Shown here: positions 1 through 64,000 of the stretch, piece after piece
Position numbering within the stretch: the stretch's first letter is position 1
Layout: each line of letters begins with the position of its first letter
Origin: Micractinium sp. NFX-FRZ
Taxonomy: Eukaryota > Chlorophyta > Trebouxiophyceae > Chlorellales > Chlorellaceae
Length of the DNA stretch: 64,000 nt
NCBI GenBank assembly: GCA_029339195.1
Contig: JAPTJF010000071.1
Span: 1 to 64,000 of the forward strand
Reading direction: 5' to 3'
Position numbers and translations under genes: made by a program
Notes under the pieces: generated by a model
What the model was told of the DNA's origin: nothing
Database searches by the model: none
Seen by the model: the letters and a program-made list of their open reading frames with translations, nothing else

Positions 1-360
1 CCGCCGAGCGTAAGGCACCCTTACACCGGCTGTAAGGCACCCTTACACTCACCTCCCCCTCCCCCCTCCTCACCACCGGCCCGCCGGGCAAAACCGCCGA
101 GCGTAAGGCACCCTTACACCGGCTGTAAGGCACCCTTACACTCACCTCCCCCTCCCCCCTCCTCACCACCGGCCCGCCGGGCAAAACCGCCGAGCGTAAG
201 GCACCCTTACACCGGCTGTAAGGCACCCTTACACTCACCTCCCCCTCCCCCCTCCTCACCACCGGCCCGGCGGTTGCCGCCGCCGAGCGTAAGGCACCCT
301 TACACCCACCTCCCAAAATCCCCACCTTGCCACCGGGCCGGCGGTTGCCGCTGCCGAGCG
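1..360. repeat. 93-bp tandem satellite with paired palindromes
   Basis: Units start at 1, 94, 187 and 280, an exact 93-bp period. The first three are almost identical; the fourth diverges after about 30 bases and fades near 360. Each full unit has two copies of GTAAGGCACCCTTAC, an inverted repeat (GTAAGG/CCTTAC around CAC), followed by a pyrimidine-rich run and a CCGGCCCGCCGGGC block. The array reaches the left edge of the window, so its true length is unknown. It lies beyond the 3' end of the minus-strand gene at 663-11490. Confidence 0.95.
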
Positions 361-662
361 TTAGGCATACTAACTGCCCGGCTCTATGATTCTGGCAACC
401 TTTTCTCGAAACACAAACAATGGTGCTGCTTATTTTGGCGGCACTTATATTGGAGGGCACTGGCAGGCACCACATTACACGATTTGGTGCATGGTGACTT
501 TCGAACCGACAGGCGAACAACATTAGGACGAGAACTCTTCGGCACAATGTAGCTGGTGCACGCTGCACGGGCACCGCAGATCAGTACGAAGAATGTGGGT
601 AGGGCTGAGGTGAAGTGAAACACCGTACAGGCAAGTCAAACGGCTTATCGTGCCCAGGTGCC
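361..662. other. Spacer between satellite and gene end
   Basis: This stretch joins the satellite to the stop codon of the minus-strand membrane-protein gene. It probably contains that gene's 3' untranslated region. No coding exon, RNA gene or TGTAA polyadenylation signal on the minus strand could be recognised. Confidence 0.5.
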
Positions 663-3600
663 TCAGGATTGCAGCTTGATCAGGGCAGGCGTGTCGTACT
701 GGTCCAGCCAGTACTGTATGTGTTGTGCACGCTCGGGGTCGTGCCCATGCATGCATTCCAGCAGGCTGGGGCCATTGGCTTTGCACACTTCCATGGCAAC
801 CTTGTTGGGCAGCCCACGAATCTTGCACACCTCTGCGTGCACCTCAAAGCTGCAGCAGGATAGGAGGGTGCCAAACGGGGCAGCAACGGATTGGTGAGTG
901 CAATTGCAGCAGAGGAGAAACAGTTGGCAAGCGATGGACCTGCTCTTCGCAAACAGATGCCGCACAAATTCAGCGTTCCAGTTGCATGGTGCGTCCAAAG
1001 GCAATCTGAGGCATGGCCAGACACCACCTCGGCCCCTCTCACTGCCATGCCTCACCAGAAGAAGATGAGGAGGGCGAAAGAGGGGGCCAGCGCCAGGAAG
1101 GCGCCCATGTGCTCCTTGTCCACTGTGACTACCGCCAGGCCTCCCAGGGCCAGCCCCATGCTGAGCACCACGACGTACAGGCCCAGGCAGTACGGGTCGC
1201 CGTACAGCTCGGTCTTCTGCTTGTAACCGTGACTGCACCGGCAAGGAGGGCAAGTAGAAGGACAGTGGTGGCGCATGGCTGAGGGGGTGGAGCAGGCACT
1301 GGACAAGGCGGCGTACAGCAGCACAAGGGCTCCCTGCTGCGAACGACCCCCAACTGAGCTTTGGACTGTTGGAGGTCACGGAGCCGCACAGCCGGCACCA
1401 GGCGCCAGGCCCCACCTGACTCTGTTCTGCAAACTCACTTGATGGCCCAGATGTTGGAGGCCAGCCACGTGGCGCAGGCAATGGCGCCTGCCACAGGCGC
1501 CAGCGCATGCGTGGTGCACGTCCCCAGAGAGAGGTAGGCAATCAAGGCCACTGCAGGGGGTGGGGGTGGAAGATGGAGCAGTGGTGGCGCAAGGGGCCTG
1601 GCAGGCTACGTGGCGTTCTCGCTGCCGTCCAGCCACGGCATAGCAGTGGCCCCACAGCGAGCGCAAGGGCAGCAGGTTGGGCGCAGGTCAGTGCTGGCAG
1701 GGCACTGGTGGGGAATTGGTGGGGAGCGGGGCCGACATATGCAGGGTGCAGGCATGGGCAGAGGATACGCAGTTGGGAGGGGGGCGCCAAGGGGAGGAAA
1801 GCAGGCGCATAGCCGGCTCGGCGCAGGCAAGGGCAGGGGACAAGCAGTTGCAAAGAGGGAGGGCGCCAAGTGGGGGGAAGCGGGTGCGCAGCGGGACGGG
1901 AGCAGGAATGGCATGGGGCATGCAGTTGGGAAGAGGGCAGCAAGGGGGAGGAAAGCAGGTGTGCAGCGGGTGGAAGGTGGGCGCAGGCAGGCGGTGCACG
2001 CACGTGTGGTCAGCTCGTCGGCGACGTCGTAGGGCTGGATGGACAGCAGAGAATCCGAGGCTGCAGTCAGTAAGTGCGAGACGGGTGGGGGGTCAGACGA
2101 GGTGGGGTTCAATGTGGGGACAAGGGGCTGGCGGTAACGTCGACAGCACGCTGCTAGGTGGGTCAGCCTGGCATGGCACGGCAGGGCACGTACAGCACAC
2201 AAATAGACGGACGCCAGCATGCTGCACTATGCATGGTGTCATCCATTCAGCACTCACTCTTGCCAAGGGCGATGCGAGCAAAGCGCAGGAAGCGGCTGCT
2301 GTGCTATCCATTCTTGGCAATGCGAGCAAAGCGCAGGAAGCGGCTGCTGTGCTATCCATTCAGCACTCACTCTTGCCAAGGGCGATGCGGGCAAAGCGCA
2401 GGAAGCCGCCACAGCACAGCAGCCGCTTCATCCAGGAGAAGGAGAACTCGAACTGCACACCAACAACAGTGAGTGAGGGCAGAATAGACGGGAACGGCGT
2501 CCAGTTAGGGGGCACGTGAGGTTGCAGCAAGCCCCCGTTCCACACTCCTTCCCCTCTCCTCCCTATGCACGAAATTGCCCGCCTGCTAGCCTTCCTCCTT
2601 TACATGCCTACCGCTGCACGCAGGGAAACACCCCCCTTGCCAACACCAAGTGCCCCTCCATCTCCCCCTCACCGCCAGCAGGCCAAGGAAGTAGTTCCCA
2701 GCCACAAGGTAGCTCCTGCCAGCCATGGCCATACCGTCTGCAGGAGGGGTGCCAGAAGAAAGGTGGGCCCTGTGGGTGCAGCTTGAAGGTTTGGTGCGGT
2801 CAGGCTAGTGGAGGGCACACAGCTTGCCAGGCAGTGTGCGTGTGGGTGTACAGGTGGGTCACAGGCAGTGAGCTGTCCACCACAGCCCTACAGGCAGGCC
2901 CCGCTGCCAACCGCACACACCTTCAAAGGTGCCCCCAGACTTGACCAGGGCGATGGCGTTGGCGGGGTTGCCCTCAACAATGATGCCCGCCACGAAGAAG
3001 CAGAACTCCCAGAGGGCCAGGATGCAGGAGAACGCCCACTCGCGCGCTGCCACAGACACGTAGCTGCCCTTGCGCTGCAGGGGGCGTGGTGGGCGGAGGC
3101 GCGCAGAGAGCGGGAAAGCAGGCAGGGTGAGGCAGGCAAGAGGGGATTGCGGCAGTGTGCAGGCCAGGTCACATGCCGCCACAGGCGTGCATCTGCGCTG
3201 CAGAGAAAGCTCGCTGCAGCAAACAAGAAACAGGGGTGGGCAGAGAGGGGAGTGGTAGGGTGAGGTGAGAATCGAGGGATTCACGGCAGGGGCACAACAT
3301 GGAGGCCGGCGGGGAAAAGAGAAGGAGTGATGAGTAAACAGCGGCGGAAGGAGGACTGCATAGTGCAGGGGCAAGTTTGGGGGAGGGAGACACAAGGTGG
3401 ACAAGAAAGGAAGCTGCCTGCGTGACCAGGGGTGGGCAGAAGCGTGAGGCAAAGTTGATGAGGGTGGGCAGAGAGCGTGAGGCAAAGCTAAGGTGTGCAA
3501 CAGCAGTGTGTGGGAGGGGTCGGCAGGAACCCTCCCAGGTTGATGCTGGAGGCATTGGAAGCAAAGGCGGAGAACAAGAACAGGAGAGGTGTACAGGTGC

Positions 3601-6600
3601 AGCGAGCATATGCCTTGGGAAGGAAGCTGCAAGCAATGCGGGGCAAGAGTGGGACTAGCTACGACGTGGGGAGGTGACCATGGATTCCCCTGCCGCTTAC
3701 CAATGCTCAATTCACTGTCAAACCACCTCGTGCGTGCCCTAGCACTGCTCCCCCGCCTATGCGCAGCCCAGCGGCCCACGCCGGCTGTCCACCCACCTTC
3801 ATCAGCCAGTGGAAGCCGTGGGGCAGCATGACGTGGATGACAAGGGCCACGCCCACGAGGCCAGGGATGGAGATGAGCGCCATCTGGCCAATGTAGCCAC
3901 CCAGGCTGTCGCAAAGCCCGCGGTGGGGCCGCGGGGACGCAAAGGCTGCATCGGCTACGCACGAGTCGGCCACCACCGAGGTTCCGTTGACGGCGAAAGC
4001 GTAGGCCGCGTGGCTGCCATAGGGTGCGGAGACCAGGCGCACGCCGGGCGACCCGCAGTACCGCCACAGGAGCCACGCCTGGATGACTGCCGGAGGCAAA
4101 GGAGCAGCAGCGTGGGTAGCGTCAAGGGAGCGTGATGGAGGCGGCATCAGGGGCGGGAGATGTCAACAACGTGGGTTGGAGGGGTCGGCAGGAGTGGGGT
4201 CGGCAGCAGAAGGGGAGGTAGGCATCGGGGCGGCAATGGTGGGTGACTTCAGTGCGCGAGGTACTTTAGCAGTTGTAGAGTGGATGGGGCTGCAGGGCTT
4301 GGATGGGACTGCAGGGCTGGGGAACATCAGGCTTAAAGTGGATGAGGCGGCAGGGTGGCGCGTGTGTTTCACGGCGTCAAACGGCAGGGTTGACAGTACA
4401 GGCACCCAGAGCATGTGCGCGTGTGAAACAGTCTGATGGATGACATCTCATGAGCAGCCACAGTGCGAGCCACGGCAGCACAGCAATGGCATCAGCTGTC
4501 AGTTTCAACTTCGGCACTCCTGCATCCCAACAGCCCCGCAAGCACGGCAGAGCCCTGCCCTGAGCACACCGTAGAAGAAGTAGATGGGGAGGAAGCAGCA
4601 TCCGACGGCTGCCGCTGACAGCATCACCCACCAGAACAGCCGCTCATAGTCCCTGCCGTCGGGTTAGGTAGGGTGCGGTGGTGATGAGGTGGGGAGGTCA
4701 GGGGGTGGGGGCGAGCTGGCGGGGCAGCACGACACGAACTACAGCACGCACAGCAGAGGTTGAGCTTCAAGGTGATATGCAAAGGGAAGGGGGGGTACGG
4801 TAACGGGGCAGGCAGGGGGCAGGGCAGGCAGGGCACATGTCAGCAGTTTGGGGTGCCAGTAGTGCAGCACGGAGGCAGGGGGGAGAGGGAAGGCAAGAGG
4901 CAAAAGACTTCCATGGGAACATAGCGCAGTCACTGCAGGGCACCATGCAGCACACGCAAACGGTTTGGTTTGCCTGCGACTCCGTACAGCCTTCTCCATA
5001 CTTTAAGCTCTTTAGTTGGGCCCATTGCACCCCGCCTCCTTCCTACCCTTCACTGTGTGCCGCCCTCGCTAACCCTTGCTGCCCTTGAAGACACCCCTTC
5101 CTGGCCTCGCCCCGCACCTGCCCCCACCCCTGGCTGTACTCGTCCCCGTGGCTCACATGCGGCGCATGGTGTGCAGCAGCAGCAGGAGGGCCAGCGGCGC
5201 AGGCTCCAGCACAGCGGTGACCCCATTGTCCAGCTTGACCTCCCGCATGTCCCGCACCGCCTGGGCCACCTCCGCATTGCTGCAGGCAGGACAGGGGGCG
5301 CAGGTTACGGTGTGAGCGGGAACAAGTGGTGGGGCGCAGGGGGGTGGGGGAGGTCGGCGAGGGTCCGGCACCAGGAGAAGGGGGGTGGCGGCAGGGGTGC
5401 GGAGGCGGGCGGACCGGGGATGGCAGCAGGATGAGAGTGGGGCACTGCCACTGCTGCCTGTACAAGAACCCTGGCACGCCCGGACCCGTGCCTTCTGCAG
5501 TGACCTACCCCGCCCTTGTGGTTTCCCCTCCCCCTGAAAACAATAAACCCCTCAAACCGCCAACAACACAGACATGCGAGCAGCAGGCACTCACTCAAAG
5601 GTGAGGATGCAGGCGGGCACGGGCTCCGTGATTGTTGCTAGCTCCTCGCGTGCAGCCAGCTCAGCCTGTCGAGGGGGATGCCAGGCAGGGCAGGGCGCAG
5701 CATGAGAGGGCGAAAGGCGGGGCCGAAGAGCACGCGGGCAGTGGTATGGCAAGGGTGAAAATGGTGGGAGAAAGGCGGTGCTATCAGAGTGGCGAGACGT
5801 GCCAAACAGCACCGCCTCCCACCCACCCGCACACCCACATCTGCCCGCGTCACACGCCCACGCACCTGATGGCGCCGTGCATCCATCTGGCAGACCTGCC
5901 CACCCAGGTTCCTGTTGCCGCCTTCCCCTCCCTAGTAACCCTAACCCATCATCGTCCATACCCTGCTCCCAGACGCCAGCGCTGCCTGACCACACCTGGC
6001 TCAATCCCCAGCTCGACCCACAGCGTGTGGCCTGCCTTCATTCCCCCCTGCCTGCTGGCGGCCTCCACCCACAAGTGGATGTGTGCACACACTTTCCCAG
6101 CTATTTTCCATGCCGGTGCCTGTGCATGCGCCCCCCAACTGCCGTAGCCATAGCCGCCGACACACGCAGCCGCCTGCCCCACCGCCTCACCTGAGCCTGC
6201 GGCAGCTCCTTCAGCTTCTTGGCCAGGTCGCTGGCGGGATCCACAGGCTGCGCCTCCACAGACGACTCCCTGTGCTGCTCCACATACGTTGTCAGCTGCT
6301 GCACGCGGGAGCGCACCGCCTCCAAGCTCTGCGGGGCGAACGGGGGGAGGGGGGCAGGGGCACTTGTGAAGGCGCGTGCTGGGACAGGGAAGAGAAAGGT
6401 TGTTGGAGGAGCACAGAAGCGCAATAGCACGGACGGGGCACAGGCTGCCGTCGCTCCTGTGCTCCTCTTTGGCTCCTAGCGACTTGCAGCAGCAGCGCAG
6501 CGGCACCCCAGCACTGCCACTGTACACCATGTTCCCTGGTTGATTGCGCCTCCCTGCCCCCATCCACCTCCCCTGCCAGCCGCAACCGCCTGGTTGCTGC

Positions 6601-9600
6601 CCCCAGCACTGCCCCACTGTACACCAGTGTCTTAGTTGGTTGCCCCTGCCGCCCCCCAGCCTCACCGCCTGGTTGTTGACTACCACAGCTCGTGCCCCTG
6701 GGAACTGCTGCCGCACGGCCTCAGCAAACTCAATGCTGCTGACAGTCTGAACGTTGGCCTGCTGCCGCGCCCAGTCAGGGTAGCGCCGGAAGCCGAGGCA
6801 CCTGCACCAGGGAAGCGGCAGGGCCGCACCAGGGAGGGCACGTGGTCAATGACGGATGAGCAGCCGCTGCGGAGGCAGCATCAGTGCGGCTGCCAGGCAG
6901 CTGCCATGTAGCCTGCCTCAGGCCACGGCAGCAGCTGTGCAGCTTTGCCCAACACACAGCACCAGCAGCCAGTACCTTCCCTAGGACAGCTGGTGTGCTC
7001 CTTGTCCAGTGTGACACCGGCGGCCGGCATCACACCAGCAAATCCTCCCTTCTGCGCCGCGCGCCCTCCTCCCTTCAAAGCCAAGCACCCCAATCAGCAC
7101 GCACACCCTCAGCTCACCACGCCACCGCCTTGAGCTTCATCAGGGCCATGCCAGCCGCGATCTCCACCCAGCCAAGGGTGGGGATGAGGAGCGGGAACGT
7201 CAGCCACAGGGCGGCGCACAGGGCAACCACCGTCACATTCCACGACACCCAGAGGGTGTGGAACATGCGGCCTGCAAGCGGGGGCGGGCGGGGCAACGTG
7301 GACAGTCAGGCGTTCTTGCCTATGCTAGGAGGTGTGGCACAACACATCACTGCACGCTCATCATGCTGACCCCTCGTGTGCACAGATCATCGGGTCCACC
7401 GGCAGTGGCGGGCAAGGCCGGCCCAGCAAGCAGCACCCATAAGCAAGCTGCGGCTGTGGCACATACATACTCACATTGCCCAAACACCCATGCCTGTCGG
7501 TGCACCGGCAAGCGAGGAGCCAGGAGCACGGCACAGCACCCTTCCCACTCTGGCTAAAGCACAGTAACTCACCGCGGCCGCGGTACCCGCCCGGGATCTG
7601 GGACCAGCGAGCAAAGTCCGCCAGGAACTTGTCGGTGCGCCTCTGCACCCAGTCCCTGCGGTGGGTCATGGCAGCAAGCAATGCGCTCCAGCAGGCGGTG
7701 GGCAGCGCTCGACGGAAGGAGCCGCAAGCAGCCAGGTTGCGCAGCACAGGTGAGGCCACACGGCAGCCTTGCTCCAAGGCTACACCCTCAATGCAAACTG
7801 GCACAGCGGTAAGCACGCGAGGCGCAGGCAGAGGTGTGCATGCACCCGCAGAGGCGCACTCTGGCGGTGAGCATGCAAGACCAGGGCACAGCAGGGCAGT
7901 ACGCCAGTGCTGCAAAGGCGAGTGGAGGCATGTACAAAGGGCAACTCAACAAAGGAACAAGCAGGAACCCACTTGAACTTGGTGATCATGGCTGCACGCG
8001 TGCGGGGCGCCCACGCCAGCACAGCATGCTGCGCAGCCTGCAGCGCCCAGCTGGTGTGGTACAAAGGCTCCTCTGCGGGTGTCTCTGCAGGCAAGAACAG
8101 GTGGGCCGGCAGGTAAAGGCGTTCTGGTTGGCAGGAAAGCAGGAAGGCAGGGGTATGCAGGCAGGGCAGGCAGAGCACTCCTAAAAGTGATGCCAGCCCC
8201 ATGCCTGCAGGCAAGTGCTTGGCACCTTGTGTGCATGCATTAACTGAGCAAATGGACGGGCAAGACAGCAGGGGCTGGACACCCGAGGCGCAACGGCAAG
8301 CACGGAATGTGCATGGCGCCGCATGACTCATGCACGCACATTGCCTTGCTTCCCTGCCAAGCACACAGTTCATGGCAGCCGGGCTGCACGAGAGCAGGGC
8401 AGTACGAGAGCAGGGGAGGCGCAGAGCAGCAGCGGCCCGACCTTCGGCAGCGGAGTCCTCCACGCCTGCAGCCGCAATGCCGGCAACGCCGGGGCTGCCA
8501 CGCTCCCCTGGGGACGCCTGCGCTGGCGGCCTGCGCTGCTTGACCTCGCTCTTCCTCTCGCGGGGTGAGAGCTCAGGTGTCAGGTTGACGCCGGTGCTGA
8601 TGCCCTGCTCCCCCTGCTCTGCTGGCGACGCCCTCCAGGGCACCGGCTGGTCGGCAGGCTGGCCGGTGCCAGCCTCCTGGTAGCTGGGCTCGGAGGTGGG
8701 GGTGCCGCGGACCGGGGTGCTGGCTTGGGCCGGAGTGCCGCCATGAGCGGGGCTGGAGTCTGGGAAGAGTGCGCCGCGACGAGGGGTGCGGGCTGGGGCT
8801 GGAGTGCCGCGGTGGGGGCTGCTGCCGCCGGGGCGGCTTGTGGCGCCGGGGGTGGCGCCGCCAGCTGCGGCGCTCTCTGCGGCACGCTGCTGGCTCTTCA
8901 TGGTTGGCGGGTAGCTGCGACGCAGGGCCTCCTCCATCTTGGCGGAGAAGCGCTGCAGGGGCGCAAGGGAGGACAGCGTGCACAGCAGGGTGTGCAGACC
9001 AGGTCAGGTCAGGCAGGGAGGACAGCGTGCACAGCAGGGTGTGCAGACCAGGCCAGGTCAGGTCAGGTCGGGCCAGACCAGAGCTGAACGCATTTTATTC
9101 CGTGTCATTCGCACCTAAGCACTCAAATCAGAGCACCTGGCTGCGCGTGAGGCTCACACTCAACACTTGGCACATACCCCTGCACCCACCCTCATGTGGT
9201 CACGGGTGAATGAAACCGAGGCCAGCAGCTGGATGAAGCACAGAACGGACGTCAACCTGCAGCAGGAGTGCCAGCAGCCAGCAGCAGGGAAACGTCACAG
9301 AACAAGCAGGCAGAGCAGTAGCAAGGGCTCCTGCAGTGCAGCATGCTGCAGCCGGGTGGAAAGATGGAGGGGCGCGGTGGGGCGAAAAGAAGCAGGGGGG
9401 TGGTTTGTAGCGCAGGCCGTGGCAATGCCCCTGGCAGGTGCGGTGCTGCACTGGTTGCAGCTTACACAAGGCAGGCGGTGCTCTTGGGCAGGCCGGTAGG
9501 GTTCAGGCAGGAGAGCAGGTCGGTGTGTGGCTCGCAGTGCCGCCAGTAGTTGATCCCGTCTGCAGGGCACCAAGGCGGGGGGGGAAACATGTTGAGAAGC

Positions 9601-11490
9601 AGGTGTGAGGGTTTGGTAGGCTGCACCTTGAATGGCTGCCCCAGCATACAAGCAGGGTGGCCCAGCAGGGCGGTGGCACGTGACATGGGCACAGCACTTC
9701 CATGCCGATACTGCCGCAGCCACACAAGAGCATCGCCGCCGCTGCCACACACAGGGCAGCGACAGTAGCGGCTTCAATGCAGGCGATACAGGCACGGATG
9801 CCGGCGGCAATGTGCGCGCTCCGGAGCTGGCAGTAACCCGAGGCAGCAGGACAGGCAGCCGTGTGATCAGCACACAACTTACGTCCCAGGGCGAAGGGGA
9901 GCTGAAGGCAGCACAGCATCATCCCGAGGTGCGCAACGCAGAGGACACTCTGGAGCAGGGAGAGATGCCGACGGCGGGGTGAAATTGGGCGGATACAGGG
10001 GCCGCCCCTGTCATTGGCGGCCAATGAACGGCCTGCTGTCGGGCGCATTCAGTGCGCCTGACAGCAGGCTGCGCTTGACATTGGCAGGCTGCGCTGAACA
10101 AGGGGTACCACAAGTTCTCAAAGTCCTCGGGCTCGCAGCACACATCACGCCTGCCTGCCCCACTCTCACGCAGCGCCAACACCAGCAGTGGGGTCCTCGC
10201 AACCTTGCCCGCCCGACCTGCCCGCCCGACCGCCCTGCCAGCCCGCTGGCTGAGGTACCCTGCCGCATCTCCCACCCTGACTCACAAAGAGCGCAAATCC
10301 AAACTTGTCACGGATGTTCACAAAAGAAGGAATCTCATCCATGGAGAAAAATACGCAGCTGCAAGAGCAGGTGACAGGGCGGCGGGGAGGTTGGCAAGGA
10401 GGCAAGGCACCGCCTGGTGGTCCACTGGCGCAGGCGGTGCTGGGAATTTCCCACCTCGCCCCCACTCAACAAGCAAACCATCATTTCCCACAGTATCATT
10501 GTCTCACCTCAGCGATGTGATGAGCTTGGTCGAGAAGGGCTGCATGCATGATCGAGCAAAGGCGGCAGATTGGTAAGCATGTACCAAACAGGTGTTTGAG
10601 GTGAGCACAGCATGCGGCGTGCAAACGTGGGTCAATCAATACCATTCGTGTCCACGAGGAGCCAGCAACGCTCTCATGAGACTGGGTGGAAGGAGAGCGA
10701 GTGGATCAGACGCGACGGTGCTGCTGAAGCTTGCCTGGTGTTGAGTTGAAGCAGGCGGGACGGTCCGGCGGTACAGCTTGGGCTGGTAGCAACGGAACAA
10801 CGGGTAGAGGACGGCTACAGTTAAGAGGAGGCCCATCACAATCCTGCGACGCAGCGCATGCGCAGAACAGGGATGGTATGTTCTGTTTTGAAATGCCAGA
10901 ACGTTCTGGCCGTTACTGACGGTGCGCCGCCCCACCCACTCGAGCGCCTAAGCATGCCAGGGACCACCGCCAGCGTACACGACCCGCCACTCACTTGAAG
11001 GCGAGGCTGATGTGTGTGGAGACGATGTACACGCATGCCTGGCCTGATCGCTGCAGGCAGCCCTGCTCCCAGAGGCACAGTCGGGTCTGTGCAGGGGGGA
11101 GGGATTCAATTTGCGCAAGGGTTGTGAGTTGTGTACTACAGACGGGAGGTTGCATGGAAAGCGAGCGGGCACGGTGGGCACCGCGGGCATGGTCGACACC
11201 GATGCTGTACCTGCGACACACAGAGTTGCTTGCAGGGTTGCAAGGCCCAACGACTGACACACACAGTCACTCACAGTCAAGCTACGCAGCAAGTGGCTGC
11301 CATGGCACTGGCAAAGCTCAGTGGCGTTGCGCTCTGCAGAGCCGCAGCCCTCGGACGGCGCGGCCAGCGGCGCCTGCGCCGCCGGTGCAGGCTGTGCTGC
11401 CGCCCAGCCGCGAGTTGGCAGGTGGGTGCCGAGGAGAAGTGCACATGCGAGAGCTAATGCGGAAGTCCCCAGGTTTCCAAGCAGCCGCAT
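663..11490 (-). CDS. Large multi-pass membrane protein, faintly OSCA/CSC1-like
   Basis: Exons (5' to 3', minus strand): 11490-11275, 11086-10995, 10843-10735, 10539-10508, 10358-10286, a doubtful exon near 10120-10055, 9949-9883, 9559-9466, 9256-9190, 8952-8442, 8084-7973, 7655-7573, 7271-7118, 6801-6666, 6328-6191, 5665-5595, 5279-5157, 4652-4570, 4086-3797, 3074-2921, 2737-2673, 2452-2371, 2060-2004, 1550-1439, 1232-1056 and 849-663. All phases close without the doubtful exon, giving about 1,100 residues. The ATG at 11490 opens a signal-peptide-like segment (MRLLGNLGTSALALACALLL), then a Cys-rich stretch and an early TM followed by QPKLYRR. A long disordered Pro/Ser/Gly linker comes from the 511-nt exon. 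Next is a TM, a soluble region containing QFPGARAVVVNN and PACILTFD, and then six or more TMs (for example DYERLFWWVMLSAAAVGCC). The order TM, TM, soluble domain, TM cluster resembles OSCA/CSC1/TMEM63 channels, but no diagnostic motif was confirmed. The family call is tentative; the existence and strand of the gene are much firmer. Confidence 0.6.
1680..2000. repeat. Degenerate intronic minisatellite
   Basis: Several imperfect copies of a purine-rich unit of roughly 60-70 bp recur here. They share elements such as GCAGTTGGGA, GGGCGCCAAG and GAGGAAAGCAGG. The block lies in the intron between the exons at 2060-2004 and 1550-1439 of the large membrane-protein gene. It explains the long spurious open frames on both strands of this stretch. 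Confidence 0.7.
2236..2400 (-). repeat. Donor-side exon echoes downstream of exon 2452-2371
   Basis: The 3' end of the exon at 2452-2371 (TTCCTGCGCTTTGCCCGCAT and the following donor) appears twice more in the downstream intron, near 2320-2345 and 2275-2300. The second copy again ends in CTTGGCAAGAGTGAGT, so a second donor-like site exists near 2264. The copies differ from the exon by a few substitutions and one internal deletion. Confidence 0.85.
8965..9075. repeat. Intronic tandem duplication of about 50 bp
   Basis: The segment GGAGGACAGCGTGCACAGCA and the bases after it, up to a run of CAGGT pentamers, occur twice in tandem between the exons at 9256-9190 and 8952-8442 of the large membrane-protein gene. 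The second copy has an extended CAGGT run. It does not include an exon edge. Confidence 0.8.
9995..10069. repeat. Row of three inverted repeats
   Basis: Three dyads stand side by side. The first is ACAGGGG-CCG-CCCCTGT at 9995-10011. The second is CATTGG-CGG-CCAATG at 10012-10026. The third is a 17-bp stem at 10031-10047 and 10053-10069 around TTCAG, with one mismatch. They fall in, or beside, the least certain exon of the large membrane-protein gene. Transcribed, they could fold into three hairpins. Confidence 0.9.
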
Positions 11491-11939
11491 GGCTGAGCCA
11501 GCTTTGGAAGGGGCGCTGGTCCAAGGCACCCCGAGCTGTGCCTTCAGTAGGCTGCCTTAAAGGGCGTGAGATGAGTGAGCACGCTCTGAGCGACCTTGGC
11601 AGGCAGGAGGGCTGGGCAGGGCCCCTGGCAGGCAGGGGGGCTGGGAACTTGAGAGAACGTGGCCCTGCCACAAAGTAATCAGGTCTTCTCCAGCTGTAGA
11701 CAAGATCGAGTTTGACTTGTGCCGCATTCTCCCACCCCAGTTACAGGAGGACACAAGGGCAGCTTCATGACAGCTGCCACCCCATATGGTTCCATGCAAG
11801 CAAAAATTCAAACGCCATCACCCGTCTTGAAATCCCTAACACCACTAGAACATCTGCTCATTGCAGCGTCAAGCAAAAGGCTGGTGCTGCTCTGCTGTGG
11901 CCCCAGGTCGCGGCCTGCCGCTGCCGCTGGCGCCCCAGC
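11491..11939. other. Intergenic: promoter side of one gene, 3' side of another
   Basis: This lies between the ATG of the large membrane-protein gene (11490) and the stop of the next minus-strand gene (11940). On the minus strand TGTAA occurs at 11745-11741, 195 nt beyond that stop, and is a candidate polyadenylation signal. No TATA box was recognised for the gene starting at 11490. Confidence 0.45.
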
Positions 11940-14900
11940 TCAGGTGTACAGCCGCCACCAGCGCAGCTTCCCCCAGGCAGGCCGGCTGTCCTGCCAGTTG
12001 TTGGGACGCAGGCAGAAGCCCCAGTTGACTGACGCAGAGTGCCGGATGCCCTCATCCCCAGCCTTGATCGCTGCATCGCCCCCGAGCAGCACGTCAGGCC
12101 AGTTGGAGCGCAGCACACTCAGGCGCCGGTAGATGGGTGTAAGGTTGGCCACCCTGCATGGGATGCAGCAGCAACAGCGCAGGGCGAGGAGCGCGTGACG
12201 CAGCAGTGATGGGTGCGAACCCGCAGCAAGCAGGCGTGGGTGCCCGCATGCTGGAGCAGCTGTGTCCAAGGCGGCCGTCAGGCAGAGGGGCGGCAGGAAT
12301 GGTTGCAGGCGGCGGCGGGAGGGGAAGGTACCAACATGCACAGTGCCACCCACCGGTGCACCCAATCTGGCGTGCCCCACGCTCTCACTGGCAACAGCTG
12401 CGCATTGCCACCTGCTGCCCTGCCCTACCCACCTGACTAACACCTTCACGGTGCCAGAGTCGATGTCCGCCATGCGGCCCACCTTGCCGCGCCGCTGGTG
12501 CTGCATCACAAAATCAGCCTCCACCTCCTCGCCCTCGCTGCTGCCGTACTTGGCGGTGAGCGGGCTGTCAAAGAAGCTGATGAAGATTTCGCCGTTCCCC
12601 AGCTTGCCGTCCATCACCGTCTCCAGCAGCGCCGCCTCCAGAGCCGGATCGCCCAGCCCATCCAGTTGCTCGCCCCCTGCCAGCTGCCGCGCCACCTGCC
12701 CCATCACACCATGTGCACCCTTGATGCCGCCCACCTGCGGGGGCGGCAAGCAAAGAAGGGGGTAGCATGGTGAACCACCAAAGCAGTCGAAGAAAGCCAG
12801 CAGGTTGAGCAGTTTGCTGTGCAAACCAGAGAGCACAGAGATGTGAATCCCTTCAGCAGAGGACACAGAGGGCAGGCTTGCTGACGGCGGGGCGCGCAGC
12901 AGGTGCCCGGTGAGGATTGCATGACGCTGCAAGCGCTGCCTGCTGTGCAGTCAGCCCAAGCCACCCCACCTCAACAGAGCAAGCCCTGTATGTAAAGCAG
13001 GGCGCACCGTTGCATTGATGGTTCGGCAGGGCAGCAGGTCTGGCTGGCGCCGCCCACCCAAGATGTAAGACAGGAAGTCGTTGCAGAGACCACCCTTGAT
13101 GTTCTTGGCCAGGTTGAAGGACGGGTGCTCCCACTTGCCCTGCGCAGCTCAGGGTGGATCACACTGCCTTGCTGTGACACCAAGCCAGGGCAGGTGGGAC
13201 GGTGCACAGCGGATGCTGAGCACGCCAGCCCGGCCAGTGAAGCAGCCTGCAACGTCCGCAATCCTGCATGCACCAACGGGCAGGTGGCCAGGCGAAGCCA
13301 AGCGGCGCCCCTGCTGCCTCACCTCTGGGTCCTCAGGCTCCGCAGGAACCTGTTCATCAAGCTCTGCAAGCGGCATGGGCGGCAGCTCAAGGGGGTCCAC
13401 AGGAGGCAGGTCGCGCTGCTGCTGCGGCGGCGGCGGCGGCGGCTGCGGCTGGACCCTGCCTGCCGCACCCTCCATGCTGCCGCCGCCACCGCCACCAATG
13501 CCCCTGTTCATCTGCAGCTTGCGGAAAAGCTCGTCCAGACGGCAGCCTCCGGCTGTGGGAGCGGAGCTGGGGCGCTGGCGGGGCACAGGCAGCCTGTTGG
13601 CCGGCTGCTCAGCCAGCGCCACTCCCAGCTGAGGCAGCGCCAGCCCCATGGCAATGCCGGCTGCATTCTCCTTGCTTGCAGGGGAGCCTTGCACCTGCAG
13701 GCGGCACAATGCAAGGGCGGTGATGGCAGGCAAAGGCGGTGATGTCAGGCTTAAGCAGCGGCAGTGCATGCTTGGCACTCAGATCAATGGGAAGAGTCGA
13801 GGCACCACTGGCGGTGCAGCGCTGGTACCACTGGACAGCAGTCACAGCAGGCGCCACAGCAGGCGTGCCCGTGTTACCTCCAGCCCACCCCAGCAGCTGT
13901 GTGCATGCACAGCGCAGCGCAGTACTGACCTGCTCACGCCCCTTGTGTTCACTGAACCGCGGCTGCGGCGGCGGAGGGGCCTCGTGTGTACGCTCTCCCC
14001 ACAGGCCTGGCTCCTGCTGCCGCTGCTGCTCCGCCTGCTGCAGCGGCTGCTCTCGATCCTCACTCCGCTGCTGTTGCTGCAGGGCCGGGGACGGAGGCTG
14101 TGGCGCCTCCTCCTCCTCCTCCTCCTCCTGCCCTTCCACCAGGTGCTGCCATTCCTCCTCATGCGGCTGCTGCTGCTCCTCCTGCACCACCTCGTCGTCG
14201 TCAGAGGATTCATCAATCAGCAGCCGCAGCGGCAGCCCATGCACCGTGCGATTGCTCCGCCGAAGGGTGACGCCGCCTTCGGCAGCTAGCCCAGCGGGCA
14301 GCACCCCATCCGCACCAGGCTGGCCCAGAGTGTACAGGATGCCGCCAGCCCTGCCAGCTGTGTGCTCGTTGTGCTGCCGGTGAGCAGCTGCGCCATTTGC
14401 TGCGACCCCACCGCCTGGCAGGCCACCCAGGCCGTAGCCCCCGCCCGCCAGGCCGCCCAGGCCGTAGCCCCCGCCCGCCATGCCGTGCTCTCTGAAGGCC
14501 TGCGGGAATGCCACGGGCAAAGCAAGACAGAGCTATCATGCCTGATCATAAAAACCCGCAGATCTGTCGCGCCAAGAACTGGCAGCTCTCAAACCTGCGT
14601 GCACCCAACTCCCCTGCACACCGCCCCGCACCTGGACCTGTGGTGCATTCACTGGTCCCAATCCAGGCCACGGCACCTGCAGGAAGGCATGCACGAGCCA
14701 GGAGTGTGTTGAATAACTGCATTGGACGACAGTTACCCTGTCTCCTGCATTTTTCGCAGCACCCAACATCTGCCCGATGCATCCACATACCCCTGCGCAC
14801 CTGGTGCTCCGGCTGCCGCTCCTGCTGGTCAAACATACCGCCTGCAGCCATCTGTGCCTGCAAGAAGGGGCAGGCATGCAGGGGCGGGGCATTCACGGGA

Positions 14901-15124
14901 GTCGCCTTCACAAGCCGACTGTGCATGTGGCATGATCGCTTACTGGCAGCACCCACGTCGCCCCGCCCTGCCGCCGCCCGCCGCCCACGGCGTTCAGGTG
15001 GGCCCTGTCCCTCGCCTCCCACCTCCTCGGCGCTGCTGGTCCGGGCGTGGGCGACACCGATGCCGGCTACACGGCCGAAGAGGCCCTGAGACCGGCCATC
15101 GCTCTGCTCACTCCGGTCGTCCAT
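11940..15124 (-). CDS. Unrecognised protein with acidic/Gln-rich middle and conserved-looking C-terminus
   Basis: Exon model on the minus strand: first coding region from ATG 15124 (3' limit uncertain), then 14857-14801, 14499-13930, 13694-13323, 13139-13008, 12734-12433 and 12153-11940. Phases close from 14857 to the TGA at 11940. The protein is about 600-650 residues. The N-terminal half is low complexity: Gly-rich repeats, a run of Glu after DESSDDDEVV, and Gln- and Pro-rich stretches. The last three exons read like a folded domain with motifs such as KWEHPSFNLAKNIKGG, EIFISFFDSPLTAKYG and RHSASVNWGFCLRPNNW. I do not recognise the family. It shares a 178-bp head-to-head promoter region with the gene at 15303. 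A minus-strand TGTAA lies 195 nt past the stop. Confidence 0.65.
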
Positions 15125-15302
15125 GCCAACATGCGCTTGTTGCTGAGCGGCGGCACGCAGGAACGATATCTTGAGTTGGAGGCACTGCCAGCGACTCAAT
15201 CGAGACTGCCTGCATCGCCCATGCAGGGCCTCTTGCGACAGCACGGTCGTCGGTCCTATTCTGCTTTGCTCATCAGCCTCCCTTCTGCTACCTGCAAGCG
15301 CC
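15125..15302. promoter_or_regulatory. Putative bidirectional promoter
   Basis: Only 178 bp separate the ATG of the minus-strand gene (15124) from the ATG of the plus-strand gene (15303). Both promoters and both 5' untranslated regions must therefore lie here or overlap the neighbouring gene. No TATA box or named element is visible. Confidence 0.5.
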
Positions 15303-17827
15303 ATGGATTTCGGCTGGTATGCCGTTGCGGCTGGCGCACAGCTGCCGGGCCACGCCGATGGTGGCGGGGCGCAACAGGACGCCCCGGGGGTGCCTCAGCT
15401 GCAGGAGCTCAACGAATTCAAGGAGCAGGCCGAGGCGCAGCAGCAGGTGCGCGCCGCTGGCTTGGTCAACAACTGTCGCCTGTCGCCGCCGGTCGTCGGG
15501 CTGCAACCGCCGCTCCCGCCGTAGCCCCACCCCTCGGCCTACACAGCCACCCAGCTGCTTTCTTCCCGGCCCCTGCTGCGTGCAGATCGTGCTGCGCGCG
15601 ATTGATGACGCCCGCATCGAAGCGGGGAAGGCGGGCCTCCACACCCACGTGCCTGTGCTGGCCAGTATTGGCGCCCGCCTGCGCTGCACGGCGCTGAGCA
15701 GCAGCCCGCTGTGCCTGGCGGTCTACATGCTTGCCCAGTTGATGCTCAAGACATACTGCGCGGGCGCCAGCGGCCACACCCTGGGCTCACTCAGCCAGGT
15801 GCTCCTGGCGGCAGAGGCAGCAGAGGCATGGAGCGTCTTCGCCGGCAGCAGCCTGGGCGCCGCCCTGGTGGCGCAGCACCTGTGGACGGTGGTGCGCCTG
15901 CACTACCTGTTCTTGCTGGGTGCGCACATCAAGGGGCTGAACGGCAAGAAGTGCGACGGCGCCGCCAACGAGCTTGCTGTGCGCACGCAGGAGTCTGCAG
16001 CCCTGCGCGCCGACACGCTGCCGCGCGTGCGCAGCTTCGGGCACAGCTTCGTCGCGTTCCTTGGTGGGTGGGTGGGTGGGCCGGCGGAGCGGGCGGGTGG
16101 GTTATTGAGGACTTTGGAAAGGCGGACAGCTGGGGGTAGAGGTTGTGGCAGCACATGGCAACAGGCAGCAGTGGCCCGCTCTTCCTCTGCCCTGCCCCGC
16201 GCCATACTTTCCCTCTTACCTTCTCCCGCCACCTTCTCCTCCCCTGCAGTCCGCGTGGCCCCCACCCTGCGTGACGCGCGCGCTGAGGAGGTGAAGAAGT
16301 TTCAAGTAGCTGTGCAGACGGCGCTGCTGACTCCTGCGCTCACAGATGACGATGTGCTCACGGTGATGCTGGAGCACAAGTCGCTCAAGGTGGGTGGCAG
16401 GCGGCTTGGTGCGCGGATGCGTGCCTGCCTGCGTTGCGAATGGGTGGACGGCGCTGGATGGCAGGCTGGGTTGGTGCATCACTGGCTCAGCCCTTTGCCA
16501 TGTGTACAATATGTGCTGGTGCAGCGCCTTGTTTTTGCTCCAGCCTCGCAGCACCCAAGACTTTGCGTGTGCTCCGCCTCCTGGCTCCTGCTGCCGCCCT
16601 GCTCCCCGCCTGCAGTTCCCCAACTCGCATGAGGCGGTGTCAATGTCGGCCCTCGCGCCTCACACACCCACACCCTCTCACACGCCTCTGTCCTCTTCTC
16701 ACTCCCCTTGCAGTTCATCTGCAAGCTGGGTGTGAGCCTGGCGCAGACGTACGTGCACGAGGCTCTGGGGGATGCCACCCCGCTGCTAGACCACCCCAGC
16801 CGCCTGCCCGCCTGGTTCTGCCGGCTGTTCTCCGCCATCATCCGCGAGCAGAGCAAGGTGGCGCTGCTGGCCCAGTCGTGCGAGGAGTATGACACGCTGG
16901 GTGGCGTCTTCTCCTCCACTGGTGAGCCGCAGGTCATGCTGATAAGGGCCTGGATGTGGGAGTGGGGGAGCACTGCTTTGACAGCAGCCCAGGGTCGTGC
17001 GTAATCAAGTTTGTTCCGCACCTGTTTGTCTTCCTTTGACATAAATTTGGGGAGATTTGCTTGCCTGCCAACACGCTCCGCACGTCCTGCCCTGCGCCAA
17101 CCAAGGCCCTGGGACTGCGTCCCTCCCTTGGGCCCTGCGGCCCCCTCTCCGTGCCTCAAACTCCTGCCCATGGGCGTGCCTCCTCCCGTCCTCTGCCCGC
17201 AGCCAAGGCGGTCAAGAGCACCTCCAAGTTCACGACGTGCGTGACGGCGGCGGTGGCACCCATGGTGTCGGCGCTGGGCATGCGGGGGCTGTGCCGCAGC
17301 CCGCTGCTGGGGCAGCAGGCGCACATCGCAGTGGACGCCTGGGGGCAGGACCGCACGCAGCGGATGCAGCAGCGCACCGAGGGGATGGCAGAGCAGAGCG
17401 TGGAGGCGCTGCAGCGCATCGAGTCCAGCTACTGGGTGCTCAACGCCAACGTGACGACGCTGATGCAGGCGCTGCGCAACGCAAACCTGGTGGAGGACGC
17501 ACCCGCCGCCACGCCGCCGCCGGCTGCCGGGTGGGTGGGTGGGGCATGTGGCTTGTCGGCTGTGGTCCGTCACCGGCGCAGGCATGCTCTTTTGCTCAAG
17601 GTTCTGGGAGCGCTGTTGCTGCTGAACCTCAAACCCCCCGTAGCTGCCCCATGGCACTGCACTGGATATGTTCGCCACCATTGCAGACCTTTCGCCAGCC
17701 CTCAGCCTACTTACTCCTGCCACTGCCGCCTGCACCCGCTCCCCTGTGCAGCTTCCGCATTGCTGCTGGCGCCGCCGGCACGCCGCGCACTGAGCCGCTC
17801 AAGGGCCGCAACATAATGATGGCGTGA
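15303..17827 (+). CDS. Unrecognised helical protein, 457 aa
   Basis: Six exons join with all phases closing: 15303-15446, 15586-16063, 16250-16389, 16714-16921, 17203-17530 and 17752-17827 (TGA), giving 457 residues. The N-terminus MDFGWYAVAAGAQL leads into a Gln/Glu-rich segment ending EQAEAQQQ. The body is Ala/Leu-rich and looks mostly alpha-helical, with stretches that could be amphipathic or membrane-associated (LAVYMLAQLMLKTY, HLWTVVRLHYLFLLGAHI). There is no signal peptide or known motif. I cannot assign a function. Confidence rests on phase closure and on sensible codon use across every exon. Confidence 0.75.
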
Positions 17828-19276
17828 TGCAGCCTCGACCCCAGCCCCAGCCGCCCACCCTCTTGGCCAGCCCGCAGGCAGCGCTCCTGCTGCCGGATCA
17901 GCCTGTCTTGAGGCAGGCGCAGCGCTCCCAGCCTGAGGCGCTGCCACAGTAAAGGCGTGCCCATGAGCAGGCTCGTTACGGCCTGTGCTTCCTTAAAACT
18001 GAGTAACTGGTGTTTGCACAACACTGTTTGTGGGGCATGGGCCAAGCGCTGGCTTCTCCCGTCCCGCCCCATGTTCCTGTTCCTGTCCCTACAGTATTCC
18101 TACTCCTCACATGAACCTTTCGCTTTTTCTACTGTTTGATACTGGAAGCTGAGCAGTGCGCATCCTTCTCGTCCTGCGCCCATCCCTTCACGCCGCCAAG
18201 GACGCCGTTCGCGGGTGCTCAACGCCCCGTCTGTTCTTGCTTGCCCAAACGACACCTGTGTAGTACCAACCCCCCCTGCCTGTATTTCTTGTGTACCTCT
18301 CTCCTTGTATCTTGTTTTGCTGCAGCCAAACCCTGATGGCCCTAACACGGCAGTCCCAACATTAATGACACTGCCGCGAATGCACACATCCGGAGGACAC
18401 AGCAGACCCTTGGCTGCCAGAGCAGGCGACAGCATGCAACAGCCCAATACTATGCTCGTGGCCGCAGTGCTGAGGTGGCCGGACCAAGGTTACAATCAGC
18501 AGCTGGGTAGCTGCTGCTGCCTGGGGCGAAGGGAAAAGGGAGGGGGCAGGTGCATGGTGTTGCAGCATTGCAATGCAACTGAGAGCCAGGAGGGGCGGAC
18601 AGATTGATGAGTGGATCAGGAGTGTGGGCGGGGTGTCAGTTCGACATTTGGTAGATAAAATGGCCGAGCAAAGTGGGGGAGGATGGCACATGGATAGGTG
18701 GGGTGGGGTGGGGCAGGGTGGGCTGACCGCAGCTGGGTGGGTGGGTGCGTACGTAAAGGGCGGAGCAGGGCTGTCGCAGCGTGTGCAGACGGGAAGCTCC
18801 CAATGGCGCCCAGATCATGTGCACAGAGCAGCGCAGCACCTGTCCAAGTAGCGGACTGACTGGGAAAGATATAGAGCGGGGGGCGGGGCGCACACCAGGG
18901 GATAAGCCTGGCGGGGGCAAGGAAAGAGGGGCCCGCAGAGCGGAGGGCGAGACCAAACAAAAGGGAGAGGCGGCGGTCAGAAGAGGGGTCAGGAGGGGCA
19001 TCGCGTCGTTGGTGTGCATGAAAGTGGGCAGGTTAAATGGGGGGGGGGGCGCATGGTAGGGGGCGAGGAGGGGGCGAGACAGGCAGGGAGTAGCCCCTGA
19101 TAAGTGGGTGCCAGCAACAGCAAGCAAATGGAGCCGGCTCATGCAAGGCAGAAGGGGTCACAGAGGGCGGGCTGGAGAGAAGCACAAGCCAGCCAGCCGG
19201 GCCCATCAAGGAGCGTGTGGGGCGCGTGGGGGGGGGCAAAGGGCGCTGCCCCCGCCGGGAGGGCCTGCCACGCAGC
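17828..19276. other. Convergent 3' intergenic region
   Basis: About 1.45 kb separates the stop of the 15303 gene from the stop of the expansin-like gene, which runs towards it. The first half is AT-richer and probably 3' untranslated sequence. The second half (18570-19260) is strongly G-rich on the plus strand, with many GGGG runs. No exon or RNA gene was recognised. Confidence 0.5.
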
Positions 19277-20719
19277 TTACACGCGCACGCCGCTGAGCAG
19301 GCGGCGGCTCTCGAGGTGCCACTTCCAGCCGGTGATGGAGTCCAGAGCATCCTGGGTGTCCTGCTTGCAGTCCACAAACTTCCACTCAATCTTCTTGCGG
19401 TCCCAAGAGAAGCCTGAGGAGCGAGGGAGGGGGGGAACAGGGGGCAGGGGAGGGCGGACGGGTGAGGCCGGGTGATGCGGAGGGGCCGGGCTCGCGGGGC
19501 GCCGATCGGCAGGAGCCACTGGCAGCAGCGGGGCGGTGCATGGTGCATGCCAGCCAAGGGCGCTGTGGCCCACCAGCCAGCGGCTGCGATGTGCTGCATC
19601 CTGCCCTTCATCAGCCACGCGCACTTTGCCGGCCCACATGTACCAGCGCCCGCCACCCCTCTAGTTACTGCATGGAGCCCTGAGGCTCACCTGTGACCTC
19701 CTTCAGGGCGTCAATTGAAAAGTCTATGTCGCCATTGCCCTTGCAGGAGGCGCACTCATCGAGAAGCATGACCTGCAAACAGGAACAGGGGGGTGAAGGG
19801 GTGAGGTGTGGACGGGGGCAGGGAGGGCAGGGCGGGGCGGGGCACCTGGAGCGGCGGTGGGGCAGCAGCGTGCCAGGATGCGGGAGCTGTGCGAGTGCCA
19901 CAGCGGCCAGCATCCAGCCATCCCGTCCACCTGCACGCCCCGGAATACTGCCAGGCAGCCGCGCCGCACCCCACACCACCAGGCAGGCAGCCAGGCAGCC
20001 ACACCTGCCAGGCGGCCAGAGGGGTTCCCGCCCTTGCGCCGTTCCCCGCACTGCAGGGGCGCAGCGCTGGCACTGCCCCCCACACCTCCGCCAAACCCAA
20101 AGCGCACTTGCGCCCCAGCCAGCTCACCTGGAACCACTTGCCGGATTCGCCATCCTCCAGGCCACGCGCCAGGATGCACTTGCCGCAGTGCTTCTTGCGG
20201 TCAAACACGTGGCTGGGCACGGCGGCATAGTACGTCTCCCACCTCTCATCCAGCTTGCCGAACTGGCAGGAGTTCAGGCCCGTCTTGTTCTTGTCGTGCT
20301 TGCCTGCGGGGCGGGGGTGGGAGGGGCGGTGTGGGGAGGGGCAGGGCGGGAAAGGGTCAGACGGCGTGCCAGCAGGGGATGTGGGTGGTCGGGTGGGGGT
20401 GATTTGGGGCACGGCATGGGGGCTTGTGGGGGGTGCATACTTGAAGCCACCCTGCCCAGGCAGCGCCGCATGGTTTGGGGAGCTCAGCAGGGCCAAGGGT
20501 TGCCCCGCCCAAAGACCTCCAACGCATGCCGCCCTCCAACAGCGCATGTGCCAGCGGGTATCCCGCGGCATGACCCGCGCAAGCTGAGGGGCTGAAGCGC
20601 GGCATGAGCCGCTGCTCACCACTGTAGGCGGTGCCATCGCCCTTGGTGGTGTCCTCATCGCACACAGCGATGGAGGCCAGGCCCAGTAGCAGCAGGGACA
20701 GGATGGAGCGGCGGGCCAT
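19277..20719 (-). CDS. Short secreted expansin-like DPBB protein
   Basis: Four exons, 20719-20620, 20303-20128, 19772-19691 and 19413-19277 (TAA), close in phase to 164 residues. Residues 1-20 (MARRSILSLLLLGLASIAVC) are a clear signal peptide. The rest matches the double-psi beta-barrel of expansins and barwin-like proteins in order: GTAYSG near the start, CGKCILAR, VMLLDECASCKGNGDIDFSI with the typical Asp-Leu/Phe-Ser pattern, and WKFVDC near the end. No second, carbohydrate-binding domain follows, so it is shorter than plant expansins (about 250 aa). Family members act non-hydrolytically on cell-wall polymers; that role here is inference. A TATA box lies about 100 bp upstream of the ATG. 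Confidence 0.85.
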
Positions 20720-20820
20720 TGTGGGCGGCGGCAGCGGGCGGGCAGGAGGGGCAGCAGCAGGCTGGGTTGATGGGGCCGGCGGGTATGAAAGGAGCGAATG
20801 AACACGGCTTCAAGCGGTCC

Positions 20821-20828
20821 TTATATAG
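20821..20828 (-). promoter_or_regulatory. TATA box of the expansin-like gene
   Basis: On the minus strand this reads CTATATAA, 102 bp upstream of the ATG at 20719. That would give a 5' untranslated region of roughly 70 nt. It is one of the few clear TATA boxes in this GC-rich window, and it is correctly placed for this gene. Confidence 0.7.
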
Positions 20829-22282
20829 CATCAAACCCGGCGTGCCCGACTCCACTTCGTAGTGCACACTTCGGCAGCTGCTCCCGTCAGACCCGTCGCG
20901 TCCCGCGCCGTCTCAGGCCTGCGCCGACTGCGCTGTGCGCCCACATGCATCGATTCACGTTGAAAACATTCACCAGATAGCGCTGGGGGGACTTTGAGTG
21001 CACGCATTTCCGGCCCGTGCGTGTGACTGGTGGCTGTACTGCTGGCTGTTGTGGGTGGTAGGCTAGCCCGGGCTGCCACTACATGCGGCTCGCAGTATTC
21101 GAGGCCCTGCAGGCCTCTAGATGTTCTAATCAGCCTCCTGAGCGACTTGTGGGGCGGTGGCAGGCAGCGGGCACGGTGGTAGCCTGCGCCGCTGCCGGCC
21201 GTGCAACCACCGTCCACCTGGATTCAAACGTGCATGTTCCCACCTCCGTGTGCAGCAGTACAGCGGGCAACTGCAGGCCCCGCCCAGGGGGGGCAACCAT
21301 GCAATTGATGGACTCTGTGGCCTAGCCTTGCCTGTCATTTGAGCACAACAAGTGGCGCCTGGCACCCCAGGCAAGCCCACACACGCCGCTACCACCCCCA
21401 GCCAGCCGCTGTGGCCAGCCTGCACTCCGACCCCCTGCCCACTGCCCAGATCACCTGTCCTGCAACCCGCCTGCGGAAACCGGGCTGACTCGGTGGCTGC
21501 TGAACATGCCGGAGCAGCGGGGTGCAGCCCTCTTCTGTGAGTGGTAGGCATGCGCATGCAGCCTCTATCCAGGGGGCCCACATGGACCGGTACCGGTTGG
21601 CCCAAGGACACAACGGCCACAGCCATGCAGGGCCGACCCCTCCCCCAGCCTCCACAACAAAGCACGGGACCACAGCATGCTGTGCAAGTCCCTTCATCTT
21701 GACTGAGCCCTGACCCTCTGAGCGGGCAGAGGGGTGGTGGGAGCGGCAGCCCGGTGCGCTGGTGCATTGCAATGTGTCACACCATGATGCGGTTGTATGT
21801 GGCAGCTGTGAATACGTGAGTCAGGAGGGTCAGGGTGCTGGCACACTAAACAGGGGAAGGAGGGGTGCAGGCGGCGCAGGATAGGAGGGGCCTGCAGCTA
21901 GCTAGCTGCAAGCTCCCAAGCCGCCAAGGCCCCAGCCGGCAGGGCTGCACGGCCACTGCTGACGCCGCCGCTGGTGGCGCTGCCGTGCTGCCACAATGGA
22001 CGTCAGCGGTGCACTTCACTGTGAGAGCGGCTGCCTGGTGGCATGCTGTGCGCTGCAGCAGCGGCTGCAGCAGAGGGCGGCATGCCGTGCAGTCGTGCCA
22101 TGCTGCCGCTCCACGGCGCTGCTGCAGAGGCACCAGGCGGGGCGGCTGCACCAGGCGGGGCGCTTCGCTGGGATGTGTCTTGGCCGGAATGCGGTGTGCT
22201 GTGCTGGGTGCTGTGCTAGACGCCGGCCGTGCTGTGCTGGGGGTGCTGCGTCACACACGCCAGCGGTACCCGCTTGGTGGGG
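20829..22282. other. Intergenic region without recognisable gene
   Basis: About 1.45 kb lies between the promoter of the expansin-like gene and the stop of LSM3. It should contain the 3' untranslated region of LSM3 and upstream sequence of the expansin-like gene. Open frames of up to 213 codons occur on the minus strand but have Pro/Cys/His-rich, non-protein-like composition. Nothing else was recognised. Confidence 0.5.
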
Positions 22283-23337
22283 TCACGATCTGAGGGGCGG
22301 CGACACCAGGATCACGCCATCCCCCCGCACAAACAGATAGGGCACCATGCGCTTGTTTGTCTGCAGGCCGGCAGGCAAGGGAGGGCGGGCGAAACGGGTG
22401 TGCATCAAACGGTGGCCGGCACTCCCAGGGGCAGGGGGGGAGGCTGCGGCAGCACTGGCGCAGCACGGCGGCAGCCAGGAAGACTGCAGCAAGTCTTGGA
22501 TCAGCGATGCACACAGCAGCGGCAGCGTAGACCACATTGCAAGCCCTCCCCCACTGCATATGTGTGTGTGTGCGTGCGTGTGCGTGCAGCACAGCTGTGC
22601 TGCAGCCGCCCGCATGGCAACAGCAGGCATGACAAGAGGAGCGTGGCGTGGGAGGGGCAAGCGAGCCGAGCCACACATGTGTGATGTGACATGCCTGGCA
22701 GGCAGCTTGCGCCCGCCAGGCTCCATGCCCAGCATCCGCACACAACAGACGCCCAGCAGCATGCACACGCAGCGCAGCGAGCGACGGACCGAGGCGAGAG
22801 TGCCGGGCGCACTGGGCAAGCCCTCTCACCACACACAGCCAGCCGCGTCTATCCACCCATCACAAGCTCACCACAGCTGCATAATTTGCATGCAGACATT
22901 CCATGCAGACCACCAACTTGGTTGCTCCCAAAGACAATGCCAGCACCCCGTCCAGCACCCACCTTGATGATCTCCTCAAACGTCTCCTCATCAATCTCCA
23001 CAGTCGTCACAGTCTCCTCCACATCCCCCAGAATCATGTTCAAGTGCTGGTCGTACGCCTGCGGGAGAGGGCAGGCGGGCGCACCAGTGGCAGAGGCGCC
23101 AGTGGGTGCAGCTGGGGTGCACAGGGAAGGCGGCACCTGTGCTGCCGCCGCCGCCGCCGCCGCCACTGCAGGCGGTGCTGCCTGCCCCCACCCCCAGGCC
23201 CGCCGGCGCGTCGCCCTTACATGCAGCTTGCCGCGCAGCTCCCTCTCTCCCTTCAGCTTCACGTAGACCTTCTCATCCAGCGAAAGCCGGATCAAGTCGA
23301 GCGGCTCCCTCACTGTGTTGTCCTCCTCCGTCGCCAT
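22283..23337 (-). CDS. LSM3: U6 snRNA-associated Sm-like protein LSm3
   Basis: Three exons, 23337-23221, 23058-22963 and 22360-22283 (TGA), join in phase to 96 residues, the usual LSm3 length. The sequence aligns by eye along its whole length with plant and animal LSm3: [18 protein letters not shown], then [20 protein letters not shown] (Sm1 motif), and [14 protein letters not shown] at the end (Sm2 motif). LSm3 is a subunit of the LSm2-8 ring, which binds the U6 snRNA 3' end in the nucleus, and of the LSm1-7 ring in cytoplasmic mRNA decapping. The ATG at 23337 was chosen because it gives the family N-terminus. An upstream in-frame GTG is not needed. The gene is head to head with phosphoglycolate phosphatase, 294 bp apart. 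Confidence 0.97.
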
Positions 23338-23631
23338 CGTCACGGGCGCTGCTGCCCGGCTGCTGCTGGCAGTCTAGATGCGCCCCTCGACCAGGCTCCG
23401 GTAATTAGACGAAACGTTGTCGAGAGAAGTGCTTGCAGGCTCTGTGCAGGCTTTCGGGGAGCAAGTTCAAGAAAGCGGGTGTTGACGGATCGCGCGCAAC
23501 TGCGTTGCGGGGGAGCAGAAAACTTGAGGTACTGCCACCCGTCCTGCCGATGGCGTCCATTTGAGCAGCTGCCTTCCTTGCCGTCCGCCCATCGCGTCCC
23601 GTCGATCTCAATAATTATTTCTGCACCCTCC
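23338..23631. promoter_or_regulatory. Bidirectional promoter of LSM3 and phosphoglycolate phosphatase
   Basis: This 294-bp interval separates two start codons pointing away from each other. It contains an AT-rich patch, AATAATTATTT, near 23610-23620, close to the phosphatase start. No canonical TATA box is evident. Confidence 0.55.
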
Positions 23632-24238
23632 ATGATCAGCTCCGCAGCCCCGGCGCTGACGAGGAGTGGCTCGGTGTTGGCGGGAGCAGCAGCGCGGCAG
23701 CAGGCCCGTGGAGTGGCTCGTCCGGCATTTGGGCGGACAGTGCACAAGACAGCAGCGGTGCAGCAGCAGCAGCGGCGGCAGCAGCGGACAATGGCGGTGC
23801 AGGCGCAGGCTGACGGCTCCAAGCGTGAGTCCCGCTGTTTACCTGCGCTCGTCTGCTGCCTTGTAACGCAAAATGCCGCGTCTTGGATCCCCAACCCGTC
23901 CAGAAAGTGGTAGACTCCTTTATCCCGTTGCCGCCGCCGCCGCCTGCCGCTGCCGTCCCGACACGCGCCTGGCCTCCTGCCCACGCTGCAGCCCAGCGCG
24001 CCAGCGTGGATGACAAGCGCGCCATCCTGGACAAGGTGGACTGCTTCATCTTTGACTGCGATGGCGTGATATGGCGCGGCGACAGCGTGATTGACGGCGT
24101 GCCGGAGACGCTCGACATGCTTCGCGCTATGGTGCGCCTGCCGCCAGCCACCTCAAGCCGCCACTCAAGCCAGCCTGCTGCTGGGCGTTGTGCTGGAAGT
24201 CTTCTGCTTCTGTGACTAGTACTTCTTTGGCATCGGCA

Positions 24239-24277
<39 letters not shown>

Positions 24278-25570
24278 CGTCGCTGCCGCTGCCGCCAAAC
24301 ACTGCCTGTGCGTGCCGTGCGGCTGCTGAAACCTGGTGCAGGGCACGTTGCTCACCCCTGTTGTTGCCCACCACTCCACCAATCGATGCCAGGGTACCTC
24401 AACACGCCGTCTCCTTCTCTTGCTTCCTCCTCTTTCATGTCCACGGCATGCCTTGCGTGGCTCCCTCCCCCTTTGTGTTCCCCCCTCTCCCCGCCCGTCT
24501 GCAGGGCAAGCAGCTCGTCTTTCATTGCCAACACTTCCCCCCTTTGTTCCAACCCACCTCCCCACCCCTTGCAGGGCAAGCAGCTGGTGTTTGTGACCAA
24601 CAACTCGACCAAGTCGCGCGCCGGCTACCTCAAGAAGTTCACCGGGCTGGGCCTGAACGTGGCGGCCGAGGAGATCTACTCCTCCTCCTACGCGGCCGCC
24701 GCCTACCTGGAGGCAATCAAATTCCCGCAGGACAAGAAGGTGTACGTGGTGGGGGAGGTGAGCCCGCTGTCGGCACGCGGGGTCGCGCATGGGGAGTGTT
24801 CAGGAGTAGGGGAAAGGTGGCAGGTGGGGTGGCCGCTCATTGGGGGGGCCAAGCAGTTCCTGCAAAGAACAGGTGCACGTGGTGGGGGAGGTGAAGCACG
24901 ATCTCTGCACCGTTGCTCGTTCACATGGGAGGAGTCGAGGTGCAATTTTAATAATAAGTTAATGATCACTCTTTTTTCAAATAAACTGGCTTTCAAAAAA
25001 AAGAACAATGTTTATTGACAAAAACATCGTTAAGGATTTAGGAATGTTTAGGGATGTTTAAGAATGTTTAGGAATGTTTAGGAATGTTTAGGAATGTTTA
25101 AGGAAAAAACTTTGGTTTTTGAGGAGATGGGCTCCTGTCCCTCGTGCAAAATATTGTTCAACTGGTGGGTAGCCAGGAGGACCCGGACCTGGCGTGCACC
25201 AGGCGCCTCACGTTGTTGCCACTCTTACCCTTGATCGTCCATGCCGTCGTCTGCTTGCTGGACCACAGGCGGTGGGCAGCCAGGAGGAGCCGGACCTGCC
25301 GGCCACCCAGCAGCTCACCTGACCACTTCCGACCCTACATTCATGCCAGTTGTCTGCCATCCTTGAATGCGTGTGCAGGTGGGCATTCAGGAGGAGCTGG
25401 ACCTGAAGGGCATCCAGCACATTGGGGGGCCCGCCGATGCCGACAAGAAGGTGGAGCTGACGCCGGGGATGCTGCTGGAGCAGGACCGCGACGTGAGGCG
25501 GGGGTGCCTGCTGGGCTTCTGCTGCTGTTTGACCCACTGTGCTGCTGTTTTATCCACTGTACTGCAACGT

Positions 25571-25606
<36 letters not shown>

Positions 25607-27506
25607 GCTCGGTGGGTTGGCTGTTGGTCAGTTCTCTTGGCTGGGCTGCGACCAGTGGACTGAGTGGCCAGCGTGGGGTGTCTCAAGGAAGGTGCAGGCT
25701 TGCAAGGTCATGAGCATGGCCGCGCTGTGAGCAGTAGCGGTGCAGGGGTGGAGGGATGAGAGGCGAGGGTGGGGCTGGGGGCACGCCGGGTGATGTGAGA
25801 GGAGGGGGATGACCGACACCGAGAGGGCGCGCGGCCTGCACAACCCTCCCACCCTGCTTGCCTCCTGCCGGACGTCCTTCCCTTGCATGCAGGTGGGCGG
25901 CCGCTGTGGCTGGCTTGCATCAGCCTGTGCACAACGGTCACAACCTGCTTGCATCCTGCCCGTTGTCCTGCCCTGCAGGTGGGCGCCGTGGTGGTGGGCT
26001 TTGACCGCAACATCAACTACTACAAGATCCAGATGGCCACGCTGTGCATCCGCGAGAACCCCGGCTGCATGTTCATCGCCACCAACACGGGTGAGGGGAG
26101 GCAAGGGGGCATGGGGGAGGGTGGGAGGGGAAGGGGCAAGGGGAGGGAACAGGGAGGGCATGGGTGAGGGTGAGAAGGAGGGGAGGGCGGGCACAGGTTG
26201 AGAGTGGGAGGGAGGGGAGGGAGGGCACAGGGTGAGGGTGGGAGGGGGAGACAGAATGGTTGGGAGGGTGGGGACTGCCGTGGCATGAGGTGCCCCAAGC
26301 TTGCCGCTGCGGGGCTGCTCCAGCCGCGCACGCCCTGCTCACCCTCCTTACCCTGCCTTGCCCTGCCCCCTTCCGTCTGCCTCTGCCTGCCTGCCTCAGA
26401 TGCGGTGACGCACCTGACGGATGCGCAGGAGTGGGCGGGCAATGGCAGCATGGTCGGTGCCATCCGCGGTGAGCACAGGCAGCGGCTGGGCCTGGAGAAC
26501 TGCTGCTGGGGCCCTCGTGCCCTGCGGCACGCTGCTGCTGGCATGTCAGCTCACCCCCCTTTTGCCTGCATTGCAAAAGCGCCGGTTGCTTGCCTGCCTG
26601 TGCAGGCTCCACCAAGCACGTGCCCACTTGCTTGCCTGCCTGCCTATTGTGGCAGCCGTGCTGCTGCCTGCATGCTGCTCGCCCCGCCGCCTGCCTGCCT
26701 GCCTGCCTGTTGTGACAACCCTGCTCCCGCCTGCTCACCCCGCAGCCTGCCTGCTTTCCATGTGCCTGCAGGCTCCACCAAGCGAGAGCCTTCTTGCCTG
26801 CCTGCCTCCCTACTGCTGCTGCTGCTGCTCACCCCGCCGCCTGCTTGCCTGCCTGCCCGCCTGCCTGTTGTGGTGCAGGCTCCACCAAGCGGGAGCCGAC
26901 GGTGGTGGGCAAGCCCGCTGAGTTCATGCTGGAGAACATCGCCACCCAGTTTGGGCTGAAGCGGGAGCAGGTGACTATAAAAGGTTTATGGCATGGGTGG
27001 GGTGGGCATGGGTGCGTGCTGGAAAATGGTGCGGCCCCCAGTGTGGGCTAAAGCGGGAGCAGGTGAGCTGCATGTTGTGCAGTTTCAACAGAAGGTGGCG
27101 AGCAGGAGGGTTGGGAGAAAAAGGTGTTGGTTGACAGCGTAAGCAGGTGTGGGTGCACAAGGGCGCAGGCGTGGTGGTTGTTGGGCGGCACGCCTAGCCT
27201 GCTTCTTCCCCCACTCTCCACCCTGCCTCCTCCTCCCCCCTCCCCTTCCTCCCCCCTCCCCACAGATTTGCATAGTGGGCGACCCCTGAATTGGACATCC
27301 TGCCTGCTTCCTCACCCATGCTGCTACCTCCTCCCCTCACACCTTCCTCCCTCTCTCCCCCTCCCCTTCCTCCCCCCTCCACAGATCTGCATGGTGGGCG
27401 ACCGCCTGGACACCGACATCCTGTTTGGAAAGAACGGCGGCCTCACCACCATGCTCGTCCTCTCTGGTGCGTGGGCTGGCAGTACCACCTCTTGCGGCGG
27501 CAGTAG

Positions 27507-27537
<31 letters not shown>

Positions 27538-27991
27538 TGCTCCTGCTGCTGCTGCTGCTTTGTTCCTCACTCTGCCACCTGTCCGTGCTGCTGCGCTCGC
27601 CCCCTCATCCCCTCCCCGTGCCTCCTCCTTCTGTCCCTCCCATTCCTGTGCGCAGGCATGACCACAGGAGCAGCTGCTGAGCCCGCCCCACCTTTGCTCA
27701 CCTCACCATCCCCTCCCTTGCCCCTCTTGATCTGCCCCTGTTTTCCCGGTCTGCTTTCGTGCAGGCGTGACCACGGAGGAGCAGCTGCCGAGCCTGCTTC
27801 GCCTGTCCTTGCTGTTGCACGGGCCCCCTCACCCCCTCTCCATCCATTTACCGTTGTGTCCTCCATTGTCCCCGTGTGCAGGCGTGACCACGGAGGAGCA
27901 GCTGCTGAGCGCCGAGAACAGCATCCACCCCGACTGCTACATGGACTCCCTGGCTGCGCTGCTGGACGTCAAGCAGGCCGTGGCCGCGTAA
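23632..27991 (+). CDS. PGP1: Phosphoglycolate phosphatase, chloroplast precursor
   Basis: Nine exons close in phase to 364 residues: 23632-23824, 23992-24131, 24575-24757, 25379-25492, 25979-26090, 26400-26468, 26879-26970, 27385-27466 and 27882-27991 (TAA). Residues 1-60 are Ala/Arg/Gln-rich without acids, typical of a plastid transit peptide. The mature part is a HAD phosphatase of the PGP/NPP type. Motif I is FDCDGVIW with nucleophile Asp86 and Asp88. Motif II is VTNNSTKSR (Thr119). The motif III Lys is in VVGKPAEF (about 282), and motif IV is GDRLDTDI (Asp307, Asp310). The enzyme hydrolyses 2-phosphoglycolate, the first step of photorespiration, in the chloroplast stroma. Introns 3, 4, 6, 7 and 8 contain decayed repeats of neighbouring exon edges. 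TGTAA at 28402-28406 is a candidate polyadenylation signal. Confidence 0.96.
24240..24275 (+). repeat. CTG microsatellite in phosphatase intron 2
   Basis: About twelve perfect CTG units lie in intron 2 of the phosphoglycolate phosphatase gene. Similar but separate runs occur in intron 8 near 27507-27535 and in the R3H gene near 61185-61260. They are common in GC-rich algal introns. Confidence 0.9.
24505..24530 (+). repeat. Acceptor echo of phosphatase exon 3
   Basis: GCAGGGCAAGCAGCTCGTCT at about 24501-24520 repeats the exon 3 start at 24575 together with its acceptor. It differs by one base before diverging (the codons for Gly-Lys-Gln-Leu-Val-Phe are kept). The copy runs out of homology after about 22 bases of exon. 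Offset from the true acceptor is about 70 bp. Confidence 0.85.
24856..24896 (+). repeat. Donor echo of phosphatase exon 3
   Basis: CACGTGGTGGGGGAGGTGA near 24876-24894 repeats the end of exon 3 and its donor (true GT at 24758), 133 bp downstream. The preceding bases CAGTTCCTGCAAAGAACAGG still resemble the exon sequence that codes for FPQDKK. It leaves a second donor-like site in the intron. Confidence 0.85.
24935..25115 (+). repeat. AT-rich island with AGGAATGTTT decamer array
   Basis: Within phosphatase intron 3, about 180 bp are abruptly AT-rich, unlike all surrounding sequence. They include ATTTTAATAATAAGTTAATG and runs of A and T. From about 25036 to 25100 there are seven near-perfect tandem copies of AGGAATGTTT (variants AGGGATGTTT and AAGAATGTTT). 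One variant contains TTTAGGG, the plant-type telomere heptamer, but only once. No coding capacity or clear target-site duplication was found. Confidence 0.85.
25164..25305 (+). repeat. Two acceptor echoes of phosphatase exon 4
   Basis: Copies starting at 25164 and 25271 repeat the start of exon 4 (25378, counted from the same G). The spacing is exactly 107 bp each time. The core GGTGGGCAGCCAGGAGGAGC matches GGTGGGCATTCAGGAGGAGC at the true exon. The copy at 25271 keeps an AG shortly upstream (ACCACAGGC), while the copy at 25164 has lost it. Confidence 0.9.
25573..25612 (+). repeat. GT microsatellite in phosphatase intron 4
   Basis: A run of about eighteen GT dinucleotides, ending GCGTGTGC, lies in intron 4 of the phosphatase gene. 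Confidence 0.9.
25860..25915 (+). repeat. Acceptor echo of phosphatase exon 5
   Basis: GCATGCAGGTGGGCGGCCGC at about 25885-25904 repeats the acceptor and start of exon 5 (true start 25979), 86 bp upstream. The homology extends leftward through GCTTGCCTCCTGCC, which recurs as GCTTGCATCCTGCC before the true acceptor. It therefore covers intron as well as exon sequence. Confidence 0.8.
26600..26800 (+). repeat. Two acceptor echoes of phosphatase exon 7
   Basis: GCAGGCTCCACCAAGC occurs at 26602 and 26769 as well as at the true acceptor (exon start 26879). The first copy continues ACGTGCCCAC and the second GAGAGCCTTCTTG, compared with GGGAGCCGACGG in the exon. Both keep a consensus acceptor. The second would read the first six codons of exon 7 and then diverge. 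Copies of TGCCTGCC lie between them. Confidence 0.92.
27030..27300 (+). repeat. Donor echo of exon 7 and acceptor echo of exon 8 in one phosphatase intron
   Basis: TGGGCTAAAGCGGGAGCAGG at about 27045-27064 repeats the end of exon 7 with its donor, about 91 bp downstream. It carries a one-base change and a deletion that would break the frame. At 27266, ATTTGCATAGTGGGCGACCC repeats the start of exon 8 (true start 27385) with its CACAG acceptor, 119 bp upstream, and contains an in-frame TAG. Confidence 0.92.
27650..27800 (+). repeat. Two acceptor echoes of phosphatase exon 9
   Basis: Copies of the exon 9 start (true start 27882) lie at 27656 and 27765, spaced 109 and 117 bp. The copy at 27765 reads GCGTGACCACGGAGGAGCAG exactly as the real exon for at least 25 bases, preceded by GTGCAG. 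The copy at 27656 has a deletion in GACCACAGGAGCAG. Both carry usable-looking acceptors. Confidence 0.93.
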
Positions 27992-28601
27992 GCAGCTTCT
28001 GGTTGCTGCCTGCCTGCCTGCCTGCGGCCTGGTCCTGGGGTGTCGCTGCAGGTGATGTACACAACAGCACGGCGCTCCAAGCACCTGGGCTTCCTCTCCA
28101 CTTGACGTACACAACAGCACGGCCCTCCAAGCACCCCCCACCCCTCCCCCACCTCCTGCACTGAGATCCGGTTTGCTCTTTGGTCACTCTGCACCCATTC
28201 TGCCCCACCGTGTTGTCCATTTGGTGCCGAGCCCGCCTGCCTCGTTTCATGGGAACTCTCACAACAAATGACGACACTGTGCCTGGCCGCGTGAACCCGC
28301 TTGCGCCTTCTTGACGACGGGGTGGCGCCCTGCCCGCCCAGACATTTCGTTCCGCCCCTCCCCAAACCCTGCTATCATTCATTTCTGCTGTTTGATTTTC
28401 CTGTAACATTGCTCCGGATGGTCCACTCCCGCCTGTGACCCACCACAGCCTGGCTTGGACAGGCGCCTGCAGCGGCGCACGCTGAGCACGCCGTCGCGGG
28501 GTGGCAGCGGCCGGCAGTATCGGGGCACCCCAGGCGCTGGTCGCCCAGCCACCGACTGATCCTGCTTCCCGGATCGCCTACACTCTAGTGCAAGCAGCAA
28601 C
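27992..28601. other. Phosphatase 3' region and upstream region of the next gene
   Basis: A 50-bp tandem duplication (GTACACAACAGCACGGCGCT and following) starts at 28057 and 28107, just after the phosphatase stop. TGTAA at 28402-28406 is a candidate polyadenylation signal, 410 nt past the stop. The remainder should hold the promoter of the gene at 28602. No TATA box was seen. Confidence 0.55.
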
Positions 28602-29897
28602 ATGGCCAGCGCGCTCAGCTGCAAACCGGTCCTGGCGCGCCACCACACGACAGTGGCTCTGCATGCGCGGCCTTGCAGGGTTTGCGCTTTTGTGGCGGTA
28701 CCCGAGCAGCAGCCACGCCGCGCCTCTCGCAGTGCAAGGGCGGTGGTAGTGGCGGCGAGCGTCGGCGGGGCCGCCTCTGCCGCTGCATCCCTGCAGGCAA
28801 GTTGCGGGCCGCCAGTGGCCGGCCACCATGTGCCAGCAGCCTCAGGTCGCTTGACTGTGCGGCCAGCACCTAGGGCTTCAGACTTGGGCTTGAGAAAACA
28901 GGAAACCAGAACACCCCCTCGAGCGGGGCCCGCCTGCCTGGCGCCCACGTCCCCCCATCCATGCCATTTCCCGCCCCTCTTGTGCAGCTCGCCACCGCCA
29001 AGCTTCCCTCGGACATCAACAAGGCCGCCTTTGTGGAGAGCCTGTACCAGTGGGCGGCCACCCTGACCACCAATGGGCGCAACCTGCCCTTTGCACTGCC
29101 CCTCAAGTGTGACAAGGTGTCCGACGGCTTCACGGTGAGGTGCCACGCTTCCGACTGCCGTGCTCGTTCTTCTGTCCCTGTTTTCGCTTTGAGGGGAAGG
29201 GAGAGGAAGAAGCAGGGTGTCTCCGTTATGCATTGAACCCAAGTTGCAAGCAGGTACCAGACGGCTTCACGGTGAGTGAGGGCCAGAAGGAGGAGGGTTG
29301 GGGAAGGGCGGCAGAGGGGGCTGGGCTGGGGTAGCGCCACCCATGCCTCACATTTGGCTGCTCGCTGCCTGCTCACCTGCTGGACCGCTCTGCGTCACCC
29401 CAGCCGCCGCCCGCTTGTGCCTCCCTTCCAACCCTCCCCACTCATCTCCCTCATCCCCGGCTTGGCCCTCCTGCGCCCCTGCATCAAGCTCTGCTCCTCC
29501 CTCACTCGTGCCCCACCCGCACCCAACACACAAGCTCTGCTCCTCCCTCACTCGTGCCCCACCCCGCACCCAACACACAAGCTCTGCTCCTCCCCTCACC
29601 CCCACCCTTACCCATCTCCCCATCCCCCAGATCTCGCTGCTGCGCGTGGCGGGCGGCGGCGCCGTCATGTCTGTGGCAGACCTGGTTGCCAGCGTGGAGA
29701 CCACCCCAGGGGCGGGGGACGTGCTGATGGTGCGGCTGTACGAGGGAGAGGGCGCGGCGGCTGTGGGCATGGGCGGGCCAAAGGGCGCGCCGGCGGAACA
29801 GCGCCTGGAGACGCTGCTGTCGGGGCTGGTGGATGTGCCGCAGATAATGCAGACCATGCCGGCGGCCATCAAGCGGGCGGTCATGGTGTCGCGGTGA
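28602..29897 (+). CDS. Probable organelle-targeted protein of unknown function, 202 aa
   Basis: Three exons, 28602-28796, 28988-29134 and 29631-29897 (TGA), close in phase to 202 residues. Intron 1 appears to be a GC-AG intron (CAG/GCAAGT), because the nearby GT would shift the frame. Residues 1-60 are rich in Ala, Arg, Ser and Val with almost no acids, consistent with a plastid or mitochondrial transit peptide. The mature part contains LPSDINKAAFVESLYQWAAT, CDKVSDGFTISLLRV and GDVLMVRLYEG, and ends PAAIKRAVMVSR. The pattern suggests a small alpha/beta fold. I do not recognise the family. A donor echo of exon 2 and a 46-bp minisatellite lie in intron 2. Confidence 0.85.
29240..29280 (+). repeat. 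Donor echo of exon 2 in the 28602 gene
   Basis: CAGACGGCTTCACGGTGAG near 29257-29275 repeats the end of exon 2 (true GT at 29135), 137 bp downstream. The preceding AAGTTGCAAGCAGGTAC still matches the exon sequence coding for KCDKV. It is a second donor-like site in the same intron. Confidence 0.88.
29484..29605 (+). repeat. 46-bp intronic minisatellite
   Basis: Copies of AAGCTCTGCTCCTCCCTCAC and the following bases start at 29486, 29532 and 29579, in intron 2 just before the last exon of the 28602 gene. The third copy diverges into a pyrimidine tract that serves the true acceptor. Confidence 0.85.
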
Positions 29898-30623
29898 CCT
29901 GGCTAGTGCCAGCTGGCGGCGCGCCGCGCTATGATTCCGCGCAGTGTTGCGTTCATGCGCGGTGCGGCAGCACGGGCGCATGAGTGAGACCAGCACAGGA
30001 GTGACGAGGGCGCATGCGCCTGTGGCTGACTGGCTGCCAAGGGCATGCTGCATCCTGCTGTCATGTGTGATTGTGGCGCTTGGTTTCCCTCCCCCAATGT
30101 TTTGAGTGGGCCCGGTCAGTGCACTGGGTCCGTCGTTCCTGCACACCTTTTTAGGCCCCCTTCACCTTCTCAGCACTCTGCCTGTGTCCGAATCTGCTTT
30201 CTATGCATACAATGTGTGTGGTGTACCCCTCGTCCACCGCCCCTGTGCAACTGTGAAACGAGATTGAAGCGCGAACCCAGGGTCCCGTGTGGTGCAGGGT
30301 GGGCGGAATGCAGGAATGGAGGGTCGTAGAGGTGGTATGAATGCAGAGAGTGGGCGCTGTTCGCAATTGGTAGCAGTCATGGCCTTCTTCCCTTGCAATT
30401 GGCAGTAATGAACTCTGGGGCTGGGGTGTTCAACCCATCAAGTTTGATGTCATATGCTGGCGCCATCAGAGCGGGCGCAGCGCCAGGCATGCACTAGGCT
30501 CTTGCCTCGAGTTGATCGAGGGCTCCTGTGCCCTGCTCAACTACCCCAATCCACTTGATATGCTCTAACTTCATTATCCAGCTTGCAGCGGCTCTCCTAC
30601 CTGCTGTTGGAAATCCCGAGGTT
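29898..30623. other. Intergenic region before the F-box/LRR cluster
   Basis: This spacer holds the 3' flank of the 28602 gene and the upstream region of the first F-box/LRR gene. It is less GC-rich than its surroundings in 30050-30450. No exon, RNA gene or TATA box was recognised. Confidence 0.5.
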
Positions 30624-32325
30624 ATGGCGCCTCGCTCGCGTGCGCGCGCAGCGCGCGGGCGATCCATCCTCAGCCTCCCTGACGACCTGTTGGCCGCCTG
30701 CCTGGCTCCGCTGGGCGTCAAGGACAGGTGCGGCGCGTGGGGCCAGAAGGGGCTGGTGTGCCGCCGTCTCCCGCCCGCCGCACCTGTGCCCATCTCCCGC
30801 CCGCTTCACCTGCGCCCCGGCCCGCCTGCCACCCCCACCAGTTCCTGCTGCATGCCGCCAGTCGACGCAGCAACAGTTTGCTCAAGCGCACTTGATTGTT
30901 TCCTTTCCTTCCATTCCGCCGCCTGCCGTGCAGGCTGACCTCGGCCTGCCTCGTGTCCAAGCGCTTCCACACGGTGTGCCAGCGCCCGGAGCTGCTGCAG
31001 AGCCTGGTGGTGCATCGCTTCCCAAAGGAAGGAGCGGTGCAGCTGACGCGGGGCCTGGCTGCCTGGCTGGAGCGGCACGGCAGCCACATGCAGAGCCTGG
31101 AACTGACGCTGTACTGCTATGAGGGGCAGAGTGCCCTCACCGCGTCGCAAGCCGCAGTGCAGCGCTGCCTGAAGGCCTGCACCCAGCTGCAGCGGCTGGA
31201 GGCGGAGGGAAACTTGGTGCCTGCCAAGCCCTTCCTCCCAACCTCGCTCACCCGCCTGCACCTCAACGTGCCCTACTTTGACCACCCGCACCGCCACGTG
31301 AGCTGGCAGCGTCAGCTCATCAGCACTGCACCTGAGCGAGGCATGTGAGGGGAAACCTGCGATGCATTATCCAGGTCCCCGTACGGCCGTTGTGTACATT
31401 GTTAAACACAACCGCAGCGCTCTTCATGCTGACACCTCATCCTCGCCCTTCCCATGCCCTTGCCCTGCAGCTGAGCACGCTGCACACGCTGTCCAGCCTG
31501 CAGCAGCTGTCGCTGCACGCAGTGCCCTACTGCGAGGGCCGCGAGGCCAAGCACATGTCCCGCCTCACGGCCCTGACCTCCCTGGAACTTGTGGACACAC
31601 AGCCGCCCCGCTGGCTGCCCCACATGACGGGCCTGCGCCGCCTGTCGCTGAGCGCGGACGCTGCCCACTCACGGATGAATGACGCCGGCTGGCAGCGCTT
31701 CAGCTACGCACTGAAGGACCTGCAGCAGCTGACCTACCTGTCGGTGCACCTTGCACCCCTGGAGGTCGAGGAGGGCGAGGAGCCGGTCTGCATGGACCTG
31801 CCGGCCGAGCTGAGCAGCCTGCAGAACCTGCACACCTTCCGATTCATCAACGTCAGCGCGGAGCCGTGGGCCGACGACCGCCGCCTGCCAGACGGCCCCT
31901 GGCTGGGCAGCCTGCGCAGCATGTGCACCCACTGGGGCATCCTGGCGGGCAGCCATGCACAGCTGGCAGCCGCTCCACACCTGGAGGACTGCACCGTGCT
32001 CAACAACCCCACCATACACAGCACTGAGGAGGGCGACTGGGTGCGTTTCTGGCGCTGGGCACGGCTGCACGCACCCCTGCGCCGCCTGCGCCTGTTCTAC
32101 GAGGACCGAGAGGAGTTTTCTGACGTGCAGGCGACCCAGGCAGTGCTGCGCCGCGTGCTGTGGCTGTGGAAGAAGCGGCCCGGGCTGCAGGCGGTGCGCA
32201 AGCAGCTGACGGACTTTGACCCTCGCTACGACGACTGCTGGTCCGACAGTGAAGCAGAATACGAGACGGGCAGCGAGGAAGAAGAGGCAGGCAGCGGCGA
32301 AGACAGTGGCAGCGAGGATGATTGA
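30624..32325 (+). CDS. F-box/leucine-rich-repeat protein, paralogue 1
   Basis: Three exons, 30624-30727, 30934-31297 and 31471-32325 (TGA), give 440 residues in phase. Residues 15-35 (SILSLPDDLLAACLAPLG) match the start of an F-box, followed across the intron by LTSACLVSKRFHTVC, the usual second half. The rest is leucine-rich repeat sequence of irregular length (LTSLELVDTQPPRWLPHMTG, LRRLSLSADA, LTYLSVHLAPLE). The C-terminal tail is very acidic (Asp/Glu/Ser). Such proteins are usually substrate receptors of SCF ubiquitin ligases, binding SKP1 through the F-box. The substrate is unknown. It shares exon structure and length of exon 1 (104 nt) with the third paralogue. Confidence 0.88.
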
Positions 32326-33232
32326 GGGGTGATGTGCTGGCGCGCGAGCGACTCACACCCAGCTGCCTCACCGGGCCGCGGCCTGTCAAAGTGCCCCCGT
32401 GGTCAGCAGCATGCTGTTTCTGCCGGCCGGCCGGCAAAACCACACGTGTTACTTCATCTAGCAAAAGTTCATCCCTCCCTGCCGACTCTGCCTGGCAAGT
32501 GCCGGCATTGCTATGTGCGCCCTGCCCTCCTGGTTTATGCAATAACCCCACGCAGGCGGAGCCGTGCTCTGCCCCGCGCTTTTCATTTCAAGCGCCCAAT
32601 CCATACATACATTTAGCATATTCATTTATTTCTGAAATTTGCCATGCACCCCTCATGTCCCCGCATGTGCCTTCCGTGATTGCACGTGCCTGGGAGTGCC
32701 TCGTCAACTTCCCCTGGGCAAGCCACCGGCTGGCTGGCATGCCTCCCTGTATTGACCTTGCACCAAGAACGAACGGCAGCCAGCCATTTGTAACAACCAT
32801 ATGATTCTGTGACAACATGCTGTCAAATCGGACCCCTTGCCTGACTGTGTTGGAAGCCACCAGATCCCTTGCCAGCCTGGCGCCGCCAGGATACGTTTGT
32901 GCCACTTCTAGCGAGTCGCTGGCAGTGCAGGCATGCGTCTTATTGGGAAGGCGGACACGAGACATTGCTGTGAAATGACGCTGTGCAGTTCCCTCGCTGT
33001 GGATTTAGTTGCAGCAGGGACCGCAAGAGTGGAACACCCAGCGCACCGTCTTGCTGACGGGGCGGCAGGTGCCGGCGGGCCACTGCCAGCTGGCTTCTGC
33101 ACTCCTGGGCCTGCACAAACCTGCGGCAGTTTGCCCCCGCAGGCGGCAGCACCTCGCTGTCCGCAATTCTCACGCAGACTGTGTCGGACTCCCCTGTCCA
33201 CTAAGTACCCGTGCCCACTCGTCTCCCCGCAG
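32326..33232. other. Spacer between F-box/LRR paralogues 1 and 2
   Basis: This holds the 3' flank of paralogue 1, with TGTAA at about 32789, and the upstream part of paralogue 2. By comparison with its neighbours, an exon 1 coding for the first half of the F-box should lie here. No reading frame with the expected LPDDLLAACLAPL-like sequence could be found on the plus strand. Confidence 0.5.
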
Positions 33233-34450
33233 ACTGACCTCCGTGTGCCTGGTTTCCAAGCGCCTCTGCTCAGTGTGTTACCGCCCAGAGCTGCTACGGG
33301 GTCCCATAGTGCTTCGCTCTGCGGGACGCACGGTGCAGCTGGCTATCGGACTGGCTGCCTGGCTGGGGCGGCATGGCGAGCACGTGCGCACACTGCACCT
33401 CGACCTGTATCCCCCCCGGCTAGAGGACCGAATGTCTGCGGCCGACAGCACCCAGCGCTGCCTGCAGGCCTGCTGCCAGCTGCGGCTGCTGAGGGCAGCA
33501 GGCGCAGGGGTGCCACCCAAGCCCTTCCTGCCTGCCACCCTGACACGCCTCACCCTCGAAGATTGCACCATAGACGGCCTGCCAGCTCAGGTGTGCACAT
33601 TCATGCTGTGTGGCCAGGGCAGTTGCATGCAACTGTTCTGTGAGTGGCGGGTTGCTGGGGTGGGTGCTGACATGCATCCCCTTTGCCCTCTCTCTGCCCT
33701 GCACTGCAGCTGCGTGATCTGTCACGCCTGCGGGACCTGACGCTCCGCAACGTCATTCACAGCTACGAGCCAGCCCGCTTGGCAGGCCTCCCCACGCTGA
33801 CCCGCCTGCAAGTGCTGGACATGGTGCCATACGACGCGTCTCTGCTGACGGGGCTGCGCCACCTGGCGGTAGACATGTACTGGGGGGATGATGAGGCTGA
33901 GGAGCGCTTCAATGCCGCACTCGGGCAGCTGCACCAGCTGACTTACCTGTCGCTGTGTGTGGCAGACAATGACCTTGGCGGGGCAAGTCAGATTCCAGCA
34001 GCTGTGGGCAGCCTCGCACGCCTGCAGCGCTTCCTGTTCCTCAGCCGCGGGGACGGGCCAGACGACCGGCGCCTGCCCGACGGCCCCTGGCTGGCCAGCC
34101 TGCGCAGCATCTGCACCCACTGGGCCATCCTGGCGGGCAGCCATGCACAGCTGGCAGCCGCCCCACGCCTGGAGGAGTGCACCGTGCTCAACAACCCCGA
34201 CGCAGACGGCACTCAGGAGCGCGATTGGATGGGGTTCTGGCGCTGGGCGCAGACCCACCCGCCGCTTCGCTGGCTGCGCATGGTTCATGAGGGAGAGGAT
34301 GCGTTTGAGAGCATTGAGGCTGCTGAGGAATTGCTGAGCTGCCTGATAGAGCTCTGGCAGCAGAGGCCCACCCTGCGGGTCAAGCGCCAGTGGTATTATT
34401 GGTACTACCCGCAAGACGATCCCGCCTGGGACGAAAGGGACGATGTGTGA
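33233..34450 (+). CDS. F-box/LRR paralogue 2, 5' exon not found
   Basis: Two exons, 33233-33590 and 33710-34450 (TGA), are clear and join in phase to about 366 residues. The first begins LTSVCLVSKRLCSVC, exactly where exon 2 of the neighbouring paralogues starts, and carries an acceptor of the same phase. The LRR part is highly similar to paralogue 1 (for example LPDGPWLASLRSICTHWAIL versus LPDGPWLGSLRSMCTHWGIL). The exon encoding the N-terminal half of the F-box was not seen upstream. Either it is strongly diverged or distant, or the gene is a truncated duplicate. The intact frame argues that it is, or was until recently, functional. The start is therefore partial. Confidence 0.7.
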
Positions 34451-35247
34451 AAGCGCACGCGCCGTGCTGCTGGGGCATCACCAGCAGCGACCCACTGCCT
34501 GCCCTCCCAATGTGTGTTCAATTGGCAGCATGCCTCCCGCACTCCCTCTGCGCCCCATGCACGTCCGGAGCCTTTCTTCCACCCTGTCAACACTACACTA
34601 TGTACCCGTGTCCCACTGCTTGCTGTGCTCACCCACTTACGCCGTCTTCTTTGATCTGCTGGATTTCCCATATTGTGACTGCCCTGCCAAGGGAGGCAGC
34701 TTGGGGGAGCGTGGCAAACCGCGGGAGGGTTGCGTGCCGGGGGTCATGCTTTTGGCACAAGCAAAGAGCTCCGGGTCTGCTGCACAGCTGGCGCGCAGTT
34801 TTTGCCGGTACCACCACAGCGCTTCCTGTGCATGCTTCACATTGCCCCCCAGCTCTTCTACTTGCCGTAAGCGCCAGCTGGTGAAGCTGTGTGCAGGGCA
34901 CCGCGCGGGACTCCGCCCGAGAAGGGCCGCCGAGCAGCAGGGCAGAGTGGACACGCCACTGCGCCGCCTGTTGCTCTGTGGCAACTCGAAGCAGTGCGTT
35001 GATGAGTGTAACCTTACCATTACGCTCGTCTTCACATGTCGCAACACACGCCAACGCGTGCATCGAGTAGGTAAGAAAGGGGAACACCCGGCCTGCATGC
35101 CGCCGGCACCGCCCCAGCGCACACAGCACGAGTGGCGGCCGGCCTCAAACAAGCATTGGAGCGCCGATCGCTGTTTACTGACCGCATCTGAGACGCTGCT
35201 AAGCTGTCTCCGTTCCTCTAAGGCGCTCAGGCCGGCGCCCCAGACTG
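34451..35247. other. Spacer between F-box/LRR paralogues 2 and 3
   Basis: About 800 bp contain the 3' flank of paralogue 2 and the promoter of paralogue 3. No exon or recognisable regulatory element was found. Long frames on both strands here have no family-like sequence. Confidence 0.5.
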
Positions 35248-36721
35248 ATGGCGCCACACTCTCGCTCGGCCGCTGCGCAGACGGTGTCTATCTATGACCT
35301 GTCGGACGATCTCCTGGCCGCCTGTCTGGCCCCGCTTGAGCTGCAGCAGAGGTGCGGCAGCCGTGCTCTTTAGCGCCCGCCCCGCGAGCCGCCCGGCGGT
35401 GCCCGCTTCGCCTCACTGGCCCCCTCCTTGCCCTGCCTGTACCCCGCCCCGTAGGCTGACGTCCGTGTGCCTTGCATCCAAGCGCTTCCTGTCCGTATGC
35501 GACAGCCCCACTCTGCTGCGCACCCTGGTAGTGCGCTGCTCTGAGTACCAGGGGGCGCAGACAGCCAGCAGCGTTGCCGCCTGGCTTGCGCACCGCGGCA
35601 GGCACCTGCACAGCCTCACTCTGCAGCTGTATTATAATGCCGAGCGGCAAGGCACGAGCACAGATGTGCAGGGCTGCCTGGTGTCCTGCCCCAAGCTGCG
35701 GCAGCTGGACGCACTTGGCTTCCCACTGCCGCGAGAGCCTTTCCTTGCCACCACCATCACACGCCTCGCCCTCGGCCACTGCCTCTGGGAGCGGCTGCCG
35801 CCTCAGGTGCGGCCGGGCGGCAGGCATGTAACGGGCTGCGGCGCTGCATACGGGGTCGGTTGGCCACTGCTTCCTTGCGTGGTCATGTCACCAACCGATG
35901 TGCATCCATCCTCTACTCCTCCACGCCCTGTGCTGCACCCCGTGCGGCAGGTTGGCGCCCTCTCCGCCCTGCGCCGCCTCAGCCTTACGGGCATCTACTA
36001 CGCCGTCGAAAGCTCCGACCAGCTGGCCCGCCTCAAGGCCCTGACCCGCCTAGAACTGGAGGCCGCCCCGCTGCCCCGCTGCCTCTCTCAGCTGACGTGG
36101 CTGCGCCACCTGGCGCTCGTCAGCTGGACCGAGCCTGGAGCTCAGCAGTTTGGCCAGCAGCAGCTGAAATCTGTGGTCAGCCGGCTGCAGCAGCTGACCC
36201 TTCTGTCTGTTCAGATGATACGTGCGGGACCAGAGGGCTTTTTCAGCCTGCCTCCCGCGGTCAGCAGCCTGTGCCATCTGCAGCACCTGCTCTTCCTCAC
36301 ACACGACGACTGTGGGCCAGACCACCCGCCCGGGCAGCAGCTGCCCGCCGGCCCCTGGCTGGGCAGCCTGCGCAGGTTGTGCCTGCAGTGGGGGAGCCTG
36401 GCGTGCAGCCATGCGCTGCTGGCGGGTGCGCCACACCTGGAGGACCTCACTGCGGTGGGGGACCCCTGTGAGGAAGTGTCCAGAGAGGCTGACTGGGAGG
36501 GCTTCTGGCGCTGGGCGGAGTCCCACCCAGCACTGCGCCGCCTAGATCTGTATGCAGACGAGTACAACGAAGAGTGGGGGCATGTGCCAGGCGGACTGCA
36601 TGAGCAGCTCGAGCGCCTGTGCCAGCGGCGGCCCACCCTGCAGCTGGATCGTGCCTACCTAGGCGAGCTGTACTCGGCAGCCGAATGGGGCCGCTCCGAT
36701 TGTGAGCTCGAGGCAGCGTGA
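35248..36721 (+). CDS. F-box/leucine-rich-repeat protein, paralogue 3
   Basis: Exons 35248-35351, 35455-35806 and 35951-36721 (TGA) close in phase to 408 residues. The F-box is split by intron 1 as in paralogue 1: IYDLSDDLLAACLAPLELQQ, then LTSVCLASKRFLSVC. Leucine-rich repeats follow (LSALRRLSLTGIYY, LKALTRLELEAAPLPRC, LRHLALVSW). It lacks the acidic tail of paralogue 1. The introns are open in one frame, so the last exons can also be read as one long intronless frame. The paralogue comparison shows that the intron model is right. Expected role: SCF substrate receptor. Confidence 0.88.
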
Positions 36722-37538
36722 TCCTTGCCTAACAGCCCAGCCCTGGATGCGCCCGCTCCGGCTGCTCCGATCAACCCTTTGCTTGAGCGCGCATTGCCAC
36801 CTCTCGCCTCCGTCTGGCCTCCTCCCCACCGCTTGCACCCTGCGGTCTTCTTGCATTGCTCAGCTCACTGATCATTTTCCCGTTCTGCCTTGGTCTTGTC
36901 GCTCGAGAAAATAAGGTTGAAAGTTGTGTGTTGTGCATCATGTTCATTTTGTGAATCACGACAGACAGGAAGGTGCCACAGGAAGGGGGCTGGTTGCCCC
37001 CACCACCGTCCCAGCGCGCGCAGCATGCGTGAACACAGCATGAACATATCATGAATCGACCTGTTGCACTCGCGCAGCCCGAACCTACCAGCATGTATCA
37101 CCAGGCGCACCCATCTGTTTCCCATTGGTGAAGCAGCGGGAGGACCGCGCGGAGCCCCGGTGCGGGCTGCGCTGGGCAGCGCCGCGTCGAGGAGTCGTTT
37201 TCCGGCGTCATTGCCAGGAGCCAGGTGAGAGCAGAAGGAGCTTTTGCGATACGAGTTCGCTACGCAAATACGAGATGTGGGGCTGGCCCTGCTCGCAACC
37301 CTCACCTCCGCTCCTGCCCCACATGCTCCCGCCCTGCTGCCCTGTGCAGGCTGTTGTTTTCACCCTGCATCTCACCATTCCCTCGGGCCCCTGCCCTGCC
37401 CACCTCCCCCCTTTTCCACGTAGCAGTCACTCTGTCAGCGGCTCGCCGGCAGCAGGCCAGCAGCAGGCTGGCAGTGCAGGCAGGCAGCGTCACGCCGGCA
37501 GCCGGCGGGCAGCCGGGCGGGCGGGCAGGCAGGCGGGC
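36722..37538. other. Upstream region of the first membrane-protein gene
   Basis: This region holds the 3' flank of F-box paralogue 3 and the upstream region of the membrane protein at 37539. An open frame continues upstream of that ATG to about 37125, so a 5' exon or longer N-terminus cannot be excluded. The last 60 bp are dense in GGCGGGCAGGC-like repeats. No other feature was seen. Confidence 0.45.
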
Positions 37539-38204
37539 ATGTTTTGGTGGCTGGCCACTCTTTGGAGCATCTCCACGTGTGCCCGCCTCTGGCGCCGCAA
37601 CTGGCCCAACGACCGCTGGTTTGCCGCCCTGTTTGCGTGGGTGGGGCAGGCCCACGTGCTGGAGGCGGTGACGTGGCTGGACCAGGGGTGCAGCAGCGGG
37701 CTGAACCAGGCGGCCAGCAAGGCGCTGCTGGCGGTGTATGCCCTGGCGCCGCTGGCGCACAGCCTGGTGGCACTGGCCTACACGCCCTGGGGCAAGAGGC
37801 GGCCCAGACACCGCGCCATGGTGGCCGCTGCCGCCGCCTTTGCGGCCTTTTTTGCCGAGGCAGCGCTCGGCGGCATGGGCAGCGCGGGCGACGGCGCCGC
37901 ACCCGTCGACTGGTGCTCCCGCCCCTGCGCCACGCCCACATGCCACCGCCGCCTGCGCTGGGGCCTCCCCGGCTGGACCGCCAACGTCAACGCCGCCTGG
38001 CACGTCGCCTTCACTTTCTTCCTAGCCGCCCCGCTGACGCGCATGCAACCCGCGGTGCAGGCCACGGCGACGGCCGCCTTCTTTGTTGCCGCCCACCTCT
38101 GGGCCCACAAGTTCCAAGGATGGTGCGCACTCATTGTACCCGGCGCACTGCTGGTACCGCTGCGCCTGGGCCAGCCGCCGGCATATGAGCCCCACTTTGA
38201 TTGA
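37539..38204 (+). CDS. Small multi-pass membrane protein, copy 1
   Basis: This is a single exon of 221 residues from ATG 37539 to TGA 38204. I count about six hydrophobic segments. The N-terminal third is nearly the same as in the next gene: a W-RRNW-NDRW motif, then VGQ-LEA-WLDQGC, GLNQ-ASKALLAV and PLAHSLVAL. A conserved loop has DWCSRPCATPTC. Polar, conserved residues inside predicted membrane segments (Gln, Glu, Asn) suggest a transporter, channel or enzyme. The family is unknown to me. The frame is open upstream, but the paralogue supports the ATG used here. Confidence 0.72.
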   Translation: MFWWLATLWSISTCARLWRRNWPNDRWFAALFAWVGQAHVLEAVTWLDQGCSSGLNQAASKALLAVYALAPLAHSLVALAYTPWGKRRPRHRAMVAAAAAFAAFFAEAALGGMGSAGDGAAPVDWCSRPCATPTCHRRLRWGLPGWTANVNAAWHVAFTFFLAAPLTRMQPAVQATATAAFFVAAHLWAHKFQGWCALIVPGALLVPLRLGQPPAYEPHFD

Positions 38205-38970
38205 GTCGTGCGGCACCAACACTGCCGGCAGGCCCGCACGTCCTGCAGCAGCCCTGTGTCGGCACTGCAGCCCCTCCAGCTTTACTTACTTTGATTCCAG
38301 TGTATCTTCATTTTTTTCATTTTTAGTGAATGCATGCCCTGCTTCTTGTTATGTTTCCAGTAAACCAAGGCCTTGCTTGCTTTTGCTACGTGGGCGCGGC
38401 GTTCGCCTGTTCATTGCATTTGTGCTGTCAACACAACTACCGTCACCCTTAAACTGCACTCGATCTTGCGACTGTCTTCAAAGAAAACAAGGCGAGGGGG
38501 CTCGGCATTGCGGCGAGTGGGGGGACGGCGTGGGGCGCGGAACACCCAGGTCTGCCGTCACCGCCCCAGCGCGCGCAGCAGCCCGGCCCAACATGCGCAG
38601 ATGGCCTTCCGATCCCTTTTCACCACACCAGGGTCGGTCTTACCGCGGTTGTCGAGCCACCAGTGAACCAGGGCACGGGTGAAGGAGCGGCCGTAAGCAA
38701 AGCGCAGCGAGGTCGTCTGACCCTCAGGGCCTGTTGGCACGTGCAAGGTGATAGCATTCACGGTTAGCCGTTCGATTGGCAGCGCCACCCGCGGCTCCAG
38801 TCGCGGCCGTGCCGCCGCCGCTGCCCAGCTGTGCCGCTGACGTCCCGCCCGCTGGGCCTACTATCCCCACCAGCTTCCCGCGGCTTCCGCTCCCAGCCAG
38901 CACCCCCTGATTCACCCTCTTCCTCCTCTGCCCTTCCGTCCAGGTGCACACTGCAGGCAGGCAGGCGCTC
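38205..38970. other. Spacer between the two membrane-protein paralogues
   Basis: This includes the 3' flank of copy 1 (AT-richer, 38280-38480). A minus-strand frame at 38788-38558 has unusually protein-like sequence and is reported among the findings. The last 200 bp form the upstream region of copy 2. Confidence 0.45.
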
Positions 38971-39660
38971 ATGTGCTGGTCCCTGCGTGTCTCTGCTGCC
39001 TCCTGGGCCATCGTGGTCACCCTCTCCGCCTTCCTCTGGCGACGCAACTGGCGCAACGACCGCTGGTATGCCGGCCTGCTCGGATTCGTGGGGCAGATCC
39101 AACTGCTGGAAGCACTGCTCTGGCTGGATCAGGGGTGCAGCGGGCTGAACCAGGTTGCCAGCAAGGCGCTGCTGGCGGTCATATCCCTTGAGCCCCTGGC
39201 ACACAGCCTGGTGGCGCTCGGCTGCACCCCGGCCAAGCAGCGCACCCGCAGGCAGCGCGCGTGGGTGGCCGGCGCGGCGGCGTTCGGAGCCGCCTTTGCT
39301 GCGGCGTCGCTCGGCGGCCCCGGCAGCGCGGGCGACGGCACCCCCGTCAACTGGTGCTCCCTCCCCTGCGCCAGCCCCACGTGCGGCGCCCACCTGCGCT
39401 GGGGGTGGGCAGTCAACATTAACCCCACCTGGCACCTCGCCTTCATGCTCTGCCTGGCCGCCCCGCTGGCAGGCATGCGCCCCGCTGTGCACGCTGCGGC
39501 GGCCATAGCCTACGCGCTTGTCACCTTTGTTGCTGCCCACCTGCTGTTCCACAGCGCAACGGTGTTTGAGTCCATGTGGTGCTGGCTGGCGGTGGGCGGT
39601 TTTGCCGTGCCCCTCCTGCTGGGCCGCCCGCCGGCGCAGGGCAAGGCGCACGCAGTGTGA
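38971..39660 (+). CDS. Small multi-pass membrane protein, copy 2
   Basis: This is a single exon of 229 residues, from ATG 38971 to TGA 39660, clearly a tandem paralogue of the gene at 37539. It shares FLWRRNWRNDRWYAGLLGFV, ALLWLDQGCSGLNQ-ASK, PLAHSLVAL and NWCSLPCASPTC, and keeps the same pattern of hydrophobic segments. The C-termini diverge (ESMWCWLAVGGFAVPLLLG here). Divergence with preserved motifs suggests both copies are under selection. Function unknown. Confidence 0.75.
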   Translation: MCWSLRVSAASWAIVVTLSAFLWRRNWRNDRWYAGLLGFVGQIQLLEALLWLDQGCSGLNQVASKALLAVISLEPLAHSLVALGCTPAKQRTRRQRAWVAGAAAFGAAFAAASLGGPGSAGDGTPVNWCSLPCASPTCGAHLRWGWAVNINPTWHLAFMLCLAAPLAGMRPAVHAAAAIAYALVTFVAAHLLFHSATVFESMWCWLAVGGFAVPLLLGRPPAQGKAHAV

Positions 39661-40323
39661 GCCTCCGGGCTGCCGTGCCACCAGCATTCCCTTGCTAGCA
39701 GCGCTGAGCTGGCAGCGCATTCTAATTTTGCTCATTCGGTACCCCTTGTATCATTGCATTTGTCAGTTCATGTGTGCTGCTATTCTCACCCTGCCCCTGC
39801 CTGCTTTTCCTCCCCAAGTTCAAATCTTGTATGCTGCTCATGACATTGCTTGGCTTGTATAGGCAGCGCTACAATCTTGCAAAGTGCTCGCATGGACTCT
39901 CAGGAATGGGTGGGGAAAGGAACATCAGGGGTGGCAGGGGGAGCGGTGAATTTCTACAACCCAACAAGTTTGGTCAGTTGGTGCTAGCACGGGGGTCACC
40001 CGCACCGAGAGGCGGGACAGTTGTCAGTGCGGCGGTTGGGCGCGCAACCGGGGCAGGAAGCTGTTCGGCGTGGGCTGTTCGAGGGGCAGCTGGACAGACG
40101 AAGCGTGGAGGGCGAGCAGCAGTGGCAGCGTGGGGTGCCGGCGGGCCACAAGGCTGGTGACCACAGGCCCCAGCCTGCCTGCCATTTCCGCCCCTTGAAG
40201 ACCTCAAAAGCGGGGCAGAGTGGGGCGGGGGCAGCAAGGGCGGTGATATGGCGGTGAAGAGGAGCACTCGAGCGGAGGGCGGCACCGCAAGCTACTTCTT
40301 GCTGCGGGGGGTGGCACCGCAAG
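39661..40323. other. Convergent 3' region
   Basis: This lies between the stop of membrane-protein copy 2 and the stop of the thioesterase on the opposite strand. At 40289-40305 the last coding bases of the thioesterase (CAAGCTACTTCTTGCTG on the plus strand) are repeated, 31 bp beyond the real copy. No gene was recognised. Confidence 0.55.
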
Positions 40324-43095
40324 CTACTTCTTGCTGTACAGGCAGCTCTTCAAAAAGTCCCTCATCGCCAGCAGCTCCTCCTGGCATGCCTCGTGGCCTG
40401 CAGCCGGCAGCACGGGAGCGGTTTCAGCGGGCAGCGGGGGGCTTGCTGAGGGTGGGGGCAATGGCCCAATGACATGCGTGCAGGGCATGAGCAGCAGGCG
40501 GCGCGGCGGGTGAAGCCAGCAGGGCATGCGGGCGAAGCGGGTGCAGCCAGCAGGGCAGGCTGCCCAGTCTTGATAGCCATGGTCCCACCCCGCCAACCGC
40601 TCCTTCCCAGCCCAAACTTGTGGCTCCACTGACCTCACCCACACCCCACCTGCACCAGCCACCCAGGCAATGCCACCGAACCACCACCCCGTCCCCCTGC
40701 ACTCCACCCACCCATGTATTGATATGTGTTGAACTCAACAGGCACCCCCGCCTGCTTGAGCTGCTCGTAGCTGCGCACCAGATTCGGGGAGGTTGAGGGA
40801 ACCATTTCGGGGAGAACAAGGCGTTGATAGCCTGCTGTGGCAGCAAAAGGGCGCGCGGGGAGCAGCTACGCAGAAGCCACCTGCTTGCGGGCCCCACCTC
40901 CCCATGTGGCGGCCATTCTCCTCTCCTCCGCGTCCGCCTGCCCGCCTCCCCTCCTTTCACACACACTCTCCTTTTCCCTTTCTTCCTGCCCACCTGCGCT
41001 TCCCAAACTCGTACTGCACCACCATGTCTGAGTCACCATGGCACATCAGCACCGGAGTCTGCTGGTTCTCCTCTGCAGCGCAGCATGCGGAGCAGGACGT
41101 GACAGCAAGGGGTGTGGTGCCTGTGAGCGTGCCGAGGAGCAGGGGGAGCAGGGGGAGCAGCCGGCAGACCGAACGTGTGCTGCAGCAAGGGCCGCAGCAG
41201 CGAAGGCTTGCGCGGGCCAGAAGCAGTGGCACAGAGTGCATCAGCAGTTGGCAGCGATCCAACGTCGGCAGCCAGGACGCAGCGCAGCAGCAGCAGCAGC
41301 AGCAGCATGAGAAGCAGCAGCAGCAGCAGCAGCATGAGAAGCGGCACAAGTGCAGGGGCCTGTCGCACTCCCTGCCCACCTGACACAATCGGCGGCTGCT
41401 CGTGCAGCAGCAGGTAGCAGGAGAGGCCCACCACTCCGGCCAGCTGGTGCTGCAGGGCAGGCAGGGGGCGGGAGGGGAGCCAGACAAGCAGGGGTGGGAG
41501 CGAGGCAGGCAGGCAGGGCTGGCAGGCAGGCAGGGCGTGCAGGGCGCCAGGGGAGCCAGGCTAGCCAGGGGTGAGGAGAGAGCAAGGCAAGCAAGCAGGG
41601 GTGAGAGAAGGGAGCAAGGCAAGCAAGCAGGCAGGCAGGCAGACAGGCAGGGCGAGAAGGGGGCCAGGCGAGCAGAGTTGAAGGCGGGTAGGCAGGGCGG
41701 CAGGCAGGCAGGATGACGGGAGGTGTACTGCTGGCTGCCCCTGGACATGGCGGGTGCTGCACCATAGACAGGAGCCGATGTTCGTCAGCATGTGGGAGCA
41801 GCGGTTCAGCGCTGACCCAGGCAGCCGTGAAAAGAACAAGCGCGGACCCGCACCACCCCGCCCCGCCCCGCAGCCTGCTCACACCGGCCCGCCCCACCTT
41901 TGAGCGCAGGAGCATGAGGGCCATGGCGCCTCCCTGGGAGAAGCCGCCCACCACGATCCTGTTGGAGGGGATCCCCGCCGCCACCTGCTCCTCAATCAAG
42001 CTCTCGACATACCTGCGGGGGCAGCCAGATCCTGTCATTATTGCACGTATGTGCACGAGGTGGTGGGGTGAGCACAGCTTCCGGGAGGGGAACGACACCC
42101 CCGCCTCCACTTGCTTGTGGGGATGAAACCCTCCATGTGCAGACAGGGGCGAGCATAATATGTAGTGCCCTCCCACAATAGCGGCTGAGAGAGCGCTGCG
42201 GCCGTGACTTGCATGCCAGTCGCACCCGCTGTGCCCCCGCCCCCATGCCAGGCAATTCCGCCCCAGCACCCACCCACCGCTTGCTCTCGTGCATCGCCTC
42301 CGCATCCTGGCTCTCATTGTCCAAGCGGTCCAAGGCAGCGATGTCATACCACCCCGCGCACGGCATGCCGCCGTTCACCGTGATGGGGCGCTGCCGTGGC
42401 GGGTGCACAGGTGGACAGGTGAGCGGGCAGTGTTAGAATGAAGGGCCACAGGGCGTCGGCGGGATGTGCTGGGCAAAGCTAGTGGGCCTCTCAGCGACGC
42501 TCTGCGGTGCCCCACGCATGCTACTTCCAGCTGTCTGCCGGCAGCAGCACAAACAAGACGGGACAAGCAAGGCATTTTTACACCATGTCACCATGGGAGC
42601 CGTGGGGAAGATGAACTGGGTGTTGGGCAGGTCTGGACCCAGCATGGGGGCAATGTCTGCCCAGCCCATGCCGCTGTCCCCTGCGGCAGCAGGCCAGCCG
42701 GGTGGCAGACGCCGCGGTGGGCCGGGGCCGCGGGTAAAAGCAGGGCTGTCAGATAGCAGGTATCGCAAGTGTGGGGAGTCGCCTGCAGGAGGCACGGCGG
42801 CAGCCGAACCAAAGCAGCTGACCCCAAACCGCCGCAGCAGTGGTGCCGTGGCAGCGGCGGCGGCAGCGGCGGCGGTATAGGGCTCTTGCCGGTTTGCACA
42901 GCGCGCTCCTGCCCCACATCCCCTAGAGTTCGCACCTAGACCGTGCAGCATAATCAGGGTGCTCTGGTGCTGCGCTGCAGCCTTGAACACGATGGGATCA
43001 GGATATTTAGTGCCGGCTGCGCTCATTTTGGTCATTGACCGACAGTAGGCGGCTCGGCAGAGTGGTGTGCGGAGCGGTCTCAGGGCGGCGAGCAT
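40324..43095 (-). CDS. Acyl-protein thioesterase (LYPLA/APT type)
   Basis: Eight exons, 43095-42936, 42680-42592, 42390-42278, 42012-41898, 41449-41380, 41072-40994, 40770-40712 and 40397-40324 (TAG), close in phase to 252 residues, or 232 from the second ATG at 43035. The long form adds an Arg-rich N-terminus that could target an organelle. The short form matches the usual family length. Family signatures are all present: HGLGDSGMGWADI, PNTQFIFPTAPM, the serine nucleophile in GGFSQGGAMAL, the aspartate in CHGDSDMVVQYEFG, and the histidine in MGHEACQEEL. These alpha/beta hydrolases remove palmitate from proteins or act as lysophospholipases. Substrate choice cannot be read from sequence. The intron at 41450-41897 is full of GGCAGGCA repeats. 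Confidence 0.94.
41283..41340 (-). repeat. CAG microsatellite in thioesterase intron
   Basis: Two runs of CAG separated by CATGAGAAG lie in the intron between exons 5 and 6 of the thioesterase. The intron is non-coding on the minus strand, so no polyglutamine results. Confidence 0.85.
41455..41720. repeat. GGCAGGCA-type simple repeats in thioesterase intron 4
   Basis: Low-complexity sequence built of GCAGGCAGGCAG and AGCAAGCAAGCAGG motifs fills much of intron 4. It produces spurious long frames on both strands. Confidence 0.8.
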
Positions 43096-43506
43096 AGGGG
43101 CCTGGCGCCGCCAAAACCCTACAGAGGCTGCCTAGCTACGACGCACTGCAGTGGCTATGCCGATCGCAGAGCCTGTTTGCTGACCAATTGCAAGCTGCAG
43201 AATGAGGGTTTGCCGACCCTGCCAGAGCACAGCAGCCTGGCGCGATGTGGCGTCATCACACATCACGGACGGCGGCACGAGGTGTGCAAGGATGGTGGTT
43301 TCACATACGAAGGAATTTCGGCGTTGCAAGTCTTTGAGCAGTGACCCTTTACTGCAAGTGAGAGAATGTCAGAAATTTCAGTCCACGCGCGGCGTCCTCC
43401 CCGCCCTGGCCTCCATGCGAACCATCTGTCAGGAGCCCGCCCACCGGCCCACGTGCCCGCCGCCCTCAAGAGTCAAGTCGGCTCCTGGCCCATCTCTCAG
43501 CCGCCA
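43096..43506. other. Thioesterase promoter side and 3' flank of the next gene
   Basis: About 410 bp lie between the thioesterase ATG (43095) and the stop of the minus-strand gene ending at 43507. Sequence is of mixed composition. No TATA box, TGTAA or RNA gene was recognised. Confidence 0.45.
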
Positions 43507-46218
43507 TCAGCTGCGCCCCGTGGCGAACTGCACACGCCGCTGCTCCTCTGCCGCAACCTGCGCAGGCATCAGGGGGTGCAGGCACACAGAGCAGGAGGCC
43601 CAGGGTGGCAGCGCGTCACACCCATGAAGCAACACCGGCGCTCCCCGGGCAGCGGTGCATCAACCACCACACAGCACCCCACTCTCCCCTGGCAAGCCCA
43701 CCTGGCTGCCACGCGCCGCCTTTGAGCTGAAGCTACCAGACTCTGCAGCCACGTAGACATCTGCCGCTGGGACCGACGGCGCCTCGCTGCCGCTGCGGCC
43801 ATCAGCTGAGACCTGCACAGTGGAGAAGCATGGGGGCAGGTTTGGCTTTGAATCAAAACAGGCAGAGCTCGTGAAGGCCTGCTATGTGCACCCTGACCTT
43901 GTTCCGGTGCCCCCAGGTCCTTCCCACTGCACCACACCTGCCGTGCGCCGCTCCTCTTCTGCCGCTTCGACTTGCCGGCGCTCGCCTTCTTGCGCATCAC
44001 CGGCAGCTCAAAGCCGCGCGCCGCCAGCGCTGTGCGGCACTGCAGCAGAGGATCAGAGCAGCCGGAAGGTGTACGGTTGAAGCTCTGTCCACTCCATGCA
44101 TGACCCTGGCCCTCTCTGCCCTTGCACTCATAGGGAAAGCCCGCCAATGGTTCAGGGGTGCAGCGGTTGTGAATAGGCAGGCAGGCCATTCAGCTTCCTT
44201 TCCCTGACCAGAGTGCGTCTCACCTTGTCGCCGATGCTCACACAGTCTGCCTCCTCGCAGTCCAGCAGGAAGCTGACCCAGGCCTGGCAGGGCGGGAGGG
44301 CAGCAGGCACACTAGTCTGTGTCGTGAGCATATGCCCATGCGCTGGCTGTGCCGTGCAGCCGCGGCGCACATCTCGCATTCTTGTGGTTGGCACACCAGG
44401 CAGGCCTGCTCCAGCTGCTGTAGCTGCTACAGCCGCAGCGGCTGCGTCACAGCCCATGCACGCTGCCCGGTGGCAAACAACACACGACATGTCACTACTC
44501 ACCGCCAGCATGGCGGGCGTCACTGAGGGCTTCTCCCCGCTCTCCACCAGCGCCGTCTGCTGGTCCACAGCAAAGCTGACCATCTGGCGCTTGGCAGCTG
44601 CACGCAGCGGCAGAAAGGCAGCGGGGAAGGGGCATTTACTACTAGCGCTGCGCTCCCCCTGCGTGTGTCGCACTCAAGGGCTGCTGGCACGTATGCCCAG
44701 GCGCACGCGTGCAGGGTCTGTGCGCCAGCGGGGGTGCACCCTCACCTGCCACGCCGCTGCTGGACTCCAGGCGGCACAGCACCAGCAGGCTGTAGAAGGC
44801 GGGGAGCGCGAGGAGCACCACCGCAGCCAGGCCCTGCACAGCAGGCAGCAGCGCAAGATGCGCAGAAGACAGCGGGCAGCGTGACTGGCAGCCTGCTGCG
44901 TGCATGCGTGCGCAGGGAGGCAGGCAGGCTGGCGCAGTGCGGGCAGTGCAAGCCCAGGCCGGGCGGGCCCAGCCGCCCTGCCCCAGTGCCATGCCAGCGC
45001 ACACCGCACCGTGAAGGCCAGGATGAACTTGTTGGCCTGCTCTCGTGCAGGGTCGCACACGTCACGTGGGTACGCGGTGCAGCTGCAGGCGGGGGCAGGG
45101 GGCAGGCACCCACCAATGTGTGACTGGTTTGTGGTGGATGTCCCAAGCCACTTACAAGCCACACTGTCACGCTGTCAAGGGCACAGTACCCTTGCACACG
45201 GTGCATATGATCTCAGCCGCTGCCCGCAATCGCAGTTCTCCTTTTAGTTGCCGTCGCACCTGCCGCAGGTGGGGTCTGCCGCCATGATAGAAGCAGTGCA
45301 GGTGTTGGTGGTGGCACAGCCGCAGTTTTCGCAGCCCGTGAACGCAGACTGCCGCGTGGCGCAGCTGCAGAGGGGTCGGTCGGAAGGGCAGCAGGGCAGT
45401 AGGCAGGATGAGCTCTGTGGGAGGGCCCGTCAGGACACAGGAGGGTGCTCCGCACGTGTTGCAAGCTTTGTAGTGTGGTGTGGTGCCGTGCTGCGCTTGC
45501 CCTGCACCCACCGAGTGTCCAGCTGCAGCCAGAAGGCGGTGTCAAAGCCGCCCAGGGCCGCGCCCAGCATGCAGCACACCGCGGCATGCAGCGCCAGCAG
45601 CACTGCAGCAGTTTGGGGCATGAGGAGGGCGGTATGATTGACAGTGGCGGCAGTGGGTGTAGGAAGGTGGGTGCGTGCATTCGTTCCTTGGTCGCACTCC
45701 TGCCCCTGTTGTTGCAGTGCCTCAGGTACTCGGTCGTCTCCACAGCCCGCAGCCACGCCCCATCGTACGCACCGTTGTTGCCCAGCCCATGCGCCAGGAC
45801 GCCAAGCGTGCACGCCACGCCCACCACAATCCAGTGCGCCCACGCAAAGGGGCCCAGCGTCATGCCAGCGTGCTGGAACACGAATCCATAGCTGACAGCC
45901 GGCAGCGCGGAGGCGGCCAGAAGGCAGGCGGTGGAGACGATGATCGCCTGGAGCGTGGAGGCAGGCGGGAGGGGGCGCGCGATGGGTGCATGCATGTTAT
46001 GCCTCTACCCACTCCAGGTGATTCTGGCCTCCAAGGCTGCCCAGCACAAGCGAGTTCAACATCAGCTCTGGCACGAAAGGGCAGCGCTAGCGGCACCGAG
46101 GCGGCACAGAGCGGGCACCCCGCCCAACCGCGCTCCGGCGGCAAATACAGCCCCACCGCAGCTGCATGCCTACCTGAAGGCGAAGCCTGTCGGCACTCAA
46201 TCTCAGCGTGTCGCGCAT
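43507..46218 (-). CDS. Four-TM protein with Cys-rich loop, tetraspanin-like topology
   Basis: Eleven exons close in phase to 331 residues: 46218-46174, 45947-45773, 45602-45512, 45364-45260, 45082-45010, 44833-44746, 44597-44503, 44283-44224, 44039-43938, 43812-43702 and 43557-43507 (TGA). Three TMs come early (IIVSTACLLAASALPAV; WIVVGVACTLGVLAHGL; LLALHAAVCCMLGAAL). A loop follows with many cysteines in paired spacing (GCENCGC, CTAS, PTCGSC, RDVC). A fourth TM is FILAFTVGLAAVVLLALPAF. The tail of about 150 residues is cytoplasmic-looking, with KASAGKSKRQKR and a Ser/Ala-rich end. The arrangement of four TMs with a Cys-rich loop between the third and fourth is that of tetraspanins. The CCG motif is absent, so the resemblance is only topological. 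Confidence 0.8.
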
Positions 46219-46841
46219 CGTGCCCCGCCTAAACAGCTTGTCGCCGCCTGCCGACTGTTTCGTCGCAGTCAAGCAGCCGCTGGAGCCGCCGTCGCCCTGC
46301 AAAATGCACTTTTACAATGCAGCGACACGCATGTCAGCTACACATGCAGGAATGGGTGCGCTTGGGTGAGGAAGCGAGTCAAGGCAAAGACGCCACGTAG
46401 GCCCGCCCCAAAGTGAAGCCCTATGCAGTCCAGCACCCTTGATCAGCAAAACCCACGCTTCCCTGTGCCAGCACAAGCCCTCCGCCGCTCGCAAAGCCCT
46501 CACAGCTCGTCGGCCTTCGTGCCCTGCGGAGTCCCCGCCTGCCTGCAGCCAGTGGAGCCGCCATGTGTGAGTGATCAAGGGCTCGAGTGGGGCTGGCCAA
46601 CCGGCTGTGCGTCTCGCCGACCTGGCTGACCCCCTTGCGATCGCGGGCTCTGCCTCCTGTTCTGGCGCTCCTACGGGCTGAAAGAAACGATGGAGGGGCC
46701 TACAGCGCGCGCTGAGGGAGCGGGGAGGCTGCGCACCCTCGCTACCCTCGCCGCCGCCGCTTGCTGCCTGCCCTCGCCGCCGCGCAACTGCACGCCGCTC
46801 GTGCCCCCTGTCCTGCAGCGTTCGGCGAGGACACATCGGAG
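46219..46841. other. Divergent upstream region of two genes
   Basis: This 623-bp interval lies between two genes transcribed away from each other. A CTGCAG acceptor-like site just before 46819 leaves open a 5' exon of the V-ATPase gene in this stretch. An ATG at 46690 starts a frame, but no matching donor was found. No TATA box was recognised. Confidence 0.45.
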
Positions 46842-49800
46842 ATGTGCCTCTTCAACGTGAAGGACGGGTTCCTGGGTGCGTGGCGGGCAGCAGCTGCCAG
46901 CAGTGGTCGATGTTGCAGCCGCTGCAGGAGCAACTGAGCAGAATGCGGCAATGGGTCGCTGCGGCATCGACCTAGTGGCAGCACACGCAGCCCTGCGCGG
47001 GCACTGGCTAGCCTGGAGAAGCGGTGGCAGCAACATACAGTTTCAAGGCAGCTGCAGCGCAGTGCTGCTTGTTCATGCCGCTGAGCTGCCGCCGCGTGCC
47101 GGTCGCCCTGCCCTTGCCCCTGCCCTACCCTCGCCCGCCGTGTTGCCCGTGCTGCAGAGGCGGTGGTGCGTGGGTACAAGCTGGGGCTGCTGACCACCGC
47201 GGATTACAACAACCTGTGCCAGTGCGAGACGCTGGAAGACATTAAGCTGTACCTGGTGGGTGGGTGGGTGGGTGGGTGCTGGGTGTGCTTATTGGTCGCT
47301 GCTTGGGCACGCTTGCGGGTTGGGGTGGTGCGGGGCGGGGTGGATGTGTGAAGTGAAGGTCACTACTCATGCGGAAGGTTGGGAATCACTTATGGCGTTC
47401 ACTTTGACAGGCTTCTAGTTTGCTGGACGCCAGTTCCCTTTCTTGGAAAGCAGCCGTACTGAAAGGGTGCTGCTGCTGCCACTGTGCCTGCCCCGCCCTG
47501 CCCCGCAGACGGGCACCGACTACGGCCCCTTCCTGGCCAACGAACCCTCCCCCATGCACACCACCACGCTGGTGGACTGCTGCACACGCAAGCTGGTGGC
47601 GGACTGGAAGTACCTTCGGGAGAACGTGAGGCGGACCTGGGAGTGGGGTCCGGGAGCGGGGGCGGGGGCAGGGCAGGAGGGGAGTGTGGCGGCGGGGCAT
47701 GGTAGGTCAGCGTCAGAGCTGCGGTGGGCTTTCTGAGATCACCGTGAGAGGGCATGCAACGGCGTGAGGCACAGGGGGTCCCCCAGCAAGGGCATGGCAA
47801 CGCTGCAGCCTGGCTGCTTGGCAGCGTGGCTGTGCTGTCCTCGCCACTGGGGGTGCACGTGCCGCTGTCGCCATCGATAATGATGCCCCGCTCACCACAC
47901 TTGCATGGTGCCCCACCGACCTGCCCCCGCCCTCCCTGCAGGCGGGCGAGCCGCTGGCCCGCTTCCTGGACTACTGCACCTACGGCCACATGATTGACAA
48001 TGTGGTGCTCATTGTGACGGGCACGCTGCACGAGCGGGACGTGCAGGTGGGTGGGGCAGCGGGGCTTGAAAGGTGGAGCAGGTGTGTGGGGGCTGCGGGT
48101 GTCACATTGATTACATTATTTTGTGTGCGGGCAGGGGGGCCAGCAGGGGCGCGGCCTAGTGGGGTGGATGAGTGGATGAGGTGCAGCGCAGGTTGCGCTG
48201 TTGCGCTGCTGCACGAGCAGGCTGCTGCCTCATACAAGAGCAGCCTGCTGGGCAAGCCCCCACTGCTTTGAGCCACCTGCTCTTGCCTCCACAGGAGCTG
48301 CTGGAGAAGTGCAGCCCGCTGGGCACGTGTTGACACGGCCGCCAGCTTCTGCCCACCAATCCTAGTGTGCCAACCGTCCTTCATACGTGCGTTCAAACTG
48401 CCCCACCGACTGCAGGAGCTGCTGGAGAAGTGCAGCCCGCTGGGCATGTTTGACGCGATTGCCAGCCTGGCGGTGGCGCAGAACATGCGGGACCTGTACC
48501 GCCTGGTGCTGGTGGACACGCCGCTGGCGCCCTACTTCTCAGACAACCTCACATCGGAGGACCTGGATGAAATGAACATCGAGGTGAGACGGGGAGAGGG
48601 AGGGAGAGCGGGGAGAGGGACAGATGAGAGGGAGAGCGCGAGAGAGAGGGGGAGAGGAAGCGAGAGAGAGAGCAAGACAGAGAGGGAGGCGTGTGCGAGG
48701 CAGAGGGAGGGAGAGGGGAGGTGAGCTGTTCTGGGGTTTTGAACTGCTGTGCATGAGCCAGTCAGTGGTGCATTGAAGGCCTGGAGGAGGGATTTTGAGC
48801 GCGCACCTACCCTCCCTCCCTGGTGTTACGACCCCACACCCCGCATGTATGCAACACGCTGCACAAGGCCTCCCCCTCTCCTTCTTGACCTGCCCCCTCC
48901 CTTCCCCCCCCTTCCCTCCCTGCCCCCCCAAGTGATGCGCAACACGCTGTGCAAGGCCTCCCTTCCTCTGACCTGCCCCCTCCCTCCCCCCTTCCCGCCC
49001 TCACCACCCGCTGCCCCCGGGGCGCCCCCCCCCCCCCCCAGGTGATGCGCAACACGCTGCACACGGCCTCCCTCCCTCCTGACCTGCCCCCTCCCTCCCC
49101 CATTCCCTCCCTGCCCCCACCCCCACCTCTTACCCCCCCCCTATCTTCCCTCCCCCCGCCCCCAGGTCATGCGCAACACGCTGTACAAGGCCTACCTGGA
49201 CGACTTTGCCGCCTTTGTGCACAAAGTGGGGGGCACCACAGGCGAGGTGATGAGCGAGATGCTGTCGTTCGAGGTGGGTGGGAGGGGCAGGGAATGGGGG
49301 GGCAGGGATGGGGTGGTGGTGCCGCGGAGGGGTAGGGGCAGGTGTTAGGGGTGGGACACAGGGAGGGTGCGAACAGAGGGGGCGTCATCAGCGTGCCATG
49401 CAAAGTGGGGAGAGAGGAGCATGTGGGGCCAGGTTGCAAAGTGTGAGCTGCAGCCCGGCAAGTGCTCTGGGCTGTTAGAGCGCTGGGGGCTGGGCGCAAT
49501 AGGGGTTAAGCCGGTCATGTTGGCGGTTACTGTGACCTGACACCATGCCCGCCGTGCACGACCCGCCACCTGCCTCCCCCCCTCCTCCTCTCCCGCCGGC
49601 CTGGCGTTCTGCTGTGCGCCTGCTGTGTACCACCCACCCACCCTGTCCGCCACTTGGCCTGCCCACTCATCCTCCTGGTCTCTGCCTTACGCCCTTTTGT
49701 TCAGCACCCACCCACCCTCCCCGCCACATGGCCTGCTCACTCATCCTCCTGGCCACAACCACATCCTCCTGGGCCACACCCACAAGCCAACCCGTCTGCT

Positions 49801-51964
49801 TCCGATCCTCTGCTGCTGCTGCAGGCCGACCGCCGCGCGCTCAACATCACCCTCAACTCAATCGGCACCGAGCTGACGCGGGACGACCGGCGCAAGCTGT
49901 ACGCCAACTTTGGCCTGCTCTACCCGCATGGGCAGGTGGGCAGGCGACACAGGAAGGGGCGCTGCCTTGTGTGTGGCAGCCAGGGCAGGCGCGGCGGTTT
50001 GGCCTACAAGCGGTCCACACTCTCAAACCGCTTCATGTGGTCGGACGCCGCCCCGCCTGGTGTAGTCCCCACCACCCGACGCCCTTCATGCCGCCTCTGC
50101 CTCAACCCTCGCCTCTGCCTGCCCCGCCCAGCTCCTACTTCGCCCAGCCTCACCCCAGCCCGGCCCTCGCCTCATGACCATCTGTCTGCACGCTGAGCTG
50201 GCGGTACCGCAGGACTGCCCGCCAGACACCTGCCAGTTTTGCCACGTCCCCTTGCTCGCCCTGCCACCCATGCTCCTTGCTGCCCCCCCCCTGTTCTCCT
50301 CCCTGTCAGGCTGAGCTGGCGGTGGCCAAGGGCTGTTAGCCAGATATCTGCCATGCTTTACCAGATTCCCCCGCCAACCCTGCCGCGCACAAGTACCTTG
50401 TTCTGCCTTGCTCCTCCCATGCAGGCTGAGCTGGCGGTGGCCGAGGACTTTGACCAGATACGCTCAGCCATGGAGAAGTGCCAGCCATACCAGGCCATCT
50501 TCAGCAGGGTGAGCGGGTGCACAGGGGGGGCAGGCAGGCGGGCAGTGCTGCTTCTGTGCACTGAGGCGTGGGCAGGCAGGGCTGCAACAGTGCAGTGCAA
50601 TGTGGCGAAGGTAGGGATGCATGCGCTGCCATGGAGAAGTGCCAGCCTTACCAGGCCATCTTCAGCAGGGTGAGCGGGGTGCAGGGGGCGGGCAGGCGGG
50701 CAGGCGGGGCTGTGCAGCTGCAAATGGGGGCAGGGCATGGTAGCGTGGATGGATGCACACACCGGCATGGAGACGTGCCTGCCTGCCATGCCAGCCACCT
50801 GCAGCATGACAGCACAGGGGGCTGGGGGGTCGTTCTGGGCCCACAACCGTACATGTCCCCGGGGCACTGGAGGGCAGAGGTGGCAGGCCGTGCGCGGCGC
50901 CACATGCATAAGGTCCCTCTTGTCGCGCTCACGCACCCTACCTACCCACCCCCACACGCACACGTGAATCTGTCGCTTCTGCCCTGGGGCCTGGCAACCT
51001 CTGGGCGGCACCTGCATGCTAGCCTGCCCCCCTCACTGCCACCTCTCTCCCCCCCACCCGGACCCCCCCTTCGACCCCCCTTCCCCTGCAGCTGGGGCTG
51101 GGCGGCACCTGAATGCTAGCCTGCCCCCCTCACTGCCACCTCCCTCCCCCCCACCCGCAACCCCCCCTTCGACCCCCCTTCCCCTGCAGCTGGGGCTGGG
51201 CGGCACCTGAATGCTAGCCTGCCCCCCTCACAGCCACCTCCCTCCCCTCCACCCGGAACCCCCCCTTCGACCCCCCTTCCCCTGCAGCTGGGGCTGGGCG
51301 AGACGCAGATGCTGGACAAGATCATGTACGAGGAGGAGGTGCGGCAGCTGATGAACACCTTTGAGCAGCAGTTCCACTATGGCGTCTTCTACGCATACAT
51401 GCGCCTCAGGTGGGCGGGCGGCGGTGTTCTGGAGGCGTGCAGGGGCGGGCGTGGGGTCGTGCCGCGGCTCAGGCGGGCAACAGTCAAACAGGGGTGCGAG
51501 TGCCGAGTCGTGCCCAAGGGGGGTGTGGGCAAGCGGCGTGCCGCTGCAGGGTTGTGTTGCATGCTGCTCAGGCGCGCAGGTGGGGGCAGTGTGGGGTCGG
51601 CTGGAGGTGCGCAGGTTGCATAGCACCAGCCCGGCCCAGGCGCGCGGGCCCGCCTTGTCTGCGCTGCCTGTGCCCGCCCAGGCGCCCAAGCCTCCCCCGC
51701 TCCCTCCTGCCTTCCGCCCGTCTCGCCGCCCCAAAAAGGGCAGGACATCCGCCATCAGCAAGTGCCCCTGCCCCCCCGCCTGAACGCCCTCCCCTCCACC
51801 GCTTCATGCCCCCCGGCTCCTCATGCCCAGGCCCCTCGCCCTTGCCTCCCCCCCGCCGCTTGCCCCGCAGGGAGCAGGAGATCCGCAACGTCATGTGGAT
51901 TGCCGAGTGTGTGGCTCAGGACCAAAAGAACCGGGTGCAGGACGGCATCGTCTTCACATTCTGA
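46842..51964 (+). CDS. VHA-d: V-type proton ATPase subunit d
   Basis: Ten exons close in phase to 346 residues: 46842-46875, 47158-47255, 47509-47625, 47942-48046, 48416-48583, 49166-49273, 49825-49935, 50425-50508, 51288-51409 and 51871-51964 (TGA). The sequence follows subunit d of the family from end to end: [83 protein letters not shown], and [14 protein letters not shown] at the C-terminus. Subunit d sits on the membrane Vo ring and couples it to the central stalk of the acidifying pump in vacuole and Golgi membranes. The ATG at 46842 gives the short MCLFNV start; a few more N-terminal residues from an upstream exon are possible. Introns 4, 5, 7 and 8 carry repeated exon edges. Confidence 0.96.
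48290..48345 (+). repeat. Acceptor echo of V-ATPase d exon 5
   Basis: Starting at 48295, GAGCTGCTGGAGAAGTGCAG and the next bases repeat exon 5 (true start 48416), 121 bp upstream. About 33 bases are identical, then homology continues with gaps (GTGTTGACACGGCCGCCAGC). The CACAG acceptor is intact. The copy reaches an in-frame stop (CACGTGTTGA) soon after. Confidence 0.95.
48590..48720 (+). repeat. GA-rich simple sequence in V-ATPase d intron 5
   Basis: Runs of GAGAGGGAGA-type sequence fill the start of intron 5. They give no coding sense. Confidence 0.85.
48840..49075 (+). repeat. Three acceptor echoes of V-ATPase d exon 6
   Basis: Copies of the exon 6 start (true start 49166) begin near 48844, 48932 and 49042, at spacings of 88, 110 and 124 bp. 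Each keeps GCAACACGCTG and a form of TGCACAAGGCCTCC, where the exon has TGTACAAGGCCTACC. The copy at 49042 has an intact CCCAG acceptor, the one at 48932 has CCAAG, and the first has lost it. They form a graded series of decay with distance from the exon. Confidence 0.95.
49625..49760 (+). repeat. 79-bp tandem duplication in V-ATPase d intron 6
   Basis: CACCCACCCACCCTGTCCGC through CTCATCCTCCTGG at about 49627-49677 recurs at about 49706-49756. Unlike the echoes in neighbouring introns, it does not include exon sequence. Confidence 0.8.
50188..50365 (+). repeat. Two acceptor echoes of V-ATPase d exon 8
   Basis: GCTGAGCTGGCGGT occurs at 50192 and 50310 before the true exon start at 50425 (spacing 118 and 115 bp). 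The nearer copy keeps GTCAG as acceptor and 20 bases of exon (GCTGAGCTGGCGGTGGCC) before an in-frame TAG. The farther copy has lost the acceptor and has more changes. Confidence 0.94.
50622..50672 (+). repeat. Donor echo of V-ATPase d exon 8
   Basis: From about 50629, CCATGGAGAAGTGCCAGCCT and the rest of the exon end, through TTCAGCAGGGTGAGCGG, repeat the last 41 bases of exon 8 plus its donor. The offset is 161 bp, with one substitution in the exon part. This is the best preserved donor echo in the window. Confidence 0.96.
50980..51287 (+). repeat. 98-bp tandem array ending at V-ATPase d exon 9
   Basis: CTGCAGCTGGGGCTGGGCG recurs with exact 98-bp spacing at 51092, 51190 and 51288; the last is the true start of exon 9. 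A more decayed copy lies near 50985-51025. The upstream copies continue GCACCTGAATGCTAGCC where the exon has AGACGCAGATGCTGGAC. The frame is broken by a TGA, but the acceptors are intact. Confidence 0.95.
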
Positions 51965-52753
51965 GGCTGCCCACCCGGCCCGCCACCTGTTGCTGGACAC
52001 CTTGGGCGGCCTTGTTTGGTGGGGCAGCCCGCGGCGCCTGCCCCCTGTAGCGTTAAGACACACCACCGCGGCAACAACTCACCACCAGCAGCAGCGCACC
52101 AGCAGCAGCCCCTTTTTGCAGCACCTTGCCTCCCTCTCTCTCCTGCTCTCTGTTTGTATCATCAAAATGTATCCTGCCACGTTGGGGCACGCATGCCCCC
52201 GCAACCACCGCTGTGAACAAGATCAAAAGCTGTTGCTCGACGCAAGCAGGCACTGGGATCACGACATTGCAGGATGCAGATACGCGACTGTTGCAGCCAG
52301 GCGTGTCAGCTGTTGCGGCCGGTCGTGTGCCTGCCCCACCTGGCGGACGCATGCAGGCCCGCCCCCTCCCGCTCTCCCCCACCAGCGCACGCTGGACCAA
52401 CCCTCCCCCTCCTGCTGCCGCAACCACATAGCTTGTTTGCAGCTCTACCAAGTGTCCCATTTCTTTCCACTGCCTGCCTCTGCCTCGACTGTGCGTACGA
52501 CCCGTCCACACACCACCTGCCAACAAGCCATGCTCCGTTCCAATCAGCTGTGCAGCCAATGCCACCAGACTCTCAGCAGCAGCTGCGCTCCCAGCATCCT
52601 TCTTCCATCGCCCATTGCTTGCCCGCACGGGTGCATGCCCCCTGCACAGCTGCTCTTCTCGGCCAGTGGGCCCCTGGGTGTTTCTGCCTGAATGGGTGTC
52701 GCAGTTCAGTTACACAAGTCCCCTCGGCAAAATTGCAGTGCCAGCTGTCAAGC
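51965..52753. other. Convergent 3' region of V-ATPase d and plastocyanin
   Basis: Both neighbouring genes end here. A minus-strand TGTAA at 52714-52710 lies 40 nt past the plastocyanin stop and is a good polyadenylation signal candidate. No signal of that form was seen for the V-ATPase gene. No gene was recognised in between. Confidence 0.6.
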
Positions 52754-54198
52754 TTAGTTCACAGTGATCTTGCCTGCAGGGGCGGGCGGGCGGGCAGGCG
52801 GGCGGGGCGTGCAAAGGTCAGCAAGGAAATACTGGAGGCGAGCACCGCGACATGGAGCAGGCAGCGTGACTGCGACAGCACACCAGCAGCATCGGGCGTG
52901 GGCATTCCTCCAAACCCCCGCCTCCCCACCAGCAGGCCGCCCCCCGCCCCACGCGTCCCCACAGCTCCCATGGTGCTCTCTGTGGAGCAGCTCGTGATGC
53001 TGCCCCCGCATGACACTGCTCGTCACACTGCCCCCGCATGACGCTGCTCGTGTGACACTGCCCCCCGCCCGCTGCTCACCGGCCATGCCAGCGCCCTGGT
53101 GGGGCTCGCAGTAGTAAGAGTAGGTGCCGGCGGTGTCCAGGGAGATGGTGTAGGTCTCGCCGGGGGCGTTCAGGTAGTCCTCCCGGCTGATCTTCTCGGC
53201 GTTCACGCCGGCCTGCGGGGGAGCAGGGACACAGCGGGAGGGGGGCACGGTTTGAACGAGATGATGAGGAGCGGCAGCAGACATGAAGCGTGTATGCGGC
53301 CAAAGGGATGGATGTGGGATGCTGCCGTGCCACACGCGTGCCTCGGAGTGGGGGAAAGGGTGCGGGGCGTCGCGGCGCCGCTCAAACGGTGGGGCCGGGC
53401 TGACTGCGTGCAACCCAGTGATTGTTTGATGCCGTCGAAAGCTTAGGCGGCAGGCCGACGCTGAGAGGCTGCCTGCCTGCTGTTGGCTGTGGCCAGTCAA
53501 TGGGCAGCGCACAGTCGATTGCCGGCAAGCGGTGGCGGCGGGGCCGGAGGCGGCACTCACCGGCACCTCGTCCTCATCGAACACGATGTTGTGGGGGAAG
53601 CCCGCGTTGTTCACGAAGGTGATGGACTCGCCCTTGGCGACGGTGATGGAGGAGGGCTCGAACACCAGAGCACCTGCGAGCGGGAAGTGGGTAGAATCGC
53701 GGGTAAGGCTGGGGGGGGGACGGAGCGCCAGCTGACACCACAGAGCCGTCAGCCCGCCGCGTCATCGAATGTGTCAGGTCAGGATAAGAAGGATTGCGCC
53801 TCCCGGAAGCCCCGGGCTGCAGAGCGCCCTCCATGATGCCGGCCTCCCCAGTCCCCAGCCCCCCGCCCTCCAGACTGCTGATAATTGCAACTGACCGTTG
53901 TCGGCGCCCTGCAGGTGGGCAATGTGGGTGGCGGGGAGTGTCAGGGGCCCGGCAACCGTGCAGCCAGGCAGGCAAGGCTTTTTCCGGTGCGGGCAGCGCT
54001 CAGCGAGCGCGATACTCAATGCGCTCTGCTCACCAGCTTGATCTGCGCAGCGTTGGCAGTGGCAGCCAGGCTGAGAGCCGCCAGGCCGACCGCGGCGGAC
54101 TTCAGCACGCGAGGCAGAGCCACCACCTGCTTGGCAGGCTGGGCCTTCGCCTGAGAGGCGGAGGCCACGATGGTGCAGCGGGCGGCGACGGTCTGCAT
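52754..54198 (-). CDS. PETE: Plastocyanin, chloroplast precursor
   Basis: Five exons, 54198-54034, 53908-53896, 53673-53561, 53212-53080 and 52773-52754 (TAA), close in phase to 147 residues. The precursor has a two-part transit signal: a basic, Ala-rich stromal part, then a thylakoid lumen signal (VGLAALSLAATANA), with likely cleavage before AQIKLG. That leaves a mature protein of 97 residues. Copper ligands are His87, Cys132, His135 and Met140 of the precursor, in FPHNIVFD and YYCEPHQGAGM. Subtracting 50 gives His37, as in known plastocyanins. It carries electrons from cytochrome b6f to photosystem I in the thylakoid lumen. Exon 2 is only 13 nt. A minus-strand TGTAA lies 40 nt after the stop. 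Confidence 0.97.
53896..53908 (-). other. PETE: 13-nt microexon of plastocyanin
   Basis: This exon reads GGCGCCGACAACG on the minus strand, with a CTGCAG acceptor and a GTCAGT donor. It supplies Gly-Ala-Asp-Asn plus the first base of Gly in the conserved LGADNGALVF segment of plastocyanin. Without it, the flanking exons neither keep frame nor give the family sequence. Confidence 0.9.
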
Positions 54199-55370
54199 GA
54201 TGGCTGAGGGGACTGGGTGCCCGCTCCGCCGTGAGGGTAGGTTTTGGATCACCTGGGCTGTACTGCAGCGGTACACTCTGGGAAAAAGACCATGTATCGA
54301 TAGGGCTCCCTAGCTTTCGGCCTTTATGCATTGCCGATGGCTAACCGGGCTGGGGTGATCGCAGGAGCATCTCCCTCGTCGCACTTGGGTATAGCCTTGC
54401 ACGTTGCCAGGGCCCCAGCTCACGCAGCTGCGATGTACCCTGGCATACTTTTCTAGTGCGGCATGCAGCCAGCGGCGGTGCAGAGTATCGCTGGGCCCCG
54501 CTGGTCAACAACATTGGCGGCGGCGGGACCGCTGCCCGTCCCTGCCGCTGCCGCCCGCCTGGCCAGACCCGCACGAGGCTGGTGATGCGGCGGCTCTCTG
54601 TTGCCGGGCAGCAACGCATTGACGTGCAGCCTACTGTGCAACACGCATAGCACCGAAAAAGTATGCAGTGCATGCCCCTGCACACCCTGCACCAGGGCTG
54701 GGACGAAGGGACAGTCCTGAGAGCTGCATTTTGCCACGCTAACACTGCTCTGATGGCCGCCGGCAATGCACGGCTTGAAGTCTCAGCTTGAAGCTCGCAA
54801 CCAAATCGAAAGCGGGCTGCCGGCCTGACAGCCAGCCTGCCAGCCGCCTGCACTGCGGTACTGCTAGATGACATCTGGCGGGCTCCGGTCAGCCGGACCC
54901 ACGGCTGCTTGCTTCTGGCCGGCAGCTGCTGCAAAGCGGGGCGCTGCAGGACATGCATGCGGAAGGGAAGGGCTCGGGAGAGCAGAAGCTGCAGCGTCCA
55001 CCAGGGTGGCCGGCTGCTGGAAGTTGTCATGGCCAGCTGTGCACCGCCACCGCGCAGCCCGCTTGGTCCAGGGCGCTGCCGCCCACATGCTTAGCATCCC
55101 ATTGCTGGCTCACGCTCAATGCAGTCGGTCATGGACTTGGTCGATGCAGCTCTGCACAAATCCTATACATCAAATTCCTCCTCACTTAGCGCTTGCAACC
55201 GGCTCTCTGCTGAAACCTGCACAGCTCTGGGTGCCTGCCCAGCCTCACTGCTGGGCACCGCCTGATCAAGTCGCCGCTGTTCAACTAGTTGGTCGGTACA
55301 GCCCCGATAGGCACCTCCAAACAATGGGTGTCACTGTGGGTGCAGTGCACCACTCTCCCACTGCTGTATG
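54199..55370. other. Plastocyanin upstream region
   Basis: About 1.2 kb precede the plastocyanin ATG on the minus strand. The sequence is moderately GC-rich with no exon-like frame. GTAC, the core of the algal copper response element, occurs near 54273, but a four-base core is too common to count as evidence. No TATA box was identified with confidence. Confidence 0.4.
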
Positions 55371-55803
55371 TTGATGCTGCATGAGCCAGTGGCCTGCGTC
55401 TAGGTGATCCTGCCCAACATGTTACAGATGGCAGCTTCCAACACAACACCCTGACAAGGGGCACTCGTTCTCACAACAGCTTGCACACCCACCGGGTGCG
55501 CCCACTGCTGGGAACCCAAGACCTGCGGTCGCTCAGAAATGCTACAGCATTTGCTACAGAAATGCTACAGCGCCTCCCCTCCCCATCAGAAGAGGGCCTC
55601 AAGCTGCCTGCCTCACTACTGCTGGAACTTGATGCTGCGGGACCCAGTGGCGGGGTCGGCCCCGCCTCGACGCGCAAATGTTTGCCCAACATGTTACAAG
55701 TGCTGAAAGTTGGACAGGTGGCCGCTACGGGTAGGACCCCCCCAACAAGTGTGGACGTCTCCACAACCAAACAAAACAGGGGCCCTGAGCTGCCTGCCCC
55801 ACA
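55371..55803 (-). repeat. Echoed 3' terminus of the TTC1-like gene
   Basis: The end of the coding sequence and stop region (CTACTGCTGGAACTTGATGC on the plus strand at 55804) recur at 55616, offset 188 bp. The matching CAGTGGCGGGGTC also resembles CAGAGGCGGGGTC in the exon. A further, poorer copy lies near 55370-55430. GCCCAACATGTTACA occurs twice (about 55411 and 55684), so the minus-strand TGTAA polyadenylation signal is itself repeated. Confidence 0.85.
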
Positions 55804-58307
55804 CTACTGCTGGAACTTGATGCTGTAGGAGCCAGAGGCGGGGTCCTGCTCCGCCTTAAAGTTGTCCACCGAGAGCCCAAACTTGCCCAGCACCATGTTG
55901 CCCAGCTCCTTCAGCTTGCCTGCGGACAAGGGGGCCGGGAGGCGGAGGGGGCCGGGGGCCGACGGGGCGGGGGACAGGGTGAAATATGGTCGGCGCTTAC
56001 AGGTCCGGTTGGGGTGTAGAGGGAGCACTGCTCCTTTGGTGCCCAGCTCCATCAGCTTGCATGCACAGGGGGCGCGGGCGAGCACGGGGGACAGGTGAAC
56101 CTGGTTGGCGATAGTGCCAGCAGCTTGCTGTTCACTGCAGACGTCGCCTTGCCCTTCACCTCGCCCCCCAGCCTCCTTTGCCCTGGACAGCCCCAGCAGG
56201 GCGGCACCTTGCATCAGCAGCACACACACACAAGGGACCCCACAGGCCCGCTGGCGGGCAGCGCACCCAGCTGCAGCATGAATGGGGGTGCTCTGCCGCC
56301 CCACCGCCACTCCCCAGCATCTGCACCCATCCACTTGCACCCCACACTCACCCATCATCTCGTCTTTGAGCTTCTCCCGCCGCTCCTCGACCACCGGAGT
56401 CAGCCGCTTGGCCGCCTTCTGGGCCACCGCATTGCCCGGGTCAAGCTCCAGCACCTGAGTGGGGGCCGGGGAGGGGTGAGCTAGTGAGATGAGGGCGGTT
56501 AAGGGTTGTTGCGCTGCGCTGTGCTGCGCTGTGCCTGGCTCCAGATCCAGCACCCGACCCAGCGGGCGCAGGCGGGAGAGGGGAGGAATACCAAGTGGGG
56601 GAAGGCGTCGTGGGGAGGAGAGCTGAACGGATGGCGAGGGGCAGCGGATGTAGGGTTGTCCAGCTGCGCATTTGCTGTGCACGCTGTTTACAACAGACAC
56701 TCCCGCAGCAACACACAACCATAGCCCCACCTTTTGTGCATCCATCAGCGCCCGCTCCAAGTCGTCCAGCTTCTCATATGCTGTGCAGCGCCGCAGCAGC
56801 ACCTTGGTGTAGCCCGGGTGCAGCTCCAGCGCTGCGCTGCACTCCTGCACAGCAGGCACAGCAGGCACAGGAGGCGGGGCAGGCAAAGTGAGGGGGCAGG
56901 CGGGGTTGGTGCAGTGCCGGTTCAGCTCCAGCGCTGGCTGCACTCCTGCAGTGCGGAAACGAAGAAAGAGTGCATGTGTCCACTCATCTTGGCCTTGATT
57001 GTAACCACAAAAAAGAAGGAATGCCGAGGGGGTGTAAGCTTGCAGGGGTGCAGGGAACAGGGCGGGTCCAGCTCCAGCGCTGTGCTGCACAGCAGGCGCA
57101 GCAGCAAAGGGGCACACGGGGCAGGCAGGGTGCAGGACGCAGCGGTGCAGGTGGTGCCAGGGTAAACCAAATGTGAGTGCTTGCTGAGAGGTGAGACGTG
57201 CAACCACCTCTCAGTGGTTGGTGCCTGCAGTCGCTGGTGGCGGCGGTGCTGCGGCTCCATACAGCAGGTGCCGCCAGGGCCGCATGCACCCGCACCACGC
57301 GCAAACCCGTTGTACCTGCACCGCCTCCGTCCACTGCTCTAGCTTGAGGTGCGCGGCTGCCCGGTTGCCGTGATACACCGCACGCTGACCTGCTGCCGCC
57401 TCGGGCGCCGCCTCCAGTGCTGCAGCGTACTTGTCCTGCGGGCAGGGCGTGCAGGCGGTGGGTGCTGAGGTGGCAGCACGAGCAGGACGGCGGTGGAATG
57501 ATCCCTTGATGCCCACCCTGGCCAGCAGCCATGCTGTGCAGAAGCATGATGCCTTTCTTTGCAAGGGTGGTGGCAAGCTGGGCAAGGGGGCAGACAGCGT
57601 GAGATGCCTGCAGATGCTGTCCTGACAGCAGCCATGCGGCAGAGACGAGCAGGCAGGCGGGCATGTCACAATCCAACCATGTCCCGATGCGAGCACCCAC
57701 CAGCGCCTCTTCACATTGATCCCGAGCGTATAGCCCGTTCCCCTCCTTCTTCAGTGCTTCCGCTGCTGCTAGCTGCTCCTGCAGACATCGCACACAGGTC
57801 AGCGAGGAGCAGGAGTTGGGTGTGGATGGGGATGGGTGGGTAAGGAGGTGCCGGGGAAGGCAAGGCGACACAGCCCAGCCCTGCCTGGAGAGCCACCTCC
57901 TGCCCCACACTTCAGTATTCAAGTGTGTTTTCATGTTGGTGATCTTTTCCCCAATTCCACAGGAAGTGAGGAGGCCAGCGCCTGCCTGCACCACCAAGCC
58001 GCACCTTCTCTGCATCGCTCAGTTCTGCCGGCGGGGTGTTTCCGACAGCGCTGCCTTCGCCCGCTGCCCCCTCAGTGCTGGCCTGGCCTTGGCTTGTATC
58101 GGCATCAGTGCTGCCGCCTTGCGCATCTGGATCCCCTTGGCTGCTCCTCTGCGCTGCTGCCGCTGCCGCTGCCGCCTGCCGCTCCGCTGCCGCCTGCCGC
58201 GCCGCCTCGGCTGCCGCCGCCGCGGCTGCCGCTTGTGCCTCGGCGGCCGCCTTCTCGGCCGCCTCTCGGGCAGCCTCGGCCTCTGTTATGTCCTCGATGA
58301 TGACCAT
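55804..58307 (-). CDS. TPR protein of the TTC1 type
   Basis: Six exons, 58307-58005, 57778-57701, 57435-57316, 56844-56731, 56454-56352 and 55919-55804 (TAG), close in phase to 277 residues. An in-frame ATG at 58451 would add 48. The first 100 residues are acidic and Ala/Glu-rich, likely coiled or disordered (MVIIEDITEAEAAREAAEKA). Three tetratricopeptide repeats follow (EALKKEGNGLYARDQCEEAL; AVYHGNRAAAHLKLEQWTEA; YTKVLLRRCTAYEKLDDLER). The C-terminus is charged (KLKDEMMGKLKELGNMVLGK, then SVDNFKAEQD), as in TTC1 and its plant homologues. Such proteins bind Hsp70/Hsp90 tails or small GTPases; the partner here is unknown. Introns 3, 4 and 5 contain echoes of the following exon starts. Confidence 0.92.
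56038..56066 (-). repeat. Acceptor echo of TTC1-like exon 6
   Basis: On the minus strand AAGCTGATGGAGCTGGGCAC near 56060-56041 repeats AAGCTGAAGGAGCTGGGCAA at the start of the last exon, about 140 bp upstream of it. The CAG acceptor is replaced by GCATGC. Confidence 0.8.
56530..56572 (-). repeat. Acceptor echo of TTC1-like exon 5
   Basis: On the minus strand GTGCTGGATCTGGAGCCAGG near 56558 repeats GTGCTGGAGCTTGACCCGGG at the start of exon 5 (true start 56454), about 104 bp upstream. It still encodes a VLDLEPG-like peptide. The acceptor has decayed to CGG. Confidence 0.82.
56922..57095 (-). repeat. Two acceptor echoes of TTC1-like exon 4
   Basis: On the minus strand, CTGCAGGAGTGCAGCCAGCG near 56955-56936 repeats the exon 4 acceptor and start (true start 56844) with a two-base deletion, about 105 bp upstream. 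A second copy near 57092-57066 keeps CAGCGCTGGAGCTGGACCC with a damaged acceptor. Spacing between copies is 105-135 bp. Confidence 0.88.
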
Positions 58308-58523
58308 GTCTTCCACAAGCTGCCAGTGTCCAAAAGGGCTTCCACAAGCGATCTGGGAGGGCGTGCGATCTGGGAGGGCGCCCTGCGGTGTTTGGCAGGT
58401 CGGCGAGGCTGATGGATCGCGGCTGAGAGCGGAGTGGCACAGCCTAAGCACGCAAAGAGCTCAGCATGCTGTCCACGTCTCCTGCCTGCCTGCGTGGCGC
58501 CTCCCGTTTCGTCGTTGCGGCCG
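58308..58523. promoter_or_regulatory. Putative bidirectional promoter
   Basis: This 216-bp interval separates the ATGs of the TTC1-like gene (minus) and the R3H-SUZ gene (plus). If the longer start of the TTC1-like protein at 58451 is used, the interval shrinks to 72 bp. No TATA box was seen. Confidence 0.5.
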
Positions 58524-61500
58524 ATGGCCCCGCAATCAATCCTGAACACTGCTGGGGATCAACCAGAGCAGCGAGACGCGGGCAGCTTGCAGCAGCGTGC
58601 TTTGATGGCGGCAGCGGCCCCTCCAGAGCAGTGGGAGGCTGCAGCGCAGCAGCTGGAGAGTCTAGCGATAAAAGATAGCATTGAGCAGGGGGGCGAGGCC
58701 CCGGAACAGCCCGACGGGTGCGCTGCGCACCCTCTTCGCCGCCCTGCTTTCGGCAGTGTCGCGCACTGCGGCCGGAGACCAACATGTCCATAATTTGACC
58801 ACCCCCGCAGGCACGCCAGCCAAGGCCACGCCAGTGCAGGGCCTCACGATGCCGGCAGCAGTGCTGTTCACGTCGACCACGCCCTCAAAGACGCACTGGC
58901 GCACCCCAAGAACCGAGCGTCGGGTGGGCACCCGCCATCGGCGCGCCTGGGGAGCATCCCCCAGCGTCGGGAGCTGCGCCGCCGCCCGCCTGCCCGCCCG
59001 CCTGCCACGCTCTGGCTCACTGCCTGCCCACCCCGTCCGTGCTGCCTGCAGTCCTGCGGCTAGAGGCGGAGGTTGAGGCATTTGTGCTGAGCTCGGAGGA
59101 GCCGCAGCATGTGTTCTCTGGAGATATGTCGTCGTACGAGGTAGGTATTTGAAGTGAAGCAGCTGCGGCGCTGGCCTCGCACTTCTCACCATTCGGCCTG
59201 CTGGGGGATGCACAGATGGTGCTGGCCGGCAGAGGCACGTACGCGGCGCACGGCAGCAGGGTTGGTGCCAATGTGCCGCCGCGCCGGCGCCCCGCCTCTG
59301 CCGCTGCCCGCGGCCGACTGCTGCTCCACCGCTTGCCCGCACGTCTTGCGCCCTGCCCTGCAGCGCCTGCTAGCGCATCGCACCGCGCAGCACTGGGGCC
59401 TGGAGACTTCAACAGTGAACCATGGGCCGGAGCAGGGGCGCATCATTGCCATCCGGACGCCATCCACCAAGCCCCCGCAGGTATGCCGTAACCACCATGC
59501 TATGGATGTCAGGGGGTGCGGCAGCCGGAGAGTGTGCGGCTTGAAAGGCGGCCAAGCACCCTTCAACGTCCCCTCACTGCTTCACCTCTATCGTCGTGTA
59601 TACACCCCCTTGATCTCCTGAACGCGTGCCTGGGAAGCTTGTCGGGTGCTATGAAGGCGTGGGAAGCGATGCCTTGTCCCCCTTGGCCCAGCTGGCCGCC
59701 CCCCCAAGCCCCTATCCACACACACCGACGCTCCCACCCTCATACATCCCTCCATGTGCCGCCTGCCTGCAGGTCAAGCTGGCTGATGTATCGGTTACAA
59801 TGGTGGAGCCTCCAGTGGGGGGCGGCGGCGGCGGCGGCGGCGGCCTGCCCGGCGGCGGCGGCGGCGGCCCGCCAGTGGGCTCCCCTCCCGCGCCTCGTGT
59901 GCTGGTGCGCAAGCGGTCCGACCGCCAGCCGCACCGCGGCGGTGGCCCGGGCATGATGGGCGGCCCCGGCATGGAGGGGCCGTACGGCATGCCTGGTGCC
60001 AATGGGCAGTACAGGTGCGCTGCTGGTGTGCTGGGTGGCGGTTGGCATGCCACTGCTAGTCGCTGGGTGACAGCCATGCGAGGCTTTCACCTGCCAAGCA
60101 CCAGGTGGTGGAAGGAGTGTGCGAGAGAAAGCGGAGTGCAGGCGCGGAGCTCAGAGGGCGCTTTGCTGCAGGCTGTGCAACTCCAGCCCTCATCATCTCA
60201 CCCCCGGGCTGCGCCATTTGCTGGCAGCATGCGTGGCAGCCTGCCCCCTCACCGACCCATCCCTCCCCACTGCCCACCCTGCAATGCCCATGCCCCCCTG
60301 CCCCCATGCCACCCCCCCTTTCCCACCACCCTGCAACTACTGCCATGCTCAGCAGGTCGGTCCAAGAGCGGGAGCAGGAGTACCACCGGGCGCGCGCCCG
60401 CATCTTTGGGGAGGGGGCGGGAGGCCCCGGCGGCTACCCGCCTGGCGCGGGGCAGCAGCCGCCGCCGCCTCCACGCGGCGGCGGCCCCGGCGGCGCCATG
60501 AACGGGGCGGGCGCAGCGGGCATGATGGGCGGCATGCACACGCCCTTTGGAGGGATGATGGGCCCCATGGGGCCGCAGATGGGAGGCGCCATCGGCTATG
60601 CGCCAGGTGGGCTCACCGTGGGGATGCCCTGGGCGGGCCAGATTGGGTGACGGGGCCAGGCAGCGTGAGCGCCACCACGTGTGGGTGCTGCGCGGCATTG
60701 TGCATTTGGCCCGGAATCAGGGGCAGGCTGTGGGGCATGAGCAGAGGGCACTGAAGTGGCAGGTGAGAGCAGTAGAGGCAGCCGCAGGATGGCCTCTAAA
60801 GGCCAAGCAGCCCAGCTAGCCTGCATGCTGCGCTTGTCCAGGCACGGAGCGTGCCCCGGGCTGGCCAGGCGTGCCAGCTGGGTGCAGCACACTGACAAGC
60901 GCTGCCTCATCGCCGCCTCTTGGTGCAGGCATGGGCCGGCCAGGCGGCATGGCCGCCGCAATGTATGCCGGCCCCGGCAGCGGCTACGGCCCCGGCGCGG
61001 CCGGCCCCGGTGCCGCCTACGGCCCTGGTGCGGGCGGCTACGCCGGCGGCTATGCCGTCGCCGGCGGCTACGGCGGCCCCAGCGGGCCGCGGCCCACCAA
61101 GGCGCAGCTGCGCAACAAGGAAGCTGACCTGGCTGACCCAGACTTCCGCCGCGGCAGGCACGTGCCTTGCTGCGCCGCTGTTGTGCCTCTGCTGCTGCTG
61201 CTTGCTTGCTGTGATGCTGCAAACTGCCTGCAACCTGTGCTGCTGCTGCTGCTGCTGCTGCGGCTTGCCACTTGCTTTGCTGTTCTGCAGCTGTGTCTCT
61301 ACCGCTGCTGTTGCTGCTTGGTACTTGCTTGCTGTGCCTCCCTGGCTGCCCGCCGCTGTGGTCTGCTCTGCTGAGGCATCCCGACTTGCTGGGTGGCTGC
61401 CGTGCGCCCTCCCCTCATACACGCCCTGACCCGCCTGTCCTCTTGTCTGTGCGCTGCCGCCTGCCTCCCTTGCCTGCTGTGCAGGGGCATGCACGGCCAG

Positions 61501-63511
61501 CGGTTCGACCCCGGCTTCGGGGAGGAGGCACAGGCAGGCGGCAGCATGTACCTGCGCCCCACGTACGGCAGCGAGGTGCGAGGCCAAGCCTGCACCGGCT
61601 GCTGCTGGCTGCTGCTGGCCGTGCGGGCTGCTGCTGCTGCCGCTGCTCCTGCCTCCTGTGCTCCTGCCTTCTGTGCTGCTGCTGTGCTGCTGCCGTGCTA
61701 GCTGCGTGCGCTGACACACCTGCTCCCTTCCACTCATTGTGTGCCCCCCCTGCAGTTCCCAGAGCTCCCTGGTGAGGGGCGGGGCAGCAGCCGCCCCGCG
61801 CAGTCCCCCCGCAGCAACGGCGGCGGGGGCATGATGGGTGGCATGGCCACGTCGCCCATCCAGGGCAGCCCGGCGGCAGCAGCGGCTGCCATGTATGCCA
61901 GCGGCTACGGCGGGCAGGTGCGAGTGGACACTTCCGGGCCGGGCTGGGGTGTGTGCTGTGCTGCGCCCTGCTGTGCCGGGCTGCGCTGCGCCACCCCGTT
62001 GCCAGCCTGCCTGCCTGTGCACGCTGCGCCCGCCCGACTCCTGCCGCCCGCTGCTTCCTTGCGGCCCCTCCTCTCCGCCCGAGCAGATGGGCGGCGCCGG
62101 CATGAGCGCTCAGGACATGATCCCGATGCAGGCGTACTACAGCGGCCAGGGGATGATGCCAGCTGGCGCCATGATGGCACCCATGCCAGGTCAGTGGGTG
62201 CTGTTAGGAGGAGGGTACTATTTGTGGGGTCAGCAGCGCCACATGTGTGCCTCAGCTGGGAGGCAGCTTGTTAGAGGCCACTTGCTACAGGCCATGTCTC
62301 GTGCTCCGACCTGGCCAGACGCACGTGCTTAGATGCCCACCCAGCGCCTTGGCCCCGGCGGCCTCCGATCTGCCCGCCCGCCTCGCTCCGCTCCTCCCCT
62401 GTACCGCGTGTGCTCACAACCCGAACTTGCGGTCCGCCTGGCCGCCCTGCCCCGTGCCCTTGCAGGCATGATGTACCAGGCAGCAGGCGGCGGCATGCCC
62501 TATGGAATGATGGCCATGGGGCCGTACGGATATGTGCCCATGCGGCCCGGCCAGGTGCGCCAGGTCAGCGGCCCGGCAGCGTGCGGATGCATGCAAAAGG
62601 AGCATCAACCGGTGGCCCTGTTGCGTGGGCAGCACACGTGTCACTCTGTGGAATCTCCCGCACAAAACGCGACTACAAGTTGATGTGCTGCCAGCTCGTG
62701 CCATCACGTGCGTTCATGCGGCCTGTTCCCCATGCTGCCACGCCATGCTGCCCCCCCCATTCCCCACCCCCCCTGCAGCAAGAGGCCATGATGCAGGCGT
62801 ATGCGAGCGGCATGGCGCAGATGGGTTACTCGCCGTACGGCAACCCAGCGGCCGCGGCGGCTGCGGGCGGCATGGGCATGCCGATGAGCCCGGTGTCCGG
62901 AATGCAGGTGCGCCTGTGCTCAGATTTACCGGATCGGATGGAAGGGGTACATGAAAAGGAATCATTGGGGCGCGCGAGCGGTTGCAGGATTCACACGATG
63001 GCTGAGCACACATCCTCCCTGCCCTGCCTGCTGCATGGCTTGTGTGCGGCGCGTGACCCTTTGACCGGTGCCCGCCCCGCCTGCCTGCCCTTGCCGTTGC
63101 CGCCTCACCGCGCCCCGCCAAGCGCCTGAGCCCTGCCTGCCCCCACACCAACCAGCCAACCGTGCTGCACCAACCCATGAGCTGCAGAACCCGCTGTCCC
63201 CGGGCGCCGGCGGCGGCCTAGGCCGCCGCTCCTCCAGCGGACGCTACGGAGGCGGCGGCGGCGGCGGCGGCGGCGGCCGGTCCAACAGCAGCGGGCAGCG
63301 CAGCAGCGGGCAGACGCCGCGGGCGGACAGCTCGGGGCACGATCGCCAGATGGCGCCCGCCGTTGCGGCGGCCGCCGCCGCTGCAGCCGCGCAGCAGGCG
63401 CAGGCACAGGCGCAGCAGCAGCAGCATGCGCACGCGTCAGCGCAGCAGCAGCAGCAGCAGCAGCAGGCAGCTCCCCCGCCGGCCGCAGCAGAGGCAGCGG
63501 CTGCGCAGTGA
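58524..63511 (+). CDS. R3H and SUZ domain RNA-binding protein
   Basis: Twelve exons: 58524-58755 (3' limit inferred), 59052-59140, 59364-59480, 59773-60014, 60356-60606, 60929-61157, 61485-61575, 61756-61917, 62087-62189, 62466-62554, 62779-62907 and 63188-63511 (TGA). All phases close to 685 residues. An R3H domain spans the second to fourth exons: VLSSEEPQHVFSGDMSSYER, then LLAHRTAQHWGLET and IIAIRTPSTKPPQ. A SUZ motif follows (RVLVRKRSD, then SVQEREQEYHRARARIFGE). The remaining two-thirds is low complexity: Gly- and Met-rich, then polyglycine, polyalanine and polyglutamine. R3H binds single-stranded nucleic acid and SUZ binds RNA, so a role in mRNA control is likely. Intron 6 seems to use a GC donor (GGCAG/GCACGT). 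Confidence 0.87.
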
Positions 63512-64000
63512 GCGGCGGCGTGCATGGGCTTGCGGCGCCGGGAGGCCCCCGGGAGCCCAGCCCAGCCGTTGCGGCGGGACGACTGGTAGCTGCTGCCCAG
63601 CTCAGCGCCTGGGGCGCCAGTCACTGGAGCATGTGTGGCTCCGGCTCCTAGGCAGGGCACGGTCTGAAGATGTGGCGTACTGCATTGCCGATGTGGCAGC
63701 TGCTGCATGCCAGGCCTTGAATCGCGCTGCCCCCTCGTCCTCTTGTCCCCAACCATCCCCTTCTCGCACCAGTCCCCTTTCATCCCCTTGCTCTACCCAT
63801 ATCGGTTGGCTGCTGCCCTTCAATTGATCGCCGTGCTGCCGCTGCACACTGCGGCGCCTGCTGCGGCCCAGCCCAGCGCTGCTTGCAAGCAGCCCGCCTT
63901 CTTTTGCTCCGGATCGTCTACGCCCCCTTCACACAGCACCCTTGCTCCGCCCGCCTGCCTGGTGCGCGCTCGCGCTGCGGCCCATGCCATGTCAGGCGGG
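63512..64000. other. 3' flank of the R3H-SUZ gene
   Basis: No further gene starts before the right edge. The sequence is probably 3' untranslated region followed by intergenic DNA. A TGTAA signal was not found, so the transcript end may lie farther on or use a variant signal. Confidence 0.5.

What the first reader, a model, noticed from the sequence alone, without database searches (positions are those of the whole stretch)
24501..27895. Exon-edge echoes in phosphoglycolate phosphatase: five introns carry decayed copies of the flanking exon borders
Acceptor-side copies (intron 3' end plus exon 5' end) lie at 24505, 25164, 25271, 25893, 26605, 26772, 27266, 27656 and 27765. Donor-side copies (exon 3' end plus GT) lie at about 24876 and 27045. 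Copies within an intron are evenly spaced (107/107; 109/117). The copy nearest the real exon is usually the best preserved, and most copies break the frame. The repeat unit straddles an exon-intron border rather than lying inside an intron, and this recurs independently at most borders of one gene. One reading is repeated short tandem duplication across splice junctions, which lengthens introns and multiplies decoy splice sites. A function in splice-site choice is also possible. I know of no named system of this kind.
Basis: partly seen in the sequence, partly recalled or inferred. Interest (0 to 1): 0.9.

Follow-up and report, generated by a model that had tools for sequence, protein, structure and literature searches.

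The report
Exon-edge copies inside algal introns
In a Chlorella-like green alga about one intron in five of those sampled carries a decaying copy of the first or last few dozen letters of its own neighbouring exon, most likely scars of small duplications that splicing hides, which offers ready-made tests of how a cell picks the right splice site.

Summary
The phosphoglycolate phosphatase (PGP) borders are supported by homologous proteins, and the named copies are there; one (25893) is weak alone. With my own gene models on 264 kb of this 66-Mb genome, 52 of 232 trusted introns carry an exon-edge copy (about 1 expected from mismatched introns); on 80 kb not used for training, 15 of 69. Copies sit in the intron half next to their exon, about 115 bp from the real border. 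Their mismatches are flat over codon positions, and 0 of 74 show the Rogers-type intron-gain layout. Best reading: short tandem duplications spanning splice junctions, tolerated because splicing still yields the normal mRNA; they lengthen introns. A fresh case in the V-ATPase subunit d gene has three consecutive acceptors sharing 28 bp before the AG and 13 bp after. Two features go beyond plain duplication. The exon part rarely exceeds about 50 nt (4 of 42; 25 expected with uniform breakpoints), on both exon sides. The exon part also outlives the intron part more than my neutral simulation predicts. I read the first as selection against duplications that copy a whole exon-definition zone. No relative's DNA and no RNA were available.

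The parts
23632..27991 (+). Phosphoglycolate phosphatase gene, 9 exons, 8 introns
24505..24522 (+). acceptor-side echo of exon 24575-24757; own AG intact
   Evidence: 16/18, 0/200 shuffles; intron-side homology p 0.016
24871..24890 (+). donor-side echo of exon end 24738-24757; GT intact
   Evidence: 19/20, 0/200; site
25164..25211 (+). outer acceptor-side echo of exon 25379-25492
   Evidence: family D9, spacing 107/107
25272..25312 (+). inner acceptor-side echo of exon 25379-25492; AG lost
   Evidence: 34/41, 0/200; intron side p 0.016
25893..25916 (+). weak acceptor-side echo of exon 25979-26090
   Evidence: 19/24, 58/200 (not significant alone); D16 shows an 81% repeat of the adjoining intron
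26606..26617 (+). outer acceptor-side echo of exon 26879-26970
   Evidence: (D7, D13)
26772..26790 (+). inner acceptor-side echo of exon 26879-26970; AG intact
   Evidence: 18/19, 0/200; intron side p 0.016
27037..27062 (+). donor-side echo of exon end 26945-26970; GT intact
   Evidence: 24/26, 0/200; site
27266..27302 (+). acceptor-side echo of exon 27385-27466; AG intact
   Evidence: 31/39, 0/200; intron side 82% over 57 columns
27656..27682 (+). outer acceptor-side echo of exon 27882-27991
   Evidence: score 41
27765..27793 (+). inner acceptor-side echo of exon 27882-27991; AG intact
   Evidence: 28/29, 0/200; no detectable intron-side homology to the adjoining unit (p 0.38)
46819..51964 (+). 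V-type ATPase subunit d gene (the model starts at 45999; its first two small exons are uncertain)
   Evidence: Pfam PF01992; gap-free 347-residue alignment to a solved subunit d
48295..48345 (+). acceptor-side echo of exon 48416-48583
   Evidence: score 69
48932..49073 (+). two acceptor-side echoes (48932-48963, 49042-49073) of exon 49166-49273
50310..50355 (+). acceptor-side echo of exon 50425-50508
50628..50669 (+). donor-side echo of exon end 50467-50508, 98% over 42 nt, GTGAGC intact
51001..51300 (+). fresh 98-bp array, 3.1 copies, spanning the acceptor of exon 51288-51409: acceptors before 51092, 51190 and 51288 share 28 bp before the AG and 13 bp after it; the first two lead to an in-frame stop
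2241..2293 (-). another junction-spanning duplication (98%, spacing 113) in a minus-strand gene

Best explanation
The echoes are relics of small tandem duplications, typically about 100-130 bp, that span an exon-intron border. After such a duplication only one of the two identical splice junctions, the downstream acceptor or the upstream donor, is joined to the intact exon. As long as the spliceosome uses that one the mRNA is unchanged, so the duplication is nearly neutral. The other junction is swallowed by the intron, which grows by one unit, and decays. Local duplications also occur inside introns; those seen inside exons were all in frame. The cap of about 50 nt on the copied exon part, alike at acceptors and donors, is most simply read as selection: a decoy that brings a full zone of exonic splicing signals with it would compete with the real site and be purged. 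Shown: the copies, their excess in a 344-kb sample, position, spacing and cap, intron-side homology in under half of the cases, and decay without coding constraint. Inferred: tandem duplication for the rest, neutral passage through splicing, and selection as cause of the cap.
For: Exon-edge 50-mers match their own intron at score >=28 in 32 of 232 (acceptor) and 24 of 232 (donor), with 0.4 and 0.6 expected; 28 and 19 remain after dropping simple-repeat and off-border matches. Replicated in 15 of 69 introns on new contigs. Acceptor echoes lie in the 3' half (37 of 40), donor echoes in the 5' half (31 of 34). Intron-side homology is detectable in 23 of 51 at p<=0.05. A fresh array at 51001-51300 repeats intron tail and exon head together. 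Copy frequency is 3.0-9.8% in the 20 intron windows tested (mean about 6.6%) and 13.6% / 10.1% at the acceptor / donor exon edge, 2.1 and 1.5 times the intron mean; a factor of two is expected if only one partner can change. Exon-exon duplications have lags divisible by 3 in 10 of 10 pairs (from about five regions); junction-spanning ones in 15 of 37, or 8 of 30 without one repetitive region, so the frame is not their filter. Mismatches by codon position: 10, 11.5, 12.1% and 10.5, 13.8, 13.8%. Introns with an echo are longer. The exon part exceeds 51 nt in 4 of 42 against 25.0 expected and does not grow with unit length.
Against: The intron side is more diverged than a neutral tandem model gives (median score 14.5 against simulated medians of 26-34), and some copies with 95-97% exon identity show no detectable intron homology to the adjoining unit. 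Junction unit length is tighter (quartiles 101.5-128.75) than intron-intron lags (59-136.5). The intact-AG deficit (19 of 34 against 27.1 naive) shrinks to about 21-26 expected once detection bias is simulated, so it does not prove selection against decoys. Echo introns cluster by gene (p 0.001), unexplained. The per-position comparison predicting 29.9 junction-spanning duplications (22 strict, 37 loose seen; 7 of the 37 from one repetitive region) assumed uniform breakpoints, which rejects.
Confidence: 0.62

Rival explanations
1. A border-seeking duplication mechanism. Copying is triggered at exon-intron borders, for instance by polymerase stalling at the G-rich intron starts and C/T-rich intron ends or by transcription-linked breaks, so breakpoints fall at fixed distances: about 35 nt into the exon and about 80 nt into the intron.
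For: Tight spacing and tight exon reach, alike at both exon ends; exon part outlives intron part; clustering by gene.
Against: Copy frequency shows no peak on the intron side of the border (but 60 and 70 low-complexity windows next to the acceptor and 30 and 51 next to the donor were skipped); in-frame duplications occur inside exons.
Confidence: 0.22
2. The echoes are functional: alternative or poison splice sites or exon copies that regulate splicing and are kept by selection.
For: Exon part better preserved than intron part; GT intact in 15 of 18 and AG in 19 of 34 border-aligned copies.
Against: Flat codon-position mismatches; AG retention not above the neutral simulation; 29 of 34 intact echo sites would cause a frameshift or stop if used; none of the 11 relatives' PGP proteins aligned carries an insertion at an echo border.
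Confidence: 0.08
3. Intron birth by tandem duplication (Rogers model): the whole intron is a duplicated exon stretch.
For: Exon copies within introns; the model is in print.
Against: It puts the downstream exon's copy right after the donor GT and the upstream exon's copy right before the acceptor AG; 0 of 74 copies lie within 15 nt of the opposite splice site.
Confidence: 0.02
4. Artefact: misassembly, wrong gene models, low-complexity or chance similarity.
For: My gene models are ab initio; introns are rich in simple sequence. One acceptor match is a plain AGC run (C1 86929-87141 on the minus strand), and one donor match (C1 145992-148244) lies in a repetitive coding region and is probably a mis-called border; both stay in the counts of 32 and 24.
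Against: Reverse-complement controls at the edges 2 of 297 and 1 of 297; mismatched-intron null; 23 of 34 echo junctions in 8 genes lie inside Pfam matches; V-ATPase d aligns gap-free across its four echo junctions; most copies are diverged, not identical.
Confidence: 0.03

Closest known systems
Potato RdRp gene: tandem duplication crossing an intron-exon boundary (Ma, Lan and Niu 2016, PMC4974935; abstract and passages seen)
   Same: The duplicated unit is the 3' side of an intron plus the 5' side of the next exon, with branch site, pyrimidine tract, AG and nearby exonic sequence.
   Different: There it created a new intron in one gene. Here the extra copy is absorbed into the existing intron, in about a fifth of the introns sampled, on donor as well as acceptor sides.
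Rogers-type intron gain by duplication of an AGGT-bearing exon stretch (described in PMC4974935 and PMC2891723; passages seen)
   Same: Tandem duplication with splicing hiding the extra copy.
   Different: Echo positions are the reverse of that model; 0 of 74 fit. No new intron is seen in PGP or V-ATPase d.
Intron sliding and NAGNAG/GYRGYR shifts (PMC2891723, passages)
   Same: A second splice site near the first.
   Different: Distances here are about 115 bp and exon sequence is copied; in PGP the protein is unchanged at the borders.
Introner-like elements (title and abstract start only)
   Same: Intron sequence arising repeatedly in one genome.
   Different: Echoes come from each intron's own exon: the null with other genes' introns is 0.15-0.24%. 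A genome search with a PGP stretch found only itself and its echo; one with the V-ATPase array found itself and one partial 79% match.
Tandem exon duplication with mutually exclusive splicing (abstract start only)
   Same: Duplicated exon sequence beside the original.
   Different: Mostly 20-50 nt of exon are copied, frame is not kept, no sign of coding constraint.

Membership tests
Tandem duplication across a splice junction | Copy contains both intron and exon sequence contiguous across the border | tested here: inconclusive
   detectable in 23 of 51 (about 2.6 expected at p 0.05) and clear in the fresh array 51001-51300; the other 28 show none, decayed or never there
Tandem duplication across a splice junction | Extra copy lies beside the original, about one unit away, on the intron side | tested here: met
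   37 of 40 and 31 of 34 in the adjoining half; arrays with repeated spacing
Tandem duplication across a splice junction | Breakpoints spread evenly over the border (expected of an unfiltered process) | tested here: not met
   exon part >51 nt in 4 of 42, 25.0 expected; the process is either filtered by selection or border-directed
Rogers-type intron gain | Downstream-exon copy at the intron's 5' end, upstream-exon copy at its 3' end | tested here: not met
   0 of 74
Alternative or cassette exons | Coding constraint on the copy | tested here: not met
   mismatch nearly flat over codon positions
Alternative or cassette exons | Use in transcripts | not testable with these tools
   no RNA data; 11 relatives' PGP proteins show no insertion at the borders
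Introner-like elements | Shared sequence family among introns of different genes | tested here: not met
   mismatched-intron null 0.15-0.24% at score 28; genome searches with two stretches found no family (that search skips simple repeats)

The most novel reading that the evidence does not exclude
The cap on copied exon sequence, alike at acceptors and donors, measures how much exon makes a splice site win: junction duplications survive only if they leave behind the roughly 50-nt exonic zone that marks a real border. The genome would then be a natural saturation experiment on exon definition, with cases such as three acceptors sharing 28 bp before the AG and 13 bp after it. Alternatively the cap reveals a border-seeking duplication mechanism not described before.
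Probability: 0.4. Interest if true: 0.82.

Novelty: new variant of a known kind. Interest (0 to 1): 0.68.

Why it matters
It gives a concrete route by which introns may lengthen without harm. It also turns a normally scattered event into a population large enough to ask what distinguishes a used splice site from a near-identical unused one a hundred bases away. It warns gene annotators too: about a fifth of the introns sampled here contain plausible false exon edges.

Tried and rejected
The first self-training of the gene finder collapsed into thousands of tiny exons; replaced by a penalised version. The first mechanistic conclusion, that uniform tandem duplication suffices, was overturned by the depth profile. 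One search is discarded: its two sequences overlapped, giving self-matches; one search replaces it. Relatives' DNA was sought in viral contigs: 11 pattern matches, no relative. Papers: nine searches listed nothing that I recognised as describing exon-edge copies as a genome-wide feature; I judged titles and abstract starts only. The Coccomyxa, Auxenochlorella and Chlorella vulgaris genome papers were seen as search passages and do not mention it there. The Chlorella variabilis NC64A genome paper is not held; I have a faint, unchecked recollection that it may remark on repeats of exon ends in introns, so priority is uncertain.
Full report
What was checked. The region holds a phosphoglycolate phosphatase gene (Pfam hydrolase matches) of a Chlorella-like green alga: the protein is 95% identical to its best hit and 91-92% to C. 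ohadii, C. variabilis, C. sorokiniana and Micractinium conductrix. Against 11 relatives the aligned part shows no insertion or deletion at its seven exon borders (the Chlamydomonas protein has a two-residue gap elsewhere, and two proteins an extra residue near the C-terminus). The genome is 66 Mb in 838 contigs and the window is the start of contig 71.

Are the copies real? Yes. Five acceptor-side and two donor-side best matches beat all 200 dinucleotide shuffles of their introns; the one at 25893 does not on its own (58/200). Spaced families are reported independently.

Is it only this gene? No. I built a small gene finder. It recovered the PGP exons, with 58 genes and 424 introns in 264 kb (window plus 200 kb of contig 1). 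Of 417 introns in genes scoring at least 30, I used the 232 flanked by two well-supported exons and set 185 aside. Fifty-base exon edges were aligned to their own intron and to introns of other genes. At score 28 or more, 32 of 232 acceptor sides and 24 of 232 donor sides matched, with 0.4 and 0.6 expected; together 52 of 232 introns. These counts keep one simple AGC-run match and one match in a repetitive coding region with a doubtful border; 28 and 19 remain after a simple-repeat and border filter. With the model frozen, 80 kb from contigs 20 and 40 gave 15 of 69 usable introns (of 114 predicted), about 0.2 expected. Reverse-complement controls gave 2 of 297 and 1 of 297 at the edges. In eight of the ten genes printed, 23 of 34 echo junctions lie inside Pfam matches. 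The V-ATPase subunit d protein aligns gap-free over 347 residues across its four echo junctions.

What do the copies look like? Acceptor echoes lie in the 3' half of the intron (37 of 40) and donor echoes in the 5' half (31 of 34). For exons of at least 100 nt and copies aligned to the border, the distance to the real border has quartiles 101.5, 116 and 128.75 bp (n 42; 15 further matches that start more than 5 nt inside the exon are listed and left out). Several introns hold two or three copies (26 intron sides). Mismatches between copy and exon are nearly equal at the three codon positions, so I see no coding constraint. The AG is intact in 19 of 34 and the GT in 15 of 18 border-aligned copies. 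A simulation of neutral decay with the same detection rules keeps the AG in 63-76%, so the observed 56% is at most a slight deficit. Of 34 intact sites, 29 would give a frameshift or stop if used.

The fresh case. In the V-ATPase d gene a 98-bp unit is present 3.1 times at 51001-51300, running into the exon at 51288. The three acceptors share 28 bp before the AG and 13 bp after it; the first two would lead to a TGA in frame. A donor echo in the same intron is 98% identical over 42 nt. I take these to show what the PGP echoes looked like before decay.

Mechanism. The 20 intron windows tested carry local copies at 3.0-9.8% (mean about 6.6%). The exon edge shows 13.6% (acceptor) and 10.1% (donor), 2.1 and 1.5 times as much; a factor of two is expected when one of the two copies is held fixed by coding constraint. 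Duplications within exons all had lags that are multiples of three (10 of 10 pairs, from about five regions). Intron-side homology is detectable in 16 of 31 acceptor and 7 of 20 donor echoes. This fits tandem duplications that include the junction. The longer introns (401.5 against 246 bp; 420 against 255.5 in the second set) fit growth by whole units.

What does not fit a plain process. First, the exon part stops early: the 50-100 nt stretch of exons is copied in 2 of 206 and 1 of 205 cases against 40 and 34 of 297 for the first 50 nt. The drop is as steep when annotation is ignored (50 of 399 at the edge, 3 of 343 from 40 nt inward on the acceptor side; 33 of 387 and 3 of 334 on the donor side), so it is unlikely to be a gene-finder effect. 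With uniform breakpoints 25.0 of 42 echoes should reach beyond 51 nt; 4 do. Requiring at least 50 nt of intron in the unit still predicts 12.3 (P 0.0007). The reach does not grow with unit length (Spearman 0.10 and -0.44, p 0.64 and 0.06). The need to keep a branch point could cap the acceptor side but not the donor side, which is capped alike. I therefore favour selection through splicing: a decoy that carries the whole exonic zone marking a site would compete with the real one. This step is inferred. Second, the intron part is more diverged than neutral simulation allows at the observed exon identity. Faster slippage in low-complexity intron sequence, gene conversion from the exon, or selection could cause this; I could not separate them. 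Third, echo introns cluster by gene (permutation p 0.001).

Placement. The closest published event that I saw is a single potato gene in which a duplication of intron end plus exon start made a new intron (PMC4974935, abstract and passages). The classical Rogers model fails on position: 0 of 74. Nine library searches listed no report that I recognised of such copies as a genome-wide feature, but the most relevant genome paper (C. variabilis NC64A) is not held. Passages of other papers give mean introns of 206-207 bp in C. vulgaris and 209 bp in the table column that I take to be C. variabilis (column head not shown); here the trusted median is 302 bp.

Limits. Gene models are mine, without RNA. 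About 0.5% of the genome was examined (344 kb of 66 Mb). No relative's DNA was available, so age, polymorphism and comparison with other algae remain open.

Noticed in passing
window 24930-25150: AT-rich insert (GC down to 24% in a 65% GC window) with a 10-bp TTTAGGAATG array inside a PGP intron; a genome DNA search found only itself (that search skips simple repeats). Origin unknown.
   Followed up: partly
window 28034-28133: 50-bp tandem duplication (82%) just after the PGP stop codon, probably 3' UTR: perhaps the same process outside splice junctions.
   Followed up: no
window 1-306: 93-bp unit repeated 3.3 times at 96% at the very start of the window and contig.
   Followed up: no
C1:145772-146083 (joined L003-L022): Dense overlapping repeats with lags all multiples of three, inside a predicted exon and the start of its predicted intron 145992-148244; looks like a repetitive protein region whose intron border is mis-called.
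   Followed up: no
G000:C61:7707-9790: Distant second PGP-like gene on the minus strand, 43-49% identity; its introns were not read and could show whether echoes are gene-specific.
   Followed up: no
L033 (G000:C635:15374-15450): 79% match over about 75 bp to the V-ATPase d array unit on another contig, although the protein search finds one gene copy; may be pyrimidine-rich chance similarity.
   Followed up: no
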